Of a stretch of DNA of 64,000 nt, positions 1 through 64,000 are shown piece after piece (position 1 is the first letter of the stretch; each line of letters starts with the position of its first letter). Position numbers and translations under genes: made by a program. Origin of the DNA: Linnemannia hyalina (lineage: Eukaryota; Mortierellomycota; Mortierellomycetes; Mortierellales; Mortierellaceae); NCBI GenBank assembly GCA_019671135.1, contig JAHRHY010000001.1, forward strand, positions 930,001-994,000, given 5' to 3'. Below the pieces are notes generated by a model. That model did not search any database. It worked only from the letters and a program-made list of their open reading frames with translations, and was not told the DNA's origin.

Positions 1-3000
1 TGGGAGAGGGCCAAGGAACGACCGATGTGGAATCGATTCAGAGCAAGATGGAATAGGCGGGCGTGGATGCTATTCAATGGAAGTCGCTGAGGAACCCATA
101 CCACTCAGCTTAATAACAACCATCCATTCAATTCAAGTGTACTTTTACTTACTTTCTTTGCAATGTCTCCAATCAGCGTTTTTTATCGGATGGTTTCTTT
201 TGTTGTTGTTGTTTGCCGATGACATGTATTGTCTTTTTTCCTTGTTGCATATTGCCGATTATCAGCACACAACACTCACGCAGCTAACCAAGCTCCCCTA
301 GAATGGACAGGTTTCCGTGGGTAGACAACAGACAAGGTTTCGTTTTATCGCCAATGGAGGAGAGAGAGATGTCGATTGAAATGAGGTGTGAGTGGGCAGA
401 GTAAAGTTGTGAGCAAAAGCAGGGTTTCGACAAGGACAGAGAGAGGACACAAAGCCCTTGATTATGCAGCCTTGATATCCCCTCGCCTCCTCACCCTTCT
501 TTTTGATCGATTGATATCCAACAGGTCAATAGGGTCGAACCCACTGTATTTGTTGTCTGTTTATTTGTTTATTTTATTATCGGCTTTTCACATCGGTATT
601 GAACAGGGAGACAAGAAATATGCCCATGTTAATGCTATATCATCACTTGCATGTATTTAATGTGAGCACTATGGGACATGGAGATGGAAAAGGGTAATGT
701 GATCCTTTTTCCCGTGGGTCAAGTTTGCCAGCCAGCCCATGGCTCTCTTTCCCTCTTGGTTTTGTTTACTATACCGATTGGCGCTTTTTTCCTACCTTTT
801 GTGCATTGTCACGCCCCATCCAATTCTCTTTTCTTTCTCCTTTTCCTTGACATTTTTAGTCCTTAACGCGTCCACAGCGACAACAACAGCAACACGAAGT
901 ATGTAACAGGGTGTATATTTACTTGTTTTCCTTTGCCCCTCTGGCTCTGGGTAAGAGTAAGTCAACAAGACAACAGGCACACACGAACGAAGCTAACCCT
1001 AATCAGCGCATAATCTCGAAAGCTTGATTGTCGACGCATCATTTTGATTGGAAGAGGGGTTCTTTCGTTTTTTTTACCCCACGGGTTTGTGTGTTGTTTT
1101 TATTGCTTGCCCATGGGGCATTCGATTGTTTTGCTGTCCTCCTTCGTGCATACAGGACATGGGTTTGACCCTTTTTCACCAGACCCTGAACTCTCTCTTG
1201 TCTTATTCAGCAAAAGGAGCCACGAGCGCCATCCCTCCTCATCTCCTCTTTCTCAATCCCGCTGCACCTCTATGCTACCTCAGTCCTATCATCGGTCATC
1301 ATCATCCAACAGATATTTTATTTCTTTCCAGGTCATTGAAATCACTATGCATAATCGATAAAGTGAACCATGGCGCCCCCACCTCCCAAGCTACTTGCTA
1401 AACTTCTTTGGGCGTGCGAAAAAGTTACCCGGCAGACTATCGATGGAGTCTTTTACGCCTAACAACCTAAAGTGGTCATACGACTTCTTTTCTATGATCG
1501 AAACAAACTCTACGACCATCTGAATAGGTAGTTCGCTTTGAGGTTCAGAAAGGCTGAGCCGAACCCACTTACCCTCACCTTGTCTGGGCCATTAAGTGGG
1601 CTATGGTTAAGTGTGCATTCGAGCCAAGTTTTTATCCTAGTCCAATGGAACAACTTTTCGCGATAGAAACGACACTAAAAAACTCACACACCACTTCATC
1701 GCCGTCTCCGTATCGGCTTTTTTTTTTGTTATCTGGCGTCGGATTTATCCTTTGCCCCTTCTTTGCCATCAACATTGCGCGCTTGGTCTCCTCTTCCCGC
1801 TCGTTCCTCTTCTTCTTCTCGGCCTAACGATCAAGATTATGCCGCCTTTCTCGCTATCATCGACTATCAGGGAGTTATCGCAAAACAAAAGGACCATTAT
1901 CAGTCCGTAAACAAATGCAAGTGCCTCCTCCTTGCGTTCACAATCCATTCTTCATCCTCTTTCTCCATTTTTTTTCTCATCATTATCGCCCATCAAAATT
2001 GTAAATAAAGACACAATCTCGGTACGGAAGGATATACCCATGCCCCCATGCTAGGTCCGTTAATTCTCAAAGGTACAATCGCAATTAGGGGATGGCAGGG
2101 AGTGAATCAGTGATGTAGAAAGGTTGGAAGGATGAGAAGTGAAAGGAAATGGGGACAAGGGACAGGGGGGAGTGAAGGGAGAGAAAAGAGAGACGGGGTC
2201 AACTACAACAAACAAAACGGACCCACGTTAAAGTTTGGGTCCAGGTTGATGGATTGGAGTGTGAAGATGATTTTGATAATGGGAATTGCGATCAAAAAAC
2301 AACAAACGACAACGGCAACAACAACAACAACAAAAGCAAGAAAAAATAATACAATAAGGATGAAGGCTCTTGGACCAGACTAGCCCTTTGTGCCTCCTTC
2401 CGCCTTTTAATGGTATTGAATGGTGAGAGAGGAGGGAGGCGTTTGTTTAGTCGAAGTAGCGGTCGTTATTATTGAGACTGTCTGTTATTTCGTGTCTATT
2501 CTAACCCGATTGGCGTAGATGTAGCCCATCAGTACCATCAGGACGTATGTCCGTTCCTGAATTTTAATCAAATGCAGATGCAGTAAAACCAATAAGCTAA
2601 CGACTGATTTCATAGATCTCGTTCCTGAATTATTCTGATGGAATGAATGAATGCCAGGAGGGGAGAGAAGCTACTGACCCTGCCCTGCCCTTTTTCTTTA
2701 AACCATTTGCATGCCCTCGTCAAATCACGAATGGTTCGGCCTTTTGAACTCTCTTTCCCCTTGTCTCTTGTGATCACTCTAACAAACTCTTTTTATCTCA
2801 TCCAATCGGCCAATCATCGCGCTTGCCAATCATGCTTTCCCTCCCCTCTCGTCCGTTTGTTGTCGCTTCATTTTTTTTTTCACTCTCATCTATGAGGAAT
2901 AAACAGTGAATGCCCTGCATATATTTTTCGTAATATAAGTGAAGGAGCGAGACCCTGGACCATTAGATTAAACAAGCCATCGTAACAAACAAAACCATTG

Positions 3001-3391
3001 ATTACGGCCGATTACCGCTTCGCGGACGACAATAACAAACAAACAAACACGCAAGCAAAACGATAAACAATGAGGTGAGGATGAGGGAAGATTTCTCGGA
3101 GACAAGGGTAGCATCAACAGACGACGAAAATAACAGAAAATAGAACGACAAGAAAGGTCCTAACCTCCTCTCTAGTTTGTAATCGGCATCGCGATCAAAA
3201 TAGCGATCATGATAATGAAAAGAAAAACTATCCGTGTTACCTTTCTACACCCCACCCTTTTTCTATTCTCCTTGTCCCATGTGCATATCACTGTACGGCG
3301 CGGAATATCCGTGGATACATTTTTCCTATTTTTTCCCTAGTAATCTCGCTATCGATTAACGACGTATTCATGCATGCCTTTTTTTTTTCTT
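1..3391. other. intergenic, no gene recognised
   Basis: Six-frame reading shows only short frames with no recognisable domain, no exon set that joins in phase, and no tRNA-like or rRNA-like block. The sequence is moderately AT-rich with small A, T and CAA-type runs (for example about 2300-2350). It may hold promoter or terminator DNA of genes outside the window. Confidence 0.5.
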
Positions 3392-4105
3392 TCATTTACT
3401 TTGTGCGATGTACAGTACAGAAAATACTGGCAGCTTGCGGTATACAAAAAAAAACCACCAACTATCAGCCCGGAATCTGACCATCGTCGCCTGCCAAGAC
3501 CGTGGCCGCGCCGTCCTTGTACCCCTCAATTTTAAAGTACTTTTGGGAGCCCCCATTCCATTTTCTTCCTCGTCCGCCTTGGGATAATGCCCAGAGCCAG
3601 AAGCATGCTGAATCGTCAACTTCATCCCCTGCGTCGACACCTGTCCCACCAACTCAATCGCACCATCATCGCGTCCACAACGGAGAAGAGGCATGGCCGC
3701 ACAGGGCTCGGGAGGACTATTCGAGGTCGTCGGTCGGGACATGTAATATGGATCTGCATCAACTCGGCAACAGAAGCCTCCCCCTCCAAGAAGTGTAGTC
3801 ATTCGGACAGAAAAGTTCCAACGAATGGTGTCGTCACAGTTGTTGTAGTCGTTGTTGTCATTGGTGTTAGGGATGCCGGTGCGGCAGTGCGGCGGTGGCG
3901 AGTTATTCGGAACTGCTTGACCATCACCCCCCGCGGCCTTGCGTTGCACTGGCGGCATTCTTGGTAGGGAGTTCGATTGGGTCGAGGAGAGAGTAGTTTG
4001 CGAGTGCAACATTGACCAGGTACCTCTTTTTGACGGCGGGAGTAGAGCCAGGTGACAAAGACGACAACGACGATGATGTAGACGGCGACGACGGGATCCC
4101 AACAA
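3392..4105 (-). other. unrecognised open frame (237 codons), coding status doubtful
   Basis: A minus-strand frame stays open for 237 codons. Its upstream extension in the same frame is blocked by one stop, just past a charged helical stretch (SEDKVRELESLGGVD) near 4130-4170. A second minus frame across the same DNA encodes one strongly hydrophobic segment (VAVYIIVVVVFVTWLY) followed by basic residues, as a single-pass membrane protein would. No frame runs cleanly from a start to a recognised domain, so this could be a decayed gene next to the remnant upstream of it, or chance. I do not recognise a family. Confidence 0.2.
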
Positions 4106-4215
4106 TTAGCATCTGATGCGTCTCTCGCCCGAGGCATCAACACCTCCAAGCGACTCCAGCTCACGCACCTTATCCTCCGAAACCCCACCCTCACTCGCTT
4201 CCTTCTTCAAATGCT

Positions 4216-4662
4216 TCGAGATTCGGTTATAGTCAAGACAACCTTGGCTTTAGCATGCACGACCTCAAACCCAAGTGTCTGCAGAGCTCCACCCTAAAGG
4301 ATATTGGGTTCAAGACAATACCTGCCTCGACGGTCGAGGACCAACTTTCTGACGAGGTCCTTTGTCGAGAGACCGATTGGGGGTGACAAGACCTTTGGTT
4401 TCTTGTCAGGCTGGTTATAGTCAGTAGGGTCATTTTGGGGGACGATCGGGCGCTAGTGGAGGGAGAGGGTCTCGTGGGTGATGGACGTCAACTGGTGAGC
4501 CTGGATATATCGGAGGAGTTGAATGGGGGATGGGCCAATGGATTGGTCGGGTTGGTAGTCGAACCCGATCCTCTGAAAGTAGAGCTGCAGCTGTTCATGG
4601 GTAAGTAATTCCTTTGTTTCTTCAAAAGAATGTAGAATATAATCTGAGGAATGTGGAGCCAA
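4216..4662 (-). pseudogene. arylamine N-acetyltransferase-like remnant
   Basis: One minus-strand frame reads like a fungal arylamine N-acetyltransferase, the enzyme class that moves acetyl from acetyl-CoA to arylamines through a Cys-His-Asp triad. In order it shows YFQRIGFDYQP, a hisA-like segment HQLTSITHETLSLH, KDLVRKLVLDRRGRYCLEPN (family form RGGYC-E-N, the Cys being the nucleophile) and a region like L-x2-LGFEV. Two stops interrupt the same frame, at 4453-4455 directly after the first block and at 4294-4296 directly after the Cys block, and the RGG motif has become RGR. The His-Asp part is not visible. I infer a dead or truncated copy. An unrecognised intron at either stop is the alternative, but both stops fall inside conserved blocks. 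Confidence 0.55.
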
Positions 4663-5118
4663 ACACTGAAGAGTGGTGGAGCTGAATAAGTTGTGGGAGG
4701 CTGAGAAGAACGCGTACGGAGGGAGTCATTATAGGCGACCAAATAAAGTACGCGCAATACTTGGGTCGTTGGTCGGAGGGGTTGTGTAAGGTTATCGCGA
4801 TAGCAAACCCCAATTGCTCTTAAGATATATGAGTTGATTGATGGGCTATAGTGTGGACCTTACCTGGCTTGCCATTGAGTATGCACTGCATGAATAAAGG
4901 CTTGCGTAAACTGATGTGCAGCAGTACGATATATGAATGACTCCTGGGAAAGAAAGAGCTATTGGCTATGTAGTTGATATCCTGGGGAACAACATCGATT
5001 GGTGACCTGTGGTGACTGCTTTTGCAACACCATGTTTTTATTTTTTCGAAGGACCTTTTTTTTTCTTTTTCTCTCACTAACCTACTACTCTCGAACACCA
5101 AGGACAGACATAGCAAGG

Positions 5119-6360
5119 ATGGCGCCACCAAAGAAGCAAAAGATGCCCAGCATGAAGGAGCTCCAGGACCTCCTCGCAACCCTGGATGCTGAAGGAGGAC
5201 TCGCAATTGGAGGCGGCGATGGTAAATATTTAATTGGCACATTTACGATATCATTGTTGAGAGGATAGGAAGAGAGCAAGCGCAGGACATAAGAAGAGCA
5301 CGAGAGGAAGGAGAGAGCTACACGGCTGCTGAGAAAGTGTGGTATACGGACGCGAGTACAGGCGTAGCAGAAAAGCGAAAGACCATTGTCAACTAACACG
5401 ATGACCTTTTGCGACCTACAACTGATACACATAGAACCCGCAAACCTGGACGACCTCTATGAGGACTCTTACTTCCACGCGATCCTCCACAACAACGTCA
5501 AGCAGGACTCTTTCTCCATCCCCAGCACCCCAACCTCAACTTCCGACGATACCACCACCACAACTACTCCCCCAACACCAACCACCCTAACCTTCGAAAC
5601 CCTAATCCTCCCCCAGGAATGCGCCTGGGGCGACGACCACGAATCCCTCGGCCGCCAACTCCTCGTCCGCCCCGGCTACCAATCCGTCCTCTCCGCCATC
5701 ACCTCCGCCTCCTCCTCTTCCTCAACATCACAACAAACAATTTACATGGCAACAGGCGGTTCAGGAATCGGGAAATCCAGTCTTGCCTACTTTCTCGTCC
5801 ACAAGCTGCACGTCGCCGGCCACAACGTTGTCATCAGCGACCCCATGTTCACAAACGCCCTCCTCGACAACCAATATTATTCCTCTTACTCCCCCCACCT
5901 CGAGGAACACCTCTCCATCCACACCGCCATCTCCGCTCCTCCCTCTTCTTCAAAAACAAAGAAGCCCACATGGTGGATCTGCGACGACGGGTTCCTTCCA
6001 ATCAAGGGAACCAACTGCCACGTTATCGTCACGGGGTCAACAGCCACCACGGCCGACAGGGACACGGATACCATCCGCAAGAAGAACAAGCTTGTTCAAC
6101 CGGTCCAGTTCCAGGTCCCCAAATGGTCTCTCGACGAAATCAAGGCCGGTCTTTTGGTCTCTCTGTCGTCTACGAGTAAGGATTCGCCCCCAATGACAAA
6201 GGAGCAGGAAGCCGTTATCGAGTCATTGTTCAAAAAGTTCAAGGGAAACCCCAAGAAAACGTTTGCGTGGGTCAAGGAAAACTGGACAGGAGGAAGAGGA
6301 GAAGAGTCCACAACAACCAAGACGTCAAAATCCAAATCCAACAAACCCAAACGCTCCTAA
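5119..6360 (+). CDS. Crinkler-like P-loop NTPase protein
   Basis: Two exons, 5119-5221 and 5435-6360, joined in phase 1 across an intron (gtaaat...acatag) with a ctaac branch-like site, give 342 residues. A Ser/Thr/Pro-rich spacer (about 55-80) precedes a Walker A motif GGSGIGKSS at about 142-150. After that come a hydrophobic strand with WWICDDG (about 214-220, Walker B-like), a strand HVIVTGSTA, and a segment reading VPKWSLDEIKAGL. The order P-loop, W-hh-DDG, hhhTGS, then 'P-x-W-S-x-[DE]-E' matches the NTPase region of Crinkler (CRN) proteins and related high-turnover effectors, known from oomycetes, chytrids, Glomeromycota and Mortierellomycota. The N-terminus (MAPPKKQK, basic) lacks an obvious LxLFLAK signature and a secretion signal. 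No C-terminal effector domain follows, so this looks like a short, NTPase-only member. Function is unknown. It converges on the next gene, with 148 bp between stops. Confidence 0.6.
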
Positions 6361-6508
6361 ACGCCTCCACGACCATGCATACACTTGCATTAATTCTGTA
6401 CAACACAATTTTGGCACAAAGCAATAAACGATGGAAATTAGCATAAATAGTTATTATTTTTGTCATATATAATGGAAATGGTGGACAGGGGGATCATAAA
6501 ACTTCTCT

Positions 6509-8831
6509 CTAAGATTGGCTACTGTTGTTGTTGGATCGGCGGCCAAAGCGTCTCGACGATGCCGAAGAAGTGCCTGATGCCGAGGATAGGTTTCCGTTCT
6601 CGATGCGAAGGTTGGGCGAGACCAGGCGGATCTGGGCTCCATCGCGTTCCATATCATCATCACCTCCTGCAGTGCTGGCCAGGAGCAGGCAGGGCAAGCA
6701 ACATCCCGAGCAGCACAACAGGATGGAGAGGACAATGAAGACGGGAATCAAGACATGCGACACGGCATAAGCATGGCCGTCCAATCTTGCTGCCAAAAGT
6801 CCGATCAGAGCGTACGAGAGAGATCCTACAATCGCAAAGACTACGCCTCCAGCGACCATGAGCGACTGTCCCTGCTGCTTCATTTCGAGGTTCTGCATCT
6901 GAGAGAAGGTCCTGTATCCAATGATGATCTGGAGAAGGTACTTGATGCCGACCAAGTACAGGGGGATAAAGACGACGCCCCAGGAGCAAGTGATCTTGTC
7001 GTCGATGCGGAGCATAATCAAAACTGCCTGAACAATTCGGATCACATTCCACCAGAGCGATGAGAACACAATCGTCAATTTGCCCTTGCCAGTGACATCA
7101 GCCTGTCCAGCGACCTTGAGGGCCATGAAGGTGTAGAGGAGAGACGAGAGTAACATGATCGCCTCCAGAACAAAGTAAGGTGCAAAAATAGCTGGCCCCG
7201 AGATGCTGGAAGTGTCGTTGGCTCTCTTGACGATCAAGACCTGGAATGCGGTCAACAGGGCAACAATGAACAAGGAAAATAGGCCTCCCCTGACCTTGGC
7301 GCTCTTCTTCTCCTTCAGCTTTTGAGCCTTGCGCTCATCCTGACTGCCTCCTCTCGATGCGCCATCCTCGTTATCCTCGTGGTCCTCGTCATCGTCATCG
7401 TCCGATTCGACTGGTCGAAGAAGCTGACTGATGACCATAAAGGCCAGAGTTGCATCCAGAATCCAGAGAGGAATAAAGACGACCGAGTAGTTCCAGTTGA
7501 CTTTGCCGTCGACCCGCACAGTCAAGAAGCTGAAGAAGATAATGGCGAGAACGAAAATAATCGAGGCAGCAAGGAAGAGCGAGCAAAGAAGACTCTCGAT
7601 CTCAATCAACTGTGCTCCGATCTCTGTGCCTGCCATCTGTACTCCCATCATGCCGTATTTGTCGTAAACCTGGCGTTTCTTGGGATCGCCTATAAAAGAA
7701 TGAATTGGTACATCATGCTCATAGAGGTTAGTCAACTCGTCGTATCAACAATGGTACTTGGTTTACTACTGTTGTTGATGCTGTCGGAGACGACACATGT
7801 AACTGGTGCAAGTAAAATAGATTGAAAGTGCTCTCGAACAACACCAAAACAAAATAAGAGTCCTAAGAGAGCATCCTCAATTAACAACAGCAAAAGCAGA
7901 CAAAACAAACATCCGACATGCCATATCCAGCAAGAGTTCATCTTTCTTCCTCATATTTCTCTCTCTGTCTGTTTGTCTTCCATGTGTCCATCGTGTCCAT
8001 CCCGAGTATCCCGCAGTGTGTCGTTGTCGATTTCAAATATTCAGTCGAAAAATATTGCCTCTCCTGAAGATTGAATGTGAAGGCTGTTGCTGGATGATGA
8101 CACAAGGCAAAGCAAGGCAAGGCAAGGCAAGGCAAGGGCGTAGAACATACTCAGGACTTCATAGGCTGCGGCGATATCTCGGAACTAGAAAGTGAAAATA
8201 GGCGGATCAACCAACGGAATCCAAAATGGTTAGAAACATGACGATAAAAAAAAGCCTGGGGTTCAGGCTGGCCAGGAGACGGACTGTCGAATGTTGTCAT
8301 TCTTCGAACAATGAACACAGTTGTAAAGAAACGACAAGAAAATAATACGAGGAAGACCGAGTATCTACAGTCATCCATGGCTGTTAGACCCTAACTTACT
8401 CTTGTTTCATGGTCTGGCACCTCGGCGACGTTGACCTTGTCAGGGTGATATCTCAGAGCCAACCGTCTAAGCAAAGGAAGTCAAAGAAAAAAAATTGTTG
8501 CGCCGTCCAGTCAGTTGATGTTATTTTTGAAGGCAACAGTGAGTGGAATTGAGTCATTCCTGGAATTCCGATTCGATCGATGTTGCTGTTGGTTTGTTGT
8601 CACAGTTGGCAAAGTCCAGTCTTTCTTCGAATGTGAATGTGAGGCGGCAAGGGATCCAGTGTGTCTGACGATATAAAAAAAGTGGGGCGAGCTGTTCGTT
8701 GGTTGGAGAGCTGAGGTTTGCTGGAGGTAAGAATGGCAAGTGTAGTACCTGTATGCCTTTTTGATTTCGTCCTGGGTGGCGGTCTTTGGCACCCCCAGTG
8801 CCTCGTACAGGTGGACGGTGTTGCGATCCAT
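6509..8831 (-). CDS. J-domain protein fused to a TMEM185-like multispanning membrane region
   Basis: Four exons (8831-8749, 8466-8400, 8184-8151, 7689-6509) join in phase to 454 residues. Residues 1-about 72 are a J domain: YEALGVPKTATQDEIKKAYR, then HPD at 35-37 (the Hsp70-stimulating tripeptide), FRDIAAAYEVL, and the terminal DPKKRQVYDKYG. The split HPD region is what fixes the small exons. The remainder carries about eight hydrophobic segments, an acidic Asp-rich loop and a Lys/Glu-rich loop, and resembles the TMEM185/FAM11 family (Pfam Tmemb_185A). The C-tail is Ser/Arg/Asn-rich. A likely role is recruiting an Hsp70 to an endomembrane such as the ER, with the J domain on the cytosolic side; this is inferred. 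The start is the first ATG before the J-domain helix. The intron between the last two exons carries an AAGGC repeat. Confidence 0.9.
8104..8137 (+). repeat. (CAAGG)n microsatellite in an intron
   Basis: About seven pentanucleotide units, the second imperfect, lie inside the last intron of the J-domain/TMEM185-like gene, close to its donor side. Confidence 0.9.
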
Positions 8832-9464
8832 CCTGTGTGAATGAGTGGTTGTTGCGGGGAGGAAGGAAGAAAGAGAGAGTGCAAAGTGTTTTGCTGTTGG
8901 TTGGTGGTTGGTGATGTGTGAGTTCACAGAGAGAAAATTGAAAAAGGGTAAAAAAAAAGGGCGGGATAAATTGCGTGCAAGGGGTGAGTGGATTGAAAGA
9001 AGGAGAGAGGAGAAAGGAAAATTCGGCACAGTGCGAGGGCGTGAATAAAAACGGAGATGGAGAGAGAGAGAAGGAAGGGCAGGTGAAAGGGGGTTAAAGA
9101 GAAATAAAAGAGTCGTTGATGTCGTTGTCGTTGTAGTTGTCGTTGATGTTGATGTGATTGTTGATGAGAGAAAAGTGAGTGTGGAAGGGGGGATGAGAGA
9201 GAGAGTGAGTGAGAGAACCAAAGAAGTGAAAAAAAGAGCGTTGGAGAGAAACATTATCCCCTAGTTTGTTTGTGGTGCAAATTTGCACATTTTTTTCGAT
9301 TTATCCAGGTTTCCAATAAAACGGGTTAGAAGACTACGTCGTGGGAGTGTCCTTGTCGTCTTCGTCACATTACATCACTCTCGAATTCAGCTCTTTTTTT
9401 CTCATCATCATCCCGCAACCCATTACCTTTTTTTTCTCACACATCGACTTCACCCTACTCACTC
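8832..9464. other. intergenic: leader of the J-domain gene and left flank of the mobile island
   Basis: On the minus strand this is a pyrimidine-rich leader of the J-domain gene. Only low-complexity Ser/Thr/Leu frames occur. The left edge of the mobile island must lie here or just inside, but I found no clear terminal inverted repeat. A TTAA lies near 9095, which proves nothing by itself. Confidence 0.5.
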
Positions 9465-10850
9465 ATGGACTCCAGTCTCGAGTTCCTCGGTTCCTTTGAC
9501 GTTTCTGACTCTCAAGGCACCGTAGTAGCATCTGCGGAGGAGGTTGACGAGGCACAGGAGGAGGAGGAGTTGTTGTTTTCGGTCCGTTGTCGTACTCGAC
9601 CAACGCCTGGTACAGATAGCTCTGGGGACGAGGAGGAGGAGAAGGCAGGAGATGAAGGGGTGATAGATGCTTCAGCTCCACCGACAAAGAAAATCTTCTC
9701 CGACCCAGTATTGACGGATTTGGCAGACAACACTAACGCATATGCAGCATCAAAAGGAGCCGGCACAGGAGAGGGATCGCGCCAGTGGGTAAAGACCACA
9801 CCTGACGAACTGCGCACATTCCTCGGCATCATTGTCTACATGGGCGTGTTCAGGCAGAACTCTGTCTCTGAGTATTGGTCAACCTTCCCTGAATGTCCTC
9901 AACACAACATCACTACCTTCATGTCCCTCGTCCGCTTCGAACAACTGAAGCGTTTTTTTCATGTCTCCAACCCCAACGAGCCTGAGCAACATTGGTTCTC
10001 AAAAGTAGAGCCTGTGATAGATAGGTGCTTCGCTTCCTTTTCTTTTATTTAACGAAGAGAGTTACCACTCTTGCCCTCTGCTAGGCTATAAAAGCTAACT
10101 GCGACAATCGCCAGACCCACTTCAGGTTCTTACCGTGTTCTGGATGGACAATAGACCTGTCTCCATACTCTTCACCGTCCATGCCCTCAGCCTCGGCGAC
10201 AACGACTGATCCGTTGTCCAAGATCGCAGACGCCCTCGAGAGACAAGCGCCAGCGCAAAGTCAGTGCGGGCTGCTCATAAAGGACGTTCCATGGCGTTAC
10301 TTCCCATCCCAAAATCATCGATGACAACAACCACCACATGAACGGAGTCGACATTGCCGACCAGTTATGCAGCTACTATTCGACTCAGCTCAGGACTTAT
10401 CGCGCATGGGCTCCGATCTTCTTCTGATTACTGGATACAACAATCATCAATGCGTACCTTATCAACAAACTCTTCGGCTCTTCCATGCATCAAAGGGAGT
10501 TCCGATAGTTCCTGGCTAAGGATCTGATAGTGTCCGCCAAATGTCGCGACACCCCTACCTAAGTATCCCCTTATGTCTCGAAAAAATTCAAGGGACCAAA
10601 CGATGAATTACTGAACTACTCATGACTGGCTGCATCCTGTGCAGATAAAATAAACGAGAAGGCATAACACAAGCATATCCTCAACCCACCCAGCGAATCT
10701 GCTCTCTCTGCAAGGTCTTCTTTGCACCAAGAATGATTTAGGAGTATCATACGCGCCCTGAGTTTTAGAAAGGGTCCTGTGCCCGCGCCGATAGCGTTGC
10801 ATCTCAGTGTCTGTCCACTGAGGCTGAAATGCATGGGATTGGTGCGAAAG
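9465..10850 (+). pseudogene. broken piggyBac-type (DDE_Tnp_1_7) transposase
   Basis: An open frame of 195 codons encodes an acidic N-terminus and then the start of a piggyBac-like transposase: WVKTTPDELRTFLGIIVYMG, YWSTFPECPQHNITTFMSLVRFEQLKRFFHVSNP. The frame ends at 10052. The later part is recognisable only as scattered pieces: NNHHMNGVDIADQLCSYYST with RAWAPIFF and DTTIINAYLINK (about 10330-10470), where a TGA replaces the expected Trp codon between them, and a Cys-bearing stretch QRICSLCK near 10685. The central region with most catalytic aspartates cannot be traced. The copy has an internal loss, a premature end and in-frame stops, so it should be inactive. Full-length relatives are about 550-600 residues. 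It lies about 0.3 kb upstream of the FEN-Fanzor gene on the same strand. Confidence 0.82.
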
Positions 10851-11166
10851 AACCATCCTACCCCTTAATTCGCTCACCCCTAGCTCATAGCTCTGATGGT
10901 CACGGTGACTGAGTGAGCGGCTGAGGCTGAGTGAATAAAGACCACTAGCTTCTTTTTCACCGTTCTGCATCGCCTCGTGTCCCTTTCATTTAAACTGCCC
11001 CCTTCTCCCCCTTCTCCTAAACTGCCCCCCTTCTCAATTGAGCTTCAACAGACCTATGTAAGGCCGATGTTGAAAGTGATTGCGACCCGTGCTATTGAGA
11101 GAATCTATGAAATCAGACTCGCGCTAACCATCAACCTTCAATTGTGAATTACTTAGAATTACAGCA
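10851..11166. other. short gap between piggyBac remnant and FEN-Fanzor gene
   Basis: It holds a small perfect inverted repeat GTCAC-G-GTGAC near 10898-10908 and the C-rich direct repeat listed separately. No coding signal was seen beyond overlapping shadow frames. It presumably contains the promoter of the downstream gene and perhaps an element boundary. Confidence 0.4.
10991..11037 (+). repeat. 27-nt-period direct repeat, C-rich, upstream of the FEN-Fanzor gene
   Basis: TAAACTGCCCCC followed by TTCTC occurs at 10991 and again at 11018, with a C-rich spacer. It lies 130-175 bp before the start codon of the FEN-Fanzor gene and could be promoter or element-end sequence. No matching inverted copy was found on the far side. 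Confidence 0.6.
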
Positions 11167-14100
11167 ATGGGCATCACAAATCTCACCGGGTGGATCAAGG
11201 CGACAGACGGAGTGGAGGAAGATCTAACCAAGAAGAGATGTGAAGTAGATTTTGCGTCGATGTTTTTTGCGTTGGTGAACTCGCTGAGTTTCCATAAAAC
11301 AGTGCAGTTCGCTGCAAAGTCCGCCCGATGTCAATTATCTACTCACACAACAACATCGACACAGCAGGCTTCATCCGGCCCAGAGCGAGCAGCCGACGTC
11401 GATGGCGCGGGCATGTCTACTCACACAACAACATCTACACGGCAGGCTTCATCCAGCCCAAAACGAGCAGCCGACGTCGACGATGCGGACACCGCCGACA
11501 CTGCTTCCTCTAACAAACGCCTCCGACCCCTCCAAATCAGCTCCGGGTCGTCGACTCTCGTTGAAGACATGCAGCGATTGCTGGCAACACAGCCATCCCA
11601 GATTCGGTTCGACGAGAGCGGCGCTCTGACCACAATCTGCGCCCAGGAAAAGGTCATTGTAAGTACCATAAATCATACCATCTGGAGAAAGCTAAATGGA
11701 TTGTACTGATCTGGAAAAAAGTTAAATGATTCATGCTATCTGGAGAAAAGCTAAATTGCTGTGACCAAAATAATAATTCGCTGTTTCCAATAGGATTTTC
11801 GATCTGTCGGAGCCGCAATTGAGAAGATTCTCTCCTCACGATTGTCTAAGGACATTACAATGCTCCATATGGATGGTCTACGATCAATGGAGAAGGAATG
11901 GGCGCACGGCAAACGAGATCAGGCGCTGTCCAAGCAGTTGGAAACACTTGAACGAGATTACACGGAGGGCAAGCTGCACAACAAAAGACAGCTATACAAA
12001 CGCCTGAAGGCGTCGTACCGAGCACCACCGGAGGCATTGCGCGCCGTTTCGGAAGTACTGCGTCAGAGTGGATGGACGATTTGCCAATGTCTCAACCAAA
12101 GCGACACGTGCATTGCGCGGACAGTCAACAACGCTGCCGTACCCGGAGATATCCGAGTTATCACCAAGGACTCCGATCTCATGGCATTCGAGTCAATCAT
12201 GTCCGTCACCATGCCAGTCAAGAACACTTGGACTACTTTCCACAAAGATGAGCTTCTGAACGAGCATGGCCTTCCGACCCCTGTACATCTAACGCTTGCC
12301 GCTCTGGTATCGAACAACGACTACACCAACGGAGTTTTTTCCTATGGCTTGACATCCAATGTCGATACGATCCGTCAGTTCAAGATGACAGGTCTTGATG
12401 GAACGGTTGGCCAAGATCGAGTGGAGGTGGTTCGGATCTATGTTAGGCGCTACCTTGACATAATACACCAAAAGGCCCGTACAATCAAGGACTCAGCCAC
12501 CCAAAGCGCACGTCGTCGACTGCGATGCAATCCTAACCCAACGGTGAAGGCACACGACAAGGATCTGAGGAGGATCGAAACGGCCGATCGACAGCTGCGT
12601 GTAGATGTGACAGAATTCGGCCATGCTCTCAAGACATTCGTGCTTTGCGAGGAAACCACTCTGGACAACAACAGGATCAGCCCGGCGGCCGATACACACA
12701 CACGACTGATGGCCATAATTAAGGAAACAGAATTCAACAAAGCCTACAATGATTGGCGTCGCTTTTCCGCGAGTCGGACGGGATCGTTGCCGCCTGGGCT
12801 GCTAGTAGATCCAGCTTCTCAGGGGGCGGCGACAGACGCAGAGGCAACGCCACCACCACTCCCAACGGCACCCAAGGCAGGATCAGCACCATATCCGCAA
12901 GCTACATCAGCGGGATCACCTTCCATCAGGCAGACGCATGGCCCAGCCGAACATCCACCATCGCACAAGCAAAAGATTAAAAAACAACGCCGACATGGTT
13001 CACGTGCCCTCCAGCGGCGACGACAGAAGTGGCGTCGTTCCAGGTATGTCTTTTCTCCTGGTATTTTTCTCCGCCTTGTCCAGCTATATACATATATTTC
13101 CACCTTAACACAACTCATTGCAAAATCGCATCTAGATTCCGCTCGCGCACAGACGTGCAAGATCGCTATGTGCCGAACACTGTTTTCCTAGAAAAGGCCA
13201 GCCCTGTTGATGTCGTGGAACTTTCAGGATTGAAGCCGTCGACCCCCCGTCCTTCAAAGCCCAAGGAGCAATCCCCCCGTATCAACCAAGTGCCTGCCCC
13301 CGCTGCCAAGAAGAAAAAGAAAAAACTCCTTGGCGAACCTAAAGGAATAGCTGGACCCAAGGCCTTGAAGAGAGCGTTCCAGTCTGTTTTCGCAACGGTC
13401 ACGCTCACGACTGGATCCCTGCAAGGCTGCCTAGGAAGATCAACCAATCTGTCGAAAGCAGAGGTTGCGCAGCTAACCCAACACGTGAGTTCGGCAGTCT
13501 CTACCGTCAATAGCGCCAAACACATTGTGTACAAGCTTATCGAGATGCGCATTCTACAGCCGCTGATCGAGACTGGACTGAACCAGGCAGAGGATGGACC
13601 GGACGAGAGCTTCCTGGAGAAGATCCTGGATTCCGATTGGGCGGAAAGGTTTGTCCAAAACCTACTGTCCTTCGTCTTGAGGAATTCCATTGTCCCCCAA
13701 GGACGTCCACCCGCGTCGGACAAGAGCAAGGATGCTGTCGCTGAAGCAATCTCGACGTTTAACGAGTTCAAGAAGACGCTGTGCCCAGGGTTCAAAGCCC
13801 TCAACTCAACGGATCTGGCTTTGAGTAATATCATCGCGGAACTTGCACCCAAGATCTGCCTAGATCAAAAACTGCATTACAGGAGAATACCGGAGACTCT
13901 TAGAACAAAGGTACCATCTATCCATATCCATTCAGTTTGTCAAATATTTTCAATGGGGTGTAAAACATATATTAACACTCCTTTTGTTTATGCAATGCCA
14001 GCTCTCCAAGCTGTCCATTGATTGCGATGGTCTTCCTGAAATAGATCAAGATGACACCGACGCTGGTGGTGATGCCGGGGCTGCTGACGTTAACGAGGGT

Positions 14101-15808
14101 GTGGACGACGACGACGCCCTCAAGCGATCCAAGAAGATCATTTTCAAGCCGGGTCATATTCAACTCTGCTGGCGATATTTCCTCCTCTTATCATCATCCA
14201 AGCGGCCCCGGTTCTGCACCCAGGCCAAAATGAGCGATTCCTTCATCGACATCAACGAGGAAGCGTTGGTTGCGCTTCTCTGGGGAGAGAAGGCAGCTCA
14301 GTTGGACAACGTATGGGAGGACACCCGCTACACTCACAACTGGGCAGCGGCAAAACAGCGTTCTTCGTACGGAGAGGTGATCAAAGAACTATTCATCGGT
14401 GACCGAGATGTCATCAAGGAAGCCAGGAATAAGCAGCAGACGACATACGGGAAGAGGACAACAACCATGGCTGAGCGTGAGGAGGCCCATCCACACATCT
14501 ACGGACAGTTAGAGCTCGCACGGTATTTGACGAATAAGGTCAATTTTTTCCGAGAACGGCACAACGCCTCCCTCACGGCCCCGACACCACCGTTGCCATC
14601 ATCAACGTCATCGTCATCGACGACCTCCACCCCACCGCCTCTTCCCACCCCACGTCAGCAGCCGCGTTCTTACCGCTACGCCCTCAACAACTATATCAGG
14701 ACGGATGGCCACCAGCTGCAGATTCTCGCGTATGACCTTACAAAACCCCGCCAATCCCCAAATTACAGTGAGTTTCTTTCTAGGATCGAGAAGCTTTATC
14801 CAACGCGGCAGCATCTTATCGACGCGTTTGGCGACGACCTGGATTCAGTCATTGTCGTCGGTATTGATCCCGGAGAGGTAGTGAGTGGTGCATTTTGTTT
14901 GACACTTCCCGGTGGAAAAGTCATCAATCTGCTGATCAAGAGGGCCTCCCTATACCAGCCTACTCTGGCCTTCCGAGATTGGGAACAGCATTGGAAAAGG
15001 CGACACCCAACAGCTGGTCCAGGCGATGTTGTCGACTCATCCCTTTGGACACGGATTACCGACCTGGACAAGCTCACCACTCTCCCGTCTGTCCACGACC
15101 TAGAGAATTCTCTCCCTCAACGAACTACGACACCTCGTTGGATGCTTTGACGGCAGCTCACAAGAAGTACTACGAGCAGGAACCGCTGATCCACGGGATT
15201 TACGCGTCAAGAGAATGGAAGGTAGCGGTTCACGAGCACAGAATGGCGAAAATGTCGGAGTTGGATCTGGCCGTCGCTGGCGTTTTGCGGATGGTGGATG
15301 AGGCATGTGAGGGCGTACCCGTCCACCAAAGAAAAGTTTTTTTTGCCCTGGGGAATGGAACCTTCCGGTCTGGCTTTAATCTCTCTTCGGTGCACACCAC
15401 GTTTCTCAGACGTCTTTTACAGCAGGTACGAAAGGCAAAAAAAAATTGTGAAAGGCATGGTTGTATCTTTTTGTCTTGATTGTGTGCACTCATGATGCCA
15501 TGGCAAATCTATGGAACACAATTTTATTATTCCTGCACCGATAGAGTGCTGCGCTCGGATACAAGGCTGCCCTGGTCGACGAGTATCTTACTTCCACCAT
15601 GTGTCCAACATGTGTGGTTGAGAACCGAGCCACCCGCCTCGCCAAGCCGTCGATGAGGACATGCGCCTGTGTTGAGTGCACTCGGTGGATTCACCGAGAT
15701 GGAGTGGGGGCGCACAACATCGCTTTGATCGGAGAACAGTACCTCAAGTCTCTAGGACGGCCCGAGCCCCTTGCAAGACCCCCAAACAAACCTAACCTCT
15801 ATAGATAG
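11167..15808 (+). CDS. FEN1/XPG-like nuclease fused to a Fanzor (TnpB-like RuvC nuclease); probable 1-nt frameshift
   Basis: Five exons (11167-11658, 11794-13043, 13136-13910, 14002-15425, 15545-15808) keep phase at every junction, giving about 1401 residues if one frameshift is allowed. The N-terminal half reads as a 5'-nuclease of the FEN/XPG superfamily. It has MGITNLTGWIK at the start (free MG end), EVDFASMFFAL, HMDGLRSMEKE, GWTICQCLNQSDTCIA, ITKDSDLMAF and the helix-hairpin-like LVSNNDYTNGV. A Pro/Lys-rich linker follows (about 13200-13330), then helical Fanzor-like N-terminal sequence. The C-terminal half has RuvC-I VVGIDPGEV (Asp codon 14866), a RuvC-II-like FFALGNGTFRSGF, VDEYLTS, a zinc ribbon CPTC...CACVEC and RuvC-III IHRDGVGAHNIA (Asp codon 15698). 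Near 15115-15124 the frame shifts by one base inside a conserved run (ENSLP, then STNYD). Fanzors are RNA-guided DNA endonucleases carried by eukaryotic transposons; joint action with a FEN domain is my inference. Confidence 0.8.
11341..11485 (+). repeat. 78-nt in-frame tandem duplication in exon 1 of the FEN-Fanzor gene
   Basis: Two copies with a 78-nt (26-codon) period start at 11341 and 11419. Both encode THTTTST-[QR]-QASS-x-P-[EK]-RAADVD and differ by a few substitutions. They lie in a low-complexity insertion between the first and second conserved blocks of the FEN-like domain, so the duplication adds linker rather than catalytic sequence. Confidence 0.9.
11681..11767 (+). repeat. three 29-nt degenerate tandem repeats in intron 1 of the FEN-Fanzor gene
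   Basis: TCTGGAGAAAGCTAAAT-like units begin at 11681, 11710 and 11739, and fill most of the 135-nt intron. A structural or splicing role is possible. A relic of an older insertion is equally so. Confidence 0.75.
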
Positions 15809-15850
15809 AAACTATAGTTTACATTATCCCCTTCTACGGATTAAGGGATA
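15809..15850 (+). other. palindrome and hairpin just after the Fanzor stop; candidate guide-RNA or element-end structure
   Basis: Starting at the base after the stop is a perfect 12-nt palindrome AAACTATAGTTT (15809-15820). It is followed by a stem TATCCC...GGGATA (15825-15830 with 15845-15850, extended by TT/AA after a one-base bulge) around a nine-base loop. In described TnpB and Fanzor loci the guide (omega) RNA lies at or beyond the 3' end of the nuclease gene and reaches the element end. Position and structure fit that pattern, but this is inference from one copy. Confidence 0.35.
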
Positions 15851-16458
15851 GAATATTAAAGAGTGTGGCGGGCTGTCAGGGCGGGGAATCAAATAGGTCC
15901 TGGATAGTACGTCATGCCTTTGGTCCAAGAATAAGAAAAGAAAAGGAAGTATCCATCATCCATAGGACGCATAGGTATGACATGGCTATGAACGTGGCTA
16001 TGACCACACGGGATGATTACGAGCATACTATACAATACTACGCATCAAAGAACATCGACAATGCAACAGGACAACTCCAAAAGGCGGTTAAAAAACTTAC
16101 CGGGGCAATAGAGGTAATAGGGGTAAAGTCAGTGCAATAAATAGTCCAGGATGATTAATGCGAGTTAAGAGTAACAGACAGTGCTTCCCCTGTCCAAGCA
16201 ATCAAGGCAACGCGCGTGATAAAGGATGGAGCAAACGATCGAAAAAGAGTATCAGTCGAGGCAATCGAGGCGAGCCGTTCATGCCTCGCTTTCTACACCC
16301 CCAACCTTCTTTCTTCTCCCACACATCCTCCTACATCAACTCTCCTTCTCTCTTCGCTTCTCCTTCTCTTCGCCATCCCAATTCACCACTTTCGCCTCAC
16401 ACACACACATCCACACATCCACAACAATCTTCTCATAACCGCAAGAACAATTGAAAAA
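15851..16458. other. right flank of the mobile island and leader of the hydratase gene
   Basis: Apart from the small ORF, this stretch changes from element-like sequence to a CT/CA-rich leader (about 16300-16440) of the kind seen before other genes here. No target-site duplication could be matched to the left side by eye. Confidence 0.4.
15982..16140 (+). CDS. unrecognised small ORF downstream of the Fanzor gene
   Basis: From an ATG at 15982, 52 codons encode a mostly helical, charged peptide (DDYEHTIQYYASKNIDN, then KAVKKLTGAIEVIGVK). No family is recognised. It follows the FEN-Fanzor gene on the same strand and may be remnant element sequence, or chance. Confidence 0.2.
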   Translation: MAMNVAMTTRDDYEHTIQYYASKNIDNATGQLQKAVKKLTGAIEVIGVKSVQ

Positions 16459-17551
16459 ATGTCCACTGTCGATCTATCAAAGGCCCTCGGCTACAAAAGT
16501 CCTCCAACAAAGGTCGTCTTCAATACCCGCGACTACCTCCTCTACGCCCTCTCCATCGGCATCCACTCCGAAGAACTCCAATTCCTCTACGAGAACCACC
16601 CCCAATTCGCCGCCTTCCCCACCTACCCCCTCGTCCTAGCATTCAAACGAGACAACAACGGCGTCTCAGTCTACGACGGAGCCGGATCAGATGCCATCCC
16701 GGGCATTCCACCCTTTGACCCCAATACTGTCGTTCATGGTGAACAGTCCTTGGAGGTTCATCGCCCTTTGCCGGTGGAGGGCGCGGAGGGGTTTGAGTTG
16801 CAGAGTACGGTGACAGGGGTGTACGATAAGGGGAAGGGGATGGTCATCGAACGAACAGCTCAGTTGGTTGATCCGAAGGATGTTTCGAGACCCTATGCGA
16901 CGATGATGGGGTCTGCGTTTGTGAGAGGGAGTGGTGGATGGGGAGGACCGCGTGGACCTGCGGATAGTGCTTCTGGTGGGAAGAAATCAGAGTCGTTGGA
17001 TCCTCCTAAGGATAGAACCCCTGACCGTGTCTCTGAGGACTCGACACATGCTGACCAGGCCATCCTCTACCGTCTCTCTGGGTAAATCCTTGTTGTCCCT
17101 TTGTTTCTCTTGTTTGCATAACCCACAAACAACGGACGGTCAAGGAATGTCCCAAATTACACCACCCTAACGTCCATAACCCTTTATCGTCCTCCAAAAC
17201 AGCGACTACAACCCGCTCCATATCGACCCCGAGATTGCCCCAATGGTGGGACTTGAACGCCCGATCCTCCACGGTCTCTGCACTTACGGTCACTCAGCCC
17301 ACGCAATCCTCAAAACGTACGGAGGATCTGACCCGCGCGCTTTCAAGTCCATCACGGGTCGTTTCTCGGCCCCTGTCCTCCCTGGTGACACCCTTGTCAC
17401 CAAGATGTGGAACGTTCCTACTACTCCTGAGAACAAAGGGCAGACAAGGATCCTCTTCCAGACATACGCCAAAGAGCGGAACCTGCTTGTCATCCACAGT
17501 GGATGTGTCATCCTCCAGGACCCTTCACCCCAGACACACAGCAAGTTATGA
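16459..17551 (+). CDS. peroxisomal MaoC-type enoyl-CoA hydratase 2
   Basis: Two exons (16459-17081, 17203-17551), joined within a Gly codon, encode 323 residues. The protein has the double hot-dog layout of eukaryotic (R)-specific 2-enoyl-CoA hydratases, the same fold as the C-terminal part of the Fox2/MFE-2 multifunctional protein. The second half holds the hydratase-2 motif YRLSGDYNPLHIDPEIA, with Asp209 and His214 as the expected catalytic pair, then GLERPILHGLCTYG. The last three residues are SKL, a canonical PTS1 signal, so peroxisomal import is expected. The role would be hydration of trans-2-enoyl-CoA in beta-oxidation. A stand-alone hydratase without the dehydrogenase domains may serve special substrates; that is inference. 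Its stop is 58 bp from the stop of the convergent dienelactone hydrolase gene, which also ends in SKL. Confidence 0.92.
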
Positions 17552-17609
17552 AAATAAAGAAAAAGGGATATCGCGTTGTCGAATTTTTATTCCGGTGGTG
17601 TTGAGATAT

Positions 17610-18921
17610 TTACAGCTTGCTGTCGTTGGCGGCAGCGACCTTGGCGTAGAAGGCGCCAAGGAGATCGACGGCCTCCAAACCGGCCTTGAACTGCTCAGCG
17701 TTAGTCCAGTCGCCACGTCCTAATGATGATTGCCATTCAAAACGAGTACACGTTAGTTCCCTTTCTTCAGAAAATAAGCTGGGACAACACAGCCGAATGA
17801 ACATGCGAATTCTGCACAATGTCCTATCCTTGTCTGATCATCGTGTAAATCCTGGCATTTGTCACCCTCTTCCTTGAGTCTTACCTCCGGTCCAGCCGTG
17901 GTGCATATTGTCAAAGCGCTGGTGGACAGACTCGACAGGGAAGCCCTTGGTGTTGATGCGCTCAATAACAGGGACCTATTGTCATGAGAAAAAAATAGTT
18001 CAAAATAACGCCATCGTCACAAAAAAAAAAAAAAAAAAAGCGAACCCAGTCTAGTCCAACATTTATCCGACCAACCAACAACAATAACGTACCAAATCAG
18101 CCTCATCCTTAGAAGGCAAGAAGATCAAGGGAGTCTTGACATCCTTGGTAGTCTCCAATGAGATGAACGAAGGGTGAGGACCACCAGCCGACAAGAAGGG
18201 GGTTCCCTCCTCTGAGACAATCTTGACAGCCATCAAGACACCCCAGCACTGTCCAACGAGCGAGAACGAAGTGCATCCAGCCTTGCGCAAGTCCTCAACA
18301 GCAGCCAGGGCAACCTGGAGGATGTGGTTCTTCTGGTAATCGCCATACTGACCGATCCAGCCCATCACCTTGCTACCCTCGCCCATGTACTCTGGGGGGA
18401 TGCCGCCCTCGGGGAAGAACTCGGGGACCGACAGCTGGAATCCTCCATGCGACTCGGCAATTCTCTATTGGAAGATTGCGCAAGAAAGATTAATAGGGTG
18501 TTACGTTTGTTGGTAAAGGCAGTGGATTTTTGTTCCTCTCTTTTCACAACGTTCGCTACTGCCTTGACGGGGGAAAAAAATCTTTGGGGCAAGGAGCAAA
18601 TGAAAAAAAAGTCCGCGTTCCATATGGATTTTTCCTGTCAGCAGCTGCTTTCTCCGATTCCTGTCATCCTTCCCTTGAACAACACAAAACGACAAAGGAG
18701 AAAGGAGAAAAACGTACGTCGAAGAACTGGTTGGTGGTGGGGTGGTAGCTAAAGATATCGTAGATGGCGACGATTCCACGCTTGGAGTCCTTAGGTCCGG
18801 TGAGGTAGGTCTTGCGCTTCTGACCGGCAATCTCGGTCGAGAGGGTGACGAACTCGCCCTTGTCGTGCCAGTGTGCGTTCTCGACGGCGGGGGTGTTGCA
18901 GCAAGCAGCGACCAAAGACAT
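17610..18921 (-). CDS. dienelactone hydrolase family protein with PTS1
   Basis: Four exons (18921-18718, 18464-18093, 17975-17885, 17719-17610) join in phase to 258 residues, the normal size for the family. It is an alpha/beta hydrolase: GQCWG carries the nucleophile Cys141, PSKDEAD supplies Asp188, and MHHGWTG supplies His218. These are the Cys-Asp-His triad positions of dienelactone hydrolase. The protein ends in SKL, a peroxisomal targeting signal that is not usual for this family. The bacterial enzymes open dienelactones in aromatic breakdown; fungal members are mostly uncharacterised, so the substrate is unknown here. Targeting and the convergent hydratase neighbour suggest a peroxisomal acyl or lactone substrate, which is inference. 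An A18 run lies in the second intron. Confidence 0.92.
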
Positions 18922-20241
18922 TTTTTTGTTGTAGTTGGGTGGGTGGCGGTGTGTGGAAGAAGATGGGAGGTGGATGAAAAAGAAAAGAAGAGAGGGAATT
19001 TTCGCCTTTTATTTGTGATGAAAACTCAATTCGTGTTTTTTTTTTTTTTTCTTTTTTCGTGTCGTCTTCGTCCGTCGGAGACAGATTCAACTGTCACACC
19101 CAGTAACCGTTCTCCCATCACCCATGCTTACCCCTCGCGAAGGGGTTTCCCAGCAGCTCACCGTCCCCCTGACGCGACGAAACGACCGATCACTGCGCAT
19201 TGCTTGACAAATCCAACCTTGCTTGCTCGTATCTTCACCACCTCTCATCTCCCTCAACCATACTTTTCAATTGATACGCACGCTCTTACCTTTTTATTCA
19301 TTTTTTCGTTGTGCTTACAAACGTTTTTCCATCCTTCGATAATCATAACTCTTTTAAACCTCATTTCTCCCCTTTTCCCCCTTCCCTCGCCTCGTCTCTT
19401 ATTATACTTTCTTCGTATCAGGGTACCCAACGAAATCCAAAACAGGCAAACCTCCCCCCCGCGCGGTTTCTGGGCGCGAAGAGTGAAAATGGCGAGACCA
19501 GAGCATATTGGCAAACAAAGTATCATCCCGTTCCATCAAGACTTGATTTGTCAACAAAGCCGCGCAGACCGACAGACCAAAACAGAAAAAGCATGCGCTC
19601 TTCTACTCTCGCGTCTGCTCTATTGGTCCGCTATTCCACTACGGCCATGAACGCCCACCTTGGACACATCTATGAAGGATGTCTAATTGATATTGATCTA
19701 TCGTCTATCCTAGAGTACTCAATAGGGTCAACTGTACGCTATGCGATCTATCCCCCCCCCCTTTACGCGTAAACCAAGATGACATACCATAAAGGTTAGC
19801 CCTTTTTCGCGTTCTTTCTTTTCCCCCTTCGCCGCCAAGTTTTTTTGCGCAGCAAACCATGAACTACAGTGCTGGTTGGTAACGTTCAATGCCTGACTTG
19901 ACTGTGCGTTGCTTACGTTCACTGGCCTCTACTCCGCAGCTTCATTTGCCCCATGAACGTGCACGCCCACCATGGTGTGCAACTGTAAAGGGATTAGGGT
20001 GACAAATGGTCTATCATCTATCTTTGAGTTATATTCTTTACCACTGGGTCACAATTGCGCCAAATTCGTCCTTTCGTCGCGTATTTCATTTCTCCGTAGT
20101 TTGTCCGCAGTCAACTTGGAAGGAGATGTAGGCATATTCTTCAACCAAGACCCCAAAGATTGATTTTTCCTATCCATCATTTACGTGAAATAATGTGTAT
20201 TTTGATTGTACGGAAATTATAAACAAATCTATGAAAACAAA
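18922..20241. other. intergenic, no gene recognised
   Basis: This is the leader of the dienelactone hydrolase gene on one side and the 3' flank of the carrier gene on the other. Frames here are Leu/Ser/Pro-rich and join to nothing. Small runs of T and C are present. Confidence 0.5.
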
Positions 20242-22281
20242 CTACTTGGCGGTGGCGGTTAACTTGAAGGTGTCAGAGTTAGTATCCAACCAGCTCGAGA
20301 CACGCTCGTAGACGGCAAAGGTAACAGCCTGACCGGGGGCAACACGGAGGACACGAGGTGTGACACCCTTGTAAAAGGCTCTCCAACCCTCGTTCTTCAG
20401 AATGGCGCCATTGACCTCTTTGAAACGAGCCCAGCCGCCGAGACCCTCGGGGTTGGGGGTCCTTTGGATACGGGTCTTGACAATATCAATAGGGTTGTTG
20501 ACAAGGGGTCCCATGGCTCCCGAGATGCATCCAATGATGGCAGCCTGGTATCCGGGCAACTCCTTGATGTCCTGGGTGCGCTGGAGGTAGCCCTTCAGAA
20601 AGTGGTATGTCGGGAAGTTGGCAGCCTGGTTCGAGGCCTGACGCAGTGAGGTCAGACCGACTCCGCGGTACAGTGCTCCAAAACCTTCCTCGCGGACGAC
20701 GGTGTAGGCGCAGTGGCCGGCGTTGCGGTACTTGGGGATGTCGAGGGGGTCAGCCATCGAGTGACGCTGTGCCTGAAGACGAATTTTGACCACATCCATG
20801 GGTGTCACCACCAACACTGCCTCGGTCACACCAGCCAACAGACCAGCTACATTCATTAGGTTACATTTTTTTCAGGAGGCAAATCATGTTAGTTCCTAGT
20901 GTATGCAATTAGACGTGTGCTTTCTTCGTTTCTCTGATGCTTTCTATCATGTAATTGATCCACTCCCTTGAGTAAAAAGTACAACATCGCGCTTTCGCTA
21001 AAGAATAGTGTGGCAAAACTTACCCCAGAGGTTGTTGAGCTTCCAGGGAGTGCCGTTCTTGTCGATCATGAAGTCCTTGTAGAACTGGAAGGTCGTGAAA
21101 CGGATAGCCATCTTAGGGACAATACCCGCTGTGACGGCACCGAGACCCTTGTACAAAGCTAATGGCGACTCCTTCTGAACAATCTTCATTCCGACTCCCA
21201 CAAACGACAACTTGGCTCCCTAATGGTCATAACGACATGTGCGAGAAGAGAAAATGAATGTGCATCGATGGTTAGTTTTGAACGAAAGAAGTAGGTAGGA
21301 AGGTAGTGGTAGTGCATTGCTGTTTTTCTCCCTGTCCTCTCGTCTTCGTCGTCATTGTCGTCATTGACACACCCAAAAGTCAGCTTGGAATGGTATCGGC
21401 AATAGCAGCTCTCTGCCCTTTCCTTTCTTTCATTTTCTTTGCCTGCAAGTTGTCCTTGGCCTCCTTCGCCCTCCTCTTTCATTCGAAACCAATTCTTTCA
21501 CCTATTGCGCTGACTCATTCAACTGCTGCAAGGCAAAAAAAAAAAAAAGCACTCCCTGTCGTTCTACGCTCACTCTTCACTTGAATGCAAAGTAATTCCA
21601 GCTCTTGTACTACACACACTTCTTGTCCACACTCTCCCTCCAAAATATGTGTGTTCATGGCACTCCATACTGCTTAACTGCAGGAAGCAACTCCCAGAAC
21701 TCAAAATAATAATGACTCCTTCCCTTCCCACATGTCATGGAGTAGGCGGGTGCCCAGAATATCCAGCTTGCTTGTCGTTGTCCCCCCTCACACATGAGCA
21801 TAAATAAGGTCTGCTGAGTTCCCAGTCCAGGTCAAGTCCCGCCTCGCTCAATTCCTGCTTGTCGTGAAGAGATGTCTCATGTCAACCTCCCCTTCCATCC
21901 ATTCCAGTCTGCTCATTGCACGTTTCCATTGTCTCCATGCCAGAAAAAGTCGGAGAGTGTTGTCGTTGTATATTAACCCCCTTGCCACACTGCAAAGTGA
22001 CAAAAACAAAAAAAAAAAAAAAGAAACGTAAAGTACACACATGCACACACAAGCAACTCAACACACACAACAACAACAACAACCAACTGTCCAAGAAAGG
22101 CACAGATGATGCCATCCCATAGAGATAAAGAACTTACAGCAGCGTTCCTGGGGATGCTCTTGGCGAGTTGCATACGGACTTTGATGGTGTCGAGAGGGTG
22201 GCAGATCAGGGCCTCCATGAAACCGGCGGTACCACCAGCGATCAAGTTGGTGAGAGGCGACTTCTTTTCCCTTGCTGCCAT
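20242..22281 (-). CDS. SFC1: mitochondrial succinate/fumarate carrier
   Basis: Three exons (22281-22138, 21219-21024, 20846-20242) encode 314 residues. The protein is a tripartite mitochondrial carrier with three PX[DE]XX[KR] signatures: HPLDTIKVRMQ, TPMDVVKIRLQAQ and NPIDIVKTRIQ. It follows yeast Sfc1 closely through LYKGLGAVTAGIVPKMAIRF, GVTEAVLVVTPMDVVKIRLQ and GVTPRVLRVAPGQAVTFAVYE, closer than to citrate or oxaloacetate carriers. The yeast protein exchanges cytosolic succinate for mitochondrial fumarate across the inner membrane. This links glyoxylate-cycle succinate to gluconeogenesis on C2 and fatty-acid carbon. That fits the peroxisomal genes nearby in theme, though not in any operon sense. 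The first intron is unusually long at 918 nt and carries an A16 run and CA-rich sequence. Confidence 0.94.
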
Positions 22282-23611
22282 GGCTGTATATTATGTGTTG
22301 GTGTAGCTGGTCGCTTGGTAGGTAGAGTGGAGAGTGAGCGAGAGGTGAGTGGGGAGGATAGTTGAGGAAAGAGGTTGGAAAGTGAGAAAAAGTAAGAAAA
22401 AGAAGAAAAGAAGAAATGGGAGGAAGTAATAAAGAAAATTGATCCAGATCAAAGCACATGTTCTTCAAAAATAACATCTCATCGCCACAGACACACAGAC
22501 GAACCCGCTTTACAGGACGAGGACGCCTCTCCCCTCTAATGCACTCCTGAGCGAGACGAGACCCGCATCATCATCATTCTGGTCGCAACGGATACGTATT
22601 TTTCTTAGCCTTCTTAACATCGACCCATATTCTTCTTGCGTTTATACCACATCTTCGTCATGACATAATGACCGAACCGTGTCTGTTTAGAACCCTGGGC
22701 CTGACTTGAACCTGACCGGAGATTTATTAGGTGTATCCGTGGATTCGTCTCCCACGCATTAACAGTCCCAATTTCTTCAATTCGATCATCCCCGCATCAA
22801 CACTGTTACTCGCTCAGCATAACCAGCCGGGGCTTGGATGCTTCGCCAACAAGCCATTGCATTGTGAGCCCTTTAACAACGAACGACCATTGATTGTTAC
22901 ATCCCTCAAATGCAACCATAGTTCTCCTCCTCATCCTCGCTTATGAATAACGATTTGAGTCTGACCAAGCAAGAAACACACAAAAGAGTCAGAAAAAAAC
23001 CCCGATTTTTCTGTCCAAGAAGAGATGGGCGATGTAGAACCCTATTGGCTCCATCGAGCGAATGCCCTTCACGAAATCCAATTGGCTCGTCTCTTCTGTA
23101 TTCCATGTCCTCCACAAGCACCTATGTTTCCCCGTAAATTGTCACATGTCACACGAAAAACAATGAAGTAAGTTCAAATAACAACGGCGACGACAGAACA
23201 GAGTCATCGTTAACTTCGATCTCTGGTTTATCATTTGTCTTTACCCAACGTGACCTTGACTGAGAGCTGCTGAGAGCTGCAACGCCCAATGCTAGAAAGT
23301 TGAAAGTAAAAGACGCGCTTTGTTCAAAAGTTGTGTTCCTTTTTTCATTGTGTGCTGTGTTATTGGTTGTTCGACTAGACTTGGGCAGTGATCTGGAGAT
23401 GTGGTGATTCCAGTAGTACCAAAAAGACTATCGTAGAGAACTAAAAGCGCAAGAGCTTGAATGTGCAAAATGTGCAAGCGGGGAGGGAAGGGGAGAAGGG
23501 TAGGCAGGGTTCAAATCCTGTTTGGAAGCAAGAAAGTACAAAGAAAAAAAAAAGGGTGTGATCCCCGTCGCATGAACAAGACGTCCAACTGGAGAACGAC
23601 TCTCCTTTCCT
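22282..23611. other. intergenic, no gene recognised
   Basis: Leader of the carrier gene (purine-rich on the plus strand) and 3' flank of the promethin-like gene. No exon set joins in phase. A GGTTCAAATCC sequence at 23508 resembles a pol III B box but has no tRNA fold around it. Confidence 0.5.
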
Positions 23612-24264
23612 TTACGAGGATCCGGTGGCCCGCTGAGCGGCGGCCTGGGCCTGCTCAGCCCCTTGCTGGACGTTGCCGCGGACATCGCGCTTGGATGCCG
23701 ATCCCCAGACGAGTCCAACCACGTAGCAGGTGAACATGTAGCCTGCATACATCACCAGCCCAAACAGCCCCAACGCCGCCGATACCAAGCAGACCACCCC
23801 CAACGCCGGCAACAAGAACGCCGATGCGAACATCGCGAATCCTCCCTAAGATATTGTTTGAGATACGTCAAAATAGAACTCATATGTAGTTAGTTGACGG
23901 GTATGAGATTGACAGAAAATAAAGAAGTCAACAAGTCAATAAAGAAGGCAAAAGTATTAACCCATACCTCGATGATGGTAACCCCGATACCGCCAACGAT
24001 AAGGCACCCCAATGTGACAACGCCCATGAACCCCGCGAAGCAAGCCAAGGGGATCGCGCTCAGCACTGCAAACGTCATCAACGTGATCTTGACCAACAGA
24101 CTGGAGGACTGGTACTTTTGACGGGTGTAGTTGAAAGCGGGCATGATGTAGTTCTGGACGGGGCCTGAATGGCGGACGGCCGAGACGGTGTCCCGGGTCG
24201 TTTCGGAGACCTTGAGCGAGGCGTCCGTCATGATGTCGCGAGCTGAGGATGCGGTGCTTGCCAT
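23612..24264 (-). CDS. promethin/LDO-like lipid-droplet membrane protein
   Basis: Two exons (24264-23968, 23845-23612) encode 176 residues. An amphipathic N-terminal part (about 1-58) is followed by four closely spaced hydrophobic stretches with many Gly and Ala (FAGFMGVVTLGCLIVGGIG, then VTIIEGGFAMFASAFLLPAL, then FGLVMYAGYMFTCYVVGLVW). A short Gln/Ala-rich tail closes the protein. Size, the paired hairpin-like membrane segments and the 'GGIGVTIIEGG' junction fit promethin (LDAF1/TMEM159) and the yeast LDO proteins. Those act with seipin at ER-lipid-droplet contacts. Lipid-droplet assembly is therefore the expected role, and the fungus may be oleaginous. Fast sequence divergence in this family keeps the call moderate. 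Another small ER hairpin protein is the alternative. Confidence 0.72.
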
Positions 24265-24736
24265 ATTCGTTTTTGTTTTAGTATGGGGGTTGGTGAGAGG
24301 AGTAAGGAAGTTGGTGGGCGTGTAGAGTGATCAGGTTTTGCGAGGTGTGGTGGATTTGTGAGGTGTAGAAGAGAGAGAAGTGGTTGCTGCGATGCAAGGC
24401 GAGAAAAGACAGAAAAGTGGACAGGAAGAGAGAGATGGGCAAGGTGCTGGAGGGAGGGTATAGTTGGCGAAGGAAGACTGCTGCCAAGCGTGTCAAGCCT
24501 TATGTCAGTGCCTTCCCATCAATCAGCTTAGCTCCATCACCTCTCAACAATAGAAAGACGAGAGGTGGCGAGTTAAATGCATTGTACACACCATTCCTCC
24601 TTCTTCGCTCTATGGACACCGGGAATTGATCGGATCAGCGTATCGCACCGGGAGACGCAGCATAGGTGTCATTTAAATAAACATAGGTGTAGTTCTTTCA
24701 TTGCCCTCAGTCTCATGAAAAGATAAACGATGGTAA
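24265..24736. other. intergenic between two minus-strand genes
   Basis: Promoter and leader of the promethin-like gene and 3' flank of the HbrB-like gene. Nothing further was recognised. Confidence 0.5.
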
Positions 24737-27069
24737 CTATGATAGCCCGCCAATCTTCTTGTCGAGACCAATGAACCCGCCTCGATTGCCGCGTCTCGTA
24801 AACTGCTTCCAGTTGGTCTTTAGCCGATTGTACACCTGCTCCATCAGCAACTGCTGGGCATCACCTGATTGGATCGACGTCAGTACCGATGTCATCTGTA
24901 TCATCCTCAACGCCGTATCCGATACCGAGATCGAAGCATCCAGATCCACAAACAGCTTGGCAAACACCCCTATGAGAAAAAGGTAATGATAGCGACGATC
25001 AGTACGCGTGTGTGAAGGAGGCTGATCAGAGCGTGAGGATGGCCAAGTCAGAGCATGTGAAGAAAAAGAGCAAAGGCATACCATCGAGGCGATCGACCAT
25101 TGGCAAGATGACTTGGTCTCTAAAGGCGGCTAAAGCCATAGTGCGCACGTTCTCTGGCTCGGAATCATCATGGTGGCGGTCCAAATCAACCAATCCGGAC
25201 CTTGGGCTTGCTCCCGTCAATCCTCCCCCGCCACCCCCGCCAATATCCATCATGCTGTTGTTCCCGCTGTGGTGACTGGCTGCTGAACTGGCGACTTGGA
25301 CCTTCCGTGTCATATTTCTTGCGTGGTATGTCTTGAGCTCGATCTGCAGTGGGAGAAAAACGCCCTCAAAGTATGGCAGGACCGTGCCAAAGAAGAACGA
25401 CCATCCTTCGACCAAACGCGAGACCAGTTTCTCATCAGGCACATCACCCAGTTTGGCGTTCAGTGTCAGCATACCGTTCTTGAGAAGCTCGTTGATCTCG
25501 TCGCACAGCGTGAACGCGTTCCGTGTTGTCAAGCAGCGCCTAAGTATATAGAAAACGGTGTGCGGATGAAATTATAATGCAGCCGTTAGTGCACCATCCT
25601 TCTCTTGATATACAGACCACAAACTTCGCTTAAAAATAGACATACCGGACGAGTTCGTTAAGGTCCTCGATGGCCCCTGTCAGTCCTTGTCCATTGAAAA
25701 GTGTCAGCACCTTGATACACAAGGCTTGCCAGACATCCTCCGTTGCGTGACCCTGGGACATCTCCCTGGCCATCACCTTGGCATCCAGACTCGAGTGGTT
25801 GTTCCTGGACATCGTCGGCGAAGTCATATAGTGGCCACTACCCGTCATTGGACTCGAGATGTTGCCGCTTGATGTCGAATAGGTCCTCTCCATAATCAAA
25901 GAGTGACCTCCAGGCGAAAGCTGCTGCTGATGATGTTTCCGGGTATTGATGGACGACAAGGGTCCGCCGCCACCGCTTCCAGTGCTACCACCCGATTTCT
26001 TGTTTTTGCCGCTGCTGATAGACATGTCTCCATGAGATTTGGCACCGCGTTTGGAGCCGGGGTATAATTTCATGCCTGCGCCAGGGAGAGTCTCGGTCAG
26101 GAAGCTGCTGGCAGACATGCCTCCAAAGGAGTGCTTCTCCTTCTTAGGCTTCTGCGCTGGTTGAGGTTGTTGCAGTGTTGATACTGACTGCTGATGGATT
26201 AGAGTCGTTTGTGTGTGCTGTGAACTTGGCGAAGGTTGGGTGAGTTGAACTGGGGAAGACAGACTTGCAGGCGATGTGAGTCCTCCTGTGCTGCTGGTCA
26301 TACTGGTAGAAACGATGGGTGGGATCTGAGGCCGTGTGGGAGGCGAGTTCCAGCATGAGGAGGTATCGCCAGTGGGAGACTCTGCTTCGCCCTGGCCGCC
26401 GGTGGTGATGTCATTCGGGCTGGTGAGATAATTCGACCCATGGCTCCCTGCAAGCAACGTCGGGTGTGCCTGAGGGGTAACATTAGCCGACGGTCGTCCT
26501 GCACACCCTAAATCTCCTGCTGCTCCTGCTAGACCGCCATCGTTGATCAAAGTATGAGCGGTGCTGTTTGCTTGATGTGTATAGAGGGAATACTGGCCAT
26601 TGCTCTCGCTCGGCGTCCTGCTGTTCATGGCTAGGCTATGATGGCTGTTGCTGCTCTGCGTGCTGCTATGGTTCCTGCTATGAGTTCGGCTCTGTGTCCT
26701 GCTGCTGGGGCTCATCGAGTGCAGCCCTCCGTCGACGTTGTGGCTCCGAAGTGTCATCCCCAAGACAGATTCGCCCAAGGGGTTCTGCAAGAGCTGTTGG
26801 TGAATGGGCAAGGAGCCTGCTGATGAAAGAGAGGAGGCCGAGGTCGAGTTGAGACTGTTAGGAGACCCCTGAGCGAGCAGCAGCTCATTGCCATTGCCTG
26901 GTGTGATGGCCAAAGTTGTTTCCCGAATCCCTGGCACTGATGCTAGCGAGTCGACTGACGCGGAGACGGACCCTTGGCTCGAGAATGACTTTGCTCCTGG
27001 GTTCATGGCCGTTGTATATTGGTGGTTGCTGTTGTTGGTATAGCAACTGTTGCAATGAAAGGAGGCCAT
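24737..27069 (-). CDS. HbrB-like TORC2 subunit (Bit61/PRR5 type)
   Basis: Three exons (27069-25646, 25539-25082, 24969-24737) encode 704 residues. The first about 440 residues are low-complexity, rich in Ser, Thr, Gln, Pro and His. The conserved part starts near DVWQALCIKVLTLFNGQGL and continues through LCDEINELLKNGML, LVEGWSFFFGTVLPYFEGVFLPL (the most diagnostic block) and MALAAFRDQVILPMVDRL to QLLMEQVYNRLKTNWK. That is the HbrB-like domain, shared by yeast Bit61/Bit2, Aspergillus HbrB and mammalian PRR5/Protor. These are accessory subunits of TOR complex 2, which controls AGC kinases, actin and membrane lipid balance. A Gly-rich insert (GGGGGG) interrupts the domain. The start is the first in-frame ATG. 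An E-box CACGTG lies about 35 bp upstream. Confidence 0.86.
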
Positions 27070-27455
27070 GTCCCTGACTTTTTATGCGTTTGAGGCTCAA
27101 GTCACGTGTACTATCCCTTCACCTAGTTCTCAAAGTTGTCTGCCTTATTATTCTCGACCATGGTATAGACGCTCATGCTGTCGTCGAGTGCATACACCAT
27201 ATCCTATAGATGAATCCAGCACGAGCGTATGACCTGCAAGAAGGTATAGCGATGTAGTAGAGAGGTAAGTTGATAGCTCCTCAAGTCCTTGCAACTAGTA
27301 CGAGTCCCAAAATCTTGTCCATGGTTTTTTTCCTCGTCAGTTCAAAACTTCAAACTGCTGCCTCCAGAGTAATAGACCAGCACTCCAAATGAGAGTAAGC
27401 TCCTGAAAGGTTTATTAATATGCGAATGTCCTGTTTTTATGCGCCCAGGTTTTCT
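27070..27455. promoter_or_regulatory. upstream region of the HbrB-like gene with an E-box
   Basis: CACGTG occurs at 27103-27108, preceded by GT, about 35 bp before the start codon of the minus-strand HbrB-like gene. Such sites are bound by bHLH proteins with His-Glu-Arg basic regions, one of which is encoded in this window. A single hexamer is weak evidence. The rest is the 3' flank of the next gene. Confidence 0.3.
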
Positions 27456-28105
27456 CTAAACGACGCTCAAAGTGCGTCGGCTGGTGACCAAAAATGCAAA
27501 ACGTTCCTGCTCGGCGGTGGCAACAGCCTTTTGGTCGTTTTGAAGATAGGTATCCAGATCAGCCTGAGATGCGATCACATAGTGGACCGTTATGTATGTC
27601 TTTGCATTGCCTTCCTCTGACAACCAGTGAAGTCCATCTATATAGCAGTAAAGAAGCAGAGAGCGAACGAGGTTAGTTGTGGCGTGCGAGAGGAACGAAA
27701 ATGGTGCAAGTTAGAATTTCTCTTTTGGTTTTGTGCGACACCTCCACGCAACTCCAGAGAGAAAAAAAAAATGAGTGGGGTTGTTGGGGCAATCCGAATG
27801 AAGAGGACGTACATGGCTTGGGCTGACGAAAGATCATGGATGAAATGAACCCTGGAATAGTGGCGACTTGAGTCTAGCAACAATGCAACGAGTAATAATT
27901 ATGAGGTTGAATGAATGATCAGGTTATTATTGTTGTTCATTGTTTGAATGGATGTGATCAGGTCAAGTTGCTGCAGTGTGCGAGAAAGGTCTACCTTTGT
28001 GAACTGGTGGAGCCACTCGATGTAATCATCGACCTTTTCTCTGGGGACTGAAAGGTTGACCTCGTAGACCAAGGTACCGGGGCTGTAGCTGTGAGGGATG
28101 GACAT
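27456..28105 (-). CDS. small DUF4286-type protein
   Basis: Three exons (28105-27995, 27873-27813, 27637-27456) join in phase to 117 residues. It reads LVYEVNLSVPREKVDDYIEWLHQFTK, then IPGF, then YITVHYVIASQADLDTYLQND, RFAFLVTSRRTL. The pattern 'Y-E-V-n-hxh...YxxWL...hxGF...hxVhYhhxSxxxLdxYL...' is that of DUF4286, a short ferredoxin-like alpha/beta family of unknown function. No localisation signal is visible. The tiny middle exon is supported by restoring the IPGF block. Confidence 0.75.
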
Positions 28106-31100
28106 GCTGTGTGAGAGTTAGGATAAAGGTGTGTGGCTAGAGGAGAACAAGCATGGAACTGTGCTTTTCTTCTGGAAGAAAAATAAAAAAAGCGTTGGTG
28201 TGACGTTCAAAAAAGACGCCACCAAAAAATCATGGTTGATCCTTCACACTTGTGCTCTGGTAAAGTTCGCATTCTCCTCCTAATCCTTGTCCTCGTCGCA
28301 GCTCATACAATTGCCTCCAGCAACAATGCCACACGAGCGCCGTCGAAGCCATGAAAACCATGGCAGCCAGCATAAGATAAGAAGGGCACGTTTGTAAGGC
28401 ATCAAAATCGTCAAAAATGGAGTAACACGTATGAAAAAAAAATCTTGTCAACCATTGAGAAAAGCACTAAAATTTAACAACTGTAGGTTACATCGCAAGT
28501 CTGTGTTCTGCACAGCAACATGGTCAGGCAAAGTACCCTTCATTGGGCTCGCCCTACCGTGGCAGCAGGATGTATCATCTCGCTCAGCATATCCAGGAGG
28601 CATCAAGTCCAGCATATGGGAGTGCCCATTCTTCATTACACAACGTTATCCCTTTGGTGGCATCTGCGTGATAGGGACGTTGAATGGAAGGATGCTAGCG
28701 CCTCTTAGACGCCATCGGACTTAGTGCAGCATTTGTAGCCAGGCATGACATCCTGATCGAAAGACGCGTGAAGGAATGTGGCTAAAATAATGTGTTTTTT
28801 TCACTTCATTTTTTCTTGCCATGACTTGTAAACAGGTTGTCAGGGACGATGGGAATGTAAATCAGGAAATGGGACGCACACACAGGATACCTGTTGGAGA
28901 GCATGGTCAGGATACCCATAGGAGTTTGGGAGATTGCCCTGTTACCAATATAACAAATGTGTTACTTTATTTTGCTATTGATGCCCTAGGCACTTCTCTT
29001 GAACTCTTTGAAAGGTACCAAAAAGATGAATGTGAGATATACCCTGAAATGCCAGCTATCAAAAGTCGATGCCTGGCTATTTCATTTGTAAACTAGCCGC
29101 GATAGAGTACACTAAGACATTGTTTAATAAGCCACAAAGAAGTGCTCAGGACAGGGCCTGACTCTAGAAATTGACGACAAATGGCTCAGATTTGTCCATG
29201 TGGACAAATGTCAAATGAAGAGAGGAGAGGGACGGGATGACTTCCAATTCATGCGTCGTGTCGCAGAAACGGATTGGTTGGATCATCCCCTCTCCGAACC
29301 CTCTTACTCTCTCCCTCTCTTTCTCCACCCTGTTCCACTTCTTGTCAGACGAACAAGCAATTCGCATAAACCTGCCCTTTCTCTTCCCTGGCATGGATGA
29401 ACCCGTGCCGCATTAGCGCAGGCTGTTGCAAGTGAGAGCGTGAGATGGAAATGAATTCTGCCTGATTGATTGTCGGAATTAAAGTGAACACAACCTTGTT
29501 GTGCAGCAAAATAAAAAGGACGTTGGACCTGCGCTACATGCCAAGATGTACAAGTACAGTGAATCTCTCCATGACTTCACTACAACACGCCATGCTCATG
29601 TCCCCATGCCATGCACTGCGGCGGGCTATTTGAATTGACCCGATAGCACCAGAATATTTTAGAGCGCATGGGCAAAGCAACAAAAAAAAAATAGCTCGGA
29701 AAAAAACAAACGATTTGTAATGCGCTCAAAGGTAACTAACCTGCCCCTCCTTGTCTTTTGCCCCTTTGGTTGTGCGCTAGGCCAGGTCCAACGTCAATAA
29801 ATAAGAACCCGGTATGTCTTTCGGGTTGCCTTTTACTCGTTTTGCTTTGCATATTTGTCACCAGTAAGGACATCAATCAATGCGGTCAGTCGGGACTGAT
29901 GTGAAGAAGAATGTAACGGTTGTATGTCTGATAAAAGAACAAGAAAGCGTTAAGGGCTGCGAAAAAGGAGTATGGGGAAAGTGATGGCGGCGCTGGTGTA
30001 CTTTTACTGCTTGTTTCTGTATCTGTCGACGTCGTCATTGGATATGGCGGAAGTGAAATGTCCTTTTTCACGCATAGGACAGTAAGGAGAAGAATTATGA
30101 TCCAGGTTCTGTTTTTTGATGCGGTCAGGAGCAGTAGTGCATCAGCACCAGCATCAACCTTTCCTGTCGGCGCTTTGTCGAGATCAATGAAAGGTAAGAT
30201 GTTCAGAAAATGAAAAAGTTTATCAAAGTAGCCTTGTTCCAAGTGTTCCTGATACACATTCAATTGGAAGTGAGGATGTAAAGAACACTTTCAAAGACGA
30301 TCTCACTTGAACCCTGCTTGCTTTTGTTTCTCGCTAAAAGGTGATTATCAATCCTGGAATGGTTCCCTTCATTTCGTTGTCGCTGTGGCTGAGAAATGAG
30401 CATCATGCTCAGGAGAGAGGATGAGTAAGGGAGGAGCAAAAGTGCAAAGTAAAAGAGCCACCTGGTGGAAGTAGGTGATCACGCTTGTCCCATCTGATCG
30501 GTGTGTGTCTTTGATGGTCGACGATATGGTGTTTCAGTACAGTAGTCCATCAGGAAAAAAAATATCCAATGCACTCATCGAATGAGCGGATGAGCGGAAA
30601 GGATAAAATACTTAAATAAACAATGTAATATTGAGCGGAGAAGAGAAAAAGAGAGGAGCAATTGACCAAGGAGTCATCGATGATGGCGTTGATGATGACG
30701 GACGGGCCAAGAGGGTCAAGAGAAAGAAAAGAAAATAGATGCAGGCGGCAAAAGGGATGGTCCTCGGAGAGAGAATAGGAGAGGGAGAGTGAGGGCGTGT
30801 CATCGACAACGTACACAAAAAAGGCAATAGCGTTTTCTGTGCGGACTTGTCCTGTCCAATTGGAGCATGGGCGAAATGCCGCTGCGTATATAAGGGCGGC
30901 CTGCCTTGCAACTTTTCCCTCTTCAACTCCAACTCCAACTCCAACTCCAACTTCACCTCCCCACTCTCTCCTTCTCCACAACACAATCTTGATTTTTTGG
31001 TTTCACCCCGAACCTGTCTGTCCAACAGCCTTCTCTTTTATTCTCCCCATTCCGTTTCTGCATCTCTCTTTTCTTCTTCTTTCTCTCTCTCTCTCTCCAT

Positions 31101-31335
31101 TCCCTTCGTCATTCCTTTTCTTGTTCTCACTTTCAACTAGACTACTCTTCAACCAAGGACAACCTGTTAAATAAGAGGACACTCTTCTCGCCTTCGTTTT
31201 TCCTTTCTTTCACTTTAATACCCTTGCACACAACAATCTCACAACACCACACCATATACCTGCACAGCTAGTGTCCTACAAAACAGCCACACACACACAC
31301 ACACACCAAACCACCTCTTATACATACATCTCAAC
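28106..31335. other. 3.2 kb intergenic, no gene that I can support
   Basis: Several open frames of 60-140 codons occur on both strands but none has a recognisable domain or partner exon. About 30600-31330 is a CT/CA-rich leader of the DUC1 gene, with a (CAACTC)5 repeat at 30924-30953 and a CA run near 31288-31306. Confidence 0.45.
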
Positions 31336-32818
31336 ATGGTCAAGCTTCGTGTCAGCGTCGGAGGATCGTACACCGATCTCGCCATCATCAACCCTAACGA
31401 CGAACGTCACCCTTTCGAGTTCGAGACACCAGAGTTCAAGGGCCGTGCTGTTATCCGCATCAAGGACTTTGGTAAGCATAGCAAAGAACAGTAACAACGG
31501 AAGGCTGCACTCCACCCCTTTTTTGTTCTCAATCGAAAAGAGGATTCCAATACCATGCATCTTTGTTACCGGGTCAACTTTGACCGGTCGCAGGGATGAA
31601 CAGTTCAGCCAGATTATTTTGGGTCTTTTTAGCTGTGCTATGATGACACGGTGCAACGTGGACACGGACAGTTGACTAATTACCGCTTTATTTTATCCTT
31701 TCCCTCCACTTGCTCTTAGTTGGCATCACGAATGACGGATCTGCGCCTATCTACTCTAACGAATACTTCAAGGGACACAACCGCAAGTTCTCCATCCAGG
31801 TAAGACAAACTGTCCTAATCTACTACGTATACAACAGCAGTTACTTTACCATCGATGACAAATATAACAGTACTACCGTTTTTGGATACAGCGTCACTCT
31901 TATCATGATCCCTCCTCTAACTATTCTTCTTTCTGCATTCTTTTCTCTTAGGTTGAAGGACGTTTCAAGCGCGAGTGGGACGGCGAACAGGTCTACTTCG
32001 GAACAGATTTTGACCGGTCGGTTGAACTTCCTCACGGATTTGAGACAATGCTCCGGGTCGCCAGATACATCGACCCTGTCGTCAAGACCTCCCTCACCAT
32101 GGACGGCCAGCCCTGGATTCTCTCTCCTCTCGTCTCGTCCATCAACACTCTGGCCGCATGGAGACCCCAGGATGCCATCCTGCCCTCACCACCCCTTACC
32201 CCTCGCCAGACTGCAGACATGGCCCACGCCCTCAACATGAGCGAGTCGAGCCCCATGTGGGGCTTCTTGGGCAAGCTCAAGCGTGGTAACCGCAGCTCTG
32301 CCGCCAGTGTCAGCAGCCATACCTCCCACGATGTCTATGGCAGCCAGCCCGCCTCAACCAACAACTCGAACGATCATTTGGAGGACAGCCAGCACAACCA
32401 CGGCAGCGGAAACTCTTCCTTGTCTTCCTCCTCGTCCTCGTCTGACTGGCCTAATGGCTCCAACCCCACCATCGCAGCGACTGAGAATGCTTTTGACGAC
32501 TCTGGAATGCCACTTGGTCAATGGCGCCCACACGTGGAGGAGGACACTGCATTCTTTATGAAAAAGGCCATGACAACTGCCCAGCGTCGCAAGTATTTCC
32601 AAACAGAGGTGGCACGGAAGCTGTTTGTGTTCAAGACCGACCTTGTCCACGGATTCGAGTTCTATTCTCCACACATGGACTTCAACACGTTCGACATCCA
32701 CATGGGTCTGAGCATGAACATCCGCAAGTACCTCGCTGGCCAACCTGTCCGTTACACTTGCCGAACCTTGTCAGGCGATGTTGTCTTCTGGGCAGTGCAG
32801 TTTGAGCTCGTCGATTAA
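31336..32818 (+). CDS. DUC1 (DUF1769) family protein
   Basis: Three exons (31336-31471, 31720-31799, 31952-32818) encode 360 residues. The protein starts with a C2-like or beta-sandwich-like stretch (MVKLRVSVGGSYTDL, FEFETPEFKGRAVIRIKDF). It then has the family core VYFGTDFDRSVELPHGFETM, RYIDPVVKTSL, QPWILSPLVSSINTL. After a Ser/Asn-rich disordered insert (about 175-235) it resumes with RRKYFQTEVARKLFVFKTDL and ends in DVVFWAVQFEL. This is the fungal DUF1769 family, renamed DUC1 for a cortex-associated domain. Proteins of the family associate with the plasma membrane, and the molecular activity is not known. The long insert is atypical only in composition. Confidence 0.8.
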
Positions 32819-34403
32819 GCGTTCATCTTCCTTGTTTCCTGTTTGTTCTTTTGTACACCACACTCTCCCCTTCGCTTTGTATTTTTACGTCCTTTCCCTT
32901 TACTCCCCTCTCCAACCGCTAATAGTCCATCATAATAATAAAAACAAATAAACAACGAAAAACACGCTCAGAGTGATCATATAAAACGCAACCAAAAGGA
33001 CTACGGCTTCTCTTCTTGACATTGGTCATGGAAGAAAGATTAGAAATGGACAATTCAAAGAGAGAGTGAACTCAGTACAGTAGGGTAATGCTGCTTCACA
33101 ACCGTCAGACTCCCAATACAAATACAAAAGGGCTTTGAGGATGAGAGCGGCGGTATGGAGGAGAAGGAGAAAGTCTGGGTGACACAAGTAGGCCCCTTCT
33201 CCACTCCTTCTGCGTGCATTCATGCATAGTTTGTATGTGTGTATGCGATTGATCAACGCAAATATGCCATTATTATCCCCAATGTTTTTTGTTCATGTTC
33301 GCTTTACTCTTCTCTCAACCAAGGAAAAGTCGATAGCAAAGATAGCAAAGGCGGGGCGAGTCACTTGAGTCTGACCTCTGTACGCTTACTCTGTGCATTG
33401 GGCGTAAACCAGCAGGACGAAGAAAGGTATGCAAAGGATGCAGAGGCCCACTCTTTCGCACCATTGAGAGCAATTTTTTTTCTTTCTCGTTAACCCTCTT
33501 TTTCGTTTCCTTGCAAGTCCTTGGCTCATTTAGTTCCGACCCAGCAACAGAGGCACGCGAAAACGTCGGGTCGGCTAAGCTTACCCATGCGAAGGAGGTG
33601 ACATTGCTACCGCTAGATTTCATGATCTTCAAAAGCTGGTTGTTGTTCTCCAAGTCCAAGGGTAAAGATGTTGAGGTTGATTAGGTTGATGAACAATTTA
33701 AGGCTTGTTTATTGCAGAATAGGGAAGGAAAGGAGAAAAGGGAGACGATGGAGGAGGGTGGATGACAATACCGCAAATGCACACGCCTCTTCGACCTGCT
33801 CTCTTGCCCCTGGCATCACCACACGGACGTAGACAGGAGTGTCAACAGACGTGACAACACTATCGTCTACCCCCCCTTGTTCTTTTTTGTTGGTGGTTGT
33901 TGTTGACGATGTCTATGTCAAACCTCCGAGGGGTCAAAGTGCATCATGAAAAGCAACAGTGAACGGGAATAAGAGTTAGAGTGATGGGGGAAAGGGGGAG
34001 AACAAACAAATCGGTTGTTTGTTTTTCTATTTGTTTGTTTGTTCTAATGTGTGTGTGTGCGCTTTGCACGGGTCATCTGCCTCCTCCTCCGTGCCCTGCT
34101 GTCCATCATTCATATTTCCCATCTTTTTTTTTTTTTTGTTCCCCACTTCTCTCGTTTCCAATTGTCCATCTATCTCTCCCCTCCCCTGCTTTCGCCCTTG
34201 TGTTTGTCTGTCCTTCGCTACCCGGTGTGTCCTCCTTTTTTTTCTTCTCCACTCCTCTTCCGTTTCCTTCTCTTTCTTATTCAAAAAGACCTCTCCACCG
34301 CCGTTGCCACCACCACCACCACCACCAAGACAGACACCCAAGACAACAAGAAAACAACCACCGCAACGGCCACAACAACTTACAGCTCTCAACAAACTCC
34401 GCC
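32819..34403. other. intergenic between DUC1 and F-box genes
   Basis: The 3' flank of the DUC1 gene is AT-rich. From about 34050 the plus strand is strongly pyrimidine-rich with a T15 run, the leader of the F-box gene. The middle contains the minus-strand candidate exons listed separately. Confidence 0.45.
33585..33912 (-). other. two candidate exons of an unrecognised minus-strand gene
   Basis: Segments 33912-33772 (47 codons) and 33647-33585 (21 codons) are open, flanked by good acceptor and donor dinucleotides, and join in phase 0. They read VDTPVYVRVVMPGAREQVEE-ACAFA, then NNNQLLKIMKSSGSNVTSFAW, which looks like ordinary globular protein rather than chance. I found no convincing first or last exon and no family. 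They could belong to a short gene lying between the DUC1 and F-box genes. Confidence 0.28.
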
Positions 34404-35561
34404 ATGGACATTGTCTCGCGCTTCCCCGTCGAGATTGCACACCAGGTTCTCAGCAACCTCGACATTCAGGATGTCGCTGCTTGCCAACAGGTACATTCCA
34501 AATTCAAACAACAACAGTAACAACGACACCAACACCAGAACAACTACAGCAAGCCTTTTCCAACATTTTTTTTTGTTCAGTCAAGTAAACAAAGGCGTTA
34601 CAATAGACACCATTCTAACTTTTGTGCTTTTGCTCTGTTTATTGTTGTCCTATACAACATAGGTCTCTCGACAATGGTACTGGATCGCAATCGACCCGTT
34701 GGTGTGGAAGAGCGTCTTTCTGGAACGCGAAAAGACCTTTGCGATCCCAACAGGATTATACCCGTTTCCAACAAAGGGCAAAGGAGTAGTACAGCAATCA
34801 TCAGCGGCACAGTCGACCTTGGCAACACCAGCTACCACCAGCGACAGCAGCAACTCTTCTTCATCATCGACTTTTTCCTCGTCGTCGTCCTTTTCGTCAC
34901 TCTCTTCTGTTTCTTTCTCTGGATTGAAGTCTCGGTTGACAGGAGCCATTACTACTGCTACATCTGCGACAGCATCAGCAACGACAACGCCAGCAGCAGC
35001 AGCAGCACAGTCAGCAGCAACGGCTAACGGAACAACAAGTACCGCCAACACCTCACCTAATACCGACGACAGTGTGATCATGTCAACGATGCGAGATCGG
35101 GACTGGAAAAAAGAATGCCGGACACGCATCATGACGGATCGCAACTGGGCCCGAGGACATATCCAGGCAGTTTTTACACTCAAGTTGCATAAGGGCGCAA
35201 TTGCACGGCTGCGCATCAAGTCTGGCAAGTTGCTTTCGGCCGACATGTTTGGGCAGGTGGCTCTCTGGGACACGACGACGTATAAGTGCGACGGCGTGAT
35301 TGAGGCTGCAGTGGGACCTATCCAGCTCTTGGACTTTAGTATAGCGGCCATGGTCATGACCGTGATCTCCAAGTCTGGGTAAGTTCTTTTCATTTACTTT
35401 GCTTTGTTTGGGGTGACCCAAGAGCAAGAGCGAGAGAATCAAAAATTGCGCCCAATGGCCAAAGTGAGGGAGACTATCATTTTTTTCTTTTTTATGACAT
35501 CGTTTCTTTCTTGCATTCCCATGCGGAGATCTGAATCCTCGGCTGGGATCAACCGCGACAC

Positions 35562-35594
<33 letters not shown>

Positions 35595-36777
35595 ACAATG
35601 AACTCAGTTCCTCCTTGGTATGGCAGACACACAGACAGACACACACACTCACACTTCAACCCTTGCTTATCCATCCCACGCTATGTCATTCTCCTCTACC
35701 CCTCACGTTCCGATACTAGGGTTTGCCGGATCTGGGATATCAAGTCAAAGAGGCTCATCCACAGCTCAACTGCAACCTATGTGACATGCATGACCATGAA
35801 CGACGAATACCTGATCATGGGCAGCAAAGATGGAGAGATCCAGGTCATCGACTTTATGACTGGACAGATCGTCGCATCCACAGGCATCTTTCCTGGCGAA
35901 ACAGTAAGGCACTTCGTTTTTTTGTTCAATTGACAAACTTGTGCCACAAGGAGATTCATAGCAACGGATATAAAGCTGACTCGTTTACTTCTATATCTTT
36001 ATGACAAAATAGCTGCAGGACATATACATTCAGAACAACACGCTGATTATTGCGACAGACCACCATATCCGAATTCTATCAATTGACACGTTGGAGCTTC
36101 TCTTGACCAGCCCGCTGCCAATCCCACCCACGACGCACGCCTACTGCTGCGTCTTTCATATTCGATCGCTCATTCTCTTGACGGACGAGCACCTTCTTCA
36201 CATTGAATGGGAGCCGCTCTACAGTCACAAGGACGATCGACTCCTTACAGATACCCGGTTCGAACTGCCACCTAATTTGACTAAGGCACCCTTGATCCAC
36301 AGAACCAAGATCCCACCTATATTGACGATTACTTCGATTGCGATTGGAGGCAAGCACCCTCACGTGCTGACCACCAATGCTGATCGCCCCTCGTTGAACG
36401 ACGCTATTCGAGTCTGTCCCGCGATTCCTCGACATCACTTCTATGGCAACCCCGGTGACGAGTTTGTTGAAGCGAGCAGGAGCAGGAGCAGGAGCAGGAA
36501 GAGCCAACCGATTCGACGCGATGATGTGCCACGAATGCCTTTGGAGGATGATGACGAGGAGGAAGAAGAAGAGGAAATGGAGGATGATGAGTTGGACTTG
36601 GGTCTGGACGGATCAGAGGCAGAGGGTATTGTGTTGACGAGTCAGGTTGATGCTATAAACGACTACCTCAAGGTGTGTGGACTCAAACCGTCATTTATGG
36701 ATGTTGACGAGGATGTGATTGTAGTTGGCACGAGCAAGGGCGATATTGTTGTTCTGCATATGATGCCTCAAGATTAG
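34404..36777 (+). CDS. F-box protein with WD40-like propeller
   Basis: Four exons (34404-34490, 34663-35378, 35720-35903, 36013-36777) encode 583 residues. The N-terminus is an F-box: FPVEIAHQVLSNLDIQDVAACQQVSRQW, ending DPLVWKSVFLERE. It is interrupted by an intron, then by a Ser/Thr/Ala-rich spacer of about 100 residues. The rest reads as degenerate WD40 repeats: GAIARLRIKSGKLLSADMFG-QVALWD, SGVCRIWDIKSKRLI, YLIMGSKDGEIQVIDFMTGQ, DVIVVGTSKGDIVVLHM. An SR-dipeptide stretch and a run of acidic residues (about 495-535) sit between the last blades. F-box proteins link substrates to Skp1-cullin ubiquitin ligases and the propeller would bind the substrate. The target is not predictable. The start is the first ATG before the F-box. 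Confidence 0.86.
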
Positions 36778-36797
36778 TGCCATAGCCATTTTTCTTC

Positions 36798-36827
36798 TCT
36801 CCCCTCTCCCCTCTCCCCTCTCCCCTC
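36798..36827 (+). repeat. (CTCCCC-like)n repeat in the 3' flank of the F-box gene
   Basis: Four tandem TCCCCTC-type units follow the F-box gene stop codon within 50 bp. Confidence 0.85.
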
Positions 36828-36907
36828 AACTTCAAAAAAAAAACACAGTGTACTTTTACGTCTTCCTCCGATGGGTACAATTATGTTTATGAAGAACAAG
36901 GATGGGT

Positions 36908-38349
36908 TTATTTCCTGTTTGAAGAACGAGTCGAGCGAGCTCTTTTGTTTGTGGTAGAGTCATCTTCCTTGGTATCTTTGGTTTCCTTGGATTTGAAAGG
37001 TGCCACTGTTGGTGTATCGTCCGCCTTCCTCTTGTTGCCAGGTGCTTTAGCAGGAGTAGGAGCTGGCGTAGAAGAAGAAGAGTGTTGAGGGAGATTGAAC
37101 TTTTCGGTCATCATGTCAGCCCAAAGGGCCAATTCGACCAAGTGAGGCGAGTCGACTTTACTACCGGCCTTCTTGAGCTGGGCAGCCTTGTCGATGACCT
37201 TTGCGGCGAATTTGAGATAGTAGGCGAGGGTGTATGCGATCTTGCCCAGTCCTGGAACCGAGTCGACAGATTCGTCTGCCATAAATGGCACCTTGTCTGG
37301 TGCTCCTGCACATAGGATCGCTAATTTTTGATATAGTGGCGATAACAAGGGCAGGTGTCAAGAATTGGGGGTGGGGGGTGGTCCAGAACGTGTCGAGAAA
37401 AAAAAACGTTGCGGAAAAGAACCTCACTGAATCGGGGTATCTGTTCATTCATGCAGGCTGTTACTAGTCCAAATTCCGCTCGTAATTAATTTCTTTTTTT
37501 TTTTTTTCTTCTTCGCCATGCGGACAAAAATGATATCATTTCCTTGGCCACGAGTTATTCATTTTACGTGTACTGAAATGATACGTGATAGGTAAAAAGG
37601 AAAAACAAAAAAAAGTATGTTTACCTGAGGCGGTGGCGGGCCCGACACCTTTGAGCTCAGACATTTTGGAGATGGCGGCTTTGAGGTCGTTTTTTGACGA
37701 GATGATATCAAAGGCTTCTTGGCTGGTGCGACGGATGACTGCGTCGGCGTGTTCCGCCACCATTTTCGCTAATGCCGGACGATATTTTCCGCGCTGTTTT
37801 TTTTTTTTTTTTTTTTTTTTTTTTGTAGATGATTGAGAAACAAGCAGCATGCAAAACAAAAAGATCAGTAAAATATCTTGCTGTGTTAAGAAGGAGATCT
37901 GAGAGATAGAAAGAAAGGGAACGAGAGCCAAAAAAAAAATAAAAAAATAAAAAAAAAATATATAGATCTCTTTTCTTTTTGCTCGTGGCTCATTTATTGT
38001 TTGTTTCGATGAGTGTGTGGAAGTGGTTGAGAGTGCGGGTGCGGATTTGGGATGGGGCCAATTGCCAAAGATCCAGAAGATAAACAGACACGCGTTTCTT
38101 TTCCAACAAATACACTTTTTTGTCATGATGTCTTACTTTGAGTTTCCAGGCGACAAGCTTAACAATCTCCTCATGGTTGATAAAGCATGGTGAGCGCGTG
38201 GCGAGGATGGCAGGGAATTCGGTTTGGTACCACTTGTCGAGAGCAATGATGGATTGGTCGGTTTTGGTGGCGGCCAGGGCCTTGAAGGCTTCTGGGTAGA
38301 GTGCCAGGGCCGAGTTCCACACTGCTGCGTCTGTGCTGTTGAAGAGCAT
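36908..38349 (-). CDS. conserved protein with a DNA-glycosylase-like helix-hairpin-helix motif
   Basis: Three exons (38349-38137, 37793-37625, 37320-36908) encode 264 residues. The order is WNSALALYPEAFKAL, LDKWYQTEFPAIL, HEEIVKLVAWKLKRGKYRP and then ELKGVGPATASAIL (about 117-130). That last block is a typical helix-hairpin-helix DNA-backbone-binding element as seen in the HhH glycosylase superfamily. It only appears after splicing the second and third exons, which supports the model. The expected Asp and Fe-S Cys of catalytic HhH-GPD enzymes are not evident. The tail is Lys/Arg/Ser-rich and may act as a nuclear signal. I cannot name the family; a non-catalytic DNA-binding or repair-related role is inference. 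A T24 run lies in the first intron. Confidence 0.72.
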
Positions 38350-39432
38350 CCTGTAGCTTTTGTTAATTTCTTATTGTTTGGGTGCTGTGTGAAGAATGAT
38401 GAGGATGGGGAATAGGATGAGAGAAGGAGGATGGTCGAGGTGAAAAAAGAGATGGAAAGAGATGAGGGAAAGAATGTGATGGAGTGATCGTTGCAAGAAT
38501 ACGAAGCGGTGAAGTGACTCTCTCTTTTATGCCTTTAGTATTGGGTGCGCACAGGTCGCGCGGGAAGCGTTGTGCACGTCGCGGGAAGAAAAAAAAAAAG
38601 GTGTCGGCATCAGGTCAGTTGCCCTTGATCGTCAAAATGAAACAAGGAGGAGTCAATGCACACAACCCTCCCTGTTGCTACACCTCTCCTTCTTCGTCTG
38701 CTCAATGGCGTTTCTAACCTCCCGGAAAGGTGCTAATTTGCCCAGTCAGACAAAGTCTTGAGCCACGCGAGATGGCTCGAATGAAGAAGTAAGAGAGAAG
38801 CAAGGGAAGCGAGGGGGATAAGCACATGTGTTCTGTCTGCAAGGTGGATTGAGTTTGTATCTGAACTCCAATTATCCATCCTGGGTCCCCCTTCATTAAT
38901 GCAGTCGGTTTTCCTCTTTGCAGCCATGATCAGTGGCCATGGGGTACCCTGGTTGAATTGCATTCTACTCCACCTCCGTCCGTGGTGACATGAGTCGCAA
39001 TGGGTAGGGAGGGAGTGAACAGTGTACCCCCTTTTTGAGTGAAATATCGCCTTCCCTTGACACATTCCCTCTGCTGTTGTCCGTTCAACGGTGTCTCAAA
39101 TCATCAGGATCACCGTCAATTTTTCTTTCCTCTTGTTCCTCTTGTTCGTCTTCCTTCCTCTTCACCTCCCTCTTCTTCTTCTTCCTCTCGTTTGCGCTCT
39201 TTTCCCTTTTCCTTTTTCCTTTTCCCCTTATCCCTTCCGCCCCACACCCTCATTCTCTCTTTCATCCAATCCACTCTTCCATTCAACCCACTCCACCTAT
39301 TCCATTCACCCTCACCTCTCATCACTTTCACACTCATCCAAACTTACTCACATTTCCTCATTCATTCATTTCTCTTTCTCTCACTCTTCATATTCATTCT
39401 CCAGCACCACTCACCCATTCCATTCTACCTCT

Positions 39433-39435
<3 letters not shown>

Positions 39436-39521
<86 letters not shown>
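39436..39521 (+). repeat. (TC)43 microsatellite
   Basis: An uninterrupted dinucleotide run of 86 nt within a longer pyrimidine tract. Confidence 0.97.
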
Positions 39522-39524
<3 letters not shown>

Positions 39525-39840
39525 TCACCACCACTGGAAGCAACAAACCCGGACAGCCAGCCTCTTCATGCCCAGTCCACCCTGCCTTCCGACCACCACA
39601 ACAACAACGACTGCCAACGAACAACACCGATCCAACAACAACCTTGAACTCTTCGTCCTCTCAAAGTAAATATATTTATTTCATCCTTGTTATGAATCAC
39701 ACCCTTATCCACACGTTTCCCTCTTCCTACTCTTCTTTTTTCTTTTTTTAATACTATATCTCAGAGAATGGGAGTGTTTTGTATGTACGTGTGTTCATAT
39801 CTCACGACATCGATCCGCATCAATACCTCCCCCCCCCACC

Positions 39841-39841
<1 letters not shown>

Positions 39842-39872
<31 letters not shown>
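39842..39872 (+). repeat. A31 homopolymer
   Basis: Thirty-one consecutive A, preceded by a C-rich run. Its length may be unreliable in assembly. Confidence 0.95.
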
Positions 39873-39873
<1 letters not shown>

Positions 39874-40202
39874 GTTGTGTTGTGCGAGTAATGGACAGTG
39901 TCTGGCAGCAGGGTTGCCGAGAAGGGGGGTCAGTCAGGTAGGACGAGGGAATTCATTTTACATACAGACTGTTTTCATATGGGACGGAGAACCGTTGCAA
40001 AAAACAAGAAAGGAAGAAAACTGAGCCCACGAAAGAGAAATGAAGGCGAGCTTGGACTGGGACTCCTTTCTTTTTGGCTGTTGACCCTGGTCCTGTGTGT
40101 TTTTTTTTGTGTGCCCAACGGGAAGATGGATGAAAGGGGAAGGAGGGAAGAAGGGAAGAAGGACAGAGAGGTGAGAGAGAGAAAGGGAGAGGGAAGTACG
40201 AT

Positions 40203-40250
40203 GGGAAAGGGAAAGGGAAAGGGAAAGGGAAAGGGAAAGGGAAAGGGAAA
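40203..40250 (+). repeat. (GGGAAA)8 hexanucleotide repeat
   Basis: Eight perfect units in a polypurine tract that continues imperfectly to about 40300. Confidence 0.95.
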
Positions 40251-42651
40251 GGGAAGGGGAAAAGGAAAAAAAAAAGAAAAAAGGGAAAGGGAAGGAGGGG
40301 AAACGATGACAACGAACAAGAAAAAAAGAGGAGGAAGAAGGGGGATGTGGACACATACACATTCACTGACACGGACACATACACAGACCACATACACATT
40401 CATACACAAGAAAGTCATTACGTGCAGTGTGTGTGTATGGAAGAGATGGAAGAAAGCGAGAGATATCTAGTGAAGAAGGAAGGATATCAACACAGAAAAA
40501 AGAGGAGGGGAGGGTAAAGAGGAGGGGAGGGTAAAGAGATGTGCCACTTGCACAGACACAGACACAGGCAGAGACACATGGCGGAATACAGGAGTTAAAG
40601 ACAAGACTAGCATGAATGCGATAGATACAGCGATGAACGAAAGGCGATGAGGATGAGCATCCACAACATACAACACTACAACAGAACAGGACGATGGGAT
40701 GGACAGTGGAGTCAACAGCAAGTGTCTGGGATGAGGAATGTTGTATTCGTATTTGATAGAAACAATGAGTGCACTCGTTTGGGAAAGAAAAGAAAGAATG
40801 ACTAAAAAAAACAGCGTGGCAAAAAACAGCGAGGGGCAAACAAAAGGTGAGGTAATTGGCGGTTGGAAGTGATTGGAAGGTGTGAGACATGAGAGAGACA
40901 CTGATCAGCACAACGGACGTTTTATGATCTTTCTTTCTCTCAACGGATATACTTTTGACACAAGAGAGAAGAATAAAGGACAGCAACGGACTCCTCTTTT
41001 TTTTCATTTTATATTTCATTTGGAGAGAAAAGTGATAATGACCGTTGCGGGGTCATTATTTTATTACGATTTATTTTTATTTTTTCCAATGTTTATTTTC
41101 TTCTTCCTTCGCACTTCGCTGTTTGATTTTCTTTTTTTCAACACCTCTTCTCCTTTCTTCTTTCCTTCCCTCTTTTCCTTTCCCTTTTTCTCTCTCTCTT
41201 TCTCTCTTTGCCCCTGTCCGTCTGATTGCCACTCCTTTCCCTTCCCTCCTCTTCCTCTCCATTTGCCACGACCCCTTCCTCTTCTCTTCCCATCCACCTC
41301 ACTCTCATTCATTCACACCCTGCCAACGAACGACCTCCTCCTCAACATTCACTCAGTTCAGTTCGACCCAAACTCACTCCTACTTTCATTCCGCTCCTCC
41401 TCCTTTCACACCTACGCTCTCTGCAGCAGTGTTCTTGTGATCAGTCTCCCCTGTGAACAACAAACAGGAACAAGACTCTTGGGACAACATCAACGACGTA
41501 AATACAACAACTCTTGTTTCACGCGTTTCCTTCCAACTCTCTTCTTCTACTGCCACTTTCACTCCCACTACTACTCTTATACGCCTTACTCCTTACTTGC
41601 CAACCTCCAACCGTCAATTGTGCTCCCCACTGTACCCTGTCGCATACCAACTTCCTTCCAACCGACCCAGCCAACCGACCTTCTCAACTCTTTGGAAGTT
41701 ACTGTCTCTCCTACCTTCTCCCATTCCTACTGTATGCGACAAAGACAAGAACAACAACTTGCCACAGAGGCGGTGATTAGCCCATCCGTTCCATACCACC
41801 CCCGTCTTCACCTCATTCCATACCCCCTTCCTCTCCTCAACACACACACGCTCGTTCTCCTTTTTTTCATTTTAATAATATTATTATTGTTTGTTTGTGT
41901 TTGTATTGATTGCCTCTCTCTCAGCGTGTTGCTTGGCCGGCCTGGCCTTCTGTTTATTATTTTTACGAGAAAGAGAGAGATGTGTACAGTCAGTCATATT
42001 CAATTGAGTTATCTTCCTTCTCCTCCCCTCTTTCCTTCGTCCTCTCCTCCATCTGTCCTGACCTCCTCATATCGTATCCGCTCACACATCCTTTCCCTTC
42101 TTTTCTTTTTAACCTTTTTGTCTCCTCCTTTGTAACTGGCAACTAACAAAAACCCCTTCTTTCCCCTCATTTTTTTATTTCTTACGCTCTCGTCCTTCCA
42201 GGTCCACTTGCTCGACCCTCGAAACACTTTGATATCTATTTATTTCTTCCTTCGTCTCGTCTCTTTGCTGCTGCCTCTATCTCCGGCTTACTCAACTCCC
42301 AACAACCACCCACCATCTATTACTTGCAGTTACAGGACACAAGGAAGGATCAGCTGCAGCCAAAAACGACAAGATAAAAAATAACCAGCAAACAACCAAA
42401 AAACAAGCGTGCAACAAGAACAATAGCGTACAATAAGGACACCAAGACAGGACACACGGCCCACCTCTCATTTTTCTTCCTTTCTCTCTTTCTTCACTCC
42501 TTTACTTCTCTCTCACTCACACACACACATTCTACTCTCCGTACCACTTTCAGTTCTCCTTTCTCCTCAACGCCAAGCATCCCTGTCTGCCACAACTACA
42601 ACAACACCAGTAAAAGTTCAATTGCACCAACAGCAGGAAGCATATCTCGCC

Positions 42652-45600
42652 ATGGACCCAACAGAGTATTTGGTCTTGCTTGTCGACCCGGCCTGCATTG
42701 ATACGCCCTCTCTCCCTCCACTTACTCCCACCTCGGCCATCGACACCCATAGCAACACCTCGTCCCATTCCCTATCCTCATCCACCTCCACCTCTACTTC
42801 GACATCGACCATCAACTCCCATACCACTTCTGCATCCTCAACACATCTGTCCCCTCCACGAAAAGCATTCAGAACACCACGTTCTAAATCCAAATCAGCT
42901 TCCGCTTCCCGTTCCCGTTCAGAGTCTCGGTCAAGTGATGAATCGGGTCATTTGTCCTCAATATTGCGACTTGCAGGACTCAAAGGTACAGTGACCAACT
43001 TTTTGTTCCTTTTTGTTACCACCAACCTCCCTCTCAAGAGGCCCGGTGGTCGGTTCGTTTGGTCGGGAAAAGAGGTACATCAGCAACAATAACGAACCTC
43101 GACAGCAACAGCAGCAAGCAACAAGCAGCAAGACAACGACAACAACCAAAATTGGTTTGTAGTAATATGAAAAAAACGTGCGGCGTGTTTCTTTATCACT
43201 CGCTCTTTTACTCCCATACACGCACACATGCAGTCCCTTTTTTGGGTCCTTTTTTTTTGCCTCACCACGATCCCCTTCCCCTTTCTCTCCCACTCTGCGT
43301 GTGCGCGCGTGTGCGCGCGTGTGCTTCCCCTCTATTTTTACACCTTGGAGGTGTTCTCCTCACTCTTTATTGGTCTTTGCCTCGCGCTTCAGACCGCGTT
43401 CTTTGACCCTACACTTGAACAAGCTGCCAGTGGATCTGATTGCAAAGAATATGAAAAAGATACAACGGCAAATACACCGAACGTGGAGACAATCTGGATT
43501 TGGCAAATCGCTCGGGCACCTCAAAGGAAAAGGCGAGAGCGAGGGCATTGACAAAAAGGCGCAAGGGACGGGAACGAGGCAAAGGCGACCAGGATGGACA
43601 TGATCATGTTTTTTATCGCTCTCAATTGTTATTTTATTTTCGTCTCGTCCTCCTTCCTGAGACTATTTACACCTCCTTTTTTTCGTGTGTATGGGGTACA
43701 CCTCGGGCGATTGTGAGCGACCCTTTTTTTCCTTCTTCTCTCCTCCCTTTCATCCTTCATCTTTCGAACAGGCGGACAGGCAATACGGGGGAACAGATTT
43801 GGGATCAAATTAGGATGTGCGGTGATAAAGGAAAGGAAGAGAGAAAAACAATTGAGCAAAGTATCACCTTTCGTTTGTTCGTTTGTTCTGTTTGTTAGTT
43901 CGAATATTCCTAGCTCAGGCGAGAGGAAGTGGGGAGGAGTGTGCTCCGCGCCATGCTGCAAGCAGGTTGTAGTGTGGTGGAAGAAAAAGGAGACAAATCT
44001 GTGGCGTGTTGGGGAGTGCCCGTTTCCCCTTTCCATTTTGTTGGTGTTTGTGTTGAAGTGGTTCGACTTACCTTTGTAAGCAAGTGAAAAAAGGGAGATG
44101 AGAATGGATGGGGAAGTGAAGGCGACTAGGCACCAAGAGTGAAGGATTGTTCCTACCCCTATTCTTGATATTCTTTTTCATTCTACCCTATCAGCAACGC
44201 ATGGGCTCCTCCACCGTGCCTGCATCTCAGTAGTACTCAATGTGGTTTTTTTTTGTATTTCTTCTTCCTTTTCGTACCTTCTTCCAATGTCAAAAACGTG
44301 GCAAGGAGTGTGAAAAAAGTCCAGGGGTTAGTGGGGCGTACTATTGCAATATCGATTGATTTTTAATGTACCCCTTGCGGTGACTAACATGGTTCCATCT
44401 TTGCTCGGTCCCCCTTGTGTTTTATCATAATAGTCTTGACGGTTGCAAACTATGAGGCGGCACTGGCCCACCTTGACCGGCGTCCACCCACAGAAACCCG
44501 ACCTATGATACTATTGGTGGACGTTGACACCGACCTCGACTTGACCTCTCCTCATTCACCAGGATCCTACTCTACCCGGCAGGCAACCTCCAGGACCAGC
44601 AACCTCCGCAACGGACATTTGGGAGTATCCGCAGATCATCGTTCTCAAGGAAATGGTCAGTCCCACCTTCGGGCGACCAGCGACAGCACTCTCCCTAACG
44701 GAACGCGGAATCACAGTAGTCGGCACGGACAGAATGGACACGCCAAGCGGAATGGTGCTAAAGGCGCGAACTGCGGGCAGGAGTTTTTGGAATGCATCTT
44801 GCAGAACGTTGCCAACGGCACTCTTCGCCATGTCGTCCCTGTTGGTGAGTCATTTGAAGTGGCATTCTTTTGTCGGTGTTCTCAAGGCAGGAACAAAGCG
44901 GTAGACCAAGATCAAGACAAGGGCCAACATCCCTCAACATTTTTTTTTGTTCTGTCTGTTTGTTTCATGTAGCCTTAAGTTCGGCCAAATCACAGGACAA
45001 GATCTTACAACTTTTCAATCTCGGCGTGGCAGACGTACTTCTCAAGCCTCTCGAGGAGCAGGCAGCTCGGACACTGTTCTTGGTGAGTGTCCACGAGAAG
45101 TTATACAAATAATGCATGAAGCATTCCATGGAGGTGGTCGACCAATAGCTTTACTGACCCTGTTCATCATTTTTTTTTCCCCGCTAGAATGTCCACCGTT
45201 ACAGCAAATACAGGACCGCGGTTACTATCCCGAGATACGCGACCCAAAAGAACACGCTCACGCTCGAGAGTCACGATAGGTTGCGGAATGTGTTCTTGAA
45301 GGATCAATGGCAAGTTCGAACGGGATCAAGTGCTGTTACATTTTGCATGTCCGACAAGGACTTGGTATCGTGCCAAAAGCGATGTCTATCCCGCTAACCT
45401 GGATTCCCTTCATTAATTCTCCGATTTTGTTAGGCTATCCGACATCTTGGTGAACCATTACTGCCCAACGCCAACAAAGGTGTCCCTGCGGGATTTCCCT
45501 TCCATGTCGTCAGCCGCAGCTAAGGAGCGCGTGGATCATCTCAAGAGGCGACTTCTTTCTTGGGATTTCCACCCTCATGACCTTTGCCAGGATGATCTGA

Positions 45601-48446
45601 TGCGCTGCGTTGTCATTGTGATACAGGAGGTCATGAAGTTGGACGGCTTGGGCGACCTCAACATCCCAGATCGTAAGTGGCGTCACTTTGTAGTTGTAAC
45701 TATTATCGTAAGATGCATTGCAGATTGGACCATGGCATTAACACGACGATATTTTGTGCTTATTGTTTTATTTTCTTTGTTGTTTGTTTTGGCTCGGCTT
45801 GATATTAGATCTGCTCCATCGATTCGTCATTGGACTGCGCGACTCTTACCACCGATCCAACCCATACCACAACTTTGCGCATGCTGTCGATGTCCTTCAA
45901 GCGACGTTTTATTTCCTCTGCAGGATGGGCAAGCTCCCAAGCTCTGGATATGGCTATCCTCCAATTGCCACCATCCCAAACGGGGATGCAACTGGAGTTC
46001 CCAATGGAGATGCGGACCTTGATGGCTCCATTACTGAAGCCCAAGAGACTGATTCCTCGGCAAATATACCCACCGACAACTCTTCTGCCGATAGGGATGT
46101 TCCACTAGCTATCCACGTATCGGACTTCCTTCGTCCTGAAGATATTTTCGCTCTTCTAGTAGCGAGCATTGGTCACGATGTCGGTCATCCTGGAGTCAAC
46201 AACATGTTCTTGGTATGGCTCCATGTATATTGAAAACATGTCTGTCACCACTGCGCTCTGTGCTTAGCAGCGGAACACGCGACTGACCGTTCACTTATTA
46301 TTTTCTGCATAATAGGTGAACGCACATACTCCTTTGGCTCAGGTTTACAACGACCGCTCAGTGCTTGAGAGTTTCCACTCGATGGCGCTATTCCAGGTTA
46401 TGAAGAAGCACGGTTTTGAATGCTTTGATGTCGATTCGCAGAACCGCAAGTTCATGGGTACGTGTAACCGAAACATCAGAACAGACTTTTGTCCAGATTC
46501 AAAAACCGCGAATAACGCGCCTGTTTGAACATTCACTAATAAGCATTCAACTTTCTTGATGTTTGTCACCTTTTTACAGAGTTCCGAAAGTGTGTTGTAA
46601 GCACGATTTTGGCGACGGACATGGGACTTCACTTTGATTATGTTGGCAAGATCAAAGAGCAAACAGAACGTTTGCGCCTTCGCAATTTGCCTGGTGGTGA
46701 CATCCCCAAGCCCAACCAGGCAAGCATTGATGAGCAAGAACGCCTGGTGCTCTGCGGAAGTTTGATCAAGTGCGCAGATATCAGCAACGCTGTAAGTGTT
46801 TAACAAGTTTCTTTCACAATGGAACGGAGAGGTGAATCTTATTTGTATGACACTAACGGCTATACTCTTTTTTACAACTTGCAACCATTTAGTCGAGACC
46901 ATTCCATGTCGCGGAGCGCTGGTCGTCGGTACTTTTGCAAGAGATGTGCAACCAGGCTGACATTGAGAAGGAGATGGCTGTGGCATCAGGATCCCAATCT
47001 GTTCCTGCAGGATCGACCAAAAGTCTTGCCAACGATCGTGGTATGCAGATCGATTCTCAATTGGGCTTCATCCATGGCTTCGCTATGCCCCTGTTCAGCA
47101 GCGTAAAGGAGATGATTCCAGGTATGTTTAGCTTCCCCTTTTCAAAAAAAACGTTGTATGTTGTGCGTACATTTTCCATGTTTGTTGCTGTATACTGATG
47201 GACTTATTTTTCTCCTTCTGCGCTATTAGAAATGGGATACTGTGTTGATTTGCTCCAGGCCAATCACAAGATTTGGGAGGATCGCAAAACAGAGTATCTT
47301 AAGAATGGCGGAGGATCCTTCTTGTCTTCCCTGGTCTCCAGGCCTGTCACTGTCTCTGTTCCAGTGGTAGAGGACGATACCCCCACAATCCCTGCCTCTC
47401 CCAAGCGGTCAGGATATCACGGAAGGGCCAAGAGTGCTACTGGAAGGGCTGGTCAGACAGCCACGAACGCCTCAAAGGAAGGACCGATTCCAACTTTGCC
47501 AAGGAGAACACCGACAGGATCAGGAGACCTTGCTATTCCTGTTAAGTTGGGTAACTTGAGGCGATCACCCAGTGCCAATACTACCAGTACCAGTGGATCA
47601 GAGATGACGAATGGCAGCAGCGGCAGCTCCATTCCTCGGCCCAGAACGAGGACCAAGGCTGCAACATCTGAAGGAGAAGTGAACGCGGAGAGTTATGGAC
47701 AGGCTACTGGTCGTCAAGGAGCTCAGGGGACATCAGCAAGGTCGTCGTCTGGTAATCCCAGACTGGAGGGCCGTCATCGATCGGCTACTACTCGCGAACA
47801 GAGCTCGCGATCTCGGTCTGTGACGACTGCGCCTTCGTTGCCCCTTGCAGCAGCATCAGCAACGGTGACGGCGTCTTCTGATTCTGGAAGAACCAGATCT
47901 AAAATGAGTTTTGGGAAGTCGGACAGCCGACCGGATTCACCAAGGAGTCAACATGAACACTCCCAGTCACAGCAACCCAATGGCCATCCCGGTGGTGGAT
48001 CCTCGAAGCCAAACTCCCGTACACCAAAATCACCAGGCCGTCGGTCGCACCATCGAGGACCAGGCTCAAAGTCCAAGCAGGAAAAGACAATTGTGCTTGG
48101 ATTTGGAGGAATGACAGGTGGTGGTGACGGATTGGATCACCCAGAGCCTATTGCGTTGGGCTCACCTCTTGCGATCCCACCTCCAGCCTTGGCCGCTGCT
48201 GCTTCCTCACAGCCCGGGACTGACTCAATGACGACCCTCTCTGAGTCTTCGATTCTGATTCTTTCGTCGTCGTCGTCTCAATCCAACTTGGTATTGCCTA
48301 CATCTTCTTCTACAAGCACGGGTTCGTCCCGGATCGCACAGAGTACTTCACGGTCATCCAGCAAGATTATGTCCAGCCCAACCCAGCGTTCGTCGCTGCC
48401 CTCGCCTCCAAATGTGGTTCAAAACTCTGTAGGCGATAGACGTTAG
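42652..48446 (+). CDS. class I 3',5'-cyclic nucleotide phosphodiesterase with receiver-like N-terminus
   Basis: Ten exons (42652-42985, 44434-44844, 44973-45082, 45188-45309, 45434-45672, 45809-46212, 46316-46457, 46580-46791, 46893-47121, 47230-48446) join in phase to 1139 residues. The catalytic domain has YHNFAHAVDV (His426, His430), ASIGHDVGHPGVNN (528-537), ATDMGLHF and LIKCADISN (Asp654). These are the metal-binding and general-acid residues of class I PDEs, so cAMP hydrolysis is expected. Between the first two motifs there is an insert of about 60 residues. Residues 1-290 read like a receiver-type fold without a clear phospho-Asp (MILLVDVDTD, LFNLGVADVLLKPLEEQAAR), reminiscent of the N-terminus of PDE8. 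The last about 370 residues are Ser/Arg-rich and disordered. Intron 1 is 1448 nt. The intron after exon 4 begins with GC, not GT, which phase requires. Confidence 0.9.
43296..43324 (+). repeat. alternating purine-pyrimidine tract (Z-DNA-prone) in intron 1 of the phosphodiesterase gene
   Basis: Twenty-nine bases alternate strictly T/C with G as GTGTGCGCGC-type units, the classical composition favouring left-handed DNA. Confidence 0.85.
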
Positions 48447-48945
48447 AGTGTCACTTAACCCATTTCCCCGCACCCAAAAAAAAAAAAAAAAAAAAAAAAA
48501 TCCTCGCCTTTTTATCTATCAAACAAAAGCATTCCCCTCCCCTCCCCCCCTCCTTTTTCCTTTGTCATTTTGTTTTTGTTTTCATCCTCATGTACTTTTC
48601 GCTTTCATGTATCATGTCCCTTATGTCCTTCATTATTGTTCATTTTTTTTCTTCTTTTGTTGTTATGTTTGTTGCATGAAAATAAATGGGTGCTGTTGTT
48701 ATTTTGTTGTTTTTTTAACAAATGATTTTTTTTTTTGGGTCTAACTGAAAGTGAAATGAGGTGAATGAACGATGGATGATGATATGTGTTTCTGATTGTG
48801 TGTGAACACGATGGAGGGGGGATGCGTTACAAAGGCGGGGTATGTGTGTGTCTTTAGCTGAGGGTGAGTGAGGCCAAGTGAGGGGCGAAGCGAGATGGTA
48901 GGGCGACAAGGGTGTGTGGTGTTGTTTTGGTTTTTTGTTGGATGA
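48447..48945. other. convergent intergenic between phosphodiesterase and bHLH genes
   Basis: An A-run of about 20 nt lies just downstream of the phosphodiesterase stop. T- and CA-rich sequence follows, and an AATAAA at about 48681 could serve polyadenylation. No gene was seen. Confidence 0.5.
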
Positions 48946-51900
48946 TCACAGTACAGATAGCATTTCTTGGTCGCCGTCATAATCTTCTTCGTCGTCGTCG
49001 TCGTCGTCGTCGTCGTCTTCATCGTCGTCTTCTTCGTCTTCGTCGTCGCTCCTGGAGGACCGTGAGTGGGTGCGTTGCTTTTGAGCGGCAGGAATGGAAG
49101 ATGAAGAAATGGATGTTGAGGTGAATGTAGAGGTCATCTGGATATCTAAAGGCGATGCGCCAGAGAGCGGGTGGATGGTGGGTGTCGAGGTTGAGGTTGA
49201 GGATGCTGATGAGGATGTTGATGAAGGAGCCATGGAGGACATCATGTTGGCGGCGATGGTGCTGGACCGTCGGCTGACTGTGGGTGTCGAGTCGTCGTCC
49301 TCGTCGTCATCACTACCATCCTTTGACGAGGCATTCTGGCGCTGCTGCTGGCTGGTAGAGGAGGAGGTGGTTGGACCATTAGCCTGCGTGGACGCAACCC
49401 CAATGGTGGCCTTCCTACCATCCCTACTACCACCATTGCCACCGCCACCAGGCTGGTTCCCGATCCGTGCAGCCTCAACAGCCACAGCACTCTGCTCCGC
49501 AATCTTGGCAGCCATATGTGCAACCTCCAACTCTCTCCTGGTCGCCTGATCCAACATCTCCTCCGACATTTTCCACCCCTCCATATCCGGTACTCCTCCT
49601 CCTGCTGCTGCTGCTGCACCACTCTCAAACCACTGCCGACAAGCCTGTTGGAAGTATTCCTGCTGGGCTTGCATCCTTGCAATCGTTAAATCCCTCTGTG
49701 CCATTTCAGCCTTAAGTGAACAGATGTAATCAAAGGATTTCTTGAGGAGAAAGACTTTTGAGGGGGCCTTGTCGACAATGTTGGGGATCATATGGCGCAG
49801 GTCGTCGAAACAGTGTTTAAGCGAGTCGCGCCGTTTTTGCTCGGCCGCTTTGTGGGATGTGCGGCGGAGTTCGATCCCGGAGTGAAGGTCTGTGTTGTAT
49901 GATAATCCGAGAGCACTGGAGCAGGGGGAGGGGAGGGGGAAAGGTGTTTTTGTGGGGAATAGAAGAAAAAGTGTTAGAGAAAGTCGATTGTCTTGTGGTT
50001 TGAACGCACTCCTTGCCGCGGTAGTAGAGGATTAAAGGAGACTACGACAAGGAAGACTTACGTGTGGTCACCGTCCAAGATGTTCTGGTAGTTGGATTTG
50101 GACGCGAGGCGGGCCATGGCTTCTGTCGTAGAGACTATAAAAAAAAAAGGAGTTCAAATGACTTTCTTAGCAATCAAAAAATATCAAGAAAATGACAACA
50201 CTCTTGAAAGGAAGAAGTAAACGTACCACCAGGCAACCAGGGTTTCAAGCTAGGAGAGACCAAAAGAGACTGGCCCCGAGAAGTCGAGACCAAGATTTGT
50301 TGACCGGTCAAACTACCACGATGATGAAGAGGCGGTTGAGGCATCAAGGTCGGCTTGAGAGCAGGCGAGATCAGGGTTGCGAATCCACCGGCAGGCATGG
50401 CTGAAATTACAGTCGTAGCTGTGGTTCCGGGAGTCCGAGGAGCCAATACTCCGGCGTTTGTGGAGCCTTTGTTTTTGCTGCTTCCGCCTCCACTTCTCCT
50501 GGACCCTCCTGAAGAGGAACGGGAGGAAGATCCTGATCCGCCGGCGGAGGCTTTGGATTTCTCGGTGGATTTTGCGGCGATTGAGCGGGTGGACTTTGTG
50601 GTGGCCGTGGTTGTAGGGGCAGTGGCGCTGGGACTGGAGCTGCTAGGGTTGCCAATATTGTTGCTGTTGGCGGGGGCAAGGGCGGCGTTGGTGTTGATGT
50701 TGTTGAAAGTTGACTTTGGGGACGAAGTTGGTGTCGACTCTGATCCAGATCCGGCCCCAGAAAGCTTCATCAGCGATGCGGGTGTGACGGGCGCAAGGGC
50801 GAACTTGGGTGTCAGCGTGCCGGTTAAGGATGGCGAGGCTGTGTCCTGGGACTGACCCATCACCGTGTCAGCCGAAGCTCCCATGCTTGGCGTAGTAGTT
50901 GCCGCAATGGGCATAGGAGCCGATGCAATAGTGGCAGCCGCCAAGGGAGCCGCAGATCCTGTAGGACGCAACATGGACCCAATAGGAGCAAAGTGGTTAT
51001 GTTGTTGCTGCTGGAGTTGTTGGGGTGGGTGGATCGACAGCTGATATTGTTGCTGTTGCTGCTGCATATGGACGGGCTGGGAGATCTGAAGCTGACGGTG
51101 TGTCTGGATATGGTTCTGCGTCTGTTGTTGTGGCAAGGTCATGGGCGGTGGCATCATCGATGAAGCCGGAAGCGAAAACATGGCTGGCGAGGCTGGCATC
51201 ATCGAGAGCTGATTCATACCGCCGACCAAATGAGGCGATGGCGACGGCTGCGATTGAGGCTGGGGTGTGCCGTTGATGGTCGATGTCATAATCGGCGAAG
51301 GTGTGATACGATGGTTGCCGCCCGAAAAATGCATCCCCATGGGCGAGGCGGGTGCTGGGACCAATGAAGATGGTCGTGATGTCCGACTTGTGCTGGCACT
51401 GACAACTGGCTTCCGAACGCCAGTTTGTGACAGGGGTGTGCTGGTCAAAGGACCCAACGCTGGTGAGCTCTTGGACATGAGTCGAATCGGTCCGCCGCCT
51501 CCAACAATGCTCGCGGTCGCATTGGCCGCAGCAGCGACGGTTACTGGGGTTGATGCTGCAGTGCGAGACCCAACTCCATTAGCGGCAGAATGCTCGACAG
51601 TCGGTCGACGTTTCAACCCAGGTCGTTGACCGTTTGCCACGTCTCGAGCGTGCTTTGTGCCAATTCCTTGATGGATTTGCTGTTGTTGCTGTTGAATGTC
51701 GCTCGACAAGAATTGTTGTTGCTGCTGTGCCTGAAAGTTCTGAAGCTGTTGCTGCTGAATCTGGTGGGCCTGTTGGAACTGCATCGGCAATGCGCTAAAG
51801 CCCTGGCCGTTCGTGAAGGAAATATAGTCCATCTGGGAGTTGCGATGAGGTCCAATGGCGGGCGAAGTGAGTGGCGTGAACCCGTCACCTGACGACATGG

Positions 51901-52963
51901 ATTGAGGCAAGTTTGGGTATGGGTTGGCTGGTGTCAACTCTGGCGACAGCATTGGCGTGCCCTGAATGAAGCTCTGTTTTTTGGAAGAATAGATTCGACA
52001 ATTGTGTGAGTAAGCAAGGCTTATATTATTTGCTTTGACCATGCTTGTAGCCCCCTTTGAGAATGTGCGCGCGAAAAGAGAGAAAAAAAGTACCATGGGT
52101 CTGAGCTGCTCCGTGGAGTCGGCGGCTTCTTCATCAAACTGTTCAGGCATGGTCATCGCCGCCTCGACACTATTATCGGGCTGGATGCCCATGGGTGACA
52201 TGTACTGGTATTGGGAATAGTCGGCCGCCGCCGCCGTGTAATAGTCGCTACCAGTAGGCTTCAGTAAGTTCTGTCTTACGGCGGCGCCGCCATCCTTGTG
52301 CTGATGGTGTGCTTGCTGGGCATGAGTCTGCGCCTGAGCTTGGGCCTGAAGCTGAGCCTGGGTTTGCGGTAACTGCTGAAGCTGGTGTTGCTGTTGCTGG
52401 CGGAGCTGTTGCTGTTGACGCTGCTGTTGTTGCTGGAGTAACAACTGCTGCTGCTGGTGCTGTTGCTGAAGCTGTTGAAGGGACGCCGCACTACGGGTTC
52501 CGTTATTGGTGTTGTTGCTGGTATTATTAATCTTATCCGGGTGGGTCTGGAAGACAGGGGTGGTGGAAGCTGATCCGGTTCCAGTAGGGTTCATCATCTC
52601 CATAGTCATGGCTGCTGGGTGGAAGTCATAAGGGCCCGACGAAGTCGTCACCACCGGGTTACTGGTATCATGTTGCTGGTTGTTGTTATTGCTGGATTGA
52701 TTCTCGGAGGAGTGGGGGCTCTGGGAGGGATCGTCACGGAGGAGGAGATTTTGAAGCTTTTGCTGCTCTTGTTGGTGTTGCTGTTTTTGTTGGCGTTGCT
52801 GGTGCTGGTGTTGTTGGTGGAGAAGCTGTTGTTGCTGTTGCTGCTGTTGGAGGTGTTGTTGGACCTGGCTGGCCTGCGTGGCGTCGAAGGCAAAGTCGCT
52901 GAGCGACAGTTCTAGACCGGCTTGGTCCAGATAAAATGAAGTGTTGTCGAAATTGTTGGTCAT
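48946..52963 (-). CDS. large polyglutamine bHLH transcription factor
   Basis: Four exons (52963-52094, 51973-50227, 50134-50062, 49915-48946) encode 1219 residues. Residues about 30-280 are dominated by Gln tracts (CAG/CAA mix), and up to about 880 the protein is rich in Gln, Ser, Thr, Pro and Ala, like an activation region. At about 915-965 is a basic helix-loop-helix: HKAAEQKRRDSLKHCFDDLR, then IPNIVDKAPSKVFLLKKSFDYI. His918, Glu922 and Arg926 occupy the class B positions that read CACGTG. A heptad-like helix (LKAEMAQRDLTIARMQAQQE) continues directly, so it is a bHLH-zipper type. The C-terminus ends in a long Asp/Glu run encoded by GAC/GAA triplets. It is probably nuclear and dimeric. Targets are unknown, though two E-boxes occur at other promoters here. 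The start is the ATG before MTNNFDN. Confidence 0.9.
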
Positions 52964-53236
52964 GATGGTCAGTTGGGGATATATGTGCGAGTGAGGATGG
53001 ACGGAGAAAAAGGGAGAGAAGAAGGATCGATGGACAGTGTAGCTGATGAAAGAGGAGGAGGAATAAAACACGTCAAAGAAGAAAGGGACGAGGTAAGTTG
53101 AGCCTGACAGTTCTGTAAGGGTCGAAAAATGGCGTCGTACGAAACTAAAGAGGGTGGAAGGAAGGAAGGAAGTAGGGGGGTGATAATAGAGGATACTCGT
53201 TGAAGGCGAGGGGATGAGGAAGGAAAGGTCGGTAAT

Positions 53237-53279
<43 letters not shown>

Positions 53280-56033
53280 AGGAACCTTCTTGTTGATTTG
53301 GTTCTGAGGTCCTGATAAAGTTTTCTGTTTCGTGGGTGGGAAGTGTCTGGCTGTGTGTCAATTAAAGAGTGACCGCACAGAGTGCAGAATGAGACCGCGT
53401 GGCGATGTCCGAGGATGGGACAGGGACAGGTAGAGTCAACCAAAAAGAAGAAAACAAAGAAAGGGGATCGGGGAAAGGGTGTAAGGTCAGTTAGTTTGCT
53501 TCACTTTGTTTTTGCTGTAAACCCTTGTGAAAAAACAAACAACAACAATAGAGTGAGCTCTCGAGTCGGAATGAGGTTTCCTCTCTTTATTCCTTATGTC
53601 AATGGGCAAGAGAACGAATTGAATGGCACAAACTCAATCACCATCCGAAAAAGTGAATGAAGAAGAAAAAAAAAAGGTTCGGATTGCCTTACCTTTGTCT
53701 GATTTGTATCCCTAGATTGTTGAAATGAAATGCTTTTTTTCTTTGTCGAAGGAGAGGTGCAAGGGGTGAAGGTATTTTGGGTATGTATGTGTGGGCACAA
53801 TGCAAAAATCAATAATAGAATGTCAGTCAATTGGATGGGTGTGGATATGCAAAGAGGGGAAGAGAGCGAGGATGAAGATTGTTCTTTCGAGGAAGAGTGA
53901 TGATAAGGAGACGAAAGAGTCAAGAGATAGGGAAAGAGGAAGAAGAGGTATTGCAACAGAGTAGTGGCAAACGAAAAACGAAAAAAAAGAGGAGGCAGCC
54001 CTTTTTATGTGCTTAAAATGTCTTGCTTTGATTACTTTGGCTGTACAAGTAACAATACAAGTAAGAGAGGTCAAGGCCAAGGACAAGATGAGGAGAAAGC
54101 TGAGGGAGGTATTGTGATGGACAAGGAGGAGACGAAGGAAGAGTGGGCGGTGAGGAGACAAGCAGCCATCAAAAAATATATGTATGGGAGTGGAAGAGAG
54201 TAGTAAAAAGTGTGGATAACGAAGAGAGAAGAGAGAAGAAAGAAAAGAAGAGGAGAGGAGGGACGGAGGGCTAAAGAAAGAATTGGAGCGGAAAGCAAAA
54301 GAGAATGGGAAAAGTCGGTTCTAGCCTCAGTCAGTCAATCCATCCACACTCCATGCACACACTCACATACCCCTCCTCCTCGCTTTCTTCTTCCTCTTCT
54401 TCTTCTTCCTCAGCTTACTTTCTCTTCTCATCCTTTCTGACTCCTGGCGCGGGCCTCTACGGACCACAACAGCGGTCGACCCTCCGTTGTTGTTGTCATT
54501 TTGTCGATTCAGTGCCGAAGAAAACGGTCGTCCCGACATTCGTTTTTACTTCACTTCAAAAACGCCAAAAAGAAAATACTTCGTTACGAAACCCCAAAAT
54601 GTCAAAAAACGGGAGAGACAAAAAGGATGATCCTCCACCTCATGTTCCATCCACTGCTCTCTTCGGTACCTTGCTCCACCGTCTGCTGGATGACACTCAA
54701 AGAACGGGTCAAGGCGGCCGTCCCTTTCTGACCTGGCGCTCCTCCGTTGTACCTTCTTTGTTTTTCATTATTTTTTTGATCCAAGGGCTCATGTCTGTCA
54801 TATCGGCTTCCGATACAACAACTTACATCCTCTGTTCTCTGTGCCCCCTTTTTTATTTTCCATCTCTTTCCTCTCTCTTTGTGCTTGCGTCCATCCACAG
54901 GCAGGTCCTCTCTTTTACAAACAAATACAAAAAAACGGTTCCTCTAGAAGCAAGTCGCGTCCCTCACGTTTTACTGCTGTGCGTTCTGATTGGCTAATGT
55001 TCTGTAGAACACAGTCACACAGACCTTGATGTTTTTTAGACTCAATTTTGCCTGTGAATTCTTTTTTTATGGTTTGACAGGGTGGCAGCAAAATGACAGA
55101 GAGACAGAGAGAGAGACAAAGCGCCGAGCGGATCCAAGATGGCGATCTTTGGGGGTCGCGCCCTGGTTTTCGTCGATTCAAAGCCTATCAGGGATATATA
55201 TCACATACCTGCTACATACTAGCACCGATCTGCTACTACTAGTGTAAAGTCATACCAATTCCCTTGACAAAAGAGTCCATCCTTATCCAATCCAAGATCA
55301 TCCCGCTTCAGTGGCAGCTGTCGGAAAAAAAAGTCCTTCTCCTTTCCGCTCAAGACGGCTATTTTGCTGCCGTATCTGCTTCTGCGCCTGCATCTGTTGA
55401 CTACCGTAACAGTCAAACAAACAAAAAACAAACAGGCACTGCCGTTATAGGTAGGTAGGACAGTACACGTCATGTCTCGGGGTTGACTTGCATACATATC
55501 GTTGTGTATTCTCTAAATAGGAGACACAAACTGCAGGAGGCTTATATTTTGTTGCTTTGTTAGAAACGAGACATTTTTTTTGGTTTTGTTTGTTTCGCGT
55601 TCCTAACTTTTTTTTTGAGCATTGCGGTCATCAAGGAACAACGATGTTTGCCACGCGAACGGCACGAATCGCCAAGAAATCAAGCTAACCTTTCAACACC
55701 GAAAAAATGCGTCGTGCTTTAAACAAACAAGAAAAGCACAAACAGAAAGGATGGCAACAAATGAGCGTGTTTGATACCTGATTGATATGCTTTGGAAACA
55801 TTTAACCACCCCCTTGACGCTTTTTGTCCCTTTGGATTACTTATTTGTGCAGTCTAAAGGTTCTGTTTTAATGAGTTTGTGTACTTGTTATGTGATATCG
55901 TGAAAAAAAAATGTTGAAAAAGCTTTTTTCTTCCTTGCATTCCCGCTGCATCCATCCCATCTGTCTTCCTTCTGCCACCCCCTTCCTCCTGCTCTCGATC
56001 CCGCCCAATAAATATGACAGGTGGGTCGATCTT
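52964..56033. other. 3.1 kb intergenic, no gene that I can support
   Basis: The first part is the purine-rich (plus strand) leader of the bHLH gene. A minus frame open upstream of its start is low-complexity. About 54200-54300 is GA-rich and 54360-54440 CT-rich. From 54500 to 56030 there are only short frames without partners. Confidence 0.45.
53239..53273 (+). repeat. (AG)17 microsatellite in the bHLH gene leader
   Basis: Thirty-five bases of alternating A and G, about 280 bp upstream of the bHLH start codon. Confidence 0.95.
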
Positions 56034-57407
56034 TTAGCGTCTTGGACGCTCTCTGACCACCATCTTGTTGGGGTGTTTCCTAGTCTTGCCTCCCTTGGCA
56101 AGAGTTCCCCAGGGACTCCTTGGGTCCTTTCCACCTGTGCAACAAAGAATTCAAATGGCGACAGAGAATATACGAGTTAATACATCGGATTCGTCATATC
56201 CGCACGTTCCACAATCAAAAAATAACACGAAATACACATTAAACAGAAAAACATGCGTCTGCGTCTGGTCTAGTATCGCTCTTACCCTTTGTCTTTCCCT
56301 TTCCTCCTCCGTGAGGATGGTCGCAGGCGTTTTGTGCAACACCACTAAGAATAGAAAAACATTCACACAGTGGTCAATAACTCACTCTTAGTGCTTGAAA
56401 TGAATTCGTGACCGTAAGAGATTGTCACCTTCTGCCAAAAAAAAAAAGGTGTCGCGACAAAAAAAAAAGATAGAAACATACCGAACGCTAGGGCGGATAC
56501 CCATCCAGCGGCTACGACCAGCCTTTCCGAGACTCTCGTGCATGTTTCCAGGGTTGGAGACAACTCCAATAGTGGCGCAAACGTCGACGGGGAACTTGCG
56601 GACCTCACCGCTCGAAAGACGAATAATGGCGTGTCCAGTCTCGCCGGTCGAAAGCAATTGAGCATAGGTTCCTGCAGAGCGAGCGACCTGAGCGGGTCCG
56701 TTGCGCTTCATTCCAATTGCGTGGATGATGGTTCCTGTGGGGATGCGGCTCAGGGGCAAGCAGTTGCCCTTGTCGATGGGGAGGGTGGTAGTGATGCCGT
56801 TCTTTGTCTGGTTCCATGAAGACTTGTCCAAGAAAGAGTGAATGACCGATCCTGGCTGGAGGTCGTGGGGTGCCAAGATATAAGACTGTCTGCCGGTGGT
56901 TTGGTTCTTCAATAAGGCGATCCAAGCTGTCCTGCCTGGATCGTATTCGATTCTCTCCACCAACTGTGCACCCGACTCACGACGGTACCAGTCCACAATA
57001 CGGAGACGACGCTTGTGTCCGCCTCCACGGTGACGGACTGTGATGCGACCAGTGTTGTTCCTGCCGGCAGTCGAACGCTTGGCAATCGTCAAAGCACGAA
57101 CGGGCTTGCCCTTCCAAAGGTGATCACGGGGCACACGCTTAAGCCAACGACGACCTGGCGAAGAGGGAGTATAGGTCTTGAACTGAGGGGTGGCGGACGA
57201 AGAAGTAGGCGAAGCAGTGGCGGTCGCGGTGGCATAGGTGCGGGTGGCGGCGGCCTTGTTGAGGCTGTTCCTGAAAGAGACCGTCGAGAGCGAACGGCCC
57301 TGCATCAAGAGAGTGGTTTGCTTGGTGGTGGGGGTGATCATCCTTGCGACTCCTAACGACGCCGCCGAGGCGGGTCTCCACAGTGACCGTGCAAGCCCAG
57401 AGAGCAT
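56034..57407 (-). CDS. RML2: mitochondrial large-subunit ribosomal protein uL2m
   Basis: Three exons (57407-56482, 56344-56286, 56134-56034) encode 361 residues. An N-terminal basic, Ser/Ala-rich presequence of about 75 residues precedes the L2 body: KPVRALTIAKRSTAGRNNTGRITVRHRGGGHKRR-LRIVDW (split here only for length), YILAPHDLQPGSVI, and PVDVCATIGVVSNP. The short second exon holds the signature VAQNACDHPHGGGKGK, whose His lies at the peptidyl-transferase-proximal loop in bacterial L2. The end is KGGKTRKHPNKMVVRERPRR. It is an rRNA-binding protein of the mitochondrial large subunit. An in-frame ATG also exists at 57500, but the 57407 start leaves a better presequence. It is divergent from the acyl-CoA dehydrogenase gene. 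Confidence 0.95.
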
Positions 57408-57724
57408 GTTGTATAGTGGCGGCTGTGATGGGTGTTGGTGAAGGTGAGAAATGCTTCGAAGCGATTCGCCGGAGATGCAGGGGTTGACTTGGTTCAACAC
57501 AATCTGTTTACAAGTTTTGTGACTGTGACATCTATCGCACGTGATGAATCAGGCACTGAATGGATATAATGGTTCCAGGATGCTGGGGAAATAAGTGTCT
57601 GGAAATAATGAATCATTTTCTTCCCACGGCTCCTCGGCTGATTCACCTTTTTTTCTCACTTAACATCTTGTTTTCTCTCTCCATCTCCACTCCCCCATCC
57701 ACCCATATACCTCATCACTCAACC
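57408..57724. promoter_or_regulatory. shared divergent promoter of two mitochondrial-protein genes, with an E-box
   Basis: 317 bp separate the start codons of uL2m (minus) and the acyl-CoA dehydrogenase (plus). CACGTG lies at 57538-57543, near the middle, followed by AT. The right part is a CT/CA-rich leader. Co-regulation through this site, possibly by a bHLH factor, is inference. Confidence 0.4.
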
Positions 57725-59709
57725 ATGGCCTCCCTCCTCACTCTCACTGCTAGACGTGCCCCCCTCAGACTCGGTCGTGCCGTTACTTCAGTTTCTAGCC
57801 AAATCCGCAACATTTCCTCCTCTCCTATTGACCGTATGGTTGTTTCTTCCTACAAATCTGCTTTGTCCTCTTCAACAATCATTACTGCCGTGACCCTTGA
57901 CAAGAAAGTAAAAACAAGCCAATGTGCTAACGAATAAGCCATCCATTTCTTTTTCCTTCGTTCCCATGCCCAAATAGCATCCGTTGGATTGACTGGTACA
58001 AACCATGCGACCCTGCCCTTTAATCGTTGTGTCACTTTAAAGAAATATGTATCTTTCAGGCACATGGATCACAAAGACCTCAGTGCTGGTATCATTATGT
58101 CTCGTTTCTGACGCCTCTCGTTCTCACGCTCACTTCCTTAGACGACCAGAAGGAACTCCAGAGCCTCGCTCGCACCTTTGCCGACAATGAGTTCGCCCCC
58201 AAGATGCAAGAGGTATGTACATGCTAAACCTACAGCCCGTCCCCTATGCGCACATCCTCGTTCACACGATGCGGAGAAGAAATTTCTCAAGAGTTTAATT
58301 CCATTTTGCCACTCTTCAACGCTGTTCTTAGTGGGATGAGAAGCAGTACTTCCCCGTTGATGTTCTCCGCAAGGGTGCTGAGCTTGGATTCGGAGGACTT
58401 TATACCCGTGAGGATGTCGGTGGCTCCGGTCTCGGTCGCTTGGATACTTCCGTCATCTTTGAGGCCTTGTCGACCGGATGTGTCTCCACCACTGCCTACA
58501 TCTCTATCCACAAGTAAGAACTTTGGTGTATGATTTCAAGTGTGCTAGCCGTCCGTAAGTTGATTTTACCTTTATTGCTTGGAACTAATCGTTACTGCTG
58601 TTATTTTTCATTCGTTAGCATGTGTGCCTGGATGATCGGTAACGATATCGCAATTTTTTTATTTTGAGATCGATAGGTCTAGCAGGGAATGAGATGAATG
58701 GATTTACTATGGATCCAAGAATGAACCTGAACTCACTCCGTTTTATTCACTTTCCCACCATGTATAGACTCTTATGGAAGCGAGGAGCAGCGTCAAAAGT
58801 ACCTCCCCAAATTGACGAGCATGGAGCATTTTGCTTCCTACTGCTTGACTGAGCCCGGCGCAGGATCAGATGCCGCCGGGCTCTCAACCACCGCCGTCAA
58901 GAAGGGCTCCCACTACGTCTTGAACGGAAGCAAGGCCTTTATCTCCGGAGGAGGATCATCGGATGTGTATGTGATCATGGCTCGCACAGGAGGACCAGGA
59001 CCCAAGGGCATCTCTTGCTTCATTGTCGAGAAGGGCTTTAAGGGCTTGAGCTTTGGAAAGAAAGAGGACAAGCTTGGATGGAACTCGCAGGAGACCAGGG
59101 CTGTCATTATGGAGGACTGTGAGGTCCCCGTCGAGAACCTGGTTGGTGCTGAGGGCCAAGGTTTCTCCATTGCCATGAAGGGTCTCAACGGCGGTCGCGT
59201 CAACATCGGTACGTGTCCATTCTGTGTTTCTAATATGTACTAATACAATGGTGTATAGTAAGAGATATTAACCTTTCAGTTTACGTTCCAAATAAATAAT
59301 AGGTTCATGCAGTTTGGGTGCTGCTCAGGCTTCGTTGGACGCTGCTTTGGAGCACGTCAAGGTCCGCAAGCAGTTCAACCAGCCCCTTTCCAACTTCCAG
59401 AACACTCAGTTCAAGCTCGCTGACATGGCCACCAGCCTGCTCTCATCCAGACTGATGATCCGTCAAGCTGCGGCCATGTTGGATCAGGACCACCCCAGCG
59501 TTGCCAGCTTCTGCGCGATGGCCAAGCTCCATGCCACGGACGAGTGCTTCCAGATCTGCGACGATAGCTTGCAGTTGCACGGAGGTTACGGCTACCTGAA
59601 GGATTACAAGGTCAACGTCTATCTCCGTGATTCGCGTGTCCACCGTATCCTTGAGGGCACTAACGAAATCATGCGCCTGGTTGCTTCCCGCTCCCTCTTG
59701 GCCGAGTAA
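57725..59709 (+). CDS. ACAD8: isobutyryl-CoA dehydrogenase-like acyl-CoA dehydrogenase
   Basis: Seven exons (57725-57833, 57978-57995, 58142-58212, 58332-58513, 58619-58638, 58768-59208, 59303-59709) encode 415 residues, the family's size. After an Arg/Ser-rich mitochondrial presequence the protein follows ACAD8 almost block by block. Examples are [94 protein letters not shown] and [11 protein letters not shown], where Glu398 is the expected catalytic base. ACAD8 oxidises isobutyryl-CoA to methacrylyl-CoA in valine breakdown, using FAD and passing electrons to ETF. Two exons are tiny, 18 and 20 nt. Each restores residues conserved in the human protein (PSVGLT and MCAWMI), which is why I trust them. 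A short/branched-chain relative with other specificity cannot be excluded. Confidence 0.95.
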
Positions 59710-61250
59710 GATGTAGTCTAGTCTGATAGACGGAGTTGTTTTGCAACACAACGCAAACAACGAAGCAAGCATAGAAATGATAGACTTGTTATATATACCT
59801 TGGATCATCCATGAACGTTTATTACGGTGTTTGAAATTGACCATGGGTGGCATGGGAGAAAAGAGAGAAGGGTCTGTGTGTAGAGCACGTTCTGTTTTTA
59901 ATCGACCACAACACCGCGTGGTTCAGTTCAGTTCAGGGTGCGTGTATGTGTGGGGGGACGAGATGGATGATCGAGAGTGAGAAATGGTCCAAGTGAACCA
60001 ATCAACCTAACACATCCACTACATTTTGCCCCTCTCTCCTCGTTTTGCGTTTCATGTGTATTGGGCGTTTTACTTTAATACATGGGCACTCATTGTCAGC
60101 CTGACCATTTGAACCCATGCCTTTTTGTTTCTTCCCAACCGCCGCTTTTTTTTTTGGCAATGCATGTCTTCTCTCTGGTTACCAGGACTTCGATTAACTG
60201 ATCACATTCTTTGTAATGCCTCCTCAGAATAAATGAACAAAAGAAACAAAGAAAGAAAGAAAAAAGGGGTGGCGGCCCTTTTCTTTTCATTTCGCATCAT
60301 CAACAGCAACAACGATCATTGACAGAACACATGTGGGCTGTGCCCTTTTTTATTTTGAAGATATCGTAGATATCCACGCCTATTAATAAATCATGGACAT
60401 CATACCATTGTTGCTTAACCGCTTTTTTTTTCTCTCACTTTTCTTTCTGGAGGAGAGAGAGGCGAAGGGGGTTGGGATAATAGAATTGTTCTTCTCCTTG
60501 ATGATGTTTTTGTTGTTGTTGCTGGTGTCATCCCTCCCGCCAATAGTTTAGAAAGGGAAAAGGCACAGGGTCGGACCACCCGCACCCGACTCGTTCTTTT
60601 TATTCCACTTTTTATTTCCCTATTTTATTTTTTATTTTTTTTTAGCCCCTACAGTGGTATCTCCACCGCAGGGGTCTATTTATCCTTTTTTCACTTCTGA
60701 GAGTGAGACGGAGGAAGAGGAGTGTGTGTATATGAGAGCAAAGAAAAGAAAGACTTAATTGCTCTCAATGGTTTGCATAGGCGCATTAGACACATTTTAT
60801 TGTGATTTTTTTTGATTGTCCATTTGTCACCACCCACTCTTTGGGCCACAACTTTGATGGGAGTGGGTGGGTGTGTTCCTCGTGCTTCAAACGTGGGTTA
60901 TCAATCATATCCGTTGTTGTTTCCCTTTCCACTCCTATTAATTTTTTCTATTCCTCCTTCCTTTCACCCACCTTCCCTCCTTCCCTCCTTCCTCCTCTTT
61001 CCGTCTTTGCACACACACACAACTCCTATTCCCTCCCAATAGCTCACTCTTTGTCTTCCCTTTTTGTCCCCGTTTGCTCCTTTTGTCTCTCTTTCTTTGT
61101 CACTCTTCACTCTCTGCTCCCCCGTACTGTTCTTTCAATCTTCCCTTCGCCCTTCTACCTTTTCTCTCCTGCTTCTACCCTGCCTCACCACTCACCCTTC
61201 CATCTTTTTCTTCTTCCCCCCCTCCCCCCTCCCTCCCCCCGCCACGCCGA
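59710..61250. other. intergenic, no gene recognised
   Basis: The 3' flank of the acyl-CoA dehydrogenase gene is followed by AT-rich spacer. From about 60930 a CT-rich leader of the kinase gene begins, with runs of C at 61217-61240. Frames here are low-complexity. Confidence 0.5.
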
Positions 61251-64000
61251 ATGCAGACCTCCTCTGACCATTGCCCCCCGAGTCCGTCGTCGTCCTCTTC
61301 CTCCTCCATAACCATCATTGCCACTCCCCCACCTACTTATTCCTCTACTCATCTTCCCTCCAAGCTAAAGTCGTTGTTCAAGTTCAACAACACCAGCGAC
61401 CCATCCGTAAGTATTCTGTTCCTCGCTACTCTATTCCAGCTCGCTACGCACATACTCTCTTTTCCGCGCACGCCCACGTACCCAGCCTTCCTCGCTTACA
61501 TATCGCAATATGAGAGTTAATAATAAGCAGCCAGCCAACAGGGCACTCTTTCTTTTCTCTGCGAAATGAAATTACCGTTGGCCAGTTCTCCGTCTCTCTC
61601 TGAACTGGGGTATCATCTGTGTGTCAAAAAAAGAGCTTCTTTCCGTACCCTTTCTTCTTTTCCTCCTCTTTTCCTTCCCTTCCCTCCCTTTCTTCCATTC
61701 CATTCAGCCATCTTCCTCATCCGTCTCTCATCATCTTCCACCTCCCGTCATCATCTTTTCTTTCCTGTTCTTTCCCTCCATCATCCTTCATCTGTCTCTC
61801 TCCCTCTCTCCACTCACTCCTTTTATATACATCCGTTTTTTTTTTGTTTTTTTCTGTTCTCCTTTCCTTCTTTTTTACCTTCTCCATTCATCATCTCCAC
61901 AGACATACACACACACACACATACACTATCCACACACTACTCCATCATATTCCTTACACCCTCACCCTCACTTTCTCAGTCCCACACCACTCCTCCTCCT
62001 CCTGACACAGCCCTTTCACTGCCTCGTCAGGCCCAATTGCCGTCTCCCCCCGTCCAATGTCCTTTGTAAATATCTTTCTCTCGTCCAACACTCCTATATT
62101 TACTGCTGCTTGAGCTGCGCTTAGTTCTCCTCTCTCTCGTCTCTTCTCTCAGCTCTGACCAAAGTGTGGACCTCACCTTTTTTTTCTGTTCTTTTATGCC
62201 GATTACTCGATTCTAATTCCTCTTCCTCTACTTCCTGCTCACCTTTTTTCACCCCCTACCATCCTCCCATCTATTACCATCTAACAGTTCCTTAGGCGAG
62301 TTGCCTCTACGCCCAATACAAAGGCTGCCCTCGACGACGCAATCAACAACACCCAGAACAAAACGTCCGACCCAAACGGCTCACCAGTACTCGCCAAGTC
62401 CAACAGCTCGATCCACTCTACCATGACCACCTCCTCCATGACCACAACCGCCACTGGCACAACCGTCGGTAACGGCTCATCACTCAACGGCGGTCTTCAT
62501 CTCAACATTCCAAAGAGCCCCAACGGATCAGCTCTGGACCTCAGGAGAGGCGCCTTCCGTCGAACTTACTCTTCCAACTCGATCAAGAAAAAGACGATCG
62601 AGGTCACACCGAGCAGCTTTGTCAAAATCCGTTTGTTGGGCAAGGGCGATGTGGGAAAAGTCTATCTGGTCCGCCAAAAGGATACCGACCGCCTTTACGC
62701 AATGAAAGGTAAAGATAGCCGGACAGACTATCGATCTTTTGTTTTCGCTATCCCGCTGTTGACAAAAGGTTTTCAATGCCATGGTGCAATTACTTGGCTC
62801 AATGGCTCTCGACAGTACTTTGTTTCAACGCCAAGCTGCGATGATGATGACAATGTTTGCTGTTATGGACACAGCTCAGGATATATATGAGAACTGCTAT
62901 GTTTTTATACCAGACTGTGTCATTTTGTGCTGACTCTCCTTTTCCCCTTTGTCTTTCTGTCTTTCGTTATATGTCTATTAGTTCTTTCAAAGAAGGAGAT
63001 GATCAAGCGCAACAAAATCAAGCGAGCTTTTGCAGAGCAGGAGATTCTCGCCACCTCCAACCATCCATTCATTGTCACGTTATACCACTCTTTCCAGTCG
63101 GAGGACTATCTGTACCTTTGCATGGAGTATTGCATGGGAGGCGAGTTCTTTCGAGGCAAGTCAAGTGCCCGATTTTGTTTTGTTTTTGTTTTTTTTTCGA
63201 CTCTTTGGATAACAGGCTGGGTGTGTGAGCGTGTACGTACGTTGGTTGGGACTTGGACGAAATTGGCCTAACCAGAGTGTCTGTTTTCGGATGTTGTCCA
63301 TTTGTAGCATTGCAAACAAGACCAGGGAAATATCTCCAGGAGGAAGACGCCAAGTTTTATGCTGCCGAGGTTATTGCCGCATTGGAATACTTGCACTTGA
63401 TGGGATTCATTTACCGTGATCTGAAGCCAGAGAGTACGTCTTGCACCCTTGCTTTTTTCGACAATGGCCCTTTCATGCCACCGGATCTTATTATCTTGCT
63501 CAGTTGGCACTGCCGTAATTGATTATGACTAACGGAAACTCGCTATTTCTTCGTAGACATTCTGTTGCATCAGACCGGCCATATTATGTTGACTGATTTC
63601 GATCTTTCAAAGCAGTCTTCGCCAGCAGGAGAGCCAACAGTGGTCAAGACCGGATCGCCTTCGATGCCCCCAGCTATTGACACAAAGTCATGTATCGCAA
63701 ACTTGAGGACAAACAGTTTTGTCGGCACAGAAGGTAAATTTTATTCTGGAAAGAGATGGAGAAATTGCTCAATGGTTCACATTTTTTATTTTGCGTTTCT
63801 CTTTATTTATAAGCAACCATGTGGACAGCCAATTAAGATCATCTCTTTTTGTCATTTTCTTCAATCAGAATATATTGCGCCAGAGGTTATCAAAGGATGT
63901 GGACATACTTCAGCAGTGGATTGGTGGACGCTTGGAATTCTGATGTATGAAATGTTGTTTGGAGTGACACCCTTCAAGGGCAAGGACAGGAATGCGACCT
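61251..64000 (+). CDS. Fpk1/Nrc-2-type AGC protein kinase (5' part, runs off the window)
   Basis: Exons 61251-61406, 62288-62708, 62982-63155, 63308-63433, 63557-63733 and 63869-64000 (open at the edge) join in phase. A Ser/Pro-rich N-terminus contains KLKSLFKF and [10 protein letters not shown], a block I associate with fungal Nrc-2 kinases. The kinase domain shows the Gly loop [13 protein letters not shown] (170-180, with D where G is usual), Lys192, [20 protein letters not shown] (Asp288) and DFD at 306-308 in place of DFG. A long insert precedes SFVGTEEYIAPEV, then [15 protein letters not shown]. The DFD motif and the insert are hallmarks of the plant phototropin-like/yeast Fpk1-Kin82/Neurospora Nrc-2 group. 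Yeast Fpk1 phosphorylates lipid flippases. The third intron starts with GC instead of GT, required by phase. Intron 1 is 881 nt and CT-rich. Confidence 0.9.

Follow-up and report, generated by a model that had tools for sequence, protein, structure and literature searches.

The main gene of a transposon in Linnemannia hyalina reads as a single protein in which a Fanzor follows a 5' nuclease of the EXO1/FEN1 type, and the frame across both halves is open in sister copies and in relatives. It lies in a stretch of 64,000 nucleotides (contig JAHRHY010000001.1, positions 930,001 to 994,000), here called the window. The FEN-Fanzor fusion is held in one frame by a Fanzor lineage across very divergent families, and the locus in the window is one copy of a 6.6-kb multi-copy DNA transposon (9255-15850), of which the fusion is the second gene.

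Results

All five exons of the fusion gene lie on the forward strand. Exon 1 (11167..11658) holds the MGI start and the Asp30 equivalent (11248-11250) of the EXO1/FEN-like half followed by a low-complexity insert, exon 2 (11794..13043) the EXO1/FEN-like core and the beginning of a linker, and exon 3 (13136..13910) the remaining linker and, from about 13360, the N-terminal part of the Fanzor. The Fanzor body is encoded by exon 4 (14002..15425), and a four-cysteine zinc ribbon and RD motif by exon 5 (15545..15808; TSTMCPTC at 15590, WIHRD at 15686). Joined at GT-AG introns, the first three exons and 14002-15150 of the fourth form a single reading frame that is stop-free up to a frameshift, which bears out the proposal of an earlier note on this DNA that the two halves share one frame with their junctions in phase. 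The one frameshift which that note placed in the Fanzor part is real in the window copy, where exon 4 lacks a single base in a run of C near 15114-15116 when compared with sister copies, and is absent from others; the region is a 538-codon open frame without a stop in seven of them, and an eighth (C11) has the same frame with one TAG. Through a second one-base difference, the window's reading of exon 5 ends a few codons later than that of the C5 copy. The whole fusion, with all four GT-AG introns, is open in three of ten reconstructable sister copies and not in the other seven.

The Fanzor part of the window gene starts near 13360, as the Fanzor-like fold of the homologue P0003 begins at its residue 664 (structure comparison of a predicted model) and ALKRSF at P0003 residue 659 aligns with ALKRAF at window residue 657, base 13362. 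The earlier note's start near 14230 therefore lies too far downstream. The linker around the junction of the halves is also conserved, at 142/180 between the window gene and P0003 and 71/160 between the window gene and P0005. An independent Fanzor gene starting near 14230 was rejected, given conserved Fanzor sequence and fold from about 13360 and the conserved linker upstream.

A FEN-like match lies 1.3-3.9 kb upstream on the same strand at 62 of 91 Fanzor zinc-ribbon loci, where about 0.005 was expected at each. As controls, a downstream FEN-like match on the same strand occurs at 3/91 loci and one on the other strand within 6 kb at 2/91. No FEN match was found at the remaining 29 Fanzor loci, and no zinc ribbon at 22 of 84 FEN loci. 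Two of the 29 FEN-less loci were inspected: at L087 the fetched stretch contains no Fanzor body, and at L088 a transposase-like ORF stands in place of the 5' part; a local FEN profile (7 rows) matched neither. Family I carries everything from the FEN half through RuvC-I in one stop-to-stop frame of 1,398 codons. In family A, as in the public models P0003, P0004, P0005 and P0006, removal of the intron that lies between the halves keeps the frame, and in-frame GT-AG solutions exist in family F. The model P0026, close to P0012, holds the FEN half and the Fanzor N-terminus within one gene model. Recurrence of the pairing, which the earlier note had proposed to look for, was found at the 62 loci and in other genera; its counter-case, homologues with halves that are never adjacent, fails on these paired loci and on the single frame of family I. 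A chance one-off adjacency or an assembly error was likewise rejected, given the paired loci and the fusion in other genera.

The identity of both halves stands as the earlier note had it, on the evidence of domain profile, fold and retained catalytic residues. The PF07282 zinc ribbon is found in exon 5 with E 1e-7 (32.4 bits, cut-off 26.3), and the zinc finger with a following RD described for Fanzor1, [TS][TS]xx-C4 (PMC3627910), is present as TSTMCPTC...C..C...HRD. The DPG signature named for Fanzors (PMC10711439) contains the RuvC-I aspartate and appears in the window as GIDPGE (Asp at 14866-14868), and Fanzor1 gives the top structural rows for the body. The Fanzor half is predicted to be an RNA-guided DNA cutter.

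The nuclease half is supported as a member of the EXO1/FEN/XPG superfamily, a claim of relationship and not of identity with EXO1 or FEN1. Its fold is that of the EXO1/FEN/XPG 5' nucleases, with EXO1 as the nearest solved structure, and EXO1/XPG rows were obtained by profile with best E values of 3.4e-7 (A4), 4.6e-4 (A1) and, weakly, 0.014 (A3) and 0.037 (A5). Of the profile searches suggested by the earlier note, that for the zinc ribbon succeeded, while those with the curated Pfam XPG_N and XPG_I models left the window half and its homologues below the cut-offs; the F-type XPG_I match reaches E 8.9e-5 (23.3 bits, cut-off 24.9), and three F-type loci exceed the XPG cut-off in the genome search. 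The structure predictions also suggested there were usable for the FEN half alone (P0013, mean pLDDT 71.9) and poor for full-length P0003 (mean pLDDT 46.6), which yielded the Fanzor rows and beyond these helical look-alikes, with no FEN row among the 50 matches listed. For family I, a single-sequence phmmer search of the PDB gave no match and Pfam scans of the ORF returned the zinc ribbon only, in the following frame; its FEN half was identified by matches to F-type FENs and by invariant residues.

The window gene keeps the equivalents of Gly2, Asp30, Asp78 (11872), Lys85 (11893), Arg92 (11914), Asp152 (12103), Asp171 (12169), Asp173 (12175) and Asp225 (12319), those from Asp78 onwards in exon 2 on the forward strand and present in 8/8 rows of alignment A6. 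At the place of Glu150 (12097, exon 2, forward strand) it has Gln, as do families A-E and P0026, and an acidic residue is there absent; families F and I have Glu. An acidic residue is expected at this place in the superfamily, and Asp225 counts among its catalytic residues, a D225A mutant also appearing in a structure title. The activity of the family A-E 5' nuclease is uncertain because of the Gln, and in this subfamily the half may lack catalytic activity and serve the Fanzor by binding DNA or holding its ends, with Gln as the mark of a lost active site. The low similarity to the curated XPG models would agree with this, as would the models P0007 and P0010, which skip the stretch with the equivalents of Asp152, Asp171 and Asp173, the second metal-site aspartates; P0008 and P0009 lack parts of this stretch, and the gaps in all four are likely gene-model errors. 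A silent half would, however, be expected to lose some of its catalytic equivalents; all nine are kept in the window gene, and Glu is retained in families F and I. The EXO1 catalytic residues named in PMC7993637 are Gly2, Asp30, Asp78, Lys85, Arg92, Asp152, Asp171 and Asp173, and the pocket as given there does not name Glu150. We consider a silent half unlikely.

The family A transposon (9255..15850, forward strand) is delimited by copy alignments and unique flanks, has at least 12 copies about 99% identical, and runs from TATCCCC to AAGGGATA; its left end (9255..9295, forward strand) is TATCCCCTAG followed by a short inverted-repeat sequence. On the same strand, an ORF at 9330..10052 is the 5' part of a piggyBac-like transposase (DDE_Tnp_1_7, PF13843, profile 8-115 of 349, E 2e-20), and a 3' remnant with one stop lies at 10293..10457 (profile 294-349). 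No match to profile positions 118-293, the DDE catalytic core, was found in any of the 12 family-A copies. All 12 young copies have TA flanks with a T before; at the 12 left and 11 right ends the bases are T|TA on the left and TA followed by G, A or T on the right, and the TTAA target duplication of piggyBac is not seen. Family A thus shares with piggyBac the PF13843 domain, and whole piggyBac-like transposases lie upstream of related FEN-Fanzor genes (for example the full-length match C4:124244-125395), but it differs in the TA at both ends and in the unmatched core.

The 5' nuclease half could instead serve the transposition reaction by trimming 5' flaps where the element has newly inserted, whether or not the Fanzor cuts; the fusion would then only keep two helpers in one package. 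The gene does travel with a piggyBac-like transposase at 26 of the 62 paired loci, but as there is no such match at the other 36, which include 11 family-B elements, the link is not general. Seven of the eight F-type loci read, moreover, have a different downstream motif; a helper that depends on a single transposase chemistry should not occur in both settings, and we regard this role as improbable.

Two predicted hairpins on the forward strand lie at the right end of the element and are candidate parts of an omegaRNA. The first (15799..15817, CTATAG-7-CTATAG) adjoins the stop codon, and the second (15825..15850, TATCC...GGGATA) ends the element and is a candidate guide-proximal stem; by analogy, the flank beyond 15850 would be the guide. 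Hairpin-forming right ends with changed stems occur in seven families. Taken singly, the hairpins stand out only weakly from shuffled sequences (p 0.0075-0.145, six families combined), each of the two is absent from the minimum-energy fold of one of the seven families, and the right-end folding energy against shuffles ranges from z -0.18 (family A) to -3.45 (B). Between A and B, the count of identical codons is raised in the last 40 codons (19/29, compared with 90/270 in exon 4), and no such rise near the 3' end was found for A against C, D or E; conservation at synonymous sites was for that reason not taken to indicate an overlapping omegaRNA. Since the copies are many and their flanks differ, they would supply a wide set of guides, a point in favour of the fusion being used against competitors, with guides aimed at invading DNA or foreign transposons and the cut DNA degraded by the 5' nuclease; we think this very unlikely. 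That two proteins arise from adjacent genes or internal initiation, with an incidental shared frame, has hardly any likelihood. The 901-aa model of P0012, a relative from Linnemannia elongata, does begin after the FEN region, yet P0026, close to it, runs from the FEN half into the Fanzor N-terminus, and the uninterrupted frame of family I, the in-frame introns and the conserved linker all stand against separate proteins.

Discussion

Neither an earlier description of a Fanzor fused to an EXO1/FEN-type nuclease nor any pairing of a Fanzor with XPG or with Mortierella was found in the literature searched, in agreement with the earlier note; that coverage did not extend to the survey of Jiang et al. 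2023, reportedly the other main one on Fanzors. The terms FEN, XPG, flap and Mortierella are absent from the main text of PMC3627910. The gene resembles Fanzor1 (SpuFz1 of Spizellomyces punctatus; PMC10432273, PMC3627910) in the RuvC-I DPG, the [TS][TS]xxC4 ribbon followed by RD and the setting in fungal DNA transposons. SPu-1-1p is a single ORF of 633 aa (PMC3627910), whereas the window Fanzor comes after some 650 residues that include the EXO1/FEN-type nuclease, and its omegaRNA is a candidate only. Viral Mariner elements encode, beside their transposase and endonuclease, a third protein that is Fanzor1 or else a methyltransferase (Bao and Jurka 2013, PMC3627910); they are alike in having the Fanzor as an accessory gene of a DNA transposon and a second nuclease within the same element, and differ in that three separate proteins are given there. 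Unlike human EXO1, FEN1 and XPG, the window half is Fanzor-fused and transposon-borne, and has a long insert after the first helices besides the Gln for Glu150 in families A-E. The multi-copy transposon setting, the frameshift-free copies and EXO1 as nearest solved structure go beyond the earlier note. Bacterial TnpB (ISDra2) shares the zinc ribbon and the RuvC family. For TnpB, retention through the cutting of emptied sites has been proposed; to our knowledge it has no attached 5' nuclease. If active in this way, the fusion would be the first RNA-guided nuclease known to us that brings its own enzyme for 5' resection.

The biological roles of Fanzors are still described as unknown in PMC10432273. 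For the fusion described here we see about an even chance that the protein cuts a site specified by its guide RNA and then likely resects the 5' ends of the break, after which repair would copy the transposon into the site again. The omegaRNA would extend from the gene's 3' end across the right end of the element, with the DNA just outside as guide, as in SpuFz1. A related piggyBac-like transposase would excise the element, acting in trans for the core-deleted family A, and would leave a resealed site reading T-TA and then the guide-matching sequence. The Fanzor half would cut this emptied site, and the EXO1-like half would degrade 5' ends or remove 5' flaps, so that simple end joining is blocked and recombination with an element-bearing sister or homologous chromosome is favoured. 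The net result would be that copy number is kept or gained at vacated sites, a homing role that we infer by analogy with TnpB. More tentatively, an entire lineage of Fanzors may work as a machine of two nucleases, in which the RNA-guided cutter and an EXO1-like enzyme for resection share one polypeptide; this would commit the break to recombination and let the transposon home into vacated sites. The conservation of the fusion across divergent families points to a processing of ends after the cut that could steer repair and, if active, the protein would represent a natural design that joins RNA-guided cutting to 5' resection.

The fusion gene and its sister copies

The earlier note had proposed that a FEN/XPG-type nuclease and a Fanzor nuclease are fused in one reading frame with a single frameshift, and both parts of this proposal hold. 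The genome searched comprises 51.5 Mb in 50 contigs (designated by C-numbers), the window being C1:930001-994000. In the window copy, exons 1 to 4 (tested as 11167-11658, 11794-13043, 13136-13910 and 14002-15150) are joined via GT-AG introns, and the frame shared by the two halves is closed only by the frameshift, located in the Fanzor part at a run of C near 15114-15116. Seven sister copies have a 538-codon frame open without a stop across this site; the C11 copy has the same frame, but with one TAG. The C5 sister copy reads through five exons and 1,397 codons, and the last codons of the window copy differ from it due to one further base difference before the stop. Ten sister copies were assembled from their pieces; of these, three (C5, C6 and C44a) retain an intact gene, free of stops and indels and with all four GT-AG introns, and seven carry stops, deletions or a lost donor.

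Recurrence of the fusion

The fusion is further borne out by its recurrence in homologues. A protein search with the fusion retrieved 12 proteins, by their given names all from Linnemannia, Dissophora, Entomortierella and Podila, and the species looked up belong to the Mortierellaceae. Near full-length fusions beyond L. hyalina itself are represented by the public models P0004 of L. gamsii (51% identity, 97% covered) and P0005 and P0007 of E. parvispora (49% and 44% identity, respectively, both 100% covered), and residues of the linker across the FEN-Fanzor junction are conserved as well. A literature search of freely accessible main texts, with few preprints among them, found no link between FEN/XPG and Fanzor, and no paper in which Fanzor and Mortierella occur together. 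Bao and Jurka describe viral Mariner elements coding for a transposase and an endonuclease together with, as the third protein, a methyltransferase or Fanzor1, and their main text mentions neither FEN, XPG, flap nor Mortierella (PMC3627910).

The L. hyalina genome contains at least 84 merged FEN-like matches and at least 91 Fanzor zinc ribbons, which pair at at least 62 loci with the FEN match upstream on the same strand at 1.3-3.9 kb (chance expectation 0.005 per locus); these counts are lower bounds, as the best candidates were scored. As controls, a FEN match lies within 6 kb downstream on the same strand at three of the 91 zinc-ribbon loci, and within 6 kb on the other strand at two. Unpaired are 29 zinc ribbons and 22 FEN matches; of two such zinc ribbons inspected, one is relic-like and the other lies in a disrupted-looking locus. 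At locus L088, the place where the 5' part of a Fanzor gene belongs is occupied by an ORF of about 440 codons (398-1717) that is transposase-like and has a SWIM-like CxC..C.H pattern.

Among the related element families (B to I), FEN identity to the window drops to 24% in family F and 22% in family I. In family I (C23), the FEN half and the Fanzor body through RuvC-I share one uninterrupted stop-to-stop frame of 1,398 codons (1,380 counted from the MGI start), followed by the zinc ribbon in a short frame. For the family F gene L086, a one-frame reading is feasible, as predicted from genomic DNA, once four introns bounded by plausible GT-AG pairs are removed. Of the eight F-type loci read, seven (L096-L102, not L103) have a different downstream motif in common, close to CTTCGGTGACGTAATT..GCGCCCATTGTCC; the fusion therefore probably resides in two or more kinds of transposon. 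Motifs like this one also occur in the flanks of L040, a family A copy, and L095, a family E copy. Two L. hyalina models, P0001 and P0002, are both named PiggyBac transposable element-derived. P0001, a public model, runs from the first exon of the transposase into those of FEN-Fanzor and omits the exon with the FEN start; this model is either wrongly predicted or represents a transcript that reads through.

Catalytic residues of the FEN half

An alignment of FEN halves comprised families A, B, C, D, F and I, P0026 as the representative of family E, and P0005, eight rows in all. Its invariant columns are D27, G28, K34, R41, C99, D104, D126, S127, D128, N175, D176, Y177 and A278, and these include, mapped by an EXO1 alignment, Asp78-Gly, Lys85 (Asp78+7), Arg92 (Asp78+14), Asp152, Asp171, Asp173 and Asp225. 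In EXO1, the catalytic pocket is described as Gly2, Asp30, Asp78, Asp152, Asp171 and Asp173, with Lys85 and Arg92 catalytic (PMC7993637). Equivalents of Gly2 and Asp30 are held by exon 1 of the fusion gene. The place of Glu150 is taken by Gln in families A-E, and Glu-Ala-Asp is kept in F and I. The region holding the equivalents of Asp152, Asp171 and Asp173 is missing from the public models P0007 and P0010 and incomplete in P0008 and P0009, which may reflect errors in these gene models; none of the four is in the alignment. Judged by these residues, a working metal site is expected in the FEN half, with some doubt for the subfamily of the window.

Ends and transposase of the element

The fusion gene lies in a transposon with the termini TATCCCC...GGGATA and flanks unique to each copy. 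On the left, window 8900-11150 aligns with young sister copies only from 9251-9254 onward, and on the right, copies diverge past AAGGGATA at 15850. The base preceding the left TA is T in all 12 young copies and A, G, C and A in four older related copies. Immediately past the right end, eight of the 11 copies in which that end is intact have G, two have A and one has T. The terminal TA fits a TA duplication, the alternative being a TA shared as part of the element. Neighbouring translations are an ORF at 8511-9260 (minus) with a DnaJ-like start, and one at 16459-17550 (plus) with a MaoC/dehydratase-type look.

The element contains a piggyBac-like transposase (PF13843, E 2e-20). Profile positions 118-293 are without a match in all 12 copies of family A, to which the window copy belongs, and this family is thus probably mobilised in trans. 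Whole transposases, in the same order and on the same strand, are present in related FEN-Fanzor elements, for instance at C4:124244-125395, upstream of a FEN match (C4:127146) and zinc ribbon (C4:130712), and a transposase match lies within 5 kb upstream in 26 of the 62 pairs. Over some 320 bp (window 9694-10013), the transposase gene is 93-98% identical to elements of family E and its kin (e.g. C11, C4, C1, C6, C22 and C8), the FEN halves of which are just 29-35% identical to that of the window; these are mosaic elements, formed perhaps by recombination or gene conversion. In one family A copy on C44 the right end is split (C44:2228390-2228736 and C44:2227943-2227973), the last 31 bases lying some 400 bp off as if by an insertion. 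Decayed family A-like Fanzor fragments (72-83% identity, with stops) occur at C1:300629-301164, C5:1607085-1607619, C23:2621441-2621972, C48:1494227-1494809 and C12:3162052-3162611, several directly upstream of other FEN-Fanzor genes, and represent nested generations of the element.

A candidate guide RNA and a proposed mechanism

In seven families (A to E, G and H), the right end carries TATCC...GGATA directly at the flank, and a second inverted repeat lies just past the stop codon, ahead of the terminal repeat; the exact end derives from copy comparison in A, B, C and E and from a single locus each in D, G and H. Minimum-energy folds contain the terminal hairpin in six of the seven families (not G), and the post-stop hairpin likewise in six (not C). 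The sequence of the post-stop stem varies by family and yet pairs perfectly, all six distinct families reaching 5/5 pairs with their own arms compared to a mean of 1.7 pairs (maximum 4) when arms are swapped between families. Tested against shuffles, the stem is weak in any single family (p 0.0075-0.145), with p 6e-4 for the six combined; neither test includes family B, since its stem is identical to that of A. The same shuffle test at four F-type ends gave stems with p 0.0135-0.50. The hairpins support a candidate guide RNA, short of proof, as they were chosen after inspection of the sequences and as terminal inverted repeats can also be of use to the transposase. In SpuFz1 the guide is provided by the 3' flanking sequence (PMC10432273), and by analogy the flank past 15850 would be the guide here, with T-TA as a candidate TAM.

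The transposase, acting in trans, would excise the element and the site would close, leaving T-TA followed by a sequence matching the guide set by the element's own right end. The Fanzor half would then cut this emptied site; excision followed by a guided cut of the emptied site is the current idea for TnpB. The EXO1-like half, as we infer from residues in this fused domain, would resect the 5' ends and so commit the break to recombination with a chromosome in which the element is still present. Excision, guided cutting and 5' resection in this order is most likely how the fusion works.
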